This document shows positions 1 to 64,000 of a DNA stretch of 64,000 bases, piece by piece. Position numbers and translations under genes: made by a program. Positions within the stretch are counted from its first letter, which is position 1, and each line of letters opens with the position of its first letter. This stretch comes from Pelagibacteraceae bacterium AG-414-M23 (GTDB lineage Bacteria > Pseudomonadota > Alphaproteobacteria > Pelagibacterales > Pelagibacteraceae), in contig QCLN01000005.1 of the NCBI GenBank assembly GCA_003214525.1, positions 18,186 to 82,185 on the forward strand, in the 5' to 3' direction. The notes beneath the pieces are model-generated. The model was given only the letters and a program-made list of their open reading frames with translations, was not told where the DNA came from and did no database searches.

Positions 1-776
1 TTGGTGTAGATGCGGCTGCTGAAATAAAAGATATAATTTCTCAAAAAAAAATTGACCCTGGTAAAGATGTTTTTAATGAAGTTAATAACTTATTAAAAAA
101 TTATATTCTAGATTTAATGAAACCATTGGAAAGAAAAGATTTTTTTATTGTGAAAGATCAATTAAATATAATTTTAGTTTCTGGTGTCAATGGAGTAGGT
201 AAGACAACATCTATAGGAAAGATTGGAAAAAAATTAAAAGAAAATAATAGCAAAGTATTATTCTCTGCCTGTGATACATTTAGAGCAGCTGCTATTGATC
301 AACTTGAAAAATGGGCACATAAAATTAACGTAGAAATAGTTAAATCAAATCCAGGTTCAGATCCTGCATCTGTTGCTTATAAATCTTTAGAAGAAGCTAA
401 AAAAAATAACTACAATCAAGTAATTATTGATACAGCTGGTCGATTGCAGAATAAAAAAAATCTTATGGAAGAATATAAAAAAATTGCAAAAGTTATAAAA
501 AAATTTGATGATAATGCTCCACATGAAGTGTTATTGGTTTTAGATGCAACATCGGGTCAGAATGTTATTAATCAGATTGAAGAATTTAATAAAATTATTC
601 CTTTAACTGGAATAATAATGACAAAATTGGATGGTACAGCAAAAGGTGGCATTCTTATTGCTGCTGCAAAGAAATTTAAAATACCTATTGTTGCTCTTGG
701 ACTTGGAGAAAAAGAGGATGATCTTGAATTATTTGACTCAGAAATTTTTTCTAATTCTTTTATAAGTTCTAATTAA
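1..776 (+). CDS. ftsY: Signal recognition particle receptor FtsY, 5'-truncated by window edge
   Basis: Frame is open upstream of the listed ATG at 117 (GVDAAAEIKDIISQKK...). SRP GTPase motifs GVNGVGKTTSIGKI, DTFRAAAIDQL, DTAGRLQNKKNLMEE, TKLDGTAKGG. Confidence 0.95.
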   Translation, partial: GVDAAAEIKDIISQKKIDPGKDVFNEVNNLLKNYILDLMKPLERKDFFIVKDQLNIILVSGVNGVGKTTSIGKIGKKLKENNSKVLFSACDTFRAAAIDQLEKWAHKINVEIVKSNPGSDPASVAYKSLEEAKKNNYNQVIIDTAGRLQNKKNLMEEYKKIAKVIKKFDDNAPHEVLLVLDATSGQNVINQIEEFNKIIPLTGIIMTKLDGTAKGGILIAAAKKFKIPIVALGLGEKEDDLELFDSEIFSNSFISSN

Positions 777-1320
777 TTAAATTAGTTGAAATTAAAGGTT
801 TATAAATTTTACAGTTGAGAGTGCTTGAAGTGTCTTTAAAACCACAATTTTTAACATATGAAGAAATTATGAAACTAATTTTTCCTTTTTCTTTTATTTT
901 ACTTATTTTTTTTAAAGCAATATCAAATTTCAAATTTTCAAAAAAATTTTTATTGGCACTAACTAAAATTAAAGTGTTGTTATCTTCCATTAGATAATAT
1001 GCAAAATCTTCTGGGAAAACTGGATAGTCATAATTTTGGGATAATTTTTTTACATATGAAGGAAACCATTCGTATGTAATTAAGGGTTCATCAGTTTTTA
1101 ATTTATGGTTATATATATATAAGTCTTGAGGATAATCGGTTATATAATTATAACTCTCTCCTCTTGACAAAATAGCCTTATCTCTAGTCTTAAAATACAA
1201 AGTAAAATCTTTATTGTAAGAGTCCATTTTACCTATAAAAAAATATTCATCTTCGTTATGTTTGGAATCTGAAAAAGCAATATTAAAAGTAAAAAATAAA
1301 AAAATAATTAAATACCTCAT
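769..1320 (-). CDS. Hypothetical protein with N-terminal signal-like segment
   Basis: 183 aa ORF, hydrophobic N-terminus MRYLIIFLFFTFNIAFS; no family recognised. Confidence 0.6.
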   Translation of the reverse strand: MRYLIIFLFFTFNIAFSDSKHNEDEYFFIGKMDSYNKDFTLYFKTRDKAILSRGESYNYITDYPQDLYIYNHKLKTDEPLITYEWFPSYVKKLSQNYDYPVFPEDFAYYLMEDNNTLILVSANKNFFENLKFDIALKKISKIKEKGKISFIISSYVKNCGFKDTSSTLNCKIYKPLISTNLIN

Positions 1321-1367
1321 ATAAAATTTTAAATGTTATTAATGTAAATGGTTTGTTGAAATTGTGT

Positions 1368-2177
1368 CTACTTTAAGCTCAATATAAAACTTCTAATTGA
1401 ATTAATTAATTCTTCATTAAAATCCACCATATGATCATCGTTATCTATAAAATAATTATATTTTGGATTATTTGCTTTTTTAAATAATTCTTGACCCATT
1501 TCAAATGGTACTATTTTATCTTCTCTTCCATGTAAAATTAGTATTGGTGAAAAAACTTTCTTTATTTTTTTATCCGTTTCATATTTATCTTTCAATAATA
1601 ATCCAGTTGGTGCCCAAGGATAATATTTTTTTGACAGTTTTATCATCGATGTAAAGGGTGACTCTAAGATAACACCTGCAAATTTATGATCTTTAGCAAG
1701 ATCTATCGCAACTGCAGTTCCTAAAGACTCTCCATACAGAATAATATTTTTATCACTTATGTTATTTAAATTTAACCAATATTTAGCAGCTCTTGCATCT
1801 TTATATATTCCTAACTCAGTTGGAATTCCTTCATTTCCACTAAATCCTCTATACGCTACTATTAAATAATTTAAATTTAATTTAGACAAATCATTTAACT
1901 TATAAATTCTATTTTCTAAATTGCCTGCATTTCCATGGAAAAATAATAGAGTTTTGAAATTTTCGTTTTTTTTAAAATACCAGGAAGTGAGCTCATTATC
2001 TGATGAAATTTTTATTTCTTTAATTTTATGATTTAATTTATTTTCATCTAAAAAATTATTTTCACTAGGATGATACATTAAAGATCTTTGTGCAAAATAA
2101 ATTACAGTTAAGATTATAAAATAAATTAAAATTAAGGATAAAAAAATATACCCAACACTCATCTTATTTATTTTCAT
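1368..2177 (-). CDS. Alpha/beta hydrolase (BEM46/ABHD13-like)
   Basis: LLFFHGNAGNLENR, nucleophile elbow LYGESLGTAVA, ILILHGREDKIVP. Confidence 0.85.
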   Translation of the reverse strand: MKINKMSVGYIFLSLILIYFIILTVIYFAQRSLMYHPSENNFLDENKLNHKIKEIKISSDNELTSWYFKKNENFKTLLFFHGNAGNLENRIYKLNDLSKLNLNYLIVAYRGFSGNEGIPTELGIYKDARAAKYWLNLNNISDKNIILYGESLGTAVAIDLAKDHKFAGVILESPFTSMIKLSKKYYPWAPTGLLLKDKYETDKKIKKVFSPILILHGREDKIVPFEMGQELFKKANNPKYNYFIDNDDHMVDFNEELINSIRSFILSLK

Positions 2178-3393
2178 GTAAATTTTTACTATTTTTAATA
2201 AAATATAAATAACAAACGATACAAATTAATAAATATACAAAAAATGATATTTGGAAGCTTTGTGTTTCTGATTTTCCCAAATATTGTGATAAATCAATAA
2301 TCAAACCTATTCCCCACTGCATAATAAAAGTACCTAAAAAAATAAGTAAATTAAATGATGTAAGTGATTTACCCGCTAGACTAGTTGGAAAACGCATAGC
2401 CACTGCAGGCTGAGTAAGTGTTAAGACAATTGAAGTAAATATATAAATTATAAAATGCATTGCTCCTGCATTTTCACCTGAAATAATAATGACAAACAAA
2501 GATAAATAACTAATTGGTAATCCAAATTTCATTAATTTCATTGCGTCTATGCCTAAATTATTAATTTTAGGCAAAATATAACCCCAAATAAAAAATGCTA
2601 TTAACATGGTCATATTTATCCAAAAAAGACCTGTTGCACTCTCTAAAGGTTCATAGCCAGCAACCCTAACCATCCATGGACCGGCCCATAAAGTTTGAAC
2701 TGCCATGATTCCTCCATAGTTAAATAGTCCAAGAGGAATAGTGCTTCTAAAAAATTTATTTTTCCAAACGTCTGCTAAAGATCCAATATTTTTTTCATTA
2801 TTATTTTCTTCTTTTTTTTTCCATTGTGGAATAAAAAGTAAAGTTAAAATTATAACAAAAAATATTAAAATAGTTATTCCTCCAAAAATCCATCTCCATC
2901 CAATAACAGGTAATAAAATTTGGACTGGCAGTGTTGAAAAAACAAATCCTGTCGAAGCTATCATTAGCATCCATGAATTACTTCTTTGCTGATATTCATC
3001 GGCAAACCAAATTCTATATCCAGTTAAAGGACCCATCAAACATGCACTAACTCCAATTCCAATTAAAATTCTTGATATAAGTAAACCAGCAAAGTTTTGA
3101 GCTAAAGCAAAAGCTGCTGTACCAATTATTGCAATTAATAAAAATGAAGAAACAATCTTTTTAGGTCCATGCCTATCAAGTAAATATCCAAGAGGTATTT
3201 GCATTGACGCAAATCCTAAAAAATATCCTCCAGCTAAAAGTCCTAAATCTCCAGCTAGTAAATTAAACTCTGAGGTTAATAATGGTGATAAAGTTGCGGT
3301 AATTGCTCTTAAAAGGCAAGATATAAAATATCCACAAGCAAATACAGAAAAAATTATAACCGCTTTTTTAATCGGTAAGATATTTTTTTCCAT
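2164..3393 (-). CDS. MFS transporter
   Basis: 12-TM-like profile; LGYLLDRHGPKKIV resembles MFS motif A. Confidence 0.85.
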   Translation of the reverse strand: MEKNILPIKKAVIIFSVFACGYFISCLLRAITATLSPLLTSEFNLLAGDLGLLAGGYFLGFASMQIPLGYLLDRHGPKKIVSSFLLIAIIGTAAFALAQNFAGLLISRILIGIGVSACLMGPLTGYRIWFADEYQQRSNSWMLMIASTGFVFSTLPVQILLPVIGWRWIFGGITILIFFVIILTLLFIPQWKKKEENNNEKNIGSLADVWKNKFFRSTIPLGLFNYGGIMAVQTLWAGPWMVRVAGYEPLESATGLFWINMTMLIAFFIWGYILPKINNLGIDAMKLMKFGLPISYLSLFVIIISGENAGAMHFIIYIFTSIVLTLTQPAVAMRFPTSLAGKSLTSFNLLIFLGTFIMQWGIGLIIDLSQYLGKSETQSFQISFFVYLLICIVCYLYFIKNSKNLHENK

Positions 3394-3402
3394 TAATTTA
3401 TA

Positions 3403-6054
3403 TTAAAAGTTTAAAGATATATCTCGATGTACAGAATTACATTTTGCAACAAGCTTGGCCTGATCTTTGGTTAAACGTGACTGGAGCCTTAAACCTATAT
3501 TATGTTTTATTACTAAATTATATTTTTCAATTGCTGGCATTAAATTTACTGAAGCATCTTTTCTCCAATTCAACTCTTTATCAAACAACGTAAATACTTC
3601 TGAGCCTGTATCAGCAATCTTGTTAGCATCTATTTCTTCACTATCAATTGAAGAGTATAAATCGTCTAGTCTATTTGCAAGTTCCTCTGTTCCTGAAATT
3701 TCACCAAGTTTTTCAAAGAGATTATCAATCATTGAAAGTGAATTCTGATAATCTTCATTAGTTATATTTTTCTTTAAATTGCTAATGACTGGAGCAAGTT
3801 CACTTAACTTGTCATGATCAATTATAAATAAAGCAATTTGATCTAAATTATCATATGCTTCATCAACATTTTTTCTATATCTTTTTGTCTGCGTATTTTT
3901 TGCTTTATTGATAATTTCAAATTCTTTATTTTTAGATTTCCAATTTTCAGGTATTTGTTTAGTAATATCTTCAATTTTTAATTTATAATCTTCAATCTTT
4001 AACTCAATTTTATTTTTATCAGCTACATTATCTTTGTCTAAATTTCTAATTTCAGATTCTAATTTTTCTATTCTGTTACTTAATTTTCTAATTTTTTTCT
4101 CTTTTTTTCTTACGCCAAAATGAAGATCTCTATAATCTTGAACAAATAAATTGTATTCTTTTTCAGTTTTTTGAAGTTTTTTAACTAAAGCAAAAGTTCC
4201 TAATGCATTATCAAAATGTTCCTCAAAAATATCCATTTTATCGTTGGGAAGATTAGTAGGTACTGATTTTTGAAACTCTAAGATGGCAGCTCTAATATTT
4301 TGTTCATTATTATTATAAATCTCAAACTTATATTCTTGCAAACAATGTTGTAGCTTAGGATTCATTGGTGGAGGAGCTACATCAGATGTTAAGTATGTTC
4401 TTGCTGGTAAATAGTTTACTAAACTTGGATAAAAACCTACAATTCCAAGTCCTATTAATTGCAAAATTATAAATGGAACAACACCTTTCCAAATATTTAA
4501 AGTTGTAACGTACTTAGGAGCAACACCTTTTAAATAAAACAAAGCAAAACCAAATGGAGGGGTTAAAAAAGAAGTTTGTAAATTTACACCAATCATTACA
4601 CCTAACCAAATAGCGCTAACGTTAGCGCCAGTTTCAGCTAACAATATTGGTGCAACGATAGGAACAACAACAACAGCAATTTCTATAAAATCTAAGAAAA
4701 ATCCTAACAAAAATATTACTGTCATAACGACAATAAACTGTATCCAAAATCCCCCTGGTAAATCTAGTAAAAATTCTCTTACTAATTCTTCTCCTCCAAA
4801 AGCTCTAAAGCCCGAGGTTAACATTGCTGCTCCTAGAAGAATTATAAATACCATCGAAGTAGTTACACAGGTTTCTGTAACAACTTCTTTTAAAACATTA
4901 TCAACCTTATAAGCTCTCCAAAAACTCCAGGAAAGTCCAATTAAGAAAGTAATGGTAAAAAAAGCAGTTATTAGAATTGCAGTGAAATTTCTAGTTTCTA
5001 AAGCTTTAACGTTTAAATTATAATTATTTGAAATTATAAAAATAGGAATTATAGATATTATGGTTATTATTAATGGATAAAAAGCATCCTTTTTTCCTTG
5101 GTGAAGACGATAACCTGCCATCAAAGTTGCTCCTATAGCTCCAATGGAACCAGCTTGGTTTACAGTTGCTATACCCATTAATATAGATCCAAGAACTGCA
5201 AAAATTAATGCGAGTGGAGGGATTATTACCATAACAACTTTTGTCCAAAATTTAATATCTAGTTCACCTTTAAAAGGAACTGGTGGAGCTGCTTTTGGAT
5301 TTAATCTTGCATATATAAAAACATAAATCATATACAGCCCAACTAATACTAGGCCTGGTAGTAATGCTCCAAGAAACATATCTCCAGCACTTGTTGATCC
5401 TACTCTTAATTCACCAGGCATATTAAACTCTCCAGTGATTAATTTATAATCTGTTTGTCTAATTGTATTTGCTACGTCAGCAGCACTTGCTAACTGATCT
5501 GCTATAATAATTAAAACAATTGATGGAGGTATTATTTGACCTAATGTTCCTGAAGAACATACAATTCCACTTGCAAGACTTCTGTCATATTTATTATTTA
5601 ACATTGTTGGTAATGAAATAAGACCCATGGCAATTACTGTTGCTCCAACTATACCTGTAGTTGCTGCAAGCAATGCGCCAACAAAAATTACTGAAATACC
5701 TAATCCACCTGGGATAGGACCAAATAACTGTCCCATCGTTACCAAAAGATCTTCTGCAATTTTAGATTTTTGCAACATTATACCCATAAAAATGAACAGA
5801 GGTATTGCAATTAAAGTATCGGTTTCTACATCCCAATAGTTGCTCCGGAAATTAGTAATACCTGCTGTTAACCATTCTATAGGTCCATCAGTTGCAAAAT
5901 ATGCGCTTACATTTCCTTCAAAAAGATATCCAAAAATAGCAGCAAGACCTATTGAAATAATTGCTGAACCCGGTAGTGCAAATGCAACTGGAAAACCAGA
6001 AGCTAATGCTGCTATCATTATTAATACAAGTATTGTTAAAAATAGATGTTCCAT
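3403..6054 (-). CDS. TRAP transporter large permease (DctM/FcbT3-like) with long C-terminal coiled-coil-like extension
   Basis: TRAP large-subunit sequence (GGLGISVIFVGALLAATTGIVGATVIAMGLISLPTML, GTLGQIIPPSIVLIIIADQ) followed by about 300 aa of Lys/Glu-rich helical sequence. Confidence 0.88.
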   Translation of the reverse strand: MEHLFLTILVLIMIAALASGFPVAFALPGSAIISIGLAAIFGYLFEGNVSAYFATDGPIEWLTAGITNFRSNYWDVETDTLIAIPLFIFMGIMLQKSKIAEDLLVTMGQLFGPIPGGLGISVIFVGALLAATTGIVGATVIAMGLISLPTMLNNKYDRSLASGIVCSSGTLGQIIPPSIVLIIIADQLASAADVANTIRQTDYKLITGEFNMPGELRVGSTSAGDMFLGALLPGLVLVGLYMIYVFIYARLNPKAAPPVPFKGELDIKFWTKVVMVIIPPLALIFAVLGSILMGIATVNQAGSIGAIGATLMAGYRLHQGKKDAFYPLIITIISIIPIFIISNNYNLNVKALETRNFTAILITAFFTITFLIGLSWSFWRAYKVDNVLKEVVTETCVTTSMVFIILLGAAMLTSGFRAFGGEELVREFLLDLPGGFWIQFIVVMTVIFLLGFFLDFIEIAVVVVPIVAPILLAETGANVSAIWLGVMIGVNLQTSFLTPPFGFALFYLKGVAPKYVTTLNIWKGVVPFIILQLIGLGIVGFYPSLVNYLPARTYLTSDVAPPPMNPKLQHCLQEYKFEIYNNNEQNIRAAILEFQKSVPTNLPNDKMDIFEEHFDNALGTFALVKKLQKTEKEYNLFVQDYRDLHFGVRKKEKKIRKLSNRIEKLESEIRNLDKDNVADKNKIELKIEDYKLKIEDITKQIPENWKSKNKEFEIINKAKNTQTKRYRKNVDEAYDNLDQIALFIIDHDKLSELAPVISNLKKNITNEDYQNSLSMIDNLFEKLGEISGTEELANRLDDLYSSIDSEEIDANKIADTGSEVFTLFDKELNWRKDASVNLMPAIEKYNLVIKHNIGLRLQSRLTKDQAKLVAKCNSVHRDISLNF

Positions 6055-6057
6055 AAT

Positions 6058-7041
6058 TTAATTTTTTAAAAGTTTATGACTGCTGCTCATAAAATAACTT
6101 GTAAATTGGATTAACATAGATACAGCAAATACAGCTAAATATATTGCCATCAAATAAAGTAAATAAAGACCATTTGATCCCTGCTGAGTAATTTCAAAAG
6201 AAATAACTGGGCCATTAATAATACTTGCTTTACCTCCCATTCCTAAAAATATAACTATAAGGCAAAGAGGAATTCCTAATACCAATGATCCCATAGAGTT
6301 TGTCCAAGCTTTTTTCCGTTCACTAAAACCAGTGTATAAAACATCAACTCTTACATGACCTTCATGCATTAAAGCGTATGCACTAGCAAAAAGATAAAGT
6401 GCGGAGTACCAAAAACGAACTAAATCTCCTTGAAAAGCCTGTTCATACTCAAATATAAATCTAGATAGAACAATTGCAAATTCACTAGCAACAACTAAAA
6501 TTGCCAACCAAATAAATCCTACTGTTCTTGTAAAATATCCAATGACAAATGAAATTAATATTAAAGGAAAATGAACATACGTAATTCTAAAGTTAGGAAC
6601 AACTAATTTTACTTTTAAATATTCACCTAAAATTGGGCCAGTTAATTTTTCAACAACCATAAATGAAACTATTGCATCTGCAATTCCAACGATCAAAACT
6701 GCCCAAAAAGATGAACGAATAATATAAGCAGTAAAATTGGTAAGAATTTTTGCATCAGATTCTAATGTTTGTTTAATGGATTTTAAAACATAAAAAACTA
6801 CTACAAATAAGGATATAAGGTAAAAAAATAATTGAATAAAAGCAAAAGATAATGTTGATCCTTCTAAAGGTTTGCTTAATTTTTTAAATCCAAATAAACC
6901 ATATTGTGCAAATAGCTGCTTGATACCAGGCCAGTCAAACCAAACTGTTAAAATATTGTTTACTAAAAAAACAAAAGTAATTGCCAATATTGAATAGCTA
7001 AAAATTCTAATTAATATTGGTAAATTATTTTTTGTAACCAT
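6058..7041 (-). CDS. TRAP transporter small permease (DctQ/FcbT2-like)
   Basis: Polytopic membrane protein between dctP- and dctM-like genes; motif RFWYSALYLFASAYALMHEGHVRVDVLY. Confidence 0.82.
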   Translation of the reverse strand: MVTKNNLPILIRIFSYSILAITFVFLVNNILTVWFDWPGIKQLFAQYGLFGFKKLSKPLEGSTLSFAFIQLFFYLISLFVVVFYVLKSIKQTLESDAKILTNFTAYIIRSSFWAVLIVGIADAIVSFMVVEKLTGPILGEYLKVKLVVPNFRITYVHFPLILISFVIGYFTRTVGFIWLAILVVASEFAIVLSRFIFEYEQAFQGDLVRFWYSALYLFASAYALMHEGHVRVDVLYTGFSERKKAWTNSMGSLVLGIPLCLIVIFLGMGGKASIINGPVISFEITQQGSNGLYLLYLMAIYLAVFAVSMLIQFTSYFMSSSHKLLKN

Positions 7042-7079
7042 AAAACGAAAAAAAATTTTTTTTAAAACCCTCTAAAATA

Positions 7080-7103
7080 AAGGGCCCTAAATAAAGGGCC
7101 CTT
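7080..7103 (-). terminator. Intra-operon hairpin between TRAP binding-protein and permease genes
   Basis: AAGGGCCCT/AGGGCCCTT 9-bp perfect stem with AAATAA loop; two copies of AAAGGGCCCT. Confidence 0.65.
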
Positions 7104-7135
7104 ATATCAAATTTTAGTCTAACTTTAAGTACTAT

Positions 7136-8263
7136 TTATAGTCCTAAAGCTCTATTTCTTTGTGCAATATATGGTGAGTCGGACAAGTTTGTCCAAGCAC
7201 CAATTTCTTTACGAGCTTTAACAAAAGCTGCGTGCGTTTTAGCTGCAAGCGCACTATGCTGTTGTACTTCTTCGTAAACTTCTGCAGCACCTTTGGCAAA
7301 TGCGTCATAAACTTTATCATTAAATTTCTCAAGTTTAACACCATGATCATTTACTAGACGAGCTAATGCAGCACCGTTTTTAGCATTGTACTCAGCCATT
7401 GTAATTTCATCAGCCCAAGCACAAGCAGTTTTAATTGTTATTTGATCTGATTTTGTCAAACTTGTAAACCATGATTTGTTTACACCACATGCTAACATCG
7501 AACCAGGTTCGTGCATACCAGGATAGTAATAGTATTTAGCAGCTTCATGGAACTTCATAGCTTCATCATTCCAAGGACCTACCCATTCAGTTGCATCAAT
7601 TGCACCTGAAACAAGGTTTTCATAAATTTGTCCACCAGGAAGTGAAATTGGAGAACCTCCAAGTTTTCCAAGAACTTGTCCGCCTAATCCAGGCATACGC
7701 ATTTTTAAACCTTTAAAGTCATTAGCTGATCTAATTTTTTTGTTAAACCAACCACCCATTTGTACTCCTGTATTACCAGCAATAAAGCTTTGAGTTCCAT
7801 AATCATCCGTTAGTTCATCCCAAAGAGCTTGTCCTCCACCATGGTGAATCCAAGCATTTATTTCTGAGTAAGTGAAACCAAATGGACAAGCTGTAAAGTA
7901 TCCAAAAGCTGGGTGTTTTTTAACCCAGTAGTAGTCGGCAGCATGATACATTTGTGAGTTACCTGAAGCAACTTCATCAAATGAGTCAAATGCTTTTACT
8001 CTTTCACCAGAAGCATAATAAGTAACTTGTATACGTCCGTCACTCATGTCTGCTAGTCTTTTTGCAAATCTTTGCGCGCCAGTACCTAGACCAGGAAAAT
8101 CTCTTGGCCAAGTAGCCACCATTGCAGCTTCAATTCTTTCAGCAGCAACAGCTGGAGCAGCTAAAGATGATGCGGCTACAGCAGCAACACCAGTTGCAGC
8201 AGCAGCTTTAAAGAACTTACGTCTTGAAGGAGTTTTCTTCAAAACTTTTTTATCTTTAATCAT
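7136..8263 (-). CDS. TRAP transporter substrate-binding protein (TakP/FcbT1-like), probable Tat signal
   Basis: Twin-arginine signal PSRRKFFKAAAATG; MRMPGLGGQVLGKLGG, GAIDATEWVGPWNDEAMKFHEAAKYYYYPGMHEPG. Confidence 0.9.
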   Translation of the reverse strand: MIKDKKVLKKTPSRRKFFKAAAATGVAAVAASSLAAPAVAAERIEAAMVATWPRDFPGLGTGAQRFAKRLADMSDGRIQVTYYASGERVKAFDSFDEVASGNSQMYHAADYYWVKKHPAFGYFTACPFGFTYSEINAWIHHGGGQALWDELTDDYGTQSFIAGNTGVQMGGWFNKKIRSANDFKGLKMRMPGLGGQVLGKLGGSPISLPGGQIYENLVSGAIDATEWVGPWNDEAMKFHEAAKYYYYPGMHEPGSMLACGVNKSWFTSLTKSDQITIKTACAWADEITMAEYNAKNGAALARLVNDHGVKLEKFNDKVYDAFAKGAAEVYEEVQQHSALAAKTHAAFVKARKEIGAWTNLSDSPYIAQRNRALGL

Positions 8264-8306
8264 TTTCTCTCCTCTTTTTGTTAATTAACTAATTAGAGTT
8301 AAACAC

Positions 8307-8312
8307 ATTATA
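8307..8312 (-). promoter_or_regulatory. Possible -10 element upstream of the TRAP binding-protein gene
   Basis: TATAAT on the minus strand (ATTATA on +), about 44 nt upstream of the start codon; no clear -35. Confidence 0.35.
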
Positions 8313-8405
8313 ATGAGAGAGTCCTTTAAAAATTTTACGCAGTAAATAGATTAATAGAAAAATATGATATGAATTAATTAAAATTACAATCTAGAATTGA
8401 AACTT

Positions 8406-9779
8406 TTAATTTAGATCAAAAATTTTTCCTGGATTCATTATATTGTTTGGATCCATACTTCTTTTTATGGATTTCATTGCTGGCAAGTTATCAGGATGTT
8501 GTTTTAATAAATAATGTTTTTTTTGTAAACCGATGCCGTGTTCCCCAGTTATTGTTCCTTCTAGCTCTAAAGCTTTTTGAATAAGTTTGTCACTATAATC
8601 TCTTATTAGTTTTTGTTTTTCCTCATCATTAGGATCATACAGTATAATAGAGTGAAAATTACCATCTCCAACATGACCAACCATTGGAGCAATTAAACCA
8701 TTATCTTTAACATGTTTTTCAGCCCAGGAAACACATTCTACAAGTTTTGAAATTGGAACACATATATCTGTTGAATATACTTTCATATTATTACCTAAAG
8801 CTTTGACTGAATAATAAACATCATGTCTTGCCTGCCATAACTTGTTTCTTTCTTCAATTGATTCAGCCCATTTAAAATCACCACCTCCATTATTTTTCGA
8901 TAATTCTTCAACAATTTTTATTGCCTCTTTATTTGACTGTTCACTTCCATGAAATTCAAAAAAAAGAGTTGGAGAAGCTTTTACATTTTCTAATTTAGAA
9001 TATTTAATACTTATTTCCATTTGATCTTTGTTTAGCATTTCAATTCTTGCAATATTAACTCCATATTGAATTACTTCTTGGGATGTTAAAACTGCCGAGT
9101 CTAGATCAGGAAAATAACAAACAGCACTCATAATACTTTCTGGAATTGGAGATAGCCTTAATTGCACTTCAGTTATAATTCCTAGTGTTCCTTCAGAACC
9201 AATAAACAAATTAGTTAAATTATATCCTGCAGAAGATTTTTTTGCTCTACCTCCTGTTTTAATAATTTCTCCATTAGCTAAAACAACTGTTAATCCTGTT
9301 ATTATTGTTCGCATTGTTCCATATTTTACCGCCATAGTTCCTGAAGCAGAAGTTGCTGCCATTCCACCGAGAGCAGCATCAGCGCCTGGATCAATAGGGA
9401 AAAAAACTCCATCTTCTCTTAAATATTCATTTAATTGTTTTCTTGTTACGTTCGCTTGAACTCTGCAATCAAAATCAGCTGCATTAACACTTAAAACTTT
9501 ATTCATTTTTTCTAAAGAAATTGTAATACCATTTTCATTACCTACTACATTTCCTTCAAGAGAAGTTCCTGTTCCAAATGGAACAGTGGGAATTTTGTGA
9601 TCATTACATAACTTTAGTATTTTTGAAACTTCTTCATTTGTTTCTGGAAAAACTACCGCTTGGGATAAAACTGGATCATATGTATCCTCGCCTCGAGCAT
9701 AGTTTGCTCTTGTAGACTCGGACATTGAAAATCTACCATTAAAAATTTTTTTTAATTCTTTTTGTACCTGTTCGTTCAT
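8406..9779 (-). CDS. FAD-binding oxidase/D-2-hydroxyacid dehydrogenase (GlcD/D-lactate dehydrogenase-like)
   Basis: PCMH-type FAD motif VPFGTGTSLEGNVVG, DPGADAALGGMAATSASGT, GSEGTLGIITEVQLRL, C-terminal GEHGIGLQKKHYL. Confidence 0.9.
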   Translation of the reverse strand: MNEQVQKELKKIFNGRFSMSESTRANYARGEDTYDPVLSQAVVFPETNEEVSKILKLCNDHKIPTVPFGTGTSLEGNVVGNENGITISLEKMNKVLSVNAADFDCRVQANVTRKQLNEYLREDGVFFPIDPGADAALGGMAATSASGTMAVKYGTMRTIITGLTVVLANGEIIKTGGRAKKSSAGYNLTNLFIGSEGTLGIITEVQLRLSPIPESIMSAVCYFPDLDSAVLTSQEVIQYGVNIARIEMLNKDQMEISIKYSKLENVKASPTLFFEFHGSEQSNKEAIKIVEELSKNNGGGDFKWAESIEERNKLWQARHDVYYSVKALGNNMKVYSTDICVPISKLVECVSWAEKHVKDNGLIAPMVGHVGDGNFHSIILYDPNDEEKQKLIRDYSDKLIQKALELEGTITGEHGIGLQKKHYLLKQHPDNLPAMKSIKRSMDPNNIMNPGKIFDLN

Positions 9780-9823
9780 TTTTTTTAAGATAATATAAAA
9801 TTTATATAATAAAATATACTATA

Positions 9824-10987
9824 TTAACTTAGCATTTTTTTAATATTTTCTAAGGCTTGAGAAATATTATCTTGAGAAGCTGCAAAACTAAATCTTACAT
9901 GATTCACAGCTTTTTTACCAAAAGATGTACCTGGAATAATTGCTACTCCAGCTTCATGAAGGCATTTTTTTGCAAATTCTTCTCCATTCATTCCGGTTCC
10001 TATAACATTTGGAAATGCATAAAATGCTCCACCAGGTAAACTACACTCAATTCCATTAATGCTATTTAGTCCATTAAATATTAATTTTCTTCTTTTAGAA
10101 AATTTTTCCATCATAAAATTTATTGGTTCATCTGTACCATCAAGAGCAGAAATTCCTCCAAATTGAATAGCTGCATTTACACATGAATGGTTATTTACAC
10201 AAAACTTTATAACATGTTCTACCAATTTTTCTGGCCATACTGACCAACCTAATCTCCAACCAGTCATTGAATAGGCTTTGCTCCATCCGTCGAGAACTAT
10301 TAATCGATCATATAATTCTGGATAATTAAAAAAAGTTGGCATTTTTTTTCCATCAAAAATTTGCCTGCTATAAATTTCATCACTTAAAATTGCAACATTC
10401 GGAAATTTTTTTAAACCTTCTGCTAATTTATCTATTTGTTTTTTCTCTGTAAAAGCACCCGAAGGATTATTAGGATTATTTAATATAATTAATCGAGTAT
10501 TGTTGTTAATTAACGATAATATTTTTTCAGGATTTATTGAAAAATCTTTATTCTCAAGCATATTAATTGGCACTGCTTTTGCTCCAGTATAATTAATCAT
10601 AGACTCATAAATTGGAAAACCTGGATCTGGATAAATAATTTCAGCTTCTGGTTCGCCAAATAATGTAATTGCATAATACATTGTTGGTTTACCACCAGGC
10701 ATAATAATTACTCTTTCAGGATCAATATCTACATTGTAAAGTTTTTTTATTTTTCTTGTAACAGCTTGTCTACATTCGATTATTCCATTTGGTAAAACAT
10801 ATCCATGATGACCATCATCTAATGCTTTTTTTGCTGCTTCTACAACGTGTTTTGGCGATTTAAAATCTGGTTGACCTATACTTAAATGAATTATTTTCTT
10901 TCCATCTGATTCTAATTTTTTTGCTTCTGCTAGAATTTTAAAAGCCGACTCTGTACCTAATCTTTCAAGGTTTTTTGCAAGTTTCAT
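9824..10987 (-). CDS. PLP-dependent aminotransferase (class I/II)
   Basis: NNPNNPSGAF, LSDEIYSRQIF, LDGWSKAYSMTGWRLGW (PLP lysine), VRFSFA. Confidence 0.9.
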   Translation of the reverse strand: MKLAKNLERLGTESAFKILAEAKKLESDGKKIIHLSIGQPDFKSPKHVVEAAKKALDDGHHGYVLPNGIIECRQAVTRKIKKLYNVDIDPERVIIMPGGKPTMYYAITLFGEPEAEIIYPDPGFPIYESMINYTGAKAVPINMLENKDFSINPEKILSLINNNTRLIILNNPNNPSGAFTEKKQIDKLAEGLKKFPNVAILSDEIYSRQIFDGKKMPTFFNYPELYDRLIVLDGWSKAYSMTGWRLGWSVWPEKLVEHVIKFCVNNHSCVNAAIQFGGISALDGTDEPINFMMEKFSKRRKLIFNGLNSINGIECSLPGGAFYAFPNVIGTGMNGEEFAKKCLHEAGVAIIPGTSFGKKAVNHVRFSFAASQDNISQALENIKKMLS

Positions 10988-10992
10988 AATTA

Positions 10993-12144
10993 TTATTTCT
11001 TAAAAATAATTTTTGAACTATTTAATTCTTTTAAATTTTTACAGCCCATTAATAACATATTTCTCTCAATTTCTTTTTGCATATTTTGCAATGCACGTTC
11101 CACGCCTGCTTGACCGCCTGCTGCAAGAGAAAATAAAAACATTTTTCCAAAACTACAAGCTTTGGCACCTGCTGCAATTGCTTTTAAAACATGAGTTCCT
11201 CTTCTAACTCCACCATCTAATATAATTTCTAATTTATCACCAACTGCATCTGAAATTTCTTTAAGTTGATCGAATGGAGATCTTGATCCATCTAATTGTC
11301 TTCCACCGTGATTTGAAAGAAATATTGCAGTACATCCAATATCAATTGCTTTTTTTGCATCCTCAACTGACATTACCCCTTTTAACGCAAATGGACCATT
11401 CCATTTTTTTATACAGTATTCTGCATCTTGCCAGTTCATTCCTGGATCATACTGTTCGTTCACATATTCTATAACTGATTTAGTTATATTAGTTCCTTTA
11501 TCAGTTTTATGTTTAACGTTTGAAAGCTCAAATTTTTTATTTGTTAAATAATTAAATACCCAACTTGGTTTTGCTGCAAATTCAAATAAACTTTTTATCG
11601 TAAGTTTTGGAGGAGTAGTAAAACCTGTTCTATGATCTCTCTCTCTGTTACCGGCTACTATTGTATCAACTGTCAAACATAAGCCATCAAAGTTTGCTCT
11701 TTTACATCTATCAATCAAATCGTCTGTAATAGATTTATCTTTATGAATATAAAGTTGAAATAATTTTGGACCACTTGAAACATTTGCTATCTCTTCAATG
11801 GATGATGTGGCCATAGTAGACATACCATACATTGTTCCTAATTTTTCAGCTGCTTTTGCTGAAGCTCTATCTCCTTCTGGGTCGTACAATCTTTGCATAG
11901 CTGTAGGAGATAAAAAAATTGGCATACTTATTTTTCTGCCAAAAATTTCTGTTGAAATGTCTGGTTTTCCACCACCAGCTAAAACATTTGGAATTAAATC
12001 ACACTGATTAAAAGACTCTGTATTTCTTTTTAAGGTTGTTTCATCATCTGAGCCTCCATCAATATAATGAAAAATTGGAGATGGTAATTTTTTTTTTGCT
12101 AATTTTCTGAAGTCATCAAAATTATGACAATCATTTAGATTCAT
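10993..12144 (-). CDS. FMN-dependent alpha-hydroxyacid dehydrogenase (LldD-like), copy 1
   Basis: FHYIDGGSDDE, KLFQLYIHKD, ALKGVMSVEDAKKAIDIGCTAIFLSNHGGRQLDGSRSP, ILDGGVRRGTHVLKA. Confidence 0.9.
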   Translation of the reverse strand: MNLNDCHNFDDFRKLAKKKLPSPIFHYIDGGSDDETTLKRNTESFNQCDLIPNVLAGGGKPDISTEIFGRKISMPIFLSPTAMQRLYDPEGDRASAKAAEKLGTMYGMSTMATSSIEEIANVSSGPKLFQLYIHKDKSITDDLIDRCKRANFDGLCLTVDTIVAGNRERDHRTGFTTPPKLTIKSLFEFAAKPSWVFNYLTNKKFELSNVKHKTDKGTNITKSVIEYVNEQYDPGMNWQDAEYCIKKWNGPFALKGVMSVEDAKKAIDIGCTAIFLSNHGGRQLDGSRSPFDQLKEISDAVGDKLEIILDGGVRRGTHVLKAIAAGAKACSFGKMFLFSLAAGGQAGVERALQNMQKEIERNMLLMGCKNLKELNSSKIIFKK

Positions 12145-13295
12145 ACTTTTCTAAACCTTAAATTGTTTCTATTTAAATCACTTATTTTTTTACAGCCCAT
12201 AAGTTTCATATCTCTCTCGAGTTCAGCCTTGTACTGTCCTAAAGCTCTTTCAACGCCAGCTTGGCCTGCTGCAGCTAGAGCATAAAGATAGAGTCTTCCA
12301 CCAGAACATGCTTTAGCACCAATAGATAAAGCTTTAAGCATATGAGTTCCTCTTTGGAATCCTCCTTCACAAATAACATCTATTTTATCGCCAACCGCAT
12401 CTACAATTTCTGCTAATTGATCAAATGGTGATCTTGATCCATCAAGTTGTCTTCCTCCATGATTTGAAACCATTATTCCTGTGCATCCAATATCAACTGC
12501 TTTTTTAGCATCCTCAACGCTCATCACTCCTTTAAGTGCAAAATGACCTCCCCATTGAGAACATAATTTTTCAGCATCATTCCAATCCATAGATTGATCC
12601 AACATAGTAGAAAAATAATTACCAATAGAAGTATTCGTGCTAGTACCTTCTTTTACATAATCTTGAAGATGGGGTAATTCAAACTTACCTTTTGTTAAAT
12701 AGTTTATTCCCCACATTGGTTTTGTAGCAAAACTATATAAACTTGATAATGTAAGTTTAGGAGGAGATGTAAACCCAGTCCTAAGATCTCTTTCACGATT
12801 TCCTCCCGTTATTGTATCTACTGTCAAAGCCAAAACATCAAACTTTGCTGCCTTTGCTCTTTCCAAACAAGAATCATTTAAACCTCTATCTTTATGAAAA
12901 TAAAACTGAAACATTTTTGGTGTATCAATTAATGAAGCTATTTCTTCAACACTTACAGTAGCTAAAGCTGAAACTCCAAACATGGTATTAAATTTTTGAG
13001 CAGCTTTTCCTACTGCTCTTTCTCCATCATAGTGAAATAATCTTTGTAAAGCAGTTGGCGCACAATAAAAAGGAAGATCAATTTTTTTTCCAAAAATTGT
13101 TGTAGATAAATCAATATTTTCAACGCCTCTTAATATATTTGGAACTAAATCAACATCATTGAATGAACTTGTATTTCTTTGATATGTAATTTCATCGTCA
13201 GCAGCACCATCTATATAATGAAATATTGGTGAGGGTAATTTTTTTTTCGCTAATTTTCTAAAATCATTAAAATTATGACAATCTTTTAAATTCAT
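12141..13295 (-). CDS. FMN-dependent alpha-hydroxyacid dehydrogenase (LldD-like), copy 2 (tandem paralog)
   Basis: Same motifs as copy 1 (VSNHGGRQLDGSRSPFDQLAEI); near-identical N-terminus MNLKDCHNFNDFRKLAKKKLPSPIFHYIDGAADDE. Confidence 0.9.
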   Translation of the reverse strand: MNLKDCHNFNDFRKLAKKKLPSPIFHYIDGAADDEITYQRNTSSFNDVDLVPNILRGVENIDLSTTIFGKKIDLPFYCAPTALQRLFHYDGERAVGKAAQKFNTMFGVSALATVSVEEIASLIDTPKMFQFYFHKDRGLNDSCLERAKAAKFDVLALTVDTITGGNRERDLRTGFTSPPKLTLSSLYSFATKPMWGINYLTKGKFELPHLQDYVKEGTSTNTSIGNYFSTMLDQSMDWNDAEKLCSQWGGHFALKGVMSVEDAKKAVDIGCTGIMVSNHGGRQLDGSRSPFDQLAEIVDAVGDKIDVICEGGFQRGTHMLKALSIGAKACSGGRLYLYALAAAGQAGVERALGQYKAELERDMKLMGCKKISDLNRNNLRFRKV

Positions 13296-13313
13296 ATTTA
13301 TCTTGATTATTTT

Positions 13314-13832
13314 TTAAAATCTTTTTAAAAAGTTAAACATATAGCTGTTTGCACCTGGATTTTTGCTACCTAAGCTTGCATTGGAAATATGATTATATGA
13401 AAAACCCAATTCACTGTTAGAAAATATATCTAAAGATAATTGAACTTCACTTTTAAATTCAACAATATGACCAAGGTCTTTACCTTTACCTTCACCATAT
13501 AATCCTGGTGTAAAACTTGGAATGATATTTAATTTACCAATTTTATATTGTGCTTGAACGCCAGTATATGCATAAGTTGCACTATCAGCTGTAATCATAA
13601 AACCAGTCACAGGTGAAATAGTACCTAAAAAACTTTGTCTTGTAAGATTTTCATTTTGATGTTGGATGCCAAAAAGGCTGGCTTTCTTTCCATCGTCACT
13701 GAAATCAAACATGCCAGAATAAAAATTCCACTCATGATCATTAACAATTGCTTTTTTTTCTTCTGCTAATGCATTCGAATTAAAGCAAGTTAAAAACAGT
13801 AAAATTACTAACAAATTATTTATATGTTTCAT
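13314..13832 (-). CDS. Acyloxyacyl hydrolase / PagL-like lipid A 3-O-deacylase
   Basis: Signal peptide, beta-rich, motif YNHISNASLGSKNPG matching the PagL H-x-S region, terminal Phe (FLKRF). Confidence 0.72.
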   Translation of the reverse strand: MKHINNLLVILLFLTCFNSNALAEEKKAIVNDHEWNFYSGMFDFSDDGKKASLFGIQHQNENLTRQSFLGTISPVTGFMITADSATYAYTGVQAQYKIGKLNIIPSFTPGLYGEGKGKDLGHIVEFKSEVQLSLDIFSNSELGFSYNHISNASLGSKNPGANSYMFNFLKRF

Positions 13833-14209
13833 TTTTCTTTTCTATTTATAATTACTTTTCTTGCAATTAAAAAGCCTCCAAAAATAAACAAAAACAAAGG
13901 TAATATCCATAATATTAAAGTATAATTATTGAATTCAGGTTCGTAAACTATCCAATTCCCATACTTTGATTTCAAAAAATCATAAATATCTTTTTCTGAA
14001 CTTCCTGATTCTAGTTTATTTAATATTAAAGTTTTAACACTCAAAGCAAACTCGGATTGAGAATCGTATACTGATTGTCCTTGGCATATTAAGCATCTAA
14101 GATTTTTTGAAATTTCATCTACTTTTGTGTTTTCTCCAAAAACATTAATAAAGTTAAAAAAAATAAAAAATAATAAAAATAAAATTATTTTAAATGATTT
14201 CATAATCAA
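13829..14209 (-). CDS. ccmH: Cytochrome c maturation protein CcmH
   Basis: LRCLICQGQSVYDSQSEFA with the CxxC motif of CcmH, C-terminal TM helix. Confidence 0.93.
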   Translation of the reverse strand: MIMKSFKIILFLLFFIFFNFINVFGENTKVDEISKNLRCLICQGQSVYDSQSEFALSVKTLILNKLESGSSEKDIYDFLKSKYGNWIVYEPEFNNYTLILWILPLFLFIFGGFLIARKVIINRKEK

Positions 14210-14724
14210 TTAGCTAAATTTTTAATTTCACCTACTATTTGAGAATTTATAGGTCCAATATATTTTTTTAAAATTTTTAATTCTCTATCTATAATTAATG
14301 TTTCTGGAACCCCATAGGCGCCTAGAAAAATAGATTTTGTTCCATCTGCATCAGATAGAATTGTATCATATGGATTTCCAAATTCTTTTAAAAAATTTTC
14401 TGCATTTTGTATTTTATCTTTATAATTTAAACCTACTAATTTTAAATTATCAATGTCAGAAAGTTTTTTGATATGCTCGTGTTCTTGCCTACATGGCATG
14501 CACCATGATGCCCATATATTTATTGCTATTAATTTTTTATCTTCAATTAAATTTTTTAAAAAAAAATTATTATTTGTATTAAATTCTTTAATTGAAATAT
14601 TTTCAATTTTATTATTTATATTTTTTGGAATATAGTTTTTTTCTTCAAATAAACTTTGGTAAAAAATCACCGCGATAAATAAAACCAAAATAAACAATAA
14701 AATAAAAGGTAATCTAAGTCTCAT
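14206..14724 (-). CDS. ccmG: Thiol:disulfide interchange protein CcmG/DsbE
   Basis: Thioredoxin-like NIWASWCMPCRQEH, YGVPETLIID. Confidence 0.93.
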   Translation of the reverse strand: MRLRLPFILLFILVLFIAVIFYQSLFEEKNYIPKNINNKIENISIKEFNTNNNFFLKNLIEDKKLIAINIWASWCMPCRQEHEHIKKLSDIDNLKLVGLNYKDKIQNAENFLKEFGNPYDTILSDADGTKSIFLGAYGVPETLIIDRELKILKKYIGPINSQIVGEIKNLAN

Positions 14725-16583
14725 TTTAAATTATCTCTCAGACCTAGTAGCCCACCTAAACCAAGCATTAAAGTAGAAAACCAAATCAACAACATAAAAG
14801 GTTTTTTTTGATATCGAATATTTAAATAATCAGTATTTTTTAGATAATTTACAACTAACAGATTATCATTAAATAAGTTTGTTTTTATATCTGCCTCGCT
14901 AGTAATTGTTTCTGGGGTCTTATATAATCTTAACTCTGGATAAAATTTTAATTTATTTTCATTTTGTTTAATTTCTATTTCAGCTATTATAGATGTATAA
15001 TTATCTATCTCGCGTTTCGAGATTTTTTCAAAATTTATAATACTGTCTGATATTATTTTTTCTTCTCCTACTTTCATATTAACTGAAATTTCCTCACTAA
15101 ATATGCTGTTTAAAATAATGCTAATTACTAAAGTGCTAAACGCTAAGTGAGAAATCTTTTGAGACCACTTTAATTTTTGATTTTTTAAATCAATTAATGA
15201 AATAAAAAATAAGTATAAAGATGCTGAAATTAATACAGATAAAAATAATATTTTAGTATTTGAATTTCTGACAATGTAAAAAGAAATTAATATAGATAAA
15301 ATTAATATAGCTATTATATTTAAATTTAATTTTAATTTTTTGGTTTTTATCCAATCTAACTTGGTTCCTAGAGCCATTAAAAATAAAAAAGGAATTAAAA
15401 AAGGAATTATTAATTGATTAAAATAGGGTGGCCCAACTGAAATCTTAGCTCCCGCAACTACTTCTAAAAAAATTGGATAAACTGTTCCAACTAAAACTAC
15501 AGCAAGAAAATACATCAAAAACCAGTTATTCATTATTATAGCGGTTTCTCTGCTAAGAAAAAAAGATTTAGACTTTGACTCAAATTCATTAAATTTAAAA
15601 TATAAAAAAAGAGAGATTAAAACTAAAAATGTTAAAAATATTAAAATAAATACTCCTCTTTCTGGGTCGTTTGCAAAAGTATGCACAGAGTTTAAAATTC
15701 CAGATCTAACCAAAAATGTTCCGCTCATACTTAAAATAAAAGTACATATGGCAAGAATTATAGTCCATGATTTAAGAATTGCTCTTTTTTCCAAAACTGA
15801 AGAACAGTGCAATAGTGCTGTTAAACAAAACCAAGGCATTAAAGAAACATTTTCTACTGGGTCCCAAAACCAAAATCCTCCCCAACCTAATTCATAATAA
15901 GCCCAAATAGATCCCAACATGATACCAATGGTTAGAAAAATCCAAGAAATTAATGACCATTTTTTTATGTCAGTAGCCCAATCTTTATTTACATATTTAC
16001 AAGTTAACGCTGCCAGAGAAGATGAAAAAATTATAGAAGTTCCAACATAACCTAAATATAAAATTGGTGGATGAATAGCTAAAGCAGGATCTTGTAATAT
16101 TGGATTTAATCCTAATCCTTCGATTGGAGTTGGTAAAATCAATTCAAAAGGATTAGATGTTAAAATAATAAATAAAAGAAAACCAAATATAATTATTTGT
16201 TGAAAAAAAATTGTTAAGATTCTAAATGATATTAAAAGCTTTTTTGACCTAAACAAAAAAATTAAAGTAAAAAGACTCAACACCAACAACCAAAGCAAGA
16301 GACTTCCTTCATGATTCCCCCATGTTCCAGAAATTTTGTAAAATAATGGTTTGCTAGTGTGCGAGTTATAATAAACAGCTGCGTTATTAAAATCTGAATA
16401 TATAAAAGCAAAAACTAATGCAAAAAAACTAACACAAATTAATGTAAATTGTAAAACTACTGTTCCAAATATATTAAAATTTAAAATTTTATTTGATTTA
16501 AAATTTATAAAAGTAACAATAATTAATATTAAAGAAACAAATAAAGCAAAAACTAAAGAATAATTTCCTATTAAATTTAACAC
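14721..16583 (-). CDS. ccmF: Heme lyase CcmF
   Basis: WGNHEGSLLLWLL, WAYYELGWGGFWFWDPVENVSLMPW. Confidence 0.96.
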   Translation of the reverse strand: MLNLIGNYSLVFALFVSLILIIVTFINFKSNKILNFNIFGTVVLQFTLICVSFFALVFAFIYSDFNNAAVYYNSHTSKPLFYKISGTWGNHEGSLLLWLLVLSLFTLIFLFRSKKLLISFRILTIFFQQIIIFGFLLFIILTSNPFELILPTPIEGLGLNPILQDPALAIHPPILYLGYVGTSIIFSSSLAALTCKYVNKDWATDIKKWSLISWIFLTIGIMLGSIWAYYELGWGGFWFWDPVENVSLMPWFCLTALLHCSSVLEKRAILKSWTIILAICTFILSMSGTFLVRSGILNSVHTFANDPERGVFILIFLTFLVLISLFLYFKFNEFESKSKSFFLSRETAIIMNNWFLMYFLAVVLVGTVYPIFLEVVAGAKISVGPPYFNQLIIPFLIPFLFLMALGTKLDWIKTKKLKLNLNIIAILILSILISFYIVRNSNTKILFLSVLISASLYLFFISLIDLKNQKLKWSQKISHLAFSTLVISIILNSIFSEEISVNMKVGEEKIISDSIINFEKISKREIDNYTSIIAEIEIKQNENKLKFYPELRLYKTPETITSEADIKTNLFNDNLLVVNYLKNTDYLNIRYQKKPFMLLIWFSTLMLGLGGLLGLRDNLK

Positions 16584-16584
16584 T

Positions 16585-17007
16585 TTACTTGTCCTTTAAT
16601 GCTTCTCTGACTTCAGGGGGCATATAATTTTCATCATGTTTTGCTAAAATTTTTGATGCTTCTAAAAAATTTCTATCTTTTAAAAAACCTTCCGCAACAA
16701 CACCTTTTTCTTCTGAAAAAAGATTAGGTATTACGCCAGAAAATTTTATATTAATTTCATTTTTAAAATCAGTAATAATAAAGCTTATTTGATCACTGTT
16801 CATAGAAATGGAATTTTTTTTAACCATACCACCAACTCTGTATTTTTTATTATGGTCAATTTCTCCAAGCTCTTTTATTTCAGTTGGAGAAATAAAATAA
16901 ACAACATTATCTTCCAATGATTTTAAAACTATATAAACAGTAAGAATTAATACAATTAATATTAAAGATAGGAATAAGAACCTTAATTTAACTTTTTTAC
17001 CATACAT
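16585..17007 (-). CDS. ccmE: Heme chaperone CcmE
   Basis: [25 protein letters not shown] (heme-binding H-x-x-x-Y). Confidence 0.95.
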
Positions 17008-17019
17008 GAAATATTAAAG

Positions 17020-17250
17020 TTAAATTTTTGCGCTTGAATTTTTTAAAATCTCTTTATAAATCTCTTGACTAATAGCAACGTTATATTTTTCTTCAGTAAG
17101 CGCTGAAAAATTTTCTTCAAATCTTTTTTGCTCTTTTTTCAATTGTAATTTTATAATGAAGTATAAACTTGAAAAACTAATTAGTGTAAAAGCGAAAGCA
17201 GACCACACGTATGCTCCATATCCATTCATTGAGATAAGATCTGATATCAT
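17020..17250 (-). CDS. ccmD: Probable CcmD-like small membrane protein
   Basis: Short ORF with MNGYGAYVWSAFAFTLI followed by a charged C-terminus, in the usual ccmC-ccmD-ccmE position. Confidence 0.75.
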   Translation of the reverse strand: MISDLISMNGYGAYVWSAFAFTLISFSSLYFIIKLQLKKEQKRFEENFSALTEEKYNVAISQEIYKEILKNSSAKI

Positions 17251-17954
17251 AGTCGTTTTAATCCTTTATTTTTAACTTTTATCAATTCTGTATTATATTT
17301 CATCAAAAAAATCAAAAAAGAGAATAGAGCAAATGCCGCAGTCATTATTATTAATGGTATTAACATTGAGGAATCTATTGCCGATTTTTCAGTTAGACTA
17401 ATCGATGCTGGTTGATGAAGTGTATTCCACCAATCAACTGAAAATTTTATAATTGGTATATTTATTGCCCCAATAATTGCAATTATTGATGATATTTTGT
17501 TTGATTTATCTTGGTCTTCAAAAATTCTAAAAGTCAAAATATATAGAACATAAAGAATAAATAATATTAACATAGAAGTAATTCTCGCATCCCATGCCCA
17601 CCATGTTCCCCAAGTAGGTTTTCCCCAAATTGAACCTGTTACTAAAGCTATTAAAGTAAACAACATGCCTGATGGAGCTAAGCTTTTTGAAATCAAAATT
17701 AAATTTTTATTTTTAAATAAAAAAACTGAAAGAGATAATATTGCTATTAAAGAAAATATACCTACAGAAATCCAGGCAGAAGGTACGTGAACATACATAA
17801 TTCTTACAGAATCTTTCTGCAAATAATCCTCGGGTGATAAAAATAATGCTTCTAACAAACCAATGCTTAGAACTATAATAAAACAAAAAAAAATAATTTT
17901 TTGCAAATTAGAATTAATTTTAAAAATTCTATAAGGATTAAAATACTCAAACAT
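17247..17954 (-). CDS. ccmC: Heme exporter protein CcmC
   Basis: MYVHVPSAWISVG, GKPTWGTWWAWDARITSMLILF. Confidence 0.95.
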   Translation of the reverse strand: MFEYFNPYRIFKINSNLQKIIFFCFIIVLSIGLLEALFLSPEDYLQKDSVRIMYVHVPSAWISVGIFSLIAILSLSVFLFKNKNLILISKSLAPSGMLFTLIALVTGSIWGKPTWGTWWAWDARITSMLILFILYVLYILTFRIFEDQDKSNKISSIIAIIGAINIPIIKFSVDWWNTLHQPASISLTEKSAIDSSMLIPLIIMTAAFALFSFLIFLMKYNTELIKVKNKGLKRL

Positions 17955-17995
17955 AATTTTTTATAGCATATTTTTTATGAAAATTATTTTAAATC

Positions 17996-18054
17996 ACTTT
18001 GACCAAGAGTTCTGAGGGAGATAAATTGGGAATGAATGAACTCCTGATCAAAGT
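17996..18054 (-). ncRNA. Candidate structured RNA / ccmC leader hairpin
   Basis: Minus-strand transcript folds into an uninterrupted 17-bp stem ACUUUGAUCAGGAGUUC / GAACUCUUGGUCAAAGU with a 25-nt loop. On the plus strand the same arms have two A.C mismatches; on the minus strand these become G.U pairs. Confidence 0.55.
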
Positions 18055-18121
18055 ATAATCATAGTAAACTTAATGTTTGTCTAACTTTTGTATTAAATGT
18101 GTTTAAATATTGGCTTTTTAT

Positions 18122-18442
18122 TTAATTTGATGGCTTAAAGTAACCTGAACCTTTTTTTCCACTAAAAATCTCATTTATTAATGGATGTTGAATTGGTTCT
18201 CCAGAATCATCTGGTAATAAATTTTGTTCAGAAACATATGCTTCATATGTTATTTCCTCATTTTCTGCTAGGAGATGATAGAACGGCTGATCTTTTCTAG
18301 GTCTCACATTTTTAGGGATTGATTGATACCATTCTTCAGAGTTATTAAACTCAAAATCTACATCATAAATAACACCTCTAAAATCAAAGTGTCTATGTTT
18401 TACAACATCTCCTATTGAAAATTTTGCTTTTTGAATTGGCAC
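18122..18442 (-). CDS. hspQ: Heat shock protein HspQ (YccV/hemimethylated-DNA-binding family), GTG start
   Basis: KFSIGDVVKHRHFDFRGVIYDVDFEF, PFYHLLAENEEITYEAYVSEQNLLPD. Confidence 0.93.
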   Translation of the reverse strand: MPIQKAKFSIGDVVKHRHFDFRGVIYDVDFEFNNSEEWYQSIPKNVRPRKDQPFYHLLAENEEITYEAYVSEQNLLPDDSGEPIQHPLINEIFSGKKGSGYFKPSN

Positions 18443-18520
18443 AAGGTTAGTATGGATATTTGAAAAAAAAAATCAATAGAAAAAATATTAATGATTTGTT
18501 AAGCTGTTAATAAATTTACA

Positions 18521-19072
18521 GTGAATAAATCTTTTATAAAATTCCTCACAGATTTTGGTCCTTTAGCTATATTTTTATACATATATTATAGTAGTGGTAA
18601 AGACATTAAAGTCGCACTTATTCCATTTATTATAGCTACTATTATAGCTCTAGGGATAGTTTGGTTTTTTGAAAAAAGAGTTCCTATAGTACCTTTGCTG
18701 GGTGGTGTATTTATAACTTTCTTTGGGGGGTTAACAATTTATTTTGACAATCCTATTTTTATTTATGTAAAACCCACAATAATTAATATTCTTTTTGGTT
18801 TGGTTTTATTATTTGGAAAACATTTTACAAGTGAACCTATATTAAAAAAAATACTTGGAAATGCATTAGAGTTAAGCGAGGAAGGTTGGAAAATATTAAA
18901 CAATAGATGGATGTATTTTTTCTTTTTATTAGCATTATTAAATGAAATAGTTTGGCGAACTCAATCAGAAGAATTTTGGGTAAATTTTAAAGTTTGGGGG
19001 CTTCTGCCAATTACTTTTATTTTTACAGCTTTTCAAATTAAATTAATAAATAAATATAAAACAAATGAATAA
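18521..19072 (+). CDS. Septation protein A family (YciB/IspZ), GTG start
   Basis: FLTDFGPLAIFLYIYY, LNEIVWRTQSEEFWVNFKVWGLLPITFIF. Confidence 0.9.
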   Translation: MNKSFIKFLTDFGPLAIFLYIYYSSGKDIKVALIPFIIATIIALGIVWFFEKRVPIVPLLGGVFITFFGGLTIYFDNPIFIYVKPTIINILFGLVLLFGKHFTSEPILKKILGNALELSEEGWKILNNRWMYFFFLLALLNEIVWRTQSEEFWVNFKVWGLLPITFIFTAFQIKLINKYKTNE

Positions 19073-19403
19073 ACATTTAAAGTTAGTAGTAAATAATTCA
19101 TTCTCAAATGAAAAACAGAAATATTTTTTTGAAAAATATGAACTTAAAATAATTTTAGACTTGTATGCAAAAATGGTTTCAAATGGTTCATGGAAAGATT
19201 ACGGTTTAAAAATATCTAGTAAACAGGTAGCCTTCAGTGTCTTTAAAAATTCATCAGAAAATGCAGTTTACAATATCTGCAAAGACTTTAAACCAATGAA
19301 TAAAAACTTAAAATATTTAATCACAGATACCAAAGGTAGAATTTTAAAAAATTCTTATATACTCGAAAGTTTGCTTGAAAAAACTAACTGGAAAAAACTT
19401 TAA
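19065..19403 (+). CDS. DUF2794-like protein
   Basis: ELKIILDLYAKMVSNGSWKDYGLKISSKQVAFSVFKNSSENAVYNICK resembles this alphaproteobacterial family (from memory). Confidence 0.75.
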   Translation: MNKHLKLVVNNSFSNEKQKYFFEKYELKIILDLYAKMVSNGSWKDYGLKISSKQVAFSVFKNSSENAVYNICKDFKPMNKNLKYLITDTKGRILKNSYILESLLEKTNWKKL

Positions 19404-19406
19404 TAT

Positions 19407-20168
19407 TTATCTTCTTTGGCCAAAAAGTCTTAGCAACATTATAAATAGATTTATAAAGTCTAGATAAAGAGTTAAGGCTCCCATGACAGCTTTTTTACCA
19501 ATAACTTCTCCACTGTCTGAAGCAGCATACATATTTTTAATTTTTTGAGTATCGTAAGCTGTTAAGCCAACAAATATTAAAACACCTAAAATTGATATTA
19601 CAAAATACATCATAGAAGATTTAAGAAAAATATTTACTACTGACGCAATAATTATTCCAATTAAGCCCATAAAAAGAAAAGAACCAAGTTTGGTTAAATC
19701 TCTTTTAGTCGTATAACCATAAATACTCATTGCTCCAAATGTTGCAGATGTTATAAAAAATACTCTTGTTACACTTAATCCAGTATAAACTAATAATATC
19801 GAAGACAATGATAGGCCCATTAAAGCTGCAAATATCCAAAACGTAGTTTGAGCTTTAGCTGAACTCATTTTATTAATTCCAAAACTCATATAAAATACGA
19901 TTCCTAATGGTGCCAGCATTACAATCCATTTTAAACCAGATAAATAAATAGCATTTCCAAATGCTGTTAAGGCTACAATTGCTCCACCTGCATCAGTTAC
20001 TACTGACATTTTAAATGTAATAAGGGCTATAATTCCAGTTAGCAAAATTCCTGTTGCCATATAATTGTAGACTTTTAGCATGTAGGCTCTTAGGCCTTCA
20101 TCCATTACTACAGTGGTTTGCTGAGCTACTTTTGCTTTGTTAAATATATTTTGCTTATTAAATTCCAT
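19407..20168 (-). CDS. Bax inhibitor-1/YccA family membrane protein
   Basis: 7-TM-like profile, GLTAYDTQKIKNMY, ALTLYLDFINLFIMLLRLFGQRR. Confidence 0.93.
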   Translation of the reverse strand: MEFNKQNIFNKAKVAQQTTVVMDEGLRAYMLKVYNYMATGILLTGIIALITFKMSVVTDAGGAIVALTAFGNAIYLSGLKWIVMLAPLGIVFYMSFGINKMSSAKAQTTFWIFAALMGLSLSSILLVYTGLSVTRVFFITSATFGAMSIYGYTTKRDLTKLGSFLFMGLIGIIIASVVNIFLKSSMMYFVISILGVLIFVGLTAYDTQKIKNMYAASDSGEVIGKKAVMGALTLYLDFINLFIMLLRLFGQRR

Positions 20169-20239
20169 AGCATTTATATAATAGCCTTTTACTATTTATT
20201 CAAGATATCATAAAAACCTTTAAAAATATTTAAAATTTA

Positions 20240-21280
20240 ATGAATTATAGAAAATTAGGTAATACTGGCTTAGAAGTAAGTACAATTTGTCTTGGAACCA
20301 TGACTTGGGGTGAACAAAACACTCAGCAGGAGGGTTTTGAACAAATGGACTTCGCGCTAGATCAAGGTGTAAATTTTTGGGATACGGCAGAAATATATTC
20401 GGTTCCACCTAGAGCTGAAACATATGGTGATACCGAAGTTATAATTGGAAATTGGTTTGAAAAAAATAAAAAAAGAGACAAGATAATATTGGCCACTAAA
20501 GTTGCTGGACCGGCAAGAAATTATTTAAGAAATGGGGAAAATAGTTTTGTTGGAAAAAATCTTGAGGAAGCATTGAATGATAGTCTTAAAAGACTAAAAA
20601 CAGATTACATAGATTTATATCAACTTCATTGGCCAGAAAGAAATGTTAATATGTTTGGTAAACTTGGTTATGCACATAAAGATGATGAGGACAAATGGAA
20701 TAAAATTGAAGATGTATTATCAGAATTACAAAAATATATTAAATCTGGAAAAATAAGATACGTTGGTTTGTCCAATGAAACTCCATGGGGAGTAAATAAA
20801 TTTTTACAATTATCTAAAGAACTTAATCTACCAAGAATGATGTCTATTCAAAATCCATATAATTTATTGAACAGAACTTATGAGGTTGGTTTAGCTGAAA
20901 TTTCAATTAGAGATGAAATAGGATGCTTGGCTTATTCACCTTTGGCGTCGGGTTACCTAACTGGTAAATATCTAAATGGAAATTTACCTAAAGGTTCAAG
21001 AATTGAGAGAGACGGCGATTTTTGGACAAGGTATCAAAAACCTAACATGGAAAATGCTGTTGAGGAATATTATAAGATTTCTAAAAAATATAATGTCAAT
21101 TTTACTCAAATGTCTTTAAAATTTTGTGAAATCCAGCCTTTTATGACGTCAGTTATAATTGGTGCTACTACAATGGAACAGTTGAAAGAAAATATTGAAA
21201 GTGTAAATATAAAATTGTCTGAAGAATTAATAAAAAATTTAAATGATATACAAAAAATTTACCCAAACCCTTGTCCATGA
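20240..21280 (+). CDS. Aldo/keto reductase (Tas-like)
   Basis: MNYRKLGNTGLEVSTICLGTMTWG, NFWDTAEIYSVPPRAETYGDTE, DYIDLYQLHWPER. Confidence 0.93.
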   Translation: MNYRKLGNTGLEVSTICLGTMTWGEQNTQQEGFEQMDFALDQGVNFWDTAEIYSVPPRAETYGDTEVIIGNWFEKNKKRDKIILATKVAGPARNYLRNGENSFVGKNLEEALNDSLKRLKTDYIDLYQLHWPERNVNMFGKLGYAHKDDEDKWNKIEDVLSELQKYIKSGKIRYVGLSNETPWGVNKFLQLSKELNLPRMMSIQNPYNLLNRTYEVGLAEISIRDEIGCLAYSPLASGYLTGKYLNGNLPKGSRIERDGDFWTRYQKPNMENAVEEYYKISKKYNVNFTQMSLKFCEIQPFMTSVIIGATTMEQLKENIESVNIKLSEELIKNLNDIQKIYPNPCP

Positions 21281-21783
21281 TTAAAAAAATTGCATTATTA
21301 TTTATTTCTTCAATTATGATTTTAAGTTCTCATGCTTATTCGCAAGAAGTAAAAAAAATAGGAAAATATAAAGATTGGGAAGCAATAATCTTTATAGAAG
21401 GTCAAAACAAAGTTTGTTTTGCTCAATCAATTCCCGTCTTACAAGCTCCAAAAAAAAACCAAAGAGATGCAAGACTATTTGTCAGTTTTAGACCGAACGA
21501 TAAGGTGTCAGACGAAGTAAGTATTACATCTGGTTATGAATATAATAATCAAAACTCAATTACAGCAATTTCAGGCAAATCAAAATACAAATTTGATTTA
21601 GCAAAAGAAAATTTTGCCTGGATATCAGAAAATAAAGTCGAAAAAAAATTAATTAAAACTCTTAAGAAAGGTTCCAGAATTATGGTTACAGGATATAATA
21701 AATCTGGATCACAAACTATAGATCATTATTCACTTTTAGGATTTACGAAAGCATATAATTCTGCAAAAAAAAATTGTTCTTAA
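21277..21783 (+). CDS. IalB-like periplasmic protein
   Basis: Signal peptide; W-E..CFAQS layout typical of invasion-associated locus B proteins. The ATG at 21277 overlaps the upstream TGA (ATGA) and is preferred over the TTG at 21271. Confidence 0.65.
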   Translation: MIKKIALLFISSIMILSSHAYSQEVKKIGKYKDWEAIIFIEGQNKVCFAQSIPVLQAPKKNQRDARLFVSFRPNDKVSDEVSITSGYEYNNQNSITAISGKSKYKFDLAKENFAWISENKVEKKLIKTLKKGSRIMVTGYNKSGSQTIDHYSLLGFTKAYNSAKKNCS

Positions 21784-21788
21784 AATAA

Positions 21789-22964
21789 ATGTCAAATAAG
21801 ATTGTACTCGCTTATTCGGGGGGCCTTGATACTTCAATAATTTTAAAATGGCTTCAAGAAAATTATAGTGCTGAAGTTATTGCGTACACTGCTGATATAG
21901 GACAAGAAATAGATAAAAAAAAAATAATTAATAATGCAAAAAAACTTGGCGTAAAAAAAATAATAATTAATGATTTAAAAAACATATTTGTTAAAGAATA
22001 TGTTTTTCCAATGATAAGAGGTCATGCAGTTTATGAAGGCGTATATTTACTTGGCACATCGATAGCCAGGCCATTAATTGCAAAGGATCAAATAAGAATT
22101 GCTAAAAAATACAAAGCTTATGCTGTGTCTCATGGTGCAACTGGAAAAGGAAATGACCAAGTGAGATTTGAATTAGGTTATCATTATTTTGGACCAAAAA
22201 TAAAAATAATTGCTCCCTGGAGAATTTGGAATTTAAAATCAAGAACAGATTTAATTAATTATGCAAAAAAACATGGAATACCAATTCCAAAAGATAAAAA
22301 AGGTGCACCACCCTTTTCTATAGATGATAATTTATTTCATACATCTACTGAAGGTAAGGTTTTAGAAAACCCTAAAAATTCTGCACCAGAGTTTATTTTT
22401 CAAAGAACAACTTCTCCAGAAAAAGCACCTAACAAGCCTTCTTTTGTAACTATAAGATTTAAAAATGGTGACCCAATAAATATTAACGGTAAAAAATTAT
22501 CTCCTTCAAAACTTTTAGAAAAATTAAATTCCATTGCTGGCAAAAATGGAATTGGGAGAGTTGACCTTGTAGAAAATAGATTTATCGGAATAAAATCAAG
22601 AGGCGTTTATGAAACTCCTGGTGGGACCTTATTAATAAACGCACATAGGGCAATTGAGTCAGTTACATTAGATAAACAAACTATGCACAAAAAAGATGAA
22701 ATAATGCCAAAATATGCAGAACTCATTTACAATGGTTATTGGTATTCAAAAGAAAGATTTAAACTTCAAAAAATTGTTGATCAAAAAAGAGACAAAGTAA
22801 ATGGATCAGTTAAACTAAAACTATACAAAGGAAATATTACAATTATGTCTAGACAAACCAAAAGTAATGCTTATTCGATGAAAAAGGTTTCTTTTGAAGA
22901 AAATAAAACATTCAATAAATCAAACGTTGAAAGATTTATTAATGTTCACAAGAAAAAACTATAA
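21789..22964 (+). CDS. argG: Argininosuccinate synthase
   Basis: VLAYSGGLDTSIILKWLQE, SHGATGKGNDQVRFELG, VENRFIGIKSRGVYETPGG. Confidence 0.97.
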   Translation: MSNKIVLAYSGGLDTSIILKWLQENYSAEVIAYTADIGQEIDKKKIINNAKKLGVKKIIINDLKNIFVKEYVFPMIRGHAVYEGVYLLGTSIARPLIAKDQIRIAKKYKAYAVSHGATGKGNDQVRFELGYHYFGPKIKIIAPWRIWNLKSRTDLINYAKKHGIPIPKDKKGAPPFSIDDNLFHTSTEGKVLENPKNSAPEFIFQRTTSPEKAPNKPSFVTIRFKNGDPININGKKLSPSKLLEKLNSIAGKNGIGRVDLVENRFIGIKSRGVYETPGGTLLINAHRAIESVTLDKQTMHKKDEIMPKYAELIYNGYWYSKERFKLQKIVDQKRDKVNGSVKLKLYKGNITIMSRQTKSNAYSMKKVSFEENKTFNKSNVERFINVHKKKL

Positions 22965-22988
22965 AAAAAAATACAGTAAATTTTATAA

Positions 22989-23408
22989 TTAGTTTTTAAA
23001 ATAATTCCTAACGCTGTCTTTAAATAATAAATATATGCAGGATATTTGTAAAAAAGTATTTAAAATCAAAACAAATCTCACACCTAAATTTGTTAAACCT
23101 ATTTCTGGTATTGGCTCATAAGGAACTAATAAACTGGTTATTATAGCACCAAATAAATCTATAAGCCCTAAAATATTCCAAGAAAGTAACAAACCCCAAA
23201 TTAAAGAAGAGGGTTTTTTTAATATTGCATAAACCAAAAAAAATGCTGTTGTACCAATTATAAAATCTCCAATTAATGCCAAAACCCATTCGGAAGGTGC
23301 TCCTCTTTCATGTCCAGTTATGTTCCAAAATAAAAATAAACTAGAACCAATTGCTCTGAATGTCATCCATCCAGTAACAAATATAATCCACTTAATTGAA
23401 TTTGACAT
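22989..23408 (-). CDS. Hypothetical membrane protein
   Basis: 139 aa, several TM segments. Confidence 0.65.
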   Translation of the reverse strand: MSNSIKWIIFVTGWMTFRAIGSSLFLFWNITGHERGAPSEWVLALIGDFIIGTTAFFLVYAILKKPSSLIWGLLLSWNILGLIDLFGAIITSLLVPYEPIPEIGLTNLGVRFVLILNTFLQISCIYLLFKDSVRNYFKN

Positions 23409-23438
23409 AATTAACTCTTATAAAAAAAAATTAAATAA

Positions 23439-23666
23439 TTATAAAGTATTATTTTTTTTTTTAGCAACTTCTCTTGGGTCAGGAATTTCACCAAATGTAA
23501 ACCTCATGACATAAATTAATACCCAGCCTAAAGCCATAGATGTTAAAATGTAGTATATAAACGCCAGAGACTCACTATTTGCAAATTCTTTAAGGTCAGC
23601 TCCGAAATAAATTATATTCCAAAATAAAAAGAAGAATAATTCATATATAATTATAATTTTAAACAT
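23439..23666 (-). CDS. Hypothetical small membrane protein
   Basis: 75 aa ORF with two hydrophobic segments, next to another membrane ORF. Confidence 0.55.
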   Translation of the reverse strand: MFKIIIIYELFFFLFWNIIYFGADLKEFANSESLAFIYYILTSMALGWVLIYVMRFTFGEIPDPREVAKKKNNTL

Positions 23667-23722
23667 TTGATGAGAGTTAACTATAATGGTTTCTTATTTA
23701 TTCAAAATTTTTTACATTAATA

Positions 23723-23773
23723 TTTTGTCGCAGTTTGAGGAATACAATGTATTTGATTTAGTCTGCGACAAAA
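23723..23773. promoter_or_regulatory. Nested dyad-symmetry element in a divergent intergenic region
   Basis: Perfect 11-bp inverted repeat TTTTGTCGCAG...CTGCGACAAAA enclosing AATACAATGTATT (6-bp arms around one base). Confidence 0.5.
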
Positions 23774-23814
23774 ATAACAAAGATTGAAAATTAATTTTAA
23801 AATACTGGTAGTAA

Positions 23815-24204
23815 ATGAGTATGGAAAATATTACTAAAAACCTACAACTAATTTTACTATCAATAATTCTTTTAAGTACAATTATTGCTGTTGGAATTGA
23901 AATAAAAACAATGTTTTTAAATCAATCAGTTACATTAGCTGACTTGTTGTTGATGTTTCTATATTTAGAAGTATTGGCAATGGTTAGAATTTTTTGGCAT
24001 CAACAGTCAATAAGTATTACCTTGCCTTTGCTTATTGCAATAACTGCATTATCACGATTTATAATACTACAAGGTAAAGAGATGGATCCATCTGGTTTAG
24101 TTTATGAGGCTGTAGCTATAGTACTTATTGCATCAGCTATAGTAATTTTAAGATTAAGACATAGCGACAAACTTGGAATTAAGCCAAAAAAAATTCGTAA
24201 CTAA
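23815..24204 (+). CDS. PsiE-like membrane protein
   Basis: 129 aa, 4-TM-like; LADLLLMFLYLEVLAMVRIFW, LRHSDKLG. Confidence 0.75.
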   Translation: MSMENITKNLQLILLSIILLSTIIAVGIEIKTMFLNQSVTLADLLLMFLYLEVLAMVRIFWHQQSISITLPLLIAITALSRFIILQGKEMDPSGLVYEAVAIVLIASAIVILRLRHSDKLGIKPKKIRN

Positions 24205-24215
24205 ATTTATTAAAA

Positions 24216-24923
24216 ATGACTGCTAAATATTTAATTTTTGGAGCAACTGGTGCTATTGGTTCTAATTTGGCAAATCAATTATACAACGCAGACCAGGATA
24301 TTCATCTTGTGGCCAGAAATGAAGAAGAATTAAAATCTCTTTCGGAAGAATTAAAATGTTCATATTCAGTCGCAGATGTATTGGAAAATAATTTTATTGA
24401 TAAAGTAAAATCTGAAATTAATGAAATAAAAGGAATTGCTTATTGCGTAGGTTCTATTGATTTAAAACCTCTTAGAATGGTCAATGAGAATGATTTTCAA
24501 AAATGTATGAAATTGAACCTTTTTTCTGCTGTTGAAGTAATTAAAGCTTATCAAGATAGTCTAAAAAAAAACAAAGGTTCAATAATATTATTTTCTACTG
24601 TTGCTGTTAAAAGGGGTTTTACTAACCATTCAATTATTGCTTCAACTAAAGCTGCCGTTGAAGGTTTGACCATTTCTCTTGCGGCTGAGTTTGCTCCAAA
24701 CATAAGAGTAAATTGTATAGCTCCAAGCCTTACAAATTCAAAAATTGCTCAACCACTGTTAAAAAATACTATTATTGCTGAAAGCATTGCAAAAGCTCAT
24801 CCTATGAAAAGAATTGGTGAAGGAAAGGACGCTGCTGCAATGGCTAAGTTTTTACTTACAAATGAAAGTTCATGGATAACTGGACAAATAATTGGAGTAG
24901 ATGGTGGGAGGTCTTCTATTTAA
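24216..24923 (+). CDS. SDR family NAD(P)-dependent oxidoreductase
   Basis: IFGATGAIGSNLANQL, IILFSTVAVKRGF, VNCIAPSLT, VDGGRSSI. Confidence 0.92.
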   Translation: MTAKYLIFGATGAIGSNLANQLYNADQDIHLVARNEEELKSLSEELKCSYSVADVLENNFIDKVKSEINEIKGIAYCVGSIDLKPLRMVNENDFQKCMKLNLFSAVEVIKAYQDSLKKNKGSIILFSTVAVKRGFTNHSIIASTKAAVEGLTISLAAEFAPNIRVNCIAPSLTNSKIAQPLLKNTIIAESIAKAHPMKRIGEGKDAAAMAKFLLTNESSWITGQIIGVDGGRSSI

Positions 24924-25036
24924 TGAAAAAAAATAAAAATAAAAGTTCTATATCATCAAAATTTGCTAGTAAATATATTTACTACTACTATGCATTTTTC
25001 TGGTTAGTTTTAATTTCTTATTTAATTATAAAATAA
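24923..25036 (+). CDS. Putative 37-aa membrane microprotein
   Basis: TAATG overlap with the upstream SDR stop; translates to MKKNKNKSSISSKFASKYIYYYYAFFWLVLISYLIIK. Not in the supplied ORF track. Confidence 0.45.
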   Translation: MKKNKNKSSISSKFASKYIYYYYAFFWLVLISYLIIK

Positions 25037-25073
25037 AAAATTAAATTTAAAATATATATATGATTATTACATT

Positions 25074-25502
25074 ATGAAGAAAAATTTAAGTCAAAAACAA
25101 GTTAATTTAATAGCTTGGATAAAACAAAAATGGAAAACTAAATCTGGAAAAAAATCTTCATTAACCGGAGAAAGATATTTGCCTGAAAAAGCTATAAAAG
25201 CACTAGCAAAAAATGATTACAAAGTTACTTCACATTTAAAAATTAAAGCTTTAAAAAAAGGAAAACAATATTCTAAGCAACCAAAATTTATAGTTGAACA
25301 AGTTAGAAAATATAGAAATGAATTTAAATATAAAGTAGCAGATAAAAAAACTGGTAATTATACCCATCCATATTTAAGGAAAAAATTATTTTTACAAATT
25401 AAAGCATCTAAAACCCACGGTACAAAGGCGGGTCAATGGTCAGCCAGAAAAGCTCAACTACTAGCAAAAAAATATAAGCAAATGGGTGGTGGTTATTATT
25501 AA
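25074..25502 (+). CDS. Small basic protein resembling phage/virus-associated DUF5872-type proteins
   Basis: KWKTKSGKKSSLTGERYLPEKAIKAL and C-terminal THGTKAGQWSARKAQLLAKKYKQMGGGYY. Confidence 0.65.
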   Translation: MKKNLSQKQVNLIAWIKQKWKTKSGKKSSLTGERYLPEKAIKALAKNDYKVTSHLKIKALKKGKQYSKQPKFIVEQVRKYRNEFKYKVADKKTGNYTHPYLRKKLFLQIKASKTHGTKAGQWSARKAQLLAKKYKQMGGGYY

Positions 25503-25508
25503 TTATTT

Positions 25509-26348
25509 TTAAGATCTTTTAAAACACTCAATAGTATTTTTTAATAAACATGCAATTGTCATTGGACCAACGCCGCCAGGAACTGGTGTTAAAGCTTTCG
25601 CAACTTTTGAAACTTCATCAAATGCAACATCGCCAACAATACCTTTTTCAGTTTTATTTATTCCTACATCAATAACGATTGCATCTTTCTTTACCCAATC
25701 TCCTTTTACAAGCTCAGGTATTCCAACTGCAGCAACTACAATATCACCCTTTAAACACTCGGCTTTTAGGTCTTTTGTTTTAGAATGTGTAATTGTAACT
25801 GTACAATTTTCTTTTAAAAGAAGTTGCGCCATAGGTTTGCCATTTAAATTTGATCTACCAACTATTACCGCTTTTTTTCCACTTAAATTAGGTTCAATCT
25901 TTTTAATTAATAAATAACATCCAAGCGGCGTACAAGGAATTGAACTATGATAACCTGAAGATAAATTTCCAACATTTATTGGATGAAATCCATCAACATC
26001 TTTGCTCGGTAAAATTTTTTCAATAACTTTTTGCTTATCAATATGCTTGGGCAAAGGTAGTTGAACTAAAATACCAGATACGCCTTGATCTTTATTAAGT
26101 TCAACAATTTTATCTAAAACTGTTTTTTCTTCTACAGATTCTGGATAATTAATTACTTCTGATTTTAAACCTACTTCATTAGCAGCTTTTTCTTTCATAC
26201 GAACATAGATTTGGCTTGGTGCCATATCTCCAATTAAAATTACCGTAAGTCCTGGAATTTTATTGTGTTTTTCCTTTAAACTTAAAACTTCCTTTTTTAA
26301 TTCTTCTCTTAATTCAGCTGCTATTTTTTTTCCGTCTATTAGTATCAT
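25509..26348 (-). CDS. folD: Bifunctional methylenetetrahydrofolate dehydrogenase/cyclohydrolase
   Basis: GILVQLPLPKHID, KDVDGFHPINVG, VIVGRSNLNGKPMAQLLL, TPVPGGVGPMT. Confidence 0.97.
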   Translation of the reverse strand: MILIDGKKIAAELREELKKEVLSLKEKHNKIPGLTVILIGDMAPSQIYVRMKEKAANEVGLKSEVINYPESVEEKTVLDKIVELNKDQGVSGILVQLPLPKHIDKQKVIEKILPSKDVDGFHPINVGNLSSGYHSSIPCTPLGCYLLIKKIEPNLSGKKAVIVGRSNLNGKPMAQLLLKENCTVTITHSKTKDLKAECLKGDIVVAAVGIPELVKGDWVKKDAIVIDVGINKTEKGIVGDVAFDEVSKVAKALTPVPGGVGPMTIACLLKNTIECFKRS

Positions 26349-26351
26349 GGA

Positions 26352-26645
26352 TTAATTAAATATTATTGGTGCCAAGTAAAGCTTCATACACATTTCTATA
26401 AACCATATCAATAAAAGAAGAACAATCGGTGAGATATCAAAAGCACCAAGATTTGGTAAAAATCTCCTTATTCTGATTAGAAAAGGGTCTGTTAACCTGT
26501 AAGTAAAATCTAATATTGCATAAACAAATCTATTTGATGTATTTAAAATATTAAAAGCTATAAGCCAACTAATAATAACGTTTGCAATAACTACATATGA
26601 ATAAAGTTTTAAAATTTGTAGAATTAAATAAAATATAGCAATCAT
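26352..26645 (-). CDS. YggT family protein
   Basis: YSYVVIANVIISWLIAFN, YRLTDPFLIRIRRFLPNLGAFDISPIVLLLLI. Confidence 0.9.
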   Translation of the reverse strand: MIAIFYLILQILKLYSYVVIANVIISWLIAFNILNTSNRFVYAILDFTYRLTDPFLIRIRRFLPNLGAFDISPIVLLLLIWFIEMCMKLYLAPIIFN

Positions 26646-27727
26646 TTCTTTTCTACATAAATAGATTGACTAGGAAAAGCAAATGAGGCCCCATTTTTTT
26701 CAACAATTTGTTTAATTTGAATTGCTAGTCTTTCTTTAACCGCTAACCATTCATCCCAATCATCTGTTTTGGTGAAACAACGAATATACATATCAATAGA
26801 ACTTTCGGCAAAACTATCAACCCTCACTGCATATCCAAGTTCAGGTTTATAGTCCTCATTAGTTTTTATGTAATCTTCAATTTCATTTCTAACTGTTTTA
26901 AGTTGTTCAATTGTTGAGTCATATTGCAGATTAATTGTCCAACTAATAATCCAATTTGTTGTTTGACTTATATTTATTACTGCATTCTCTGCAAATTGAA
27001 AATTTGGAATAATAGCAATTGATTTATCAAATTTTCTTATAACAGTAGATCTAAATCCAATTTTTTCTACTATTCCTTCAATGATTCCTTCAACTAAAAT
27101 CCAGTCCCCCATTTTAAATCTTTTTTCAACTAAAACTAAAATTCCAGAAATAAGATTTTTAAAAAGATCTTGAGCCCCTAAAGCTACAGCTACACCAAAA
27201 AGTCCAAGTCCTGCAATAATTGGTCCGATTTTTATTCCCCACAACTCAAGTACTGCTGCGGTTCCTAAAATAAAAATTAATATTTTTAATGATTTAATTA
27301 TCCATCCAATTAATTCTCGGGTTAATATTTTTCCAAGACCACTAAGAATATATGAAATTGGTTCTATAATTTGGTGAATAATCCAAAAAATTAATATTGT
27401 AATTAAAGTCCTGTTTATATTATCCACAAAATTTCTGGTTTCATCTGAAAAGGACATATAATAACTCGCAATAAAAAAACCTAAAACTATAGGCAAAAAT
27501 CTAGCGGGACCAACCATCGCTTTTACAAAAGTATCATCAAGTTTATTGGTAGTTCTTTTTGATATTATTTCTAATTTTTTGATTATAAGTCTACTAATTA
27601 ATCCTCTGAAAATTAAAAAAACTAAAAAAATTCCTAATCCAATTAATATTTCAAAAATATCAATACCTAGGATTCCTTTATCCCAAACTGATAAGAACAA
27701 ATCTTTAAAATTTATAAAAATATCCAT
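26642..27727 (-). CDS. MscS family mechanosensitive ion channel
   Basis: GLFGVAVALGAQDLFKNLISGILVLVEKRFKMGDWI, VEKIGFRSTVIRKFD, IPNFQFAENAVIN. Confidence 0.93.
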   Translation of the reverse strand: MDIFINFKDLFLSVWDKGILGIDIFEILIGLGIFLVFLIFRGLISRLIIKKLEIISKRTTNKLDDTFVKAMVGPARFLPIVLGFFIASYYMSFSDETRNFVDNINRTLITILIFWIIHQIIEPISYILSGLGKILTRELIGWIIKSLKILIFILGTAAVLELWGIKIGPIIAGLGLFGVAVALGAQDLFKNLISGILVLVEKRFKMGDWILVEGIIEGIVEKIGFRSTVIRKFDKSIAIIPNFQFAENAVINISQTTNWIISWTINLQYDSTIEQLKTVRNEIEDYIKTNEDYKPELGYAVRVDSFAESSIDMYIRCFTKTDDWDEWLAVKERLAIQIKQIVEKNGASFAFPSQSIYVEKK

Positions 27728-27728
27728 A

Positions 27729-28427
27729 TTAAATTTTATATAATAAAAATTCCTCCTCTCCTGGACTAAATAAGAAAATTTTTTTCCACTTTACTTCATT
27801 TAGTACAGAAGATGTTTTTTCTCCTATACACATTAAATTGGTATTCATCCAGCTGTCAATTAATTGATATTTTTTTATTATATTTAGTAAGCTTTTTGCA
27901 CTGTTTTCAGAATAAACATAAACAATATCTGGAATATTTTTTTTAAGTTCCTCAATAACATTATTTTGAAATTCACCAATATGTTCAACTGTATAATTAA
28001 TAATCCTAGATATATTATATCCCTCATTAGTAAGTTCTTTATCTAAATTAGAAGATATAAATTCACCACTAATATATAAAATTTTTCCATCTTTTTTATG
28101 ATGATTTTGTAAAATTAATTCCTTAAGAGCCCTTACGTTTCCATCCGCAGCAATTACATTTTGAAAACCTAAGCTTCTCGCAAACTTTTCTGTTGCAGAC
28201 CCAACACAAAAACATTTAACGGTCTTGTTGATTAAATCTATAGTTAAATTTTTAATTGAATTTGAGCTAGTAAAAATAATTGCAGAATAATCATTAAAAT
28301 TTGGTTCTTTGTATTCTATTTTTTTTATTTTTATTACAGGCAAATGAGAAACGACATGTCCTAAATCTTTAAACTTAATCAATAAATTTCCACAGTCTTC
28401 TAATGGTCTTGTTAATAATATATGCAT
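27729..28427 (-). CDS. hemD: Uroporphyrinogen-III synthase
   Basis: ILLTRPLEDCGNL, IFTSSNSIKNL, next to hemC. Confidence 0.85.
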   Translation of the reverse strand: MHILLTRPLEDCGNLLIKFKDLGHVVSHLPVIKIKKIEYKEPNFNDYSAIIFTSSNSIKNLTIDLINKTVKCFCVGSATEKFARSLGFQNVIAADGNVRALKELILQNHHKKDGKILYISGEFISSNLDKELTNEGYNISRIINYTVEHIGEFQNNVIEELKKNIPDIVYVYSENSAKSLLNIIKKYQLIDSWMNTNLMCIGEKTSSVLNEVKWKKIFLFSPGEEEFLLYKI

Positions 28428-29338
28428 TATTTTTTATAACTGTCCTTAGACTCTCTTTTAAGATAATTTCCTAATTCTATACTTACTTTCAAGAAATTTG
28501 AAATTTTATCTTTAATTATTTTAAAAAACCTTTGTTTACCATCTAATGAAAAAAGTTCGCCACTAATTTCAAAATCATCGTTGTTAATCTTAGAAAAAAT
28601 ACCTACTGCTGTATGACAATCACCCTCTAAAATTTTTAAAACTTTACGTTCTGCTTGAGCAGATATGTTGGAAATTTTATCATTAACTTTGTTTAGTATT
28701 TTTATAATTTCTTTATCGTCCTCTCTACATTGAATAGAAACGATTCCTTGGCCTGCACTTGGTATTATTTCTTGAGTTGAAAATTCTTGTGAAATTAAAT
28801 GATCTAAGTCTAAAGATTTTATTCCTGCTTTAGCAAGAATGATTCCATCATAATCTTTATTGTTTATTTTAGATATTCTTGTATCAATGTTTCCTCTTAT
28901 AGTTTTATAATTTAAATCATTTCTAATTCTCTTAAGTTGAAACTCTCTTCTATAAGAAGAAGTTCCTATAATGGCATTTGAATTTAACTCGCTAAATTTT
29001 TTATTCTCTTTTGATATAAGTATTTCTTCAGGAGCGTTTCTTTTAAGAAAACAATTTGAAATTAGTCCTAAAGTTTCCTCGGATGGCATATCTTTTAAAG
29101 AATGAACTGCAAGATCTATTTTTTTATCAATTAGCTCTTCTTCTATCTTTTTCGAAAATAGACCTTTCCCACCAATTTCAGATAATCTATCTTTTTGGTT
29201 TTTATCACCATCGGTAGTTATTTTTACGATCTCTATTTCGCCAGGAAAAACTTTGCTTATTTCATTTTTAGCTCGATTAGCATAAATCATAGCTAATTTG
29301 CTTGCCCTGGATCCAATTAATATTTTATTTTTTTTCAT
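28427..29338 (-). CDS. hemC: Porphobilinogen deaminase
   Basis: IGSRASKLAMIYANR, DLAVHSLKDMPSE, SYRREFQLKRIRNDL, GNIDTRISK, EGDCHTAVG. Confidence 0.96.
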   Translation of the reverse strand: MKKNKILIGSRASKLAMIYANRAKNEISKVFPGEIEIVKITTDGDKNQKDRLSEIGGKGLFSKKIEEELIDKKIDLAVHSLKDMPSEETLGLISNCFLKRNAPEEILISKENKKFSELNSNAIIGTSSYRREFQLKRIRNDLNYKTIRGNIDTRISKINNKDYDGIILAKAGIKSLDLDHLISQEFSTQEIIPSAGQGIVSIQCREDDKEIIKILNKVNDKISNISAQAERKVLKILEGDCHTAVGIFSKINNDDFEISGELFSLDGKQRFFKIIKDKISNFLKVSIELGNYLKRESKDSYKK

Positions 29339-29389
29339 TAATTGTTTTATATTTAAATCTTATAATCTATTTGTACTATCTAAAAAATT

Positions 29390-30460
29390 ATGAATAAAAA
29401 AATTACAATTTTAGGCATTGAATCAAGTTGTGACGAAACCGCTGTATCAATAGTCCAAGAAGAAAATGGAAAAATAAAGATTTTATCAAATATTGTATCT
29501 AGTCAATTTGATATTCATAGGGAGTTTGGAGGGGTTGTGCCTGAGTTGGCGGCTAGAGCACATGTAGAGAAAATCGATTTAATTGCTGAAAAAGCAATTT
29601 CTGAAAGCAAAATAAATATTGAAGATATTGATGCGGTAGCTGCAACTGCTGGACCAGGATTAATAGTATGCTTAACCGTAGGATTAAATTTTGGAAAAAC
29701 AATTTCAGCATCATTAAGTAAACCTTTTATTGCTGTAAATCACTTGGAAGGTCATGCTTTAAGTCCAAAATTAAATACAAATCTAAAATTTCCTTATTTG
29801 TTATTATTAATTTCTGGTGGACATACACAATATTTGTCTGTTGAAAATTTAGGAAACTATAAAAGATTAGGTACAACAATTGATGATGCCTTGGGAGAAG
29901 CATTTGATAAAACTGCAAAAATTATCGGAATTGAATTTCCAGGTGGACCTAAGATAGAAAAGTATGCAAAACAAGGAGATGGGAATAGATTTAATTTGCC
30001 CAAACCAATATTAAATAGAGGTGGTTGTAATCTATCATTTGCAGGATTAAAAACAGCAATACTAAGAATACAATCAGAAATAAAAAATGAACAAGATAAA
30101 TTTGATCTTGCAGCTTCATTTCAAAAAACTGTTGAAAAAATTCTTTATGAAAAAACTAAGATAGCATTTAAAATGTATTTAAATCAAAACAAAAATTTTA
30201 AAAAAACTTTTGTAGTAGCTGGAGGCGTTGCTGCAAACAAAGGTATAAAAGATAAATTAACAAAATTATCAGAAGATAATAAATTTGAATGTATATTTCC
30301 TGATATCAGCTTATGCAGTGATAATGCAGCGATGATTGCATTAGTAGGTTTAGAAAAATATAAGAAAAAATTATTTGATAAATTAAATTTTAAAGTTAAT
30401 CCAAGATGGCAATTGGATGAAAAGGCACAATTCCTTAAAGGTGCTGGTGTAAAAATTTAA
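29390..30460 (+). CDS. tsaD: tRNA threonylcarbamoyladenosine biosynthesis protein TsaD
   Basis: LGIESSCDETAVSIV, VNHLEGHALSPKL, LLLISGGHTQYL, VAGGVAANKGI, CSDNAAMIA. Confidence 0.97.
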   Translation: MNKKITILGIESSCDETAVSIVQEENGKIKILSNIVSSQFDIHREFGGVVPELAARAHVEKIDLIAEKAISESKINIEDIDAVAATAGPGLIVCLTVGLNFGKTISASLSKPFIAVNHLEGHALSPKLNTNLKFPYLLLLISGGHTQYLSVENLGNYKRLGTTIDDALGEAFDKTAKIIGIEFPGGPKIEKYAKQGDGNRFNLPKPILNRGGCNLSFAGLKTAILRIQSEIKNEQDKFDLAASFQKTVEKILYEKTKIAFKMYLNQNKNFKKTFVVAGGVAANKGIKDKLTKLSEDNKFECIFPDISLCSDNAAMIALVGLEKYKKKLFDKLNFKVNPRWQLDEKAQFLKGAGVKI

Positions 30461-30462
30461 TT

Positions 30463-30507
30463 ATGAATTATTGGTTACTTAAACCAAAGCTTTTAATACA
30501 TCGATAA
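30463..30507 (+). pseudogene. Possible remnant of the 5' end of an EVE-domain gene
   Basis: ATG..TAA encoding MNYWLLKPKLLIHR, resembling the start of EVE-domain proteins (cf. MGKKWLLKSEPDVWSLD at 32723). Confidence 0.25.
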
Positions 30508-30625
30508 AACTCCTGCTTACCTTTTACTTATCTTTACAATTAAAATTGTTGATTAAAGCTAATTAAAAAACATAGATGTGCTTTGCGCGGTGTAGTACAT
30601 TTTTAAATTAGATTAATAATTTTAA

Positions 30626-32671
30626 ATGAAAAAACTTTTACTAATCTTGTTTCTAGTTTTATTGTATTCTAAAGCTTTTGCTGAACCTACATTCGTTGAT
30701 AGTTTTAGTGTAGACTCTGAAGAGGATAGACCAAGAGGAATAACATTTAACAATAATGGTACTAAGATGTTTATTATTGGCTGGAGAGGTGATGATGTTA
30801 ATGAATATACATTAAGTACAGCTTGGGATGTCTCTACAGCCTCTTTTGTAGATAGTACAAGCAGTATAGACGCCGATGGAAGAGATGTAAGATTTAACCC
30901 AGATGGAACTAAAATGTTTGTTTTGGGTAGAGGTAGTGATAAAGTTTATGCTTTCTCACTAAGTACGGCCTTTGATATTTCAACTTCCTCTTCTATTAAT
31001 AATTTTAGCGTAACTTCTGAAGAGATAGATGCAAATGGTTTAGCATTTAATTTGGATGGAACCAAAATGTATGTTGTGGGTGAAGATGCTGACTATGTTA
31101 ATGAATATACATTAAGTAAAGGTTTTGATCTTTCAACAGCAGTATATGCAGGCGATGGTGAGAGGGTTTTTGTTAGAGGTCAAGAGACTATACCAATAGA
31201 TATAGATTTTAATTCAGATGGAACTAAAATGTATATTGTTGGCTGGAGTGGAAAAGACATAAATGAATATACTTTAAGCACAGCTTTTGATGTCTCCACC
31301 GCCTCTTTTGAAGGTAGTTTTAGTGTAGAATCTGAAGATGATGACCCAGCAGCTTTAGCATTTAGTTCAGATGGAACTAAGATGTTTGTTGTGGGTGGCG
31401 TTGGTGAAGATGTTAATGAATATACTTTATCTTGTTACTATGGTGTTGTTAATTGTTCTAATCCGACTACTTTAAAGAATGTTCTAGGATCAATTGAAGC
31501 TCAAACGGAAACAGCAAGACGAATTGTTCAGCATGTTACAACTCCAGTACTTAATCGTATGGATTGGCTAAGACGACATAGAAAAGAAGATAGTTTAACC
31601 AATCAAAATATTAAATTTAATTTTTCAAATGAAATGCTCGCATCCCTATCAAAAGTTATGCCAGTGGCAGCCAAAGTAAATGAGGCTTCAAATTTATCTG
31701 ATAATTGGTCATTTTGGAGTGAAGGTAGTGTTAGTGTTGGTAAAGTTGGAGATACAGCATTGTCATCTTCAAAAGATATAAATAGCAATGGTATTACAGT
31801 TGGTATTGATAAGAAAATTAATGAAAACAAATTGTATGGATACGCTCTTCGATTTGGCAAAGATGATGTTGATGTAGGTAAATTTACTTCTTTAGATACT
31901 AGCTCTTATAGTTTATCTGCTTATGGAACTTTTCCCCACGATGATACGAAATTTGTTGAAGGTATTCTTGGAATAAGTGCGCTGAAGACAGATCATATTA
32001 CACAAGGTGGGGGCACTAATAGAACAGGCGAAAGAAACGGCAGACAGATATTTGGATCGATTAATTATCTTACAACATTTAATAAAGATAAATTTGACAT
32101 TACACCAAGTGCAAGAGTTGATCTTAGTTATACAGAATTATCTGAATATAGCGAAATAGGAACTTCTGCTCTCATTTATGATAAACAAAAAATAGAAACA
32201 GGTATGATATCTGCGGGCTTTACATTAAGTAATGTTATTAAATATAATAATATAACATTTAAACCAAGTGGAGGTTTGGAGCTTGGATTAGACTTTAGTC
32301 CTTCTTCAGCTGCTACAGTTTCTTATGTTACGGATCCAAATACAAATTATACTTCATTTATTGGGCAAGACTCTAAAAATATAAAAGCAAATCTTGGATT
32401 TGATTTAATAATGAAGAATGGTTTTTCGTTGATGACTAACTATGAAAGAAATCAAAGTGACAATAGTCATAGTGACACTTTATATTTAGGAGCTGGCTAT
32501 ATACCTTCTGAAGATATCGAATATGCTATGTCCTTAGAAGATGATGATAAAGTTTTTTTTAATTATAAAAGAAATATAAATGGTTTTGATATTACATTTG
32601 GTTCAAATTATAGTTTGATGAGTGAAATACCTGAGTATGCTGCAAACTTAGAAATTTCAAAAAGATTCTAG
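30626..32671 (+). CDS. Autotransporter-like outer-membrane protein with beta-propeller-like repeat passenger
   Basis: Signal peptide; five ~50-aa repeats (FNxDGTKMFVVG...DVNEYTLSTAFDVSTA); C-terminal beta-barrel ending in ISKRF. Confidence 0.8.
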   Translation: MKKLLLILFLVLLYSKAFAEPTFVDSFSVDSEEDRPRGITFNNNGTKMFIIGWRGDDVNEYTLSTAWDVSTASFVDSTSSIDADGRDVRFNPDGTKMFVLGRGSDKVYAFSLSTAFDISTSSSINNFSVTSEEIDANGLAFNLDGTKMYVVGEDADYVNEYTLSKGFDLSTAVYAGDGERVFVRGQETIPIDIDFNSDGTKMYIVGWSGKDINEYTLSTAFDVSTASFEGSFSVESEDDDPAALAFSSDGTKMFVVGGVGEDVNEYTLSCYYGVVNCSNPTTLKNVLGSIEAQTETARRIVQHVTTPVLNRMDWLRRHRKEDSLTNQNIKFNFSNEMLASLSKVMPVAAKVNEASNLSDNWSFWSEGSVSVGKVGDTALSSSKDINSNGITVGIDKKINENKLYGYALRFGKDDVDVGKFTSLDTSSYSLSAYGTFPHDDTKFVEGILGISALKTDHITQGGGTNRTGERNGRQIFGSINYLTTFNKDKFDITPSARVDLSYTELSEYSEIGTSALIYDKQKIETGMISAGFTLSNVIKYNNITFKPSGGLELGLDFSPSSAATVSYVTDPNTNYTSFIGQDSKNIKANLGFDLIMKNGFSLMTNYERNQSDNSHSDTLYLGAGYIPSEDIEYAMSLEDDDKVFFNYKRNINGFDITFGSNYSLMSEIPEYAANLEISKRF

Positions 32672-32722
32672 AGAATTATGATAAGTATTGTTTAATTTAA
32701 AAAAAAATTTATCCTATAAATT

Positions 32723-33145
32723 ATGGGAAAAAAATGGCTACTTAAATCAGAACCAGATGTCTGGTCTTTAGATCAACAAATAAAATGTGGAACAAAGGGA
32801 TCTATGTGGGATGGAGTAAGAAATTATCAGGCAGCAAATAATTTGAAAAAAATGAAAAAAGGAGATCTCTGTTTTTTTTATCATTCAAATATCGGAAAAG
32901 AAATAGTGGGCATAGTAAGTATAATAAAAGAAGCACATCCAGACCCAACTGATAAAACAAAAAAATTCGTTGCTGTCCAAGTTAGGTTTGAAAAGAAGTT
33001 GGAACACCCTGTAAGCCTAGAAAGTATTAAAAAAACTAGAGAATTAAAAGATTTACCATTAATAAAACAGAGTAGGCTATCAGTTATGCCCGTAGGTACT
33101 AAACACTGGAAAAATATTTTGAACATGAGTAAAATAGTTAAATAA
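32723..33145 (+). CDS. EVE domain-containing protein
   Basis: KKWLLKSEPDVWSLDQQ, MWDGVRNYQAANNLKKMKKGDLCFFYHSN. Confidence 0.93.
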   Translation: MGKKWLLKSEPDVWSLDQQIKCGTKGSMWDGVRNYQAANNLKKMKKGDLCFFYHSNIGKEIVGIVSIIKEAHPDPTDKTKKFVAVQVRFEKKLEHPVSLESIKKTRELKDLPLIKQSRLSVMPVGTKHWKNILNMSKIVK

Positions 33146-33148
33146 AAC

Positions 33149-35236
33149 ATGCCAAAAAAAAAGAAAAAAATTAAAAATAGAAAAAAAGTTAAGAAAAAAT
33201 CTTTAAAAAAAAGAAAATCTAAAAAAAATCATAAAAGAAAAGTTAGAAAAATTAAAAAAAGAGTAAAAAAAAGAAAATCTAAAAATAAATCAAAGGAACC
33301 AACCGAAAAAATTTACAAAACAAAATCAGAATGGATCAAAAGTGCATTGGTTAATAAATCAATGTATGAAAAAAAATATAAAGAATCGATTAGAAACAAT
33401 AATGATTTTTGGGCAAAAGAAGGGAAAAGAATTACCTGGATTAAACCTTACTCAAAAATTAAAGATGTTACTTATAGCAAAACAGAAGTTAATATTAAAT
33501 GGTTCTATGATGGAACTCTAAATGCATCTGCAAACTGTATAGATAGACATTTAAAAAAGAATAAAGACAAAACTGCAATTATTTGGGTTGGTGATGATCC
33601 AAAAGTACAAAAAAAAATAAGCTACAAACAATTACACGATGAAGTTTCAAAAGCTGCAAATGGTTTAAAAAAAATTGGTGTTCAAAAAGGAGATAGAGTT
33701 ACAATTTATCTAACAATGATACCTGAGTTAGCATATACTATGCTTGCTTGCGCTAGAATTGGTGCTGTTCATTCAATAATTTTTGGTGGATTTTCTCCTG
33801 ATAGTATAGCTGGAAGAATAAACGACTGTAAGTCAGATTATATTATAACTGCAGATGAAGGATTAAGAGGTGGTAAAACTATTCATTTAAAATCAATTAC
33901 TGATGAAGCTTTAATACATTGTCCAAATGTAAAAAAATGTATTGTTATAAAGAAAACAGGAAATAGAGTTAATTGGGATGAAAGAAGAGATGTTTGGTAT
34001 AATGAGATGATTAAAGATGTATCAACTCATTGTGAGCCGGAAGAGATGAGCGCAGAAGACCCTTTATTTATTTTATACACATCTGGTTCAACTGGAAAAC
34101 CCAAAGGTGTTCTTCATACAACTGGCGGATACATGGTTTATGCTTCAATGACACATCAATATATTTTTAATTATAAACCAAAAGATATTTATTGGTGTAC
34201 CGCTGATATTGGATGGATTACTGGACACAGTTACATAATTTATGGACCTCTTGCAAATGGTGCAACAACTATAATGTTTGAAGGTATTCCGACTTATCCA
34301 GATTCTTCCAGATGGTGGCAGATAGTTGACAAATACAAAGTAAATATTTTTTATACAGCGCCAACTGCAATTAGAGCTCTAATGGCTCAAGGTGAGGGCC
34401 CAGTTAAAAAAACATCAAGAAAAACTTTAAAGTTATTGGGTACAGTAGGTGAACCAATTAATCCGGAAGCATGGGAGTGGTATTATAAAACCGTAGGTGA
34501 AAGCAAGTGCCCAATAGTTGACACATGGTGGCAAACCGAAACTGGCGGTATTTTAATTGCACCACAAACTGGAGCAATTGACCTTAAACCAGGATCTGCA
34601 ACAAAACCTTTTTATGGAATTAAACCATGTATAGTAGACCAGGGTGGTAATGAAATTAGGGGAGAGGGTCAAGGAAGATTGTGTATTTCTCAATCATGGC
34701 CAGGACAAATGAGAACAGTTTACGGAGATCATCAAAGATTTATAGACACTTATTTTTCACAGTTTGATGGAAAATATTTTACAGGTGATGGATGTAGAAG
34801 AGATAAAGATGGTTACTACTGGATCACAGGAAGAGTTGATGATGTAATTATTGTATCTGGACATAACCTTGGAACTGCTGAAATCGAGAGTGCATTTGTA
34901 GCTCATCCAAAAGTGGCTGAAGCTGCAGTGGTTGGTTATCCCCATGACATAAAAGGAAATGGTTTATATTGCTATGTAACTCTAAATATTGGAGAAAAAG
35001 AAGACGGTGATCTAGATAGAGAATTAAAACTTCATGTAAAAAAAACAATTGGTGCACATGCTTTTCCAGATTTTATACAATTTGCACCTGGTCTTCCTAA
35101 AACAAGATCAGGAAAAATTATGAGAAGAATTTTAAGAAAAATTGCCGCTAATGAGCATGATCAACTTGGTGATACAACAACTTTAGCTGATCCAAGCGTC
35201 GTGAAAAGCTTAGTCAACAATAGAAAAAATATTTAA
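33149..35236 (+). CDS. acs: Acetyl-CoA synthetase with Lys/Arg-rich N-terminal extension
   Basis: [68 protein letters not shown]; first ~52 aa are almost all Lys/Arg/Ser. Confidence 0.96.
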
Positions 35237-35859
35237 ATACTTATTAATTTTTTAAATTCTTCTTTAATATTATCCCATTTTAATATCATTGAGTTAAGAA
35301 CAATCTTTCTGTCTAAAGTTTTTAACTCATCGGCTATAGGCGCCCATTCATATAATGCTAGAGCACTTTCATTAAACGGCCAAGAATTATAATAGGTTTT
35401 CCAATTTATTTTATGTAATCTATCACCAAAAGAAATTTTTCCCTTGCTAATAATATCTTCTGGCATTCCATTTGATATTTCACTGTCTAAAATTTTCTCA
35501 TAAATTATTTTTGCTTGATCCATTTCATTATAATTAGAAAAAACATTGAGATAAGAAAGTGTATAGAAAGTAAGATCTTGTAAAGCTATTGAATAAATAT
35601 TCCATTTCGCTTTATTAATTGAAGTCAGAAGTTTCTCATTATCAAAATGCAGAACGTACTTTGTGCCCATTCTTGTTTTGAGATAACTATATAAAGTTAC
35701 CTGGGATACCCATGCAGACTTTTTTTGAATAAATGACTCTAAATCATTAATATTTTTAATTTTTTTTTTAGGTATAAATGCTTTGAATAGCGAAAATAAA
35801 TAAAGTCTAAAATCTGCAAGACTTATATCCTTTAAATTGAATTTATATTTTAAAGCCAT
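35233..35859 (-). CDS. Conserved hypothetical protein
   Basis: 208 aa ORF, no family recognised; sits between acs and the symporter genes. Confidence 0.65.
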
Positions 35860-35935
35860 TTCTCTAGTATTGGTTGTTTTATATTATAAAAAATCAACTA
35901 TTTGGAGCATTTTTTAGGGTTTCAATATTCGTCAT

Positions 35936-35965
35936 TATAGGTAATGTTTCTTTTTTTAACCTATA
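35936..35965 (+). promoter_or_regulatory. Inverted repeat immediately upstream of the SD of the symporter operon
   Basis: TATAGGT...ACCTATA (7 bp, 16-nt spacer) directly followed by GGAGAG and ATG at 35979. Confidence 0.4.
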
Positions 35966-35978
35966 GGAGAGATTAAAA

Positions 35979-36242
35979 ATGTCAAAACAAGAACAACATT
36001 GGGATAAAACTAGGAATTTGCTTTTTATTACATTGGCAATCTGGTTTGTGTTCTCAATAGGCATCTTTCTCTTTGGAGCTGAAATGGAAGCATCTAGCTT
36101 TAGACCTCTTGGATACCCTCTATCTTATTATATGACATGTCAAGGATCACTGGGAATTTTCGTAATACTAATCTTTTGGTTTGCGGGAAGACAAGAAAAA
36201 ATAGATGAAGAATTTGGCTTCTCTGAAAGAGAGGATGACTAA
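35979..36242 (+). CDS. DUF4212 small subunit of sodium:solute symporter
   Basis: HWDKTRNLLFITLAIWFVFSIGIFLFGAEME, next to the SSS gene. Confidence 0.88.
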   Translation: MSKQEQHWDKTRNLLFITLAIWFVFSIGIFLFGAEMEASSFRPLGYPLSYYMTCQGSLGIFVILIFWFAGRQEKIDEEFGFSEREDD

Positions 36243-38063
36243 ATGATTAAAGGTAAATTTATAGATAATTTGCCACAAGTTTATGGATTATATACAGGAG
36301 GTTTCCTTGTATTCATAATCTTAATGGCAATAGCAGAACAAGCAGGAATGTCAGCAAAATTGATAGGTATCTTTTTCGTTGCTTTCACTGTTGGTATCTA
36401 TGCAATAATTGGATGGTTATCTCGTACACTTCAAGTAGATGCGTATTACGTAGCAGGAAGACAAGTTCCTACTGTATTTAATGGAATGGCGACTGCAGCA
36501 GACTGGATGTCTGGTGCATCATTCGTTGCAATGGCAGGTGGAATTTATTTTAAAGGCTACGGATATATGGCGCTTCTAGTTGGATGGACAGGTGGATATG
36601 TATTAGTTGCTTCGCTTCTAGCACCTTACCTAAGAAAATTTGGATGCTACACAGTTCCAGATTTTATAGGAACAAGGTATGGTGGAAACCTAGCAAGATT
36701 ATCTGCTGTACTAGTACTAACGGTTGCTTCATTCACTTATGTGACGGCACAAATTAACGCGACAGGAACTATTGCATCAGTTGCATTAGATATTCCATTT
36801 GGAATAGCTGTCTACGTTGGATTAGCAAGTATATTAATGTGCTCGATGCTTGGTGGAATGAGAGCGGTTACTTGGACACAAGTTGCTCAATACATCGTAT
36901 TGATTATAGCATACTTATTACCTGTATTCTGGATCAGTAATAAAATGGGTGCTGGTGTATTTCCACACTTAATGTTAGCTGATGAAGTTGCTAGAATTGC
37001 TGAGTTAGAAGCTCAGTTTGGCTTAGGAACTGTTAAAAACACTGCAGCTGATTTAGCTACAGTTCCAAAAGGCTTAGCAGGTATAACTAAGGCTCACTCT
37101 TCAGTGAATGCAACACCTTGGGCATTTATTTCATTAGCGGTTTGTATGATGGCTGGAACAGCATCATTACCTCACGTTATGATGAGATACTTTACTACTC
37201 CAAGTGTAAAAGCAGCTAGAAGATCAGTAGGTTGGTCACTATTCTTTATTTTCCTACTTTATTCTTCTGCGCCTATGTTAGCTACTTTATCAAAACTATC
37301 ATTGATGGATCCAACCCTGGCAACAGGAATTATTGGTAAATCAATATCTGAAGTTCAAGCACTAGACTGGTACCAAAACTGGAACCAAGCAAACTTAATG
37401 TTTGTTAGCGACTTTAACGGAAATGGAACTCTAGACTTAAATGAGTTTTTCATGGGTGGTAAAGCCGTTGTGTTAGCAACTCCAGAGATCGCTGGATTAC
37501 CTTATGTAATTTCAGGATTAGTTGCTGCCGGAGGTATGGCTGCTGCCATGTCTACTGCGGATGGTTTAGTTTTAGCAATTGCAAATGCTTTATCTCATGA
37601 CTTGTACTACAAGATTATTGATCCTAAAGCAGAAACTGCAAAAAGATTAATTGTTGCAAGGGTATTACTTGTAATAATTGGTTTTGCTGGAGCAACAATT
37701 GCAGCTCTTGAGATTCAAGGCATCTTAGGTTCAGTTATATGGGCTTTTGACTTTGCGATGTCAGGATTGTTCTTCCCACTTGTATTAGGTGTATGGTGGA
37801 AGAGAGCAAATGCACAGGGTGCTGTTGCAGGTATGCTTGTTGGATTAGCTGTTGGTACTTGGTACTTAATTCATGTACGAACAGGTGGAACTCCAATATG
37901 GGGTGTAACTCAACTTACATTCGGTATACATGGAGCTTTAGCTAGCTTAGTGTCAATGGTTGTTGTTAGTTTAGCGACTAAAGCGCCAGACTCTGCTACT
38001 CAAAAGATGGTAGATGAGGTTCGTATTCCAAGTGGTAAAACAGTACTTGGTAAACAACACTAA
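36243..38063 (+). CDS. Sodium:solute symporter (VC_2705/ActP-like)
   Basis: YYVAGRQVPTVFNGMATAADWMSGASFVAMAGG, GTASLPHVMMRYFTTPSVKAARRSVGWSL, GLVAAGGMAAAMSTADGLVLAIANALSHDLY. Confidence 0.93.
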   Translation: MIKGKFIDNLPQVYGLYTGGFLVFIILMAIAEQAGMSAKLIGIFFVAFTVGIYAIIGWLSRTLQVDAYYVAGRQVPTVFNGMATAADWMSGASFVAMAGGIYFKGYGYMALLVGWTGGYVLVASLLAPYLRKFGCYTVPDFIGTRYGGNLARLSAVLVLTVASFTYVTAQINATGTIASVALDIPFGIAVYVGLASILMCSMLGGMRAVTWTQVAQYIVLIIAYLLPVFWISNKMGAGVFPHLMLADEVARIAELEAQFGLGTVKNTAADLATVPKGLAGITKAHSSVNATPWAFISLAVCMMAGTASLPHVMMRYFTTPSVKAARRSVGWSLFFIFLLYSSAPMLATLSKLSLMDPTLATGIIGKSISEVQALDWYQNWNQANLMFVSDFNGNGTLDLNEFFMGGKAVVLATPEIAGLPYVISGLVAAGGMAAAMSTADGLVLAIANALSHDLYYKIIDPKAETAKRLIVARVLLVIIGFAGATIAALEIQGILGSVIWAFDFAMSGLFFPLVLGVWWKRANAQGAVAGMLVGLAVGTWYLIHVRTGGTPIWGVTQLTFGIHGALASLVSMVVVSLATKAPDSATQKMVDEVRIPSGKTVLGKQH

Positions 38064-38077
38064 ATAAATATAATTTT

Positions 38078-38104
38078 AAGGGGCGATAACATTTCGCCCC
38101 TTTT
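38078..38104 (+). terminator. Rho-independent terminator after the symporter operon
   Basis: AAGGGGCGA-TAACATT-TCGCCCCTT followed by a short T run. Confidence 0.85.
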
Positions 38105-38128
38105 AATTTAAATTTAAATCCTTTTAGT

Positions 38129-38479
38129 ATGTCTGCAAATTTCCATCCTTTAGTTTATATTATAGATTATATCTTAGGTGTTATAATGTGGACGCTTATA
38201 GGAAGAGTGGCAATGAATATCTTTCAAAGGGAAGATTCACAATTTTTTTTTATGAAAGTTTTTGTAAATCTGACCAATCCTCTAATCAGACTATTTAGAC
38301 CTATTACCCCACAATTTATTATAAAGCCTTTGGTGCCACTATATGTTGCATGGTTCTTCTATATGATTAGATTTTATTTAATGCCATATATTTTGGGTTA
38401 TTCTGTTATGGGTATGCTGTCTTTTCCTTTAGAAAGTGAAATAGCTCAAGAAATTTATCGAATTTTTAGTAAAAATTAA
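38129..38479 (+). CDS. YggT-like membrane protein
   Basis: IIDYILGVIMWTLIGRVAMNIF, LTNPLIRLFRPITPQFI. Confidence 0.65.
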   Translation: MSANFHPLVYIIDYILGVIMWTLIGRVAMNIFQREDSQFFFMKVFVNLTNPLIRLFRPITPQFIIKPLVPLYVAWFFYMIRFYLMPYILGYSVMGMLSFPLESEIAQEIYRIFSKN

Positions 38480-38522
38480 TTCAAATTAAAAAATAAAATT
38501 GATACTAGTAGATTAGTTATCA

Positions 38523-39182
38523 ATGAAAAAAATACAAATATCACCCTCAATTTTATCAGCTGACTTTAGTCAGTTAGGCAATGAAATTAAGCGACTTGAA
38601 GAAGGTGGAGCCGACATGATACATGTTGATGTAATGGATGGTCATTTTGTTCCAAATCTTACAATTGGACCACCTGTAATTAAAAGCTTAAAAAAACATA
38701 CAAAGTTACCTTTCGACGTACATTTAATGATAGACCCGGTCCATAAATATATTAAGGACTATAGTGATGCTGGGGCTGATATTATAACTTTTCATCCAGA
38801 GGCAACTGAAAATATTTCTGAAACAATAAATTTAATTAAATCATTAAATAAGAAAGTTGGAGTTTCTTTAAATCCAGATACAGAAATAGCAGCAGCTGAA
38901 AAATATTTAGACAAAATTGAATTAATTCTAATAATGAGTGTTTATCCAGGTTTTGGTGGTCAAAAATTTATAAGTGATGTCATTCAAAAAATTAAAGATT
39001 TAGATAAAATTAGAAAAGAACGTAAGTTAAACTTTAAAATTGAGATTGATGGTGGAATAAATTTTGAAACTTCTAAAATAGCAATTAATGCAGGTGTAGA
39101 TATTTTAGTTTCGGGCACCACAATATTTAAAGAAAATAACGGAGATTTAAAAAAAAATATCAAAACCTTGAAACAAATCTAA
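38523..39182 (+). CDS. rpe: Ribulose-phosphate 3-epimerase
   Basis: ISPSILSADFSQLGNEI, HVDVMDGHFVPNLTIGP, VYPGFGGQKFI, EIDGGIN. Confidence 0.97.
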   Translation: MKKIQISPSILSADFSQLGNEIKRLEEGGADMIHVDVMDGHFVPNLTIGPPVIKSLKKHTKLPFDVHLMIDPVHKYIKDYSDAGADIITFHPEATENISETINLIKSLNKKVGVSLNPDTEIAAAEKYLDKIELILIMSVYPGFGGQKFISDVIQKIKDLDKIRKERKLNFKIEIDGGINFETSKIAINAGVDILVSGTTIFKENNGDLKKNIKTLKQI

Positions 39183-40814
39183 ATGTTTATAAAAAGTGCC
39201 GTTTTAAACTTTGGTTCTATGTTTTTTCAAATTTTAAACCAAATAAGAAAGTTTTATTTAAACTCGCCTATTTATAATAAAAAAATATCAAAAATTGACG
39301 ATAAAATTATCATATACAAACCAAGCCAAAGTATTTTGAACTGCTTAATTAAATTCGACAAAAAAAAATATAACATTGAAGATTTTTCATTAAATTCTGT
39401 ATGGAAAGATTCTACAAACTTAAATAATAAAAATTTTAAAAAACTTCATAGTTTTTTTTGGCTATTTACATTAGACCTTAAATCTTCAAAAAAAATTACT
39501 CAAAACATTATTTCAAATTGGATAGGCGAAAATAATAAATATAAACAGTATATTTGGGATTTAGATATCTTATCAAAAAGAATTATTGCTTGGATTTCAA
39601 ACTCAAAGTTAACTTATGAAAATTCTGAAACAGAATATAAATTACATTTTAACAGTCTAATTAAAAAACAAACAAATCATTTAATAAACGAAGTAAAAAG
39701 ATCAGAAAGATTAGATGATAAGATAATCGTTAGTACTGCTATAATTTTAGTTGGTTTGAGTTATGGTGATTTATATTTTCTCAAGTTTGGGATTGATCTT
39801 TTAAAAAAAATATTAAGTTTCTCATTGGACTCCAATAATTTTCCTAAATCTAGAAATTTAAGACAATTAGTTTTATATTTGAAATACTTGATCATAATTA
39901 GAGAACTTTTTAAAGAATCTCAAACAAATATTCCTGAATTTTTAGATGAAGCAATTTTTTATCTTGGAAAATCATACAATTTGTTATGTGGAAATAAAAA
40001 AAATGGAATGTTATTTAATGGTAATTTTCAAGACTCAAATAAAGAATTTGATGATTATTTAAATTTTCATAAATATAAATTTAAAGATGATTCCAATGAA
40101 GCTGGTGGTTATGTAGTTTTAAAAAATAAAAAATCCTCATTAGCTATTGATCTTGGAAAGGTTCCAGAAAAAAAATTTTCCAAAGATTATCAGGCCGGAG
40201 TATTTTCTTTTGAATTTAATTATTCTGGAGAAAAAATAATTACAAATTCTGGTTATTTTCAAGATTATAAACATCAATTGAATATTATATCTAAGTCTAC
40301 CGCCTCTCATTCAACCTTAATTTTAAATAATACTTCTAATGTAAGATTCGAGAGAAATAAAAATGGAAATATGCTGGTAAGTAAAAATTTTAAAATTTTA
40401 AATAAAGAAATTATATCTGAAAAAAACTTTTGGTTAATAAAAGCTTCACATGATGCTTATTCTAAATCTAATGGGGTGTTACATGAAAGAAAACTTAAAT
40501 ACTTTCATAATAATAATAAGCTAGAAGGTTGCGACAAACTAATAAAAACTAAAAATTTTATGTCTAGTAATTTTGAATTAAGATTCCATTTGCTGCCCAA
40601 TACAAAGTTAACAAAATTATTAAATAATGAGAGTATATTAATTGAAAGTAATAATGCAGGTTGGAAATTTACTTGTAAAAATCATAATATAGATATTGAA
40701 ACAGGATTATATTTTGGAATGAAAAATAAGTATTTAGAAAATAAAAACATACTTGTGTCTGGCTTAACTCTTCCAGAGGAACAAAATATTATTTGGGAAA
40801 TAGCAAAGATATGA
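39183..40814 (+). CDS. Heparinase II/III family protein
   Basis: HSFFWLFTLDLKSS...WI, YQAGVFSFEFNYSGEKIITNSGYFQ, TASHSTLILNNTSN. Confidence 0.85.
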   Translation: MFIKSAVLNFGSMFFQILNQIRKFYLNSPIYNKKISKIDDKIIIYKPSQSILNCLIKFDKKKYNIEDFSLNSVWKDSTNLNNKNFKKLHSFFWLFTLDLKSSKKITQNIISNWIGENNKYKQYIWDLDILSKRIIAWISNSKLTYENSETEYKLHFNSLIKKQTNHLINEVKRSERLDDKIIVSTAIILVGLSYGDLYFLKFGIDLLKKILSFSLDSNNFPKSRNLRQLVLYLKYLIIIRELFKESQTNIPEFLDEAIFYLGKSYNLLCGNKKNGMLFNGNFQDSNKEFDDYLNFHKYKFKDDSNEAGGYVVLKNKKSSLAIDLGKVPEKKFSKDYQAGVFSFEFNYSGEKIITNSGYFQDYKHQLNIISKSTASHSTLILNNTSNVRFERNKNGNMLVSKNFKILNKEIISEKNFWLIKASHDAYSKSNGVLHERKLKYFHNNNKLEGCDKLIKTKNFMSSNFELRFHLLPNTKLTKLLNNESILIESNNAGWKFTCKNHNIDIETGLYFGMKNKYLENKNILVSGLTLPEEQNIIWEIAKI

Positions 40815-42349
40815 GAATTAAATCGGCTTTAATTTCTGTTTCAAATAAAGAAAAACTTAATGATATTTTAAAAGTATTAAAAAAATTTAATATAAAATTG
40901 ATAAGTTCAGGAGGAACTTATAAAAAAATTAAGTCACTTGGATATAAATGTGTAGAAGTTACAGATTTTACAGGTTTTCCAGAAATTTTAGATGGAAGAG
41001 TAAAGACTCTGCATCCCAAAATACATTCTGGGATACTCTATAAAAGACAAAAAAAAAGTCATAAAAAAGTAATAAAGAAGTTTAATTTTGAAAGTATAGA
41101 TTTAGTTGTTACAAATTTTTATCCTTTTGATAAAACAATTAAGCAAACTAGAAATCATAAAAAAATTATTGAAAATATTGATATTGGTGGCCCAACTTTA
41201 GCAAGAGCTGCTGCAAAAAACTATGAAGATGTTGTTGTTATTACAAAAATTAAACATTACAAAAAATTAGTTGATGAATTAAATTTCTTTAAAGGTAAAA
41301 CTTCATTGCAATTTAGAGAAAAAATGTCTCAAGAAGCATTTTTTGAAACAGCGAGTTATGACTCAATAATTTTTAATTATTTTAGTAGATTTTCAGAAGA
41401 AAAAATTCCTGAAAAATTATTTGTTAAGGCAAATTTAATTCACAAATTAAGGTATGGTGAAAATCCTCACCAATTTGGAGCTATTTATGGAAATGAAGAG
41501 GAATTTAAAATAAAAAAATTGCATGGAAAAGAATTAAGCTACAATAATTATAATGATATTTTTGCATGTTTGAGTTTAGCAAAAACATTACCAAAAAATA
41601 GAGGCACTGTGATTGTTAAACATGCTAATCCATCAGGTGTATCAATAGAAAATGATCACTTAAAAAGCTACTTTTCTGCAATGTATTGTGATCCTATAAG
41701 TGCTTTTGGAGGGATTGTAGCCTGTAATTATAAAGTAAGCTTAAAAATTGCAAAAGAAATAATAAAGAATTATTACGAAGTAATTATTGCAAATGGTTTT
41801 GATAAAAAAGCAATAAAATTATTAAAAAACAAAAAAAATCTTAGATTAATTGATGCAACTAAAGTTAAGTCTGAGAAATATAATAAGATAGTTTCTACAA
41901 TGAATTCTTTATTGGTACAAACAAATGATAATGAAGTCTTTGATAAGAATAATTTTAAGGTTGTTTCAAAAATTAAACCATCAAAAAAATTGATGGAACA
42001 ACTAATATTCTCATTTAATGTGTGTCGCTCAGTAAAATCTAATGCAATTGTAATTTCTCAAAATAACAAAACATTAGGTATCGGATCGGGCCAGCCTAGT
42101 AGGTTAGATAGCTGTAAAATTGCTATAGAAAAGATGAAAAAATTCAAAAAATTTAATAACAAAAATCCTATAGTCGCCGCCTCTGATGCTTTTTTTCCAT
42201 TTGTTGATGGAATTGAAAGTCTTGTTCAATCAGGCATAACTGCTATCATTCAACCACATGGATCTATAAAAGATAAAGAAATAATTAAATTTGCTAATGA
42301 TATGGGTATTGTCTTAATATTTTCTAAATCAAGACATTTCAGACACTAG
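40811..42349 (+). CDS. purH: Bifunctional AICAR transformylase/IMP cyclohydrolase
   Basis: ALISVSNKEKL, RVKTLHPKIHSGIL, IDIGGPTLARAAAKN, LRYGENPHQ, VAASDAFFPFVDGIE. Start at 40811 (ATGA overlap) preferred over 40793. Confidence 0.97.
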   Translation: MRIKSALISVSNKEKLNDILKVLKKFNIKLISSGGTYKKIKSLGYKCVEVTDFTGFPEILDGRVKTLHPKIHSGILYKRQKKSHKKVIKKFNFESIDLVVTNFYPFDKTIKQTRNHKKIIENIDIGGPTLARAAAKNYEDVVVITKIKHYKKLVDELNFFKGKTSLQFREKMSQEAFFETASYDSIIFNYFSRFSEEKIPEKLFVKANLIHKLRYGENPHQFGAIYGNEEEFKIKKLHGKELSYNNYNDIFACLSLAKTLPKNRGTVIVKHANPSGVSIENDHLKSYFSAMYCDPISAFGGIVACNYKVSLKIAKEIIKNYYEVIIANGFDKKAIKLLKNKKNLRLIDATKVKSEKYNKIVSTMNSLLVQTNDNEVFDKNNFKVVSKIKPSKKLMEQLIFSFNVCRSVKSNAIVISQNNKTLGIGSGQPSRLDSCKIAIEKMKKFKKFNNKNPIVAASDAFFPFVDGIESLVQSGITAIIQPHGSIKDKEIIKFANDMGIVLIFSKSRHFRH

Positions 42350-42687
42350 TCTATTTTGTCTACTTTTGCAGCTAAAACGAAATCACTCTCATGCAATCCT
42401 TTAATTGCATGTGTAAAAATTTTAATTTTAGCATACCCCCATCCAAACCATATATCAGGATGATGGCCTTCCTTCTCAGCTATTTCTCCAACTTTATTGA
42501 TAAAGCTTTGGCTTTCTAAGAAATTTTTGAATTTAAATTCTTTTATTAAATAAAAGATTTTATCATCATCTGCCTTTACTTCCCATCCATCAACCATTTT
42601 TAGATATTTATGTATTTCAGTAATATCAAAACCAGGAATTCCACCTTCACAAGGTATACATTTTTTTTTTGATAAATCTTCTTCCAT
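42346..42687 (-). CDS. 4a-hydroxytetrahydrobiopterin dehydratase (PCD/PhhB-like)
   Basis: CIPCEGGIPGFD, FKFKNFLESQSFINKVGEIAEKEGHHPDIWFGWGYAKIKIFTHAIKGL. Confidence 0.93.
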   Translation of the reverse strand: MEEDLSKKKCIPCEGGIPGFDITEIHKYLKMVDGWEVKADDDKIFYLIKEFKFKNFLESQSFINKVGEIAEKEGHHPDIWFGWGYAKIKIFTHAIKGLHESDFVLAAKVDKID

Positions 42688-42700
42688 ATTAAAAATAAAC

Positions 42701-42775
42701 TGGAGCGGGCAATGGGACTTGAACCCACGACCTTCTCGTTGGCAACGAGACGCTCTACCACTGAGCTATGCCCGC
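42701..42775 (-). tRNA. tRNA-Gly(GCC)
   Basis: GCGGGCATAGCTCAGTGGTAGAGCGTCTCGTTGCCAACGAGAAGGTCGTGGGTTCAAGTCCCATTGCCCGCTCCA; full cloverleaf, anticodon GCC, CCA encoded. Confidence 0.98.
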
Positions 42776-42872
42776 TTATTAATTAAGATATTATAGTTAG
42801 AGGTTTTATTAATTACAAGCAACATTAAAATTATAAATTTAAATTAAAATAAAATAATCTATAATAAATTTA

Positions 42873-43508
42873 ATGAATCAGTTTCCAAATAAAATACCTG
42901 TTTTTCCATTATCCAATTTCATAGTTTTTCCAAACACAACAGTTCCATTAAACATATTTGAGCCTAGATATTTAAAAATGACCGAAGATGCTATTGCTAG
43001 CAATAGATTGATTGGAATGATACAACCAAAAAAAATTGGGGACTCAAAAAATCCAGATTTATTCGATGTAGGTTGTATTTGTAAGATAGTTAGTTTTAAT
43101 GAAACAGAAGATGGAAGATATATAATTATTCTTAAAGGACTTAATAGATTTAAAAAAATCAATGAGATTGAAAACAAAAAAATATATAGAGAGCTGAATG
43201 TTGATTACAATTTATATATCAATGATAAAAATTCAGAAAAAGAATATTTTGAATTTTCAAAAATAGAAAAAATTTTAGAAGAATTGAAATTATTATTTAA
43301 AAAACGTGGATACGAAATAAACTGGAATGATCTAGAAGGACAAAGTGTTTATCAAACATTGTCAGCCTTATCAATGGCTTCACCTTTTTCAATTCTTGAA
43401 AAACAAATTCTTTTAGAAACGAAAAATCTTGAAGAAAGACAATTAAAGTTTAAGGAAATATTAAATACTTATAGTTCAGATTTTTCAAATATAAAAACTG
43501 TTCAGTAA
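42873..43508 (+). CDS. LON peptidase substrate-binding (N-terminal) domain protein
   Basis: IPVFPLSNFIVFPNTTVPLNIFEPRYLKMTEDAI, DVGCICKIV. Confidence 0.93.
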   Translation: MNQFPNKIPVFPLSNFIVFPNTTVPLNIFEPRYLKMTEDAIASNRLIGMIQPKKIGDSKNPDLFDVGCICKIVSFNETEDGRYIIILKGLNRFKKINEIENKKIYRELNVDYNLYINDKNSEKEYFEFSKIEKILEELKLLFKKRGYEINWNDLEGQSVYQTLSALSMASPFSILEKQILLETKNLEERQLKFKEILNTYSSDFSNIKTVQ

Positions 43509-44605
43509 TTTAAATTTCCTTGATTTGCAAATTTAATTCCTAACTCTTTTAATTTTTGATTTTTGTTAATGAAAGAAAAAATTTTTTCTGAAATATTTTT
43601 AGGAACAAAATTTTTATTATATTTAAAAAACTCATATATGAAATCAATCCCAAATGAAAATATTGAATTATAGCTTTTAGATTTTTTTTCAAATTCCTTG
43701 TAAATACTATTATCAATACTCAATCCTAAATTTATCTTTTGATCTAAAATTTCATTAAATTTAATTATATCCCTAATGGTCATATTAAAACCTTGTCCTG
43801 CTAATGGGTGTATAGAGTGTATTGAATCTCCAAAAAAAAGAACATTTTTATAGTAATATTTTTTAGGTAATTTTAGTTTTAAATTAAAACTTTCAACTTT
43901 CTCATGAGATAGTATTTTATATGATGGATTAAATTTTTTAATTAAATTTAAAATTTCATTTTCTGATATTTTTTCTTTTTTCTTAATTTCAAATGAAAAA
44001 ACAACTGAAGTAGATTTATTTGATAAAGGAAGGAAGGCAATTGGACCGTATTCTGTAAAAATTTGTACTGCTTTATTATTAATAACTTTTGTATGGTTAA
44101 TTATAGTAGTGAATGCTTTGTTATGATAATTTTTATAAATTTTCTTTTTTAAAAATTTTTCTGTTAAAATATTTGAACTTTCACAATTTATAATTAATTG
44201 AAATTTTTTTTGATTTGTCAGTAAAATAAAGTCAGAGTTTTTTTTTAAATATTTAAAAGAGATATACTTATTTGACTGTGCCTTTGATCTAAAAAATGAA
44301 ATTATTTTTTCATATTTTATCATATTTAACAATGGCTTAGAATTTTTTTTAAATAAGATTTTCTCGTTTATTTTATTATTTTTAATTAAAACTTTAATTT
44401 CACTTATAGAATTTGTTTTTTTTGAAATATTTTTATAAAAGCTTGCTAAATATTTTAGGTTATGACCGGTTATACCCAATGATCGTGTTTTAAAATTAGG
44501 TTTAGAAGATTTTAATGAATAAATCTCTGTGTGAAATTTTTTTTTTGATAAAATACAGGCCAAAACCAAGCTGGTAAGATTATTTCCAATTAGGCAAATT
44601 TTCAT
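43502..44605 (-). CDS. UbiH/COQ6-type FAD monooxygenase, divergent
   Basis: N-terminal MKICLIGNNLTSLVLACIL Rossmann-like fold; FFGDSIHSIHPLAGQGFNMTIRDI. Internal ATG at 44605 preferred. Confidence 0.82.
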   Translation of the reverse strand: MKICLIGNNLTSLVLACILSKKKFHTEIYSLKSSKPNFKTRSLGITGHNLKYLASFYKNISKKTNSISEIKVLIKNNKINEKILFKKNSKPLLNMIKYEKIISFFRSKAQSNKYISFKYLKKNSDFILLTNQKKFQLIINCESSNILTEKFLKKKIYKNYHNKAFTTIINHTKVINNKAVQIFTEYGPIAFLPLSNKSTSVVFSFEIKKKEKISENEILNLIKKFNPSYKILSHEKVESFNLKLKLPKKYYYKNVLFFGDSIHSIHPLAGQGFNMTIRDIIKFNEILDQKINLGLSIDNSIYKEFEKKSKSYNSIFSFGIDFIYEFFKYNKNFVPKNISEKIFSFINKNQKLKELGIKFANQGNLNY

Positions 44606-44668
44606 AAAATTTTTTAATTTTACCAATAATAATTAAATGGTACAAATCAACTTATTTGATTCATTTTT

Positions 44669-46756
44669 ATGAAATTTGCAAATTTCTTAACAAAAACAAA
44701 AGGATTTTTATTCAGGAGAATGTCTGAATTGCTTGGTTTGTTAATTATATTCCTTTCACTCTCTATACTAATTTCACTAGTTAGTTACTCACCTAATGAT
44801 CCTAATTTTATAATAAGTGAAGCTGATGAAATTCAAAATCTGTTAGGATTTAGAGGAAGTGTTATTTCAGATTTTCTATTTCAATCAATTGGACTAATTT
44901 CTTACTTTATACCATTTACTTTATTTTTCTCAGGAGCCAATATATTCTTAAGCAAAAGACAGATTATATTAATTGATAACTTATTTTTTTGTGTACTTTA
45001 TATAATTTGTGGCTCTCTTTTTTTTGCTTATTTTAAAGATCAATCTTTTTTTCTTACAATAAATGGAAATGGTGGTTTTATTGGATTATTTCTTAAAGAT
45101 AGTTTTATATCTTCAATTTTAGAAACAAACCATAATGTTTCTTATTACACTTTAATTAGTCTTACGTTTTGTCTTTTTTTGATAAGTATTAATTTCAAGA
45201 TATCAAAAATTTTAAATTATATAGGATTTATAAGAAATTTATTTCTATCTAAAAAAAATACAAGCATAAATGAAAATGATAGTGCAATTAATGAAAATAT
45301 AGCGTCTGAAAATTTAAATGAAGATAAGAGAATACAAGATAGTTTACCGTTTGATAAAAAAATTAATATGAATATTAAAAAATTTATTCTTCCAGATTTA
45401 AAATTACTTAAATCTCCATCAAAAAATGAAAAAATAGCAAAAAAGAATGAAGATATAAATGAAGATTTTTTAGAAAAAGTATTAATGGATTTTGGTGTTG
45501 AGGGGAAAATTAAAAAAATAAATTATGGTCCAGTTGTCACTCTAAATGAATTTGAACCAGCCGCAGGGATTAAAGTTTCAAAAATAATAAATTTATCTGA
45601 AGATATAGCAAGAAATACAAGCTCTGAGTCTGCTAGAATTTCCATAATACCTGGCAGTAATACTATTGGTATAGAGCTTCCAAATTTTACAAGAGAGAAT
45701 GTATATCTTAGTGAAGTAATTAAAGATCCTCAATTTAAGAAGAAAGATATAAAACTTCCTATAGCTTTAGGTAAAAGTATTTCAGGAAATCCAATCATTG
45801 GAGATTTAAGTACGATGCCACATCTTTTAATTGCTGGCACAACTGGATCAGGTAAATCTGTATGTATTAATACAATAATATTATCTTTATTATACAGACA
45901 CACACCGGATAAATGTAAGTTTATTCTTATCGATCCAAAAATGTTAGAATTGTCTACTTATGAAGGCATTCCCAATTTACTATGCCCTGTAATTACTGAG
46001 GCAAAAAAAGCAGCATCTGTTTTGGGATGGGTAGTTAAAGAAATGGAAAATAGATACAAACTAATGACTAAAGTTGGTGTGAGAAATATTGACGGATACA
46101 ATTCTAAACATAAAACATTTATGCCTTATATCGTTGTAATAGTTGATGAAATGTCAGACTTAATGTTGGTATCAGGAAAAGATATTGAAAATTATATTCA
46201 AAAACTTTCTCAAATGGCTAGGGCTGCAGGAATACATATTATAATGGCAACTCAAAGACCTAGCGTTGATGTAATCACAGGTACAATTAAAGCTAATTTT
46301 CCAACTAGAATCTCATTTCAAGTATCATCGAAGATAGATAGTAGAACTATTCTTGGTGAACAAGGAGCCGAACAGCTTTTAGGCAAAGGTGATATGCTTT
46401 ATATGTCTTCAGCAAATAAAATTACTAGAATACATGCACCATTTGTTACTGAGGATGAAATAGAAAAAATTAATAATTTTTTAAGATCACAAGCTGAACC
46501 AGATTATGTTGAAGAAATTTTAGAATTTTCTGAAGAAGTAAATAATAATTTAGATAATTCTGAAATGAATGACAAAGATGAGCTTTACCAAAGTGCACTT
46601 AAATTAGTCAAAAGTGAAGGAAAAGCATCAACTTCTTTTTTACAAAGAAAACTTCAAATTGGTTACAATAGAGCTGCAAGAATTATTGATATGATGGAAG
46701 AAAATGGCGAAGTTAGTAAAGCAAATCATGTGGGTAAAAGAGAAATATTAAAATGA
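44669..46756 (+). CDS. ftsK: DNA translocase FtsK
   Basis: N-terminal TM region; HLLIAGTTGSGKSVCINTI, YIVVIVDEMSDLMLV, ATQRPSVDVITGTIKANFPTRISF, C-terminal gamma winged helix. Confidence 0.97.
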   Translation: MKFANFLTKTKGFLFRRMSELLGLLIIFLSLSILISLVSYSPNDPNFIISEADEIQNLLGFRGSVISDFLFQSIGLISYFIPFTLFFSGANIFLSKRQIILIDNLFFCVLYIICGSLFFAYFKDQSFFLTINGNGGFIGLFLKDSFISSILETNHNVSYYTLISLTFCLFLISINFKISKILNYIGFIRNLFLSKKNTSINENDSAINENIASENLNEDKRIQDSLPFDKKINMNIKKFILPDLKLLKSPSKNEKIAKKNEDINEDFLEKVLMDFGVEGKIKKINYGPVVTLNEFEPAAGIKVSKIINLSEDIARNTSSESARISIIPGSNTIGIELPNFTRENVYLSEVIKDPQFKKKDIKLPIALGKSISGNPIIGDLSTMPHLLIAGTTGSGKSVCINTIILSLLYRHTPDKCKFILIDPKMLELSTYEGIPNLLCPVITEAKKAASVLGWVVKEMENRYKLMTKVGVRNIDGYNSKHKTFMPYIVVIVDEMSDLMLVSGKDIENYIQKLSQMARAAGIHIIMATQRPSVDVITGTIKANFPTRISFQVSSKIDSRTILGEQGAEQLLGKGDMLYMSSANKITRIHAPFVTEDEIEKINNFLRSQAEPDYVEEILEFSEEVNNNLDNSEMNDKDELYQSALKLVKSEGKASTSFLQRKLQIGYNRAARIIDMMEENGEVSKANHVGKREILK

Positions 46757-47304
46757 AAAAAATATCATTTATTTTTATATTTTTTTTTTTTCTTCAAAAT
46801 AATTTGATTGCATCTAATAAAGTAAATATAATTAATAAATTAAATAAAACAGAAAATATAAGTTTTAACTTTATTCAAACTATTAATGGTAAGGATGAAA
46901 AAGGAGAATGTATAATTAAATATCCAAAAAAAATATTTTGTAATTATGATACTAGAAATAATAAAATATTAGTTTCAAACGGTTCAAGTTTAGTTATAAA
47001 AAATGATAGTCAGTATTATCGTTATTCAATAAAAAAAACTCCTTTTGAATTTCTTTTAGATAAAAATTTTTTGATAGATAAAATTAATTCATCAAAAATA
47101 AATGAAATGAAAGGTGAATATTTTTTTTTTCAAATAAATGAAAATAATAACAATATTAATATTTTTTTTAGTAAAAAAAATTATAATTTAGTTGGTTGGC
47201 AAGTTGAAGATATATATCAAAATTTAGCAGTCACATTTATTTTTAATACATCTATTAATAGAAAAATTGATGAAAAATTATTTAAGCTTCCTAAAATTGA
47301 TTAG
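46753..47304 (+). CDS. Outer-membrane lipoprotein carrier LolA-like
   Basis: Signal peptide; FNFIQTINGKDEKGECIIKYPKKIFCNYD; downstream of ftsK as commonly seen for lolA. Confidence 0.82.
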   Translation: MKKISFIFIFFFFLQNNLIASNKVNIINKLNKTENISFNFIQTINGKDEKGECIIKYPKKIFCNYDTRNNKILVSNGSSLVIKNDSQYYRYSIKKTPFEFLLDKNFLIDKINSSKINEMKGEYFFFQINENNNNINIFFSKKNYNLVGWQVEDIYQNLAVTFIFNTSINRKIDEKLFKLPKID

Positions 47305-47306
47305 TT

Positions 47307-47807
47307 TTATACTAAGTTAATTGTTTCCTCTTTAAAAATTTTCATTCCTCTATTTAGATAGTTTTTAAGCGCATGCTTATGATCTAATGAGCAAGTATGA
47401 ACCCATACTTTTTTTGAATTAAGTTCAAAACACTTTTTAATAGCTTCAGATAAGAAATATGATCCAAATTTTTTACCAATATAATCATCAAGTATTCCAA
47501 AATATGCAATCTCAGAGCTGCTTGTTGAAAAATCATTAATTACCTCAAAATACCCAACTAATTCTTCATTTAATTTTAGTATGAAAGTATGAACATTTTT
47601 GTTTTCTAAATAAGACATCCATTTCAAATTGTTCCAAACTAACCTATCAACCCATCTATGGTTTTTCCCAACATTTTTATAAAAAAATTTATTTAATTCT
47701 ATGTCTGGAGGATCAACTTTTTTTAAGATTAAATTCTGGTCTGGAGATATAGCTTGATTTAAATTTTTTAAAGAATTTATCTCTAAATAATATCTATGTA
47801 CTTTCAA
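47307..47807 (-). CDS. GNAT family N-acetyltransferase
   Basis: IAYFGILDDYIGKKFGSYFLSEAIKKCFE, VWVHTCSLDHKHALKNYLNRGM. Confidence 0.87.
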   Translation of the reverse strand: MKVHRYYLEINSLKNLNQAISPDQNLILKKVDPPDIELNKFFYKNVGKNHRWVDRLVWNNLKWMSYLENKNVHTFILKLNEELVGYFEVINDFSTSSSEIAYFGILDDYIGKKFGSYFLSEAIKKCFELNSKKVWVHTCSLDHKHALKNYLNRGMKIFKEETINLV

Positions 47808-47809
47808 GG

Positions 47810-48175
47810 CTATTGAACCATCTTGCCAATTTTTTCCCCTCCAAATAAATGAAAATGTAAATGTGGAACTTCTTGTCCTCCATCTTCACTAATATTTGCA
47901 AGAGCCCTGTATCCTTTGCCAGTATCAACAGAAATTCCTAGTTTTTTTGCAACAGTGTTAATTCCTTTTAGTAATCCGACCATTTCATCTGATGATGCAT
48001 TTTGGCTAAAATCATCTAAATCTTCATATTTTCCTTTTGGAATTACTAATGCATGAATTTTTTTTTGGGGATTTATATCATAAAAAGATAAGACAAATTC
48101 ATCTTCATAAATTTTTTTACAAGGAATCTCTCCCCTTAGAATTTTTGCAAAAATATTATTATCATCGTAACTCAT
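47810..48175 (-). CDS. HIT family protein
   Basis: NNIFAKILRGEIPCKKIYED, GGQEVPHLHFHLFGG. Confidence 0.95.
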   Translation of the reverse strand: MSYDDNNIFAKILRGEIPCKKIYEDEFVLSFYDINPQKKIHALVIPKGKYEDLDDFSQNASSDEMVGLLKGINTVAKKLGISVDTGKGYRALANISEDGGQEVPHLHFHLFGGEKIGKMVQ

Positions 48176-48444
48176 TTTTTTCTTTTATTTAATTCTTCCA
48201 TTACGGCTTCAATTTTAACATCATTTGCTTCTAGATACATAATTAAATGATAAAAGACATCAGCAGCTTCATGTATTTTATTTGAATTTTTATCTACAGC
48301 TTCAATTAGTTCATTTATTTCTTCTAAAACTTTTTCTTTACTTAAAGATTTATTACTTAAAAGTTTATTAGTATAAGATCCATCTACAGGATTATTTTTT
48401 CTGTCTCGTGCAAGTTTAAACAGGCTTTCTAATGTATCTAGCAT
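48172..48444 (-). CDS. hisE: Phosphoribosyl-ATP diphosphatase
   Basis: SYTNKLLSNKSLSKEKVLEEINELIEAV...EAADVFYHLIMYLEAND. Confidence 0.93.
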   Translation of the reverse strand: MLDTLESLFKLARDRKNNPVDGSYTNKLLSNKSLSKEKVLEEINELIEAVDKNSNKIHEAADVFYHLIMYLEANDVKIEAVMEELNKRKK

Positions 48445-48445
48445 A

Positions 48446-49201
48446 CTAAATCCTAACTGGAATTCCTTTCGAGTTCAAATATTCTTTGGCCTCTTTAACA
48501 GAAAATTTACCGTAGTGAAATATAGATGCAGCCAGAACTGCACTAGCATTTCCGAGTTTAATTCCATCTACTAAGTGATCTAAATTACCTACTCCACCTG
48601 AAGCAATTACTGGAATGTTTACTTTTGATGAAATCTTAGACATTAAATCAATATCATAACCAACCTGAGTTCCATCTCTATCCATTGATGTTACTAATAA
48701 TTCTCCAGCGCCATTGTCTTCCATTTTTTTTGCAAATTCTATTGCATTAATACCTGTATTATTTCTTCCTCCATGAGTAAAAATTTCCCATTGGTCATCG
48801 TTTTTCTTAGCATCTATAGCAACTACAATACATTGAGTACCAAACTTTTTTGAGCTATTTACGACAACTTCAGGATTTTGAACTGCAGCAGTATTTATAG
48901 AAACTTTATCTGCACCGCAGTTAAGTAATTTACTAATGTCATCAATACTTCTGACGCCACCACCAACAGTTAAAGGAACAAAACATTTCTTAGATGTTTT
49001 TTCTACCACATCATAAATTGTATCTCTATTTTCATTTGATGCTGTAATATCCAAAAAACAAATTTCATCTGCTCCTCCATCACTATAAATTTGAGCTTGT
49101 TCAACAGGATCACCCGCATCTTTTAGATCAACAAAGTTTATACCTTTAACAACTCGGCCATTTTTAACATCTAAACAAGGTATTATTCTGTTTTTAAGCA
49201 T
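48446..49201 (-). CDS. hisF: Imidazole glycerol phosphate synthase subunit HisF
   Basis: [56 protein letters not shown]. Confidence 0.97.
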
Positions 49202-49913
49202 CTATTTCTTTCACTAATTTTTCTAATTGAATATCTCCATCGTAAATAGCTTTACCAACTATTATACCTTCAATATTTTTTAAACTCTTTGCTTTTTTAA
49301 TATCATCAATTGAAGAAACGCCACCAGATATAACCACTGGACACTTAGAATTAATAGCAACTTTTTCTGTTTCTTCAAAATTAGGGCTTTGCTTCATTCC
49401 ATCTCTGTTAATGTCTGTATAAATCAATCTGCTTGCACCAAAATCATTAACTTCTTTTAAATAATCTAAAGTAAGTTGATTAGAATTTTCTTTCCAGCCT
49501 GATATTGATAAATATCCATCTTTAGCATCTAAGCCTAAAGCAATTTTACTTGGAAATTTATCGCATGCTTCTTTTAAAAAGTTTTTGTCTTTTATGGCTG
49601 CACTTCCTAAAATTACTTTTTCAACACCAACATCGGTATACTTTTGAATATTTTCAAAACTCCTGATACCTCCACCAATTTCAATATTAAGATCAAATTT
49701 GCTAACTATTTCTTGTATAATATCTAAGTTAACTGTTTCGCCAGTTAAAGCTCCATCTAGATCAACTATATGTATATTTTTGAAACCATGATCTTTATAT
49801 TTTCCAGCTTGTTCAACTGGGGACATTTCATATTCAGTTTTATTATCAAAGTCTCCTTTGACTAACCTAACACATTTTTTATCTTTAATATCTATGGCAG
49901 GGAATATTTTCAT
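49194..49913 (-). CDS. hisA: ProFAR isomerase HisA
   Basis: [36 protein letters not shown]. Confidence 0.97.
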
Positions 49914-49915
49914 TT

Positions 49916-50542
49916 TTATAATTTAATAAAATTTTCAATTATTTTTAATCCAATTTTATCACTTTTTTCAGGATGAAATTGGGTTCCAAATAGATTTTCC
50001 TTTTCAGCTGAACAAACAATGTTTGATGAATAATCAACTGTTGCGGAAATTACATTTTTATCTTCTGGAATAAATTCATAACTGTGTACAAAATACATGT
50101 GAGAATTATTTTCTATATCTTTAAAAATCTTACTTTCTTTAACAATATTTATTTGGTTCCAGCCAATATGAGGAAGTTTATATTTGCCATTTTGATTATC
50201 GATTTTTGATACCTTACCTGATATCCAACCTAAACCTTTGGTTTCTGTTTCCTCATAACCAATATCTGCAAACATTTGTAATCCAACACAAATTCCTAGA
50301 AGAGGTTTTTTGTTATCAATTGCAAACTCATTTAAAGTATGGACTAAACCATTGATGTTGTTTAAAGCATCAACACAGCTCTTGAACGAACCCTGCCCTG
50401 GCAAAACTACTTTATCGCTGGATTTAATCTTGTTTAAATCTGAAGTTACTTTGATATTTACTTTGTCTTTAGCAACTTCCGTAAAAGAATTAATAACAGA
50501 GCTTATGTTGCCCGATTTATAGTCAACAATTGTAATATTCAT
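49916..50542 (-). CDS. hisH: Imidazole glycerol phosphate synthase subunit HisH
   Basis: VDYKSGNISSV, VLPGQGSFKSC, LLGICVGLQMF, GTQFHPEKS. Confidence 0.97.
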   Translation of the reverse strand: MNITIVDYKSGNISSVINSFTEVAKDKVNIKVTSDLNKIKSSDKVVLPGQGSFKSCVDALNNINGLVHTLNEFAIDNKKPLLGICVGLQMFADIGYEETETKGLGWISGKVSKIDNQNGKYKLPHIGWNQINIVKESKIFKDIENNSHMYFVHSYEFIPEDKNVISATVDYSSNIVCSAEKENLFGTQFHPEKSDKIGLKIIENFIKL

Positions 50543-50548
50543 TAAACT

Positions 50549-51139
50549 TTATAATGAGCCTTTAGTAGATGGTATAACGTTTTTGTTTCTTGGATCTATT
50601 TCTAAAGCAGTTCTCAACGTTCTAGCTAATCCTTTAAAACAAGATTCAATTATATGATGACTATTATCACCATAAATATTTTCTATGTGAAGAGTAACAC
50701 CTGCAGCTTGTGAGAAAGCTTGGAACCATTCTTTAAATAGTTCAGTGTCCATTTCTCCTAGTTTCTCAACTTTTAAATTAACATTCCAAATTAAGTAGGG
50801 TCTATTAGATACATCAATAGCTACTCTGGAAAGCGTTTCATCCATAGGGATCAATGCATGAGAGTATCTTTTAATTCCTTTAAACTTATTAGATGCTTTT
50901 TTTAAACACTCCCCAATAGCAATACCTGTATCTTCCGTTGTATGATGAAGGTCTATGTGAGTATCACCTTTTGCTTTTACATTTAAATCAATTAAAGAAT
51001 GTTTGGATAATTGTTCAAGCATATGATTTAAAAATCCTATACCAGTATCAATTTTATATTTTCCCTTGCCATCAATATTTACTTCAACATTAATTGATGT
51101 CTCTTTTGTTTTTCTACTAATTTTAGCTTTTCTTTTCAT
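50549..51139 (-). CDS. hisB: Imidazoleglycerol-phosphate dehydratase
   Basis: [51 protein letters not shown]. Confidence 0.97.
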
Positions 51140-51230
51140 TATAAAATATACGTATATATAGATTATTTGCTTATATCAATATTTGTAATTTGGTACTTGA
51201 ACTATAAAAAATAGTATCCACTTAAGAGTT

Positions 51231-51746
51231 ATGACAACGATAGCCTTAGTTAGAAAAAATAATCAAGTGGTTGTGGCTAGTGACGGCCAAGTTAGTATGG
51301 GAAATACTGTAATTAAAAAAACTGCAAATAAGGTTAGAAAAATTGAGAAAAGAAATGTGATCGCTGGTTTTGCCGGTTCTACCGCTGATGCTTTAACATT
51401 ATTCGAAAGATTAGAATCTAAATTAGAAAAACACGCAGGAAATTTATCTAGATCAGCTGTTGAACTTGCGAAAGATTGGAGGACAGATAAATATCTAAGA
51501 AGATTGGAAGCATTAATGGCTGTAGCTGATAAAGAAAAAAGTTTTATAATTTCAGGAACAGGCGATGTTTTAGAACCAGAGGGAGATGTTATTGGAATTG
51601 GTTCGGGGGGAAATTATGCTTTAGCAGCCGCAAAAGTACTAATGAGCTCTGATATGTCTGCTGAAGAAATTGCAAAAAAAGCAGTTGAAACAGCTGCTGA
51701 AATCTGTGTCTTTACAAATAACAATATTTCAACTGAAAAAATATAA
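51231..51746 (+). CDS. hslV: ATP-dependent protease subunit HslV
   Basis: [59 protein letters not shown]. Confidence 0.97.
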
Positions 51747-53113
51747 TGGACAAATCAAACGTTACAACACTAATCCCAAAGGATAAAAAAGGAAACAAAA
51801 ACAATCTTTCAAATTCTTTATCTCCAAGAGAAATTGTTTCTGAACTTGATAGATTTGTCGTGGGACAAGATAAAGCTAAGAGAGCTGTTGCAATTGCACT
51901 AAGAAATAGATGGAGAAGACAAGCTATTGAAGGTGAAATGAAAGATGAAGTTCTTCCAAAAAATATACTTATGATGGGGCCAACAGGAGTTGGCAAAACA
52001 GAAATTTCTAGAAGATTGTCAAAGTTAGCTGAAGCGCCTTTTGTTAAAGTTGAAGCGACTAGGTTTACAGAAGTTGGTTATGTTGGAAGGGATGTTGAAC
52101 AAATAATCAGAGATTTAATTGAAATTGCAATATCAATGGAGAGATCAAAAAAAAGAAAAGAAGTACATGCTAAAGCTCAAAAACTTGCTGAGGAAAGAGT
52201 TCTAGACGCTTTGGTAGGAAATAATGCAAGTGTCGCAACAAGAGAAAGTTTTAGAAAAAGATTAAGAAATGGAGATCTAGATGACAATGAGATAGAAGTT
52301 GCAATTAGCGAGAATAGTCAAATGCCATCTTTTGAAATTCCAGGAATGCCTGGAGCAAATATTGGCATGATAAATATTTCTGATGCCCTAGGAAAATCTT
52401 TAGGACAAAAACCAAAAAAGAAAAAAATGTCAGTAAAAGAATCTCATGAAATATTAATTAACGAAGAATCTGACAAACTTATTGAAGAAGATAAAATTAT
52501 TAAATCAGCTAAGGACTCAACTGAAAATAATGGAATAGTATTTCTTGATGAAATAGATAAAATTTCGGCAAGAACAGATAGAGTTGGAGGAGATGTATCT
52601 CGAGAAGGTGTTCAAAGAGATCTTCTTCCACTTATTGAAGGTACAACGGTCAATACAAAATATGGTCCTATAAAAACTGACCACGTTTTATTTATTGCAT
52701 CTGGTGCTTTTCAACTTGCTAAACCATCTGATTTACTACCAGAGTTACAAGGAAGATTGCCAATTAGAGTAGAGCTAGATGCACTTAATAGTGAAGACTT
52801 TAAAAGAATTTTAAAAGAGCCAGATAACAGCTTAATAAAGCAATACAAAGCATTGTTAAAAACTGAAAATGTAGAACTTGAATTTAGTGATGATGGTATT
52901 GATTTGATTGCAAATATTGCAAACGAAGTAAACAATACTGTTGAAAATATTGGAGCAAGAAGACTTCACACAATTATAGAAAGAATTTTAGATGAAATTA
53001 GTTTCACAGCATCAGATAAATCTGGTGAAACTGTATCTGTAGACTCTGATTATATTAAAAAACACATCGGGGAACTTGTTAAGGATACAGATTTATCAAA
53101 ATTTATTTTATAA
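51746..53113 (+). CDS. hslU: ATP-dependent protease ATPase subunit HslU
   Basis: [64 protein letters not shown]. Confidence 0.97.
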
Positions 53114-53663
53114 TTTTATATTCAAAATTTTGAGTTTCTTCATTCACTTGAACCTCTTCTGCACCATTTTTTAGATGAAAATTCCTTGCCATCTCAGTTA
53201 GTGGTGAAAGGGTAACTAATCTATTTAAATGGTTGGATTTTTTTATCATTTTAAAAACTTCTTTAACAATTAATTTTCCACCTCCTTTCTTATTTGACCA
53301 AACAGTGTAAGCAATTGCTATTTGTCCCACATTTTGATCTCTGGTAGCACTTTGTAAAAAAGCATCTCTGCTAAAAAGATCTAATTCATATACTGATTTT
53401 GGTATTTGATTTGTAAAAGCAAAACACATCACTGCATGAATTTCATCTTTATATTTAACGCCATATATTTTTCTTCCATAGCTTGTTCTGAAAAAATTAT
53501 CTAGTTCAGGTCTTACTGGATCTTTTTCATTTTCACATTCGTTTAATTCAACTAACTCAGCACCTTTGATCCAGTCAAAAAAACTTTTAATATTTTTGTT
53601 TAGATCTTTTCTGCTTTTTCTGATCCTTGCTTTAATATTTCTAGAAATTTTTTTTTTAACCAC
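53103..53663 (-). CDS. GNAT-like acetyltransferase domain protein
   Basis: [44 protein letters not shown]. Confidence 0.6.
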
Positions 53664-54075
53664 TTTTTTTTTTTAGAATAATATCAAAATTTCCCTTGGA
53701 TGGATTTTCAACAGAATCAAAGTCTAATTTTAATATTTTATTAATTAAATTTTTATTTTCTTTTATATAATTTGGTACAGAATACTTTAATATACTTAAA
53801 TCTTTAGATTGATATGGATCATTTAAATTTTTTGATCTACTACCTTTACCAGTGATTATATTAATTTTTATTACGCCTTTTTCAAAACATGACAAAATAA
53901 AACTTTCAATCTTTGTGTTTGCATCTTCTAAGGTATAACCATGTAAATCTATAGTTTCTTCCTTAAATGTTGAAATTTTTTTGCTTAATTTTTGATCTTT
54001 ATTAAATAACTTTTCTTTAGAATTTATAAAATTATCCCAATCCTTTATGTCTTTATCTGATATTTTTTTATTCAA
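53656..54075 (-). CDS. Smr domain-containing protein
   Basis: ETIDLHGYTLEDANTKIESFI, INIITGKGSRS. Confidence 0.88.
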   Translation of the reverse strand: MNKKISDKDIKDWDNFINSKEKLFNKDQKLSKKISTFKEETIDLHGYTLEDANTKIESFILSCFEKGVIKINIITGKGSRSKNLNDPYQSKDLSILKYSVPNYIKENKNLINKILKLDFDSVENPSKGNFDIILKKKSG

Positions 54076-54663
54076 TTAAACTTCGGTTTCTATTAATTGC
54101 CAGTTTGGATTTTTTGACCTAATATTTCTAGAAAATTTCCATGTATCATTTACTCTTTTAATTTTTTGAGGATCACCAGAAATAATTTTATTTTCTTTAT
54201 CTTTAATACAAGTGATAATTTCACTTATAAAACTAACACTTACCTCTAACAAATCGTTGTTTTGATTATGATTTTTAATCTCAGCAGAATTAATTCCAAT
54301 AAACGTTGTTTCATTTTTATATTCTTTCGAGGATCTTTCTTTAATTGCATCATTAAATAATTTGTATACATCGGCATTTAGCAAAGATTTAATTTCGGTA
54401 AGTTTTCCTTTTGCGAATGACGTGATGATTGTTTCATAGGCAATTTTTGCACCATTTAAGAATTCTTTTTTTGCATCTTCATTAAATTCATATATTTCTT
54501 TTTTCTTTAATGGTTTTTTAAAATCAAAATCATTAGCAAAACTTGGTGCCATATCATCTTCGTGACCAGTTTTTTTACCTAAAATCCCTCTTAATCTTAG
54601 AAAGATAAATCCTGCAATCATTGCAAGCAAAATAATGTCTATGTATTCAAAACTATAATTCAT
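54076..54663 (-). CDS. Tim44-like domain protein
   Basis: N-terminal TM, FLNGAKIAYETIITSFAKGKLTEIKSLLNADVYKLF; next to fxsA/secB. Confidence 0.87.
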   Translation of the reverse strand: MNYSFEYIDIILLAMIAGFIFLRLRGILGKKTGHEDDMAPSFANDFDFKKPLKKKEIYEFNEDAKKEFLNGAKIAYETIITSFAKGKLTEIKSLLNADVYKLFNDAIKERSSKEYKNETTFIGINSAEIKNHNQNNDLLEVSVSFISEIITCIKDKENKIISGDPQKIKRVNDTWKFSRNIRSKNPNWQLIETEV

Positions 54664-54738
54664 TGTATTTTATATATATTTATAATATTTACTTAGTTAA
54701 TCTTTTTCAATGATCTTAATTTAGGAATTTAAAGACAA

Positions 54739-55146
54739 ATGAACTCACTTTTATTAGCAATAATATTAATTCCAGCAGTTGAAATTTATTTATTCATAAA
54801 AATAGGATCTTCTATTGGGGCATTTAATACTATTTTACTCATATTTTTTACTGCTTTTATAGGAATTTACTATGCAAGAGCTGAAGGTTTAAACACTTTA
54901 AATCAAGGATTAAGAAAAATGGTTAAAGATGAAATGCCTGTTTATGAACTATTATCCGGAGCTCTTATTGGAATAGGTGCTATTTTTTTAATTATACCAG
55001 GATTTGCAACCGACCTTGTTGGTTTTCTAATAATATTTTCACCAACAAGAAAACTAATTTTTAATAAATTTTCTAAAAAAAATACAAAAAATAATCTAAA
55101 AAGTAAGGATTATATTGAAGGAGAATATAAAGATTTAGATGATTGA
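54739..55146 (+). CDS. fxsA: FxsA family protein
   Basis: AVEIYLFIKIGSSIGAFNTILLI, LLSGALIGIGAIFLIIPGFATDLVGFL. Confidence 0.92.
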   Translation: MNSLLLAIILIPAVEIYLFIKIGSSIGAFNTILLIFFTAFIGIYYARAEGLNTLNQGLRKMVKDEMPVYELLSGALIGIGAIFLIIPGFATDLVGFLIIFSPTRKLIFNKFSKKNTKNNLKSKDYIEGEYKDLDD

Positions 55147-55573
55147 AAATAAAAAAGAAAAATTCAAAATTATTTTAGAATATATAAAAGATCTTTCCGT
55201 TGAAACGCCGAAAGCATCAACATTGTTATATGTTAGAGATAATTTAGAAAAGTATAAAATGGATATTGACATTAATTCATTAATTCTAAAAAATAAATCT
55301 TTAGAAATAACAACAAAAATAACTCTACAAGATAAAAGTGATAATAAAAATAAAGCTTTTTTTGAAATTAAATACGCTTCTATAATCGCAATAGATAGCT
55401 CACTGACTGATAAAAACATTATTAGCAAAATTGTACTTTGTGATTTGCAAAAAATTGTATATCCAAAAATAGAAAAAATATTTTTAGATATCATTAAAAA
55501 TGCAGGATATCCAAAAATGAGTTTTGATAAAAAAGTAGATTTTGAAAAGTTGTATAATGATAAATTTAATTAA
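55139..55573 (+). CDS. secB: Protein-export chaperone SecB
   Basis: FKIILEYIKDLSVETPKAS, FEIKYASIIAID, GYPKMSFDKKVDFEKLY. Confidence 0.87.
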   Translation: MIENKKEKFKIILEYIKDLSVETPKASTLLYVRDNLEKYKMDIDINSLILKNKSLEITTKITLQDKSDNKNKAFFEIKYASIIAIDSSLTDKNIISKIVLCDLQKIVYPKIEKIFLDIIKNAGYPKMSFDKKVDFEKLYNDKFN

Positions 55574-56234
55574 AATAATTTTTTTTAATTTCTCTTTTTA
55601 AAAATTCTTTGTGCAGCTTTAATTCTTCTTCTGTCGGTTTAACTATTTTTTTATAGTGCTGAATTTTTGTATTGTCTATATTTTCATCACTATATTGGAT
55701 ATCCACTTTTAATTTAAAGGTTGGCTCTTTTTGATCTAATAAATTTATATAAACTTTCGACAAAAGTTCACAATCTATAACAGCGTTATGTTTTGTTCTT
55801 CTTGAGTTATCAATATTATATTTTTTACATAACGCATCTAGACTAGTGCCAGAACCTGGAAATTTTTCTCTTGCTATTTGCAATGTATCGACTACTTCAC
55901 ATCCAATTTTTTTTTTTTTTAATAACATAAGTTCGTTATTTAAGTGAGAGATATCAAACTCAGCATTATGAATTACAAGCTTCTTTCCTTCTATAAATTT
56001 TAAAAAATCTTCCACTATTTCACTGAATTTTTTTTGTTTAGACAAAAATTCATCTGTGTAACCGTGAACTTTGAAAGCTTCTTCAGAAACTTTTCTTTCT
56101 GGATTGATGTAGCAATGAAAAATTTTTTTTGTAGGAATTAAATCATCAAGTTCTATACAGCCAATCTCCACTATCCTATGTCCGTCAGCGATTGATAAAC
56201 CTGTTGTTTCTGTATCTAAAACTACTTCAATCAT
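55566..56234 (-). CDS. dnaQ: DNA polymerase III epsilon subunit
   Basis: VVLDTETTGLSIADGHRIVEIG, LVIHNAEFDISHLN, HNAVIDCELLSKVYINL. Confidence 0.96.
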   Translation of the reverse strand: MIEVVLDTETTGLSIADGHRIVEIGCIELDDLIPTKKIFHCYINPERKVSEEAFKVHGYTDEFLSKQKKFSEIVEDFLKFIEGKKLVIHNAEFDISHLNNELMLLKKKKIGCEVVDTLQIAREKFPGSGTSLDALCKKYNIDNSRRTKHNAVIDCELLSKVYINLLDQKEPTFKLKVDIQYSDENIDNTKIQHYKKIVKPTEEELKLHKEFLKREIKKNYFN

Positions 56235-56793
56235 TGAATTCTTTTTTGACTTGCTTAATTTGATTTAAAACATTTTTTTTATTTAAATTATTATAAATTA
56301 TAAAATTTGCCAATTTTAATTTTTTTTTCATATTTGTCTGCTTTTTCTTTAATATATTTAAAATTTTTCTATTATAGCTCGCTCTCTTTTTTAGTCTTTT
56401 TAAAATAATTTTTTTTGGTGTTTTTATATAAATTAAAATATCAGATTTATTATTTAATTTATTTTCTATAAGCAATGGTATGTCAAGAACCACGTATTTT
56501 TTAAATTTATTTTTTTTCAAAAATTTTTTTAACTGAACTCTTACATATGGATGTACTATTTTTGATATAATTTTAATATTTTTTTTGTTTAATATTTTTC
56601 TCAATTCACTTTTAATTATTGGGAAGCTTTTAATACTTTTAGGAAATTTTTTGTTTAATTTTTTAAAACATTTCTTATTAGTTTTATAAATTTTTTTTAC
56701 CTCTATGTCGGCATTAAAAACTGGAAAACCAAAACATTTTCCTACAAAAGTTTTTCCTGATGCTATTTCTCCTATTAATCCTATTCTAATCAT
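56227..56793 (-). CDS. coaE: Dephospho-CoA kinase
   Basis: MIRIGLIGEIASGKTFVGKCFGFPVFNADIEVKKIY; internal Met start preferred over 56850. Confidence 0.93.
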   Translation of the reverse strand: MIRIGLIGEIASGKTFVGKCFGFPVFNADIEVKKIYKTNKKCFKKLNKKFPKSIKSFPIIKSELRKILNKKNIKIISKIVHPYVRVQLKKFLKKNKFKKYVVLDIPLLIENKLNNKSDILIYIKTPKKIILKRLKKRASYNRKILNILKKKQTNMKKKLKLANFIIYNNLNKKNVLNQIKQVKKEFND

Positions 56794-57619
56794 TTTCCAA
56801 TAATTCAAGAACTTTTTTATTAACTGGTGGCTTGAGTCCCGTCCACACATCGGGAGCTATTGTAAATAAACTAAAAGCTTCTTGTGCTTGATAAACAAAC
56901 ATCATTTTACCATTCTCAATCTGATGACCACGCTTTTCGGCCTCCAAAAGAAAATTTGTTTTTTTAGGATTATAAATAACATCATAAAAAAACTTCCCTG
57001 ATCCTATTTGATCATAATTTATTGGTATTTTGTCGTTTTCTTTAAGACCTAAGCTTGTAGTATTTATAATCATATCAAAATTTTTAATATCCCCCCATTC
57101 TACAAGCTCTAATTGGGGAAATAATTTTTTTAAATTTTTAGCTTTTTCTTTAGTTCTATTGCTCAATATAATAGTGGAAGGCTTCATTTCTTCCAAAGCA
57201 TAAATAATTGAAGGCGTTACACCTCCAGCTCCTAAGATAAAAATTTTTTTTCCTTTTACGCTATATTTAATATGTTCTAATGAATATTTAAATCCTAGAA
57301 TATCTGTATTTCTACCTACTATTTTATTTGAACCTGTAATTTTATTTTTTTCTATATAAATAGTATTTACTGATTGAGTTTTTTCTGGAATCTCTATCTT
57401 GTCTAAAAAGGGTATAACTGATTTTTTAAACGGCACGGTAACATTAATGCCATCTATTTTACCATTTCGCATTTCTGAAATTATTCCCTCTATATCACTT
57501 TCTTTGACCTGTTTTTTTTCATAAACAGCATCAATATTATTTTCCTTAAACCAATAATTATGTAATCTAGGTGACAGCGAGTGGTCAATTGGATTTCCAA
57601 TAACTAAAAATTTTTTCAT
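56786..57619 (-). CDS. aroE: Shikimate dehydrogenase
   Basis: VIGNPIDHSLSPRLHNYWF, GINVTVPFKKSVIPF, ILGAGGVTPSI, MINTTSLGL. Confidence 0.96.
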   Translation of the reverse strand: MKKFLVIGNPIDHSLSPRLHNYWFKENNIDAVYEKKQVKESDIEGIISEMRNGKIDGINVTVPFKKSVIPFLDKIEIPEKTQSVNTIYIEKNKITGSNKIVGRNTDILGFKYSLEHIKYSVKGKKIFILGAGGVTPSIIYALEEMKPSTIILSNRTKEKAKNLKKLFPQLELVEWGDIKNFDMIINTTSLGLKENDKIPINYDQIGSGKFFYDVIYNPKKTNFLLEAEKRGHQIENGKMMFVYQAQEAFSLFTIAPDVWTGLKPPVNKKVLELLEND

Positions 57620-58218
57620 TCAAAATTCCTTAAATAATCTTTAATTTTCTTAACTGGCAAACCCATAATTGTGTCTTCATCTCCTTCTATACTAGAAAAT
57701 AAAGATCTTCCTTCCCCTTCAATTTGATAGACATTATAAGAATATAAAGCGTCATCGTTTATTTTTGATAAATAAGTTTTGAGCTGACCTTCTGAAAATT
57801 TTTTCATTTTAAGCATAGCTTTATCTGTGTAATTCCAAATCATAGAGCCGTTTTTTGCTATAGTAACAGAGCTAATTAGAAAATGCTCTTTGCCATTTAA
57901 TTTTTTAAGTATTTCTAATGCTTTATCTCTATTTTGAGGTTTAGAAATAATTTCATTATCCAAATCAATTACACTGTCGGCTCCAAGAACTAATTTCTCA
58001 TGATGTAAATTGCTTATTTTTGTTGCTTTTACTTCTGCTAAATTTTTACTAATTATTTCTGGAGATGCTCCTTCTTTAATTAAACTCTCTTTAATTATTT
58101 CTTCATCAACGTTTGGAGCAATCACTTTACATTTAATATTATTTTTTTCTAAAATGTCTTTCCTAACTTTACTTTTGGAAGCTAAAATTATTTTATTTTC
58201 TGTTGGAGAATATTTCAT
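57616..58218 (-). CDS. maf: Maf family nucleotide pyrophosphatase
   Basis: IILASKSKVRKDILEKN, VLGADSVIDLDNEIISKPQNRDKALEIL, IEGDEDTIMGLPV. Confidence 0.95.
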   Translation of the reverse strand: MKYSPTENKIILASKSKVRKDILEKNNIKCKVIAPNVDEEIIKESLIKEGASPEIISKNLAEVKATKISNLHHEKLVLGADSVIDLDNEIISKPQNRDKALEILKKLNGKEHFLISSVTIAKNGSMIWNYTDKAMLKMKKFSEGQLKTYLSKINDDALYSYNVYQIEGEGRSLFSSIEGDEDTIMGLPVKKIKDYLRNFE

Positions 58219-59017
58219 ACATTTTTATTACTGATGCCGCTGTTTCTTCTACTGATTTTCTAGTTACATCTATCATGGGCCATTGATACTTTTTGAATGT
58301 GATTCTTGATTCTTCTATCTCATTTTGAATAGTTTCTAGATTAGTATATTGAATGGTTTCCTGTTCTTTAATTGTTGTAAGTCTATTCTTTCTAACATCG
58401 TAAAGTCTTTTTGGCTCCGCTATAAGACCTACTATACAGCAGACTTTGGGATTTTCTTTTAATTTTTCTGGGATTGAGCTGTCGTCAATAAGTGGAATAT
58501 TTGAAGTTTTATATCCTCTGTTTGCTAAATAAATTGAAGTTGGCGTTTTGCTTGTTCTACTTACTCCTAATAAAATAATATCGGATTTGTGCACATCTTT
58601 TCTTAAATTTCCATCGTCGTGATTAATTGTAAATTGTATGGCCTCAATCCTTTTATAATAGTCCTCATTCAACGCATGTTGGCCGCTTGGAACATGTGTT
58701 GCTTTCTGATTTAAAAGTTTTGAAAAATTAAGAATTAAATCACCTAACACTCCAAAACAAGGTATGTTTTTTTTGTTTGCTTCTTGTGATAAATATTTAG
58801 CAAGTTTATTATCTACAATTGTATATAGAATTATAGAATTTTTTTTTTTTTTTGCTTCTTCTAATATTTTTAATATTTGATTTTCTGTTCTAGTAAAAGA
58901 ATAATGAAATAGGCTCTGTTCAAAATTTTTAAACTGGGCTTTTAATGCCATAAATATTCTTTCCAAAGTCTCGCCCGTTGAATCAGAAATTAAATAAATA
59001 TTATATGTATTTTTCAT
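58193..59017 (-). CDS. Kinase/pyrophosphorylase (PPSR/PDRP, DUF299)
   Basis: IYLISDSTGETLERIFMAL, LLGVSRTSKTPTSIYLANRGYKTSNIPL, IDVTRKSVEETAA. Confidence 0.96.
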   Translation of the reverse strand: MKNTYNIYLISDSTGETLERIFMALKAQFKNFEQSLFHYSFTRTENQILKILEEAKKKKNSIILYTIVDNKLAKYLSQEANKKNIPCFGVLGDLILNFSKLLNQKATHVPSGQHALNEDYYKRIEAIQFTINHDDGNLRKDVHKSDIILLGVSRTSKTPTSIYLANRGYKTSNIPLIDDSSIPEKLKENPKVCCIVGLIAEPKRLYDVRKNRLTTIKEQETIQYTNLETIQNEIEESRITFKKYQWPMIDVTRKSVEETAASVIKMYEIFSNRK

Positions 59018-59290
59018 GTATTAACTTTATGTTATTTGGACAAAATCTGCCTTATTTTGCAAAACTATAAAATTATTAAATTTTACAATTAGTTATTAAC
59101 ACATTTAAACAAGTAAAAAAAAATATATTAATAGTTAGAAAATTGTTAATTTTAAATAAAAATATAAGTAAATTAATTGTTTTATGACAATATTATTGTT
59201 AACAAAAATGTGGAAAAAGTTGTATGAATTTTAATCCAACTTAATAACAGGGTAATAATATACAAATATAAAACTATTTATTTATTTAAT
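59018..59290. other. oriC: Candidate chromosomal origin of replication (oriC)
   Basis: Very AT-rich divergent gap between DUF299 and hemE, the position of the Caulobacter/Rickettsia origin; DnaA-box-like TTTTCCACA (59209-59217, minus), TTATTAACA (59093-59101), TTGTTAACA (59196-59204). Confidence 0.7.
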
Positions 59291-60292
59291 ATGGGCATTC
59301 TTAAGGATTGTATAAATAATAACAATATTGACTCTATTCCTATATGGTTTATGAGGCAGGCAGGAAGATATTTACCTGAGTTTAGAGAGATAAGATCTAA
59401 AAACCCAAATTTTGTAGAACTGTGTTTAAATCCAAAAATTTCTAAAGAAATAACACTTCAACCATTAAAACGTTTTTTGTTTGATGCTGCAATTATATTT
59501 TCTGATATTCTTTTAATACCTTATGCTTTAGGACAAGATTTAAAGTTTGAAAAAAACTTTGGCCCAAAACTTGGAAATTTAAATCTAGAAAATATTCTTA
59601 ATATATCTGATAAAGAAATTTTAGAAAAATTAAAACCAGTATATAAACTTATAGATATTACATCTAAAGATAAAATTTTAAAAAATAAAGATTTAATTGG
59701 TTTCATTGGGGCTCCATGGACATTACTGGTCTATATGGTTAATCAGAAATCACCAAAAAAAACATTAAACACAGATATTTACAAAAATGTTAATAATAAA
59801 TATTTATTAGAGAAAATTATTTATACACAAAAATTACATATAAAAAATCAAGTAGAGAGTGGAGCAACTATAATTCAAATCTTTGATAGTTGGGCAGGTT
59901 TATTGGAATATAAGTATTATGATAAATATATTTATAACCCAACACAAGAACTTGTAAATTATGTTAAAAGTTTAAATGTAGAGGTTATTTGTTTTCCAAG
60001 AGGAATAAATTGTTATAAAGAATATTGTGACATTGTTAAACCAAATGTAATCAGTATTGATTATGAAGTAGACCCAGCTTTAATTGCAAAAGAAATTAAT
60101 ATTCCAATTCAAGGTGGATTAGATCCTAAATTTTTATTACTAGATAAAAAAGAAATGTTGATAAAAGCTAAAAAATATTTAGAGACATTCAAAAATCATC
60201 AATATATATTTAATTTAGGACATGGAGTTCTCCCAGAAACTAACCCAGAAAATGTTAAAATATTAGTAGAATTTGTTAAGGATTTTAAATGA
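59291..60292 (+). CDS. hemE: Uroporphyrinogen decarboxylase
   Basis: IPIWFMRQAGRYLPEFREIR, FSDILLIPYALGQ, FIGAPWTLLVYMV, NLGHGVLPETNPENV. Confidence 0.97.
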   Translation: MGILKDCINNNNIDSIPIWFMRQAGRYLPEFREIRSKNPNFVELCLNPKISKEITLQPLKRFLFDAAIIFSDILLIPYALGQDLKFEKNFGPKLGNLNLENILNISDKEILEKLKPVYKLIDITSKDKILKNKDLIGFIGAPWTLLVYMVNQKSPKKTLNTDIYKNVNNKYLLEKIIYTQKLHIKNQVESGATIIQIFDSWAGLLEYKYYDKYIYNPTQELVNYVKSLNVEVICFPRGINCYKEYCDIVKPNVISIDYEVDPALIAKEINIPIQGGLDPKFLLLDKKEMLIKAKKYLETFKNHQYIFNLGHGVLPETNPENVKILVEFVKDFK

Positions 60293-61284
60293 ATGATAAT
60301 CACCCAAAAATAAATTTTGGAAAAACTGGAGTTTTGTTAATTAATTTAGGAACACCAAATTCTACAAGTTGGTGGGACATACGCATGTATTTAAAAGAAT
60401 TTTTGTCCGACAGAAGAGTAATAGAAGTAAATCCATTTATATGGCAAATTATTTTAAATTTATTTATATTAACATTTCGTCCTTCAAAAACTGCAAAAGC
60501 TTATAAGGAAATATGGATGAAGGATGTTAATAAATCACCTTTAAGATTTTATACAGAAATACAAACAGAAAAACTTAATAAAAAAATTAATAAAGATAGT
60601 TTAATCATTGATTTTGCTATGAGATATGGAAATCCAAGCATTAAAAATAAAATTAAAAGTTTACAAAAAAAAGGTTGTGAGAAGATAATAATTTTTCCTC
60701 TCTACCCCCAGTATGCTTCACCAACAACAGCTACGGTTTGTGATGAAGTGTATAGAGTATTAATGAAAATGAGATGGCAGCCAACAATACAGATAATACC
60801 ACATTACGAGTCTGAACCGCTATACATCGATGCTCTTGTGAACAGTGTAAATAAAAAATTAAGTAGTATAGATTGGAAACCAGATTTAATTATTGCATCG
60901 TATCACGGTATTCCAAAAAAATATTTTGAAAAAGGAGATCCGTATCATTGCTATTGTCAAAAAACCACAAGATTAATTTCAGAAAAATTTAATAAAATTA
61001 ATATAATTACAACTTTCCAATCAAGATTTGGACCAGAAGAATGGCTTCAACCTTATACAGACAAAACCCTAGAAAAATTGCCTAAAGAAGGAATTAAGAA
61101 AGTTTTAGTGATAACGCCAGGATTTGCTTCAGATTGTGTAGAAACACTTGAAGAAATATCTATCCAAGGAAGAGAAAGTTTTGAAAAAGCAGGAGGAGAA
61201 AAGTTTGGATTTATTCCGTGCCTTAATGATAATGACGACCATATATCTCTTTTAGAATACCTTGTTGTAAAGAATTTAAATTAA
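60289..61284 (+). CDS. hemH: Ferrochelatase
   Basis: GVLLINLGTPNST, FPLYPQYASPTTATV, IASYHGIPKKYFEKGDPYHCYCQKT, FQSRFGPEEWLQPYT. Confidence 0.97.
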   Translation: MNDNHPKINFGKTGVLLINLGTPNSTSWWDIRMYLKEFLSDRRVIEVNPFIWQIILNLFILTFRPSKTAKAYKEIWMKDVNKSPLRFYTEIQTEKLNKKINKDSLIIDFAMRYGNPSIKNKIKSLQKKGCEKIIIFPLYPQYASPTTATVCDEVYRVLMKMRWQPTIQIIPHYESEPLYIDALVNSVNKKLSSIDWKPDLIIASYHGIPKKYFEKGDPYHCYCQKTTRLISEKFNKINIITTFQSRFGPEEWLQPYTDKTLEKLPKEGIKKVLVITPGFASDCVETLEEISIQGRESFEKAGGEKFGFIPCLNDNDDHISLLEYLVVKNLN

Positions 61285-61718
61285 TGAACTTCTATTTAAT
61301 AATAAAAGCACTCCATTTAATCTCCATCATTTCTTGGATGGTAGGACTTTTATATTTGCCAAGAATTTTTGTCTATCACGTAGAAAATTTTGAAAAGAAA
61401 CAAACCACCGAAATTTTTGAAATTATGGAAAGACGCCTTTATAATTACATTATGAGACCGGCAATGCTCTTTTCCTGGATATTTGGGATTATATTAATTT
61501 ATTTAAATGGTCTTGATGTTTTGACTTATTTATGGATACAAATCAAACTTACTTTAGTAATCATTTTGTCCGTTTATCATGAATACTTAGGAAGATGTCT
61601 TAATCAACTTAAAAATAGTACAAACACGAAAACTAGTAGATTTTATCGTTATTTAAACGAGGTCCCAACCGTATTGCTAATATTGATAGTATTTGTTGTA
61701 ATTATTAAACCTTTATAA
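61284..61718 (+). CDS. hemJ: Protoporphyrinogen oxidase HemJ
   Basis: IKALHLISIISWMVGLLYLPRIFVYHVE, MERRLYNYIMRPAM, RFYRYLNEVPTVLLILIV. Confidence 0.93.
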   Translation: MNFYLIIKALHLISIISWMVGLLYLPRIFVYHVENFEKKQTTEIFEIMERRLYNYIMRPAMLFSWIFGIILIYLNGLDVLTYLWIQIKLTLVIILSVYHEYLGRCLNQLKNSTNTKTSRFYRYLNEVPTVLLILIVFVVIIKPL

Positions 61719-61771
61719 GCTTGTAATTTAAAAAATTGATACTATATTAGAACTATCTAAACAAAATCCCC

Positions 61772-63043
61772 ATGAACATTCAAGAATTAAAAGGAAAAAC
61801 ATCAGAGCAATTGATCGAAGATGCTGAAAAATTAGGCATTGAAAATGCTAGCACTTTAAGAAGGCAAGAAATACTTTTTGCTATTTTAAAAAAACATGCA
61901 GAAAAAGGCGAAGAGATCACGGGAGCGGGCGTCCTGCAATTATTACAAGATGGTTTTGGATTTTTAAGAGCAATGGAATCAAACTATTTGCCAGGTCCTG
62001 ATGATATTTATGTAAGTCCAAGTCAAATTAGAAGATTTGGTTTAAGAACAGGCGACACAGTGGAGGGACCAGTAAGAGCACCTAAAGATGGTGAGAGATA
62101 CTTTGCCTTGCTACAAGTAAGTAAGATAAATTTTGAAGAACCAGATAAAGGCAGACATAAAATTGCTTTCGATAACCTGACACCTTTGTACCCAAACAGT
62201 CAGTTAGCAATGGAGACAGAAAAAACAAAAGTTGAAAAAAGCCCAGATTTAACTCCAAGACTTATTGACTTAGTTAGCCCAATTGGAAAAGGACAAAGAT
62301 CACTAATTATATCACCACCAAAAGCTGGGAAAACAATGATTTTGCAGAGCATTGCTAATGCGATAACAGCAAATCATCCAGAGTGCTATTTAATGGTTTT
62401 ACTTATTGATGAAAGACCAGAAGAAGTAACTGATATGCAAAGAACTGTTAAAGGGGAAGTAATAAGTTCAACTTTTGATGAGCCTGCTCAAAGGCACGTG
62501 GCTGTTGCTGAAATGGTTATAGAAAAAGCAAAACGACTTACAGAACACAAAAAAGATGTTGTAATATTGTTAGATTCAATAACAAGGCTAGGTAGAGCTT
62601 ATAACGCTGTAGTGCCGAGTTCTGGTAAAGTTTTAACAGGTGGAGTTGATGCAAACGCTCTTCAAAGACCAAAGAGATTCTTTGGGGCAGCTAGAAATAT
62701 TGAAGAAGGAGGCTCTCTTACTATAATTGCAACTGCACTGATTGATACAGGAAGCAGAATGGACGAAGTTATATTCGAAGAATTTAAAGGCACAGGAAAT
62801 AGTGAAACAATTTTAGATAGAAAGATATCCGAAAAAAGAATATTTCCTGCAATTGACATCACCAAATCAGGAACAAGAAGAGAAGAATTGTTATTTGATA
62901 AAAATGATCTTCAAAAAATGAATGTTCTAAGAAGAATAATTGCGCCAATGGGTGCAATGGATGCAATAGAGTTTATTAATTCAAAATTAAAAAATACTAA
63001 AAGTAATGCAGAGTTTTTTAACTCTATGAATAAACCAGGTTAA
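61772..63043 (+). CDS. rho: Transcription termination factor Rho
   Basis: [87 protein letters not shown]. Confidence 0.98.
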
Positions 63044-63068
63044 GTTCAGAAATAAAAGATTAAATAAT

Positions 63069-63920
63069 TTAACCTATATAATTTAACTCCCTCATTTCAT
63101 TTGAAAAATTATCTTCAATTTCTTTAATTGTTGCTTGGTCGAGAATATCCTGCCATCTATTTTTCGGTCCGAGACTAAAAAATTTTATTTTTTTCTCTTC
63201 TCTTTTATCATGCACTGACTCTGAGAATTTTCCACTTTTTTCTAATTGTTGCAAAGATTCAAAAGAATTTGAATTAATAGAATTATTAATTTTTTGAATA
63301 TCAAATTTGAGTCCTGTTAATTTTGAGACATAATTAGCTATCTCGTTAAATTTTTCATTTGGATTTTTAATTAAATCCTCATATCTGACTAATAAATAGT
63401 TATTAGTTTTATTTTTCCAAGAATTGTAATGATTTTTCCAAGAACTTAATGGAGTTGGAATTTGACCTCCACTTCTATTATCCTGTTTTGTTAAATCTAG
63501 CCATGTATCATTATTAAATAAAAATTTTATTGCACCACTTATATCTGAAAATGAATAATGATTTTTAATTGAAGTGATCACATTTCTAGGGTCTCTAACA
63601 ACATGAATTACACCGAGAGAATTTTTATGATTGGTAAAATTACAATTATTTATAGTACAATTCATGTGGTGTGTTTTAAAAAATTTAATTTCACCATCCA
63701 AATTAATTATTTCTTGAGCCTTAATCCAATTTACAGCTAATTCGTTGATATCCTTAAAATCTTTAATTAAGTTATCAAATTGAGGTTTGGTTGGAAATTG
63801 TTTGATATTTTTTAAGGTTGAAAAATCGTTTTCACCGCTTTTGCTATACAATAGCGTACTTAAAAAAGATCTAACCCAAGTGTTTCCACTTTTAGGATAA
63901 GAAGCAATCCATATAATCAT
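63069..63920 (-). CDS. Sulfotransferase domain protein (PAPS-type)
   Basis: IWIASYPKSGNTWVRSFLSTLL (5'-phosphosulfate loop), VIHVVRDPRNVITSIKNHYSF (3'-phosphate-binding region). Confidence 0.9.
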   Translation of the reverse strand: MIIWIASYPKSGNTWVRSFLSTLLYSKSGENDFSTLKNIKQFPTKPQFDNLIKDFKDINELAVNWIKAQEIINLDGEIKFFKTHHMNCTINNCNFTNHKNSLGVIHVVRDPRNVITSIKNHYSFSDISGAIKFLFNNDTWLDLTKQDNRSGGQIPTPLSSWKNHYNSWKNKTNNYLLVRYEDLIKNPNEKFNEIANYVSKLTGLKFDIQKINNSINSNSFESLQQLEKSGKFSESVHDKREEKKIKFFSLGPKNRWQDILDQATIKEIEDNFSNEMRELNYIG

Positions 63921-63975
63921 TAGACAATTATATATTTATTTAATTTGAATATGAACTTAATATACTAATTATTTT

Positions 63976-64000
63976 ATGACAATTTACGCTCTTTCATCAG
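63976..64000 (+). CDS. mnmE: Start of tRNA modification GTPase MnmE (truncated by window end)
   Basis: MTIYALSS matches the conserved MnmE N-terminus; downstream of rho, as near the origin in other alphaproteobacteria. Confidence 0.65.

Follow-up and report, generated by a model that had tools for sequence, protein, structure and literature searches.

The divergent arrangement of ppsR and hemE in a SAR11 genome raises the question of whether the gap between these genes is the site at which the chromosome begins to be copied. The gap lies in a 64,000-nucleotide stretch of DNA from Pelagibacteraceae bacterium AG-414-M23, referred to here as the window, which ends where its contig ends; the whole assembly is 1.10 Mb in 38 contigs. 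A sequence-only reading had placed a candidate chromosomal origin (oriC) between the DUF299 gene ppsR and hemE, and this placement is now supported by box conservation, corrected skew and parS in relatives. Taken together, the evidence indicates that the gap is almost certainly where this SAR11 bacterium starts chromosome copying.

The gap and its DnaA boxes

As had been described, an AT-rich non-coding gap separates two diverging genes, and its coordinates (59018–59290) proved exact. The flanking genes, hemE (PF01208) and a COG1806 gene (PF03618), are those expected of an alphaproteobacterial hemE-linked origin. In the proposed gene row, maf, aroE, coaE and dnaQ on the left and hemH, hemJ and rho on the right were all identified by Pfam, but mnmE is present only as its probable first codons (ATG at 63976) at the contig end, and an unlisted sulfotransferase gene lies between rho and that start. 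This sulfotransferase-domain gene (63069–63920, minus strand) interrupts an otherwise rightward row. Elsewhere in the window, the GC content of positions 36001–38000 is 0.389, well above that of the remainder. The features of the locus are as follows.

58193–59017, minus strand: ppsR (DUF299/COG1806, Kinase-PPPase; Pfam PF03618, E = 9e-88), left flank, read away from the gap
59018–59290, no strand: ppsR–hemE intergenic gap, almost certainly oriC; 273 bp, 84% AT, length kept in family f1 and sister family f2
59066–59165, no strand: thermodynamically weakest 100 bp of the gap (nearest-neighbour energy, 99.99th percentile of the window)
59093–59101, plus strand: DnaA box of class 2, TTATTAACA, perfect; class present in 37 of 67 gaps, box invariant in 7/7 own-clade genomes
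59103–59111, plus strand: weak tandem box ATTTAAACA, in 10-bp phase from box 2; the two together form a 19-bp stretch, the longest without variation in the own-clade alignment
59144–59152, minus strand: possible weak box AAATTAACA, suggested by the invariant stretch ATTGTTA (59142–59148)
59197–59205, minus strand: degenerate DnaA box TTGTTAACA at the class 4 position, −94 from hemE, as class 4 in 23 gaps
59209–59217, minus strand: own-clade-specific DnaA box TTTTCCACA; TTTTNCACA in 7/7 own-clade genomes
59221–59229, minus strand: possible weak box ATTCATACA, spaced 12 bp from the box at 59209–59217, suggested by TGTA (59221–59224), which is invariant in the own clade
59241–59249, plus strand: eroded DnaA box TTAATAACA at the class 6 position, −50 from hemE, exactly where 44 gaps have boxes of the TTATTMACA type
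59252–59260, minus strand: DnaA-trio-like repeat, 5′-GTA ATA ATA-3′ on the plus strand and 3′-CAT TAT TAT-5′ on the minus strand; TAATAATATA invariant run, NTA register in family f1
59291–60292, plus strand: hemE (Pfam PF01208, URO-D, E = 2.5e-86), right flank, read away from the gap

The three 9-mers originally claimed are all where they were said to be, at 59093–59101 (TTATTAACA), 59196–59204 (TTGTTAACA) and 59209–59217 (TTTTCCACA). Because TTGTTAACA is palindromic, the plus-strand match at 59196–59204 is also the minus-strand box at 59197–59205. The box at 59241–59249, the tandem partner at 59103–59111 and the trinucleotide repeat at 59252–59260 had been missed. Box counts in the window's gap were compared with chance expectations simulated from an order-2 Markov model of the same sequence. 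TTATNMACA occurs once against 0.29 expected (P = 0.26), which is not above chance, and the looser TTWTNMACA twice against 0.6 (P = 0.12); exact TTATNCACA does not occur in this gap. Since its boxes are not above chance, the window alone cannot carry the claim of an origin. With 41% of the bacterium's own genome read, the gap ranks 2nd, 10th or 24th by position weight matrix (PWM), depending on the threshold. In the approximately 458 kb read for TTATNMACA, the densest stretch at the scale of 1.0–1.5 kb is 59093–60533, to which we give little weight because hemE and hemH contain four of its five sites, none of them common to relatives. These perfect matches (59788–59796, 59821–59829, 60156–60164 and 60525–60533) are absent from relatives and may be due to chance.

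A clearer picture of the window's gap was obtained from its own clade, defined by a DNA search of the genus as the window genome plus six close relatives. Of the columns in the resulting seven-genome gap alignment, 44% do not vary. The longest invariant run, TTATTAACACATTTAAACA (59093–59111), comprises box 2 and its weak partner, and the maximum in 2,000 column permutations was 14; the second longest, TAATAATATA (59253–59262), falls within the DnaA-trio-like repeat. The hemE-proximal box is TAATTCACA in five of the seven genomes and has eroded to TTAATAACA in the window, and the sequence of the box at the class 4 position is variable within the clade. Therefore, as a box cluster, the window's own gap is distinguished by position and clade conservation only, and not by counts. 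The suggestion of a reduced origin in a streamlined genome holds in part: the own clade does have fewer perfect boxes, but most SAR11 gaps hold two to four (range 1–6).

Conservation of the gap across SAR11

The family f1 sample comprised 78 gaps, including one Candidatus Fonsibacter record, of which 67 remained after the removal of near-duplicates. The ppsR–hemE gap is 261–289 bp long throughout the gaps sampled, and further gaps fetched later (270–285 bp) are in line with this range. In sister family f2, the corresponding maf–hemE gap is 271–281 bp. In the f2 records (L247–L262 and L266), the gene next to the gap is maf instead of the missing ppsR, the length is nearly the same and several members carry CTA runs beside hemE. 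In L178, one of two non-SAR11 freshwater metagenome records, a BolA-like gene, read from its translation, lies to the left of the hemE gap, and the other record, L172, looks similar; both hold three boxes at roughly SAR11 positions, which in L178 match the distances of classes 1, 2 and 5. The L178 record is titled Rickettsia typhi, a doubtful name for a freshwater-type metagenome bin.

In a pattern-free enumeration of the 67 gaps, with counts compared with Markov shuffles, the 9-mers showing the strongest enrichment were TTATTCACA (43 versus 1.5 expected) and TTATTAACA (83 versus 7.35 expected). The pattern TTATNMACA occurs 198 times in these gaps against approximately 17 expected; it had been picked after viewing an alignment that included the closed relative G082, and the later k-mer enumeration recovered it without that choice. 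Most boxes fall into classes of fixed position and orientation across gaps: a minus-strand box near ppsR, a plus-strand box at ~84 and a minus-strand box at ~103, followed, counting from hemE, by minus-strand boxes at −94 and −72 and a plus-strand box at −50. Over the 250 bp that precede hemE, boxes reach a density of 9.8 per kb, versus approximately 0.2 per kb outside the gap. In closed G082 (1.44 Mb), no other 270-bp window is as rich in boxes as the gap, which has four compared with two in the runner-up and is also the top PWM window. Thus, a box cluster in an AT-rich intergenic region is found across SAR11, and the expectation that the 9-mers would be kept in SAR11 relatives is borne out across the gaps.

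The same 9-mers could instead be promoter or regulator sites in a gap that is merely the shared divergent promoter region of ppsR and hemE. Two divergent genes must have promoters in the gap, and the alignment suggests that the trio stretch could overlap the −10 element of hemE. However, sigma-70-like matches numbered 7 versus 4.7 ± 2.5 in shuffles, and a scan for promoters and terminators returned no matches above shuffles. The boxes are of the DnaA type, lie on both strands throughout the gap and are densest there in a whole closed genome. Moreover, the gap keeps its length and some of its geometry in relatives that carry maf or a BolA-like gene in place of ppsR, and a promoter region would leave skew and parS unexplained. 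We consider this explanation improbable, with only a small chance of being correct.

Replication skew and parS in relatives

In many bacteria, oriC lies beside dnaA, and the most obvious alternative position for the true origin is next to that gene, about 60 kb away. SAR11 genome alignments in one study begin at dnaA (PMC12421898). Two closed relatives were used to compare these positions: G082, which was read whole, and G012, of which about half was sampled. Raw cumulative GC skew had been expected to reach its minimum at the gap; in G082 it has a minimum plateau at approximately 875–945 kb that includes the gap (910.4 kb), but its absolute minimum, at 940 kb, is 30 kb from the gap and lies between it and dnaA. 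The plateau is too broad for the raw skew to be used by itself, and the GC and AT skews at fourfold sites in G082 gave no usable signal.

Orientation-corrected skew was obtained with a change-point model on GC skew at codon position 3. In G082, the best origin is at 900–910 kb; the gap is worse by 0.8 lnL and dnaA (971 kb) by 7.8 lnL. The 900-kb cell was chosen in 55 of 60 bootstraps, and no permuted data approached the observed fit. In G012, the fit is best at 1.27 and 1.31 Mb, with the gap (1.262 Mb) 0.9 lnL and dnaA (1.199 Mb) 4.9 lnL below; the signal in this half-sampled genome is weak (ΔLL of 11.7 versus a permuted maximum of 8.9). The leading/lagging skew switch is thus found at or near the site in both relatives, within approximately 10 kb of the gap in G082 and approximately 50 kb of it in half-sampled G012. 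The earlier reading had named a skew pointing to dnaA as evidence against an origin in the gap; corrected skew in both closed relatives instead favours the gap and disfavours dnaA.

The chromosome partitioning site lies on the hemE side. G082 has a single perfect parS, 7.2 kb from hemE with parB beside it, and every other candidate in that genome has more than two mismatches; in G012 the best parS site, with one mismatch, is approximately 7.2 kb from hemE, again with parB beside it. Among the parS matches listed, which were not selected by position, parS lies 7.2–13.5 kb downstream of hemE in 54 of the 54 genomes with both on one contig; three listed genomes had hemE and parS on different contigs. 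Proximity to parS/ParB, a property of hemE-linked origins, is therefore found in relatives. In the window's own assembly there is no parS or ParB match; parS is lacking on its contig, which stops 4.7 kb beyond the gap on the right, too soon to include such a site. We infer that the skew switch and parS proximity computed in relatives carry over to this fragmented genome. With parS and parB on the hemE side, the corrected skew worse at dnaA in both relatives and the densest windows of G082 including no cluster of boxes close to dnaA, an origin beside dnaA or elsewhere has a very slight chance of being correct.

Box clusters can also titrate DnaA without initiating replication, as datA does in E. 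coli, and the gap could be a DnaA-titration or DnaA-regulated cluster of this kind instead of an initiation site. The gap coincides with the skew switch and parS and carries a trio-like element beside a box, features that a titration site would not require, and we judge this reading to be as highly improbable as an origin at dnaA.

A trio-like repeat and the proposed initiation mechanism

DnaA-trios have the consensus 3′-GAT-5′ with a conserved middle A, follow a spacer averaging 4 bp and are loaded 3′→5′ away from the box (PMC8287927, PMC6669920). In family f1, the first four triplets starting four bases past box 6 match NTA in 58, 49, 40 and 54 of 65 gaps. The mean NTA fraction over six triplets in this register is 0.62; the two adjacent registers give 0.03–0.13, and shuffles do not exceed 0.24. 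In family f2, CTA runs occupy the trio position, with three to five CTA repeats (3′-GAT-5′) in several members. In the own clade the register is shifted and comprises three trio triplets. Three or more NAN trinucleotides lie within 16 bp of a DnaA box, and relatives show a strong register; for the window's own gap, this statement holds only with the SAR11-specific box, because the box beside its repeat has one mismatch to TTATTAACA but three to TTATCCACA. The least stable 50-mer has no one shared place among relatives' gaps, and no single unwinding element can therefore be named from stability alone.

In each genome tested, dnaA is intact with the usual domain IV signature, and the residues of this domain that we take to be recognition residues look intact. 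Each also has a gene for a short Hda-like protein, which falls below the family cut-off, and three HU/IHF-family genes.

The hemE/COG1806 flanks and the site criteria of Caulobacter crescentus Cori and the Rickettsia prowazekii ori have been described (PMC1914354), and the SAR11 gap resembles these origins in its hemE and COG1806/DUF299 flanks, AT richness and DnaA boxes. By contrast, the SAR11 gap is shorter (273 bp versus ~380–404 bp), its boxes are mostly TTATTAACA/TTATTCACA, and CtrA, IHF and GANTC sites are not enriched. CtrA sites (TTAA-N7-TTAA) are absent from the own gap and number 74 versus 55 expected over the 67 gaps; IHF sites, by the consensus given in PMC1914354, are likewise absent from the own gap and number 13 versus 26 expected over the 67 gaps; GANTC sites show no enrichment in gaps. 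According to one report, ctrA is absent from Pelagibacter (PMC2877005); another paper, in wording garbled in print, gives SAR11 as an exception to the conservation of CcrM (PMC3973325). Given these site counts, the SAR11 origin should not be filed as a CtrA-controlled Cori. The origins of Wolbachia, Ehrlichia and Anaplasma retain hemE while the other flank changes, giving hemE/COG1253 (PMC1914354). Similarly, hemE is constant and the other flank varies (maf, BolA-like) in the relatives considered here; however, SAR11 family f1 keeps ppsR (COG1806), and boxes and length differ. The opening region resembles the basal origin unwinding system of Bacillus subtilis in having a box, a 4-nt linker and middle-A trinucleotides running 3′→5′ away from the box, and the 3′-GAT-5′ repeats of several f2 members resemble B. 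subtilis trios. In comparison with B. subtilis, family f1 has fewer trios, mostly 3′-TAT-5′/3′-GAT-5′ mixes, the own clade has three in its shifted register, and the SAR11 origin is not beside dnaA. The locus is of a known kind, a hemE-linked DnaA-type oriC that lacks the CtrA, IHF and GANTC sites seen in Caulobacter.

The locus, the box conservation and geometry, and the trinucleotide register are computed results, and DnaA binding, a trio that serves as the opening site and helicase loading are inferred. In the proposed mechanism, DnaA-ATP would bind the TTATTMACA-type boxes in the gap and spread from the hemE-proximal box onto the trio-like repeat, 3′→5′ on the minus strand towards hemE. 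The AT-rich DNA would then melt at the repeat beside hemE, and helicase would be loaded for two outgoing forks, with which the flanking genes, transcribed away from the origin, would be co-directional. We consider it very likely that the gap is an oriC that works in this way. The origin location is the one anticipated from relatives, and a comparison of approximately 70 of them reveals the layout, with DnaA-binding sites at fixed positions and, beside hemE, a repeated trinucleotide as the predicted opening motif. A published description of the SAR11 oriC layout was not found in the open-licence literature; DoriC may hold a predicted entry. More tentatively, SAR11 might have an orisome class of its own, a proposal that we hold to be possible but rather doubtful. 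In such a class, DnaA would accept A at box position 6 (TTATTAACA being commonest), and the origin would combine fixed box positions, a near-constant gap and trio opening by hemE with no CtrA, IHF or GANTC sites; the window's clade would have been remodelled to weak tandem boxes in 10–12-bp phase and a shifted trio register.

SAR11 bacteria are among the most abundant groups in the ocean, and growth estimates from metagenome coverage depend on the position of the origin. With the origin defined, its boxes numbered and an opening site predicted, direct tests become possible. The SAR11 origin also illustrates a possible route to initiation in bacteria reported to be without the CtrA and CcrM cell-cycle control of other alphaproteobacteria.
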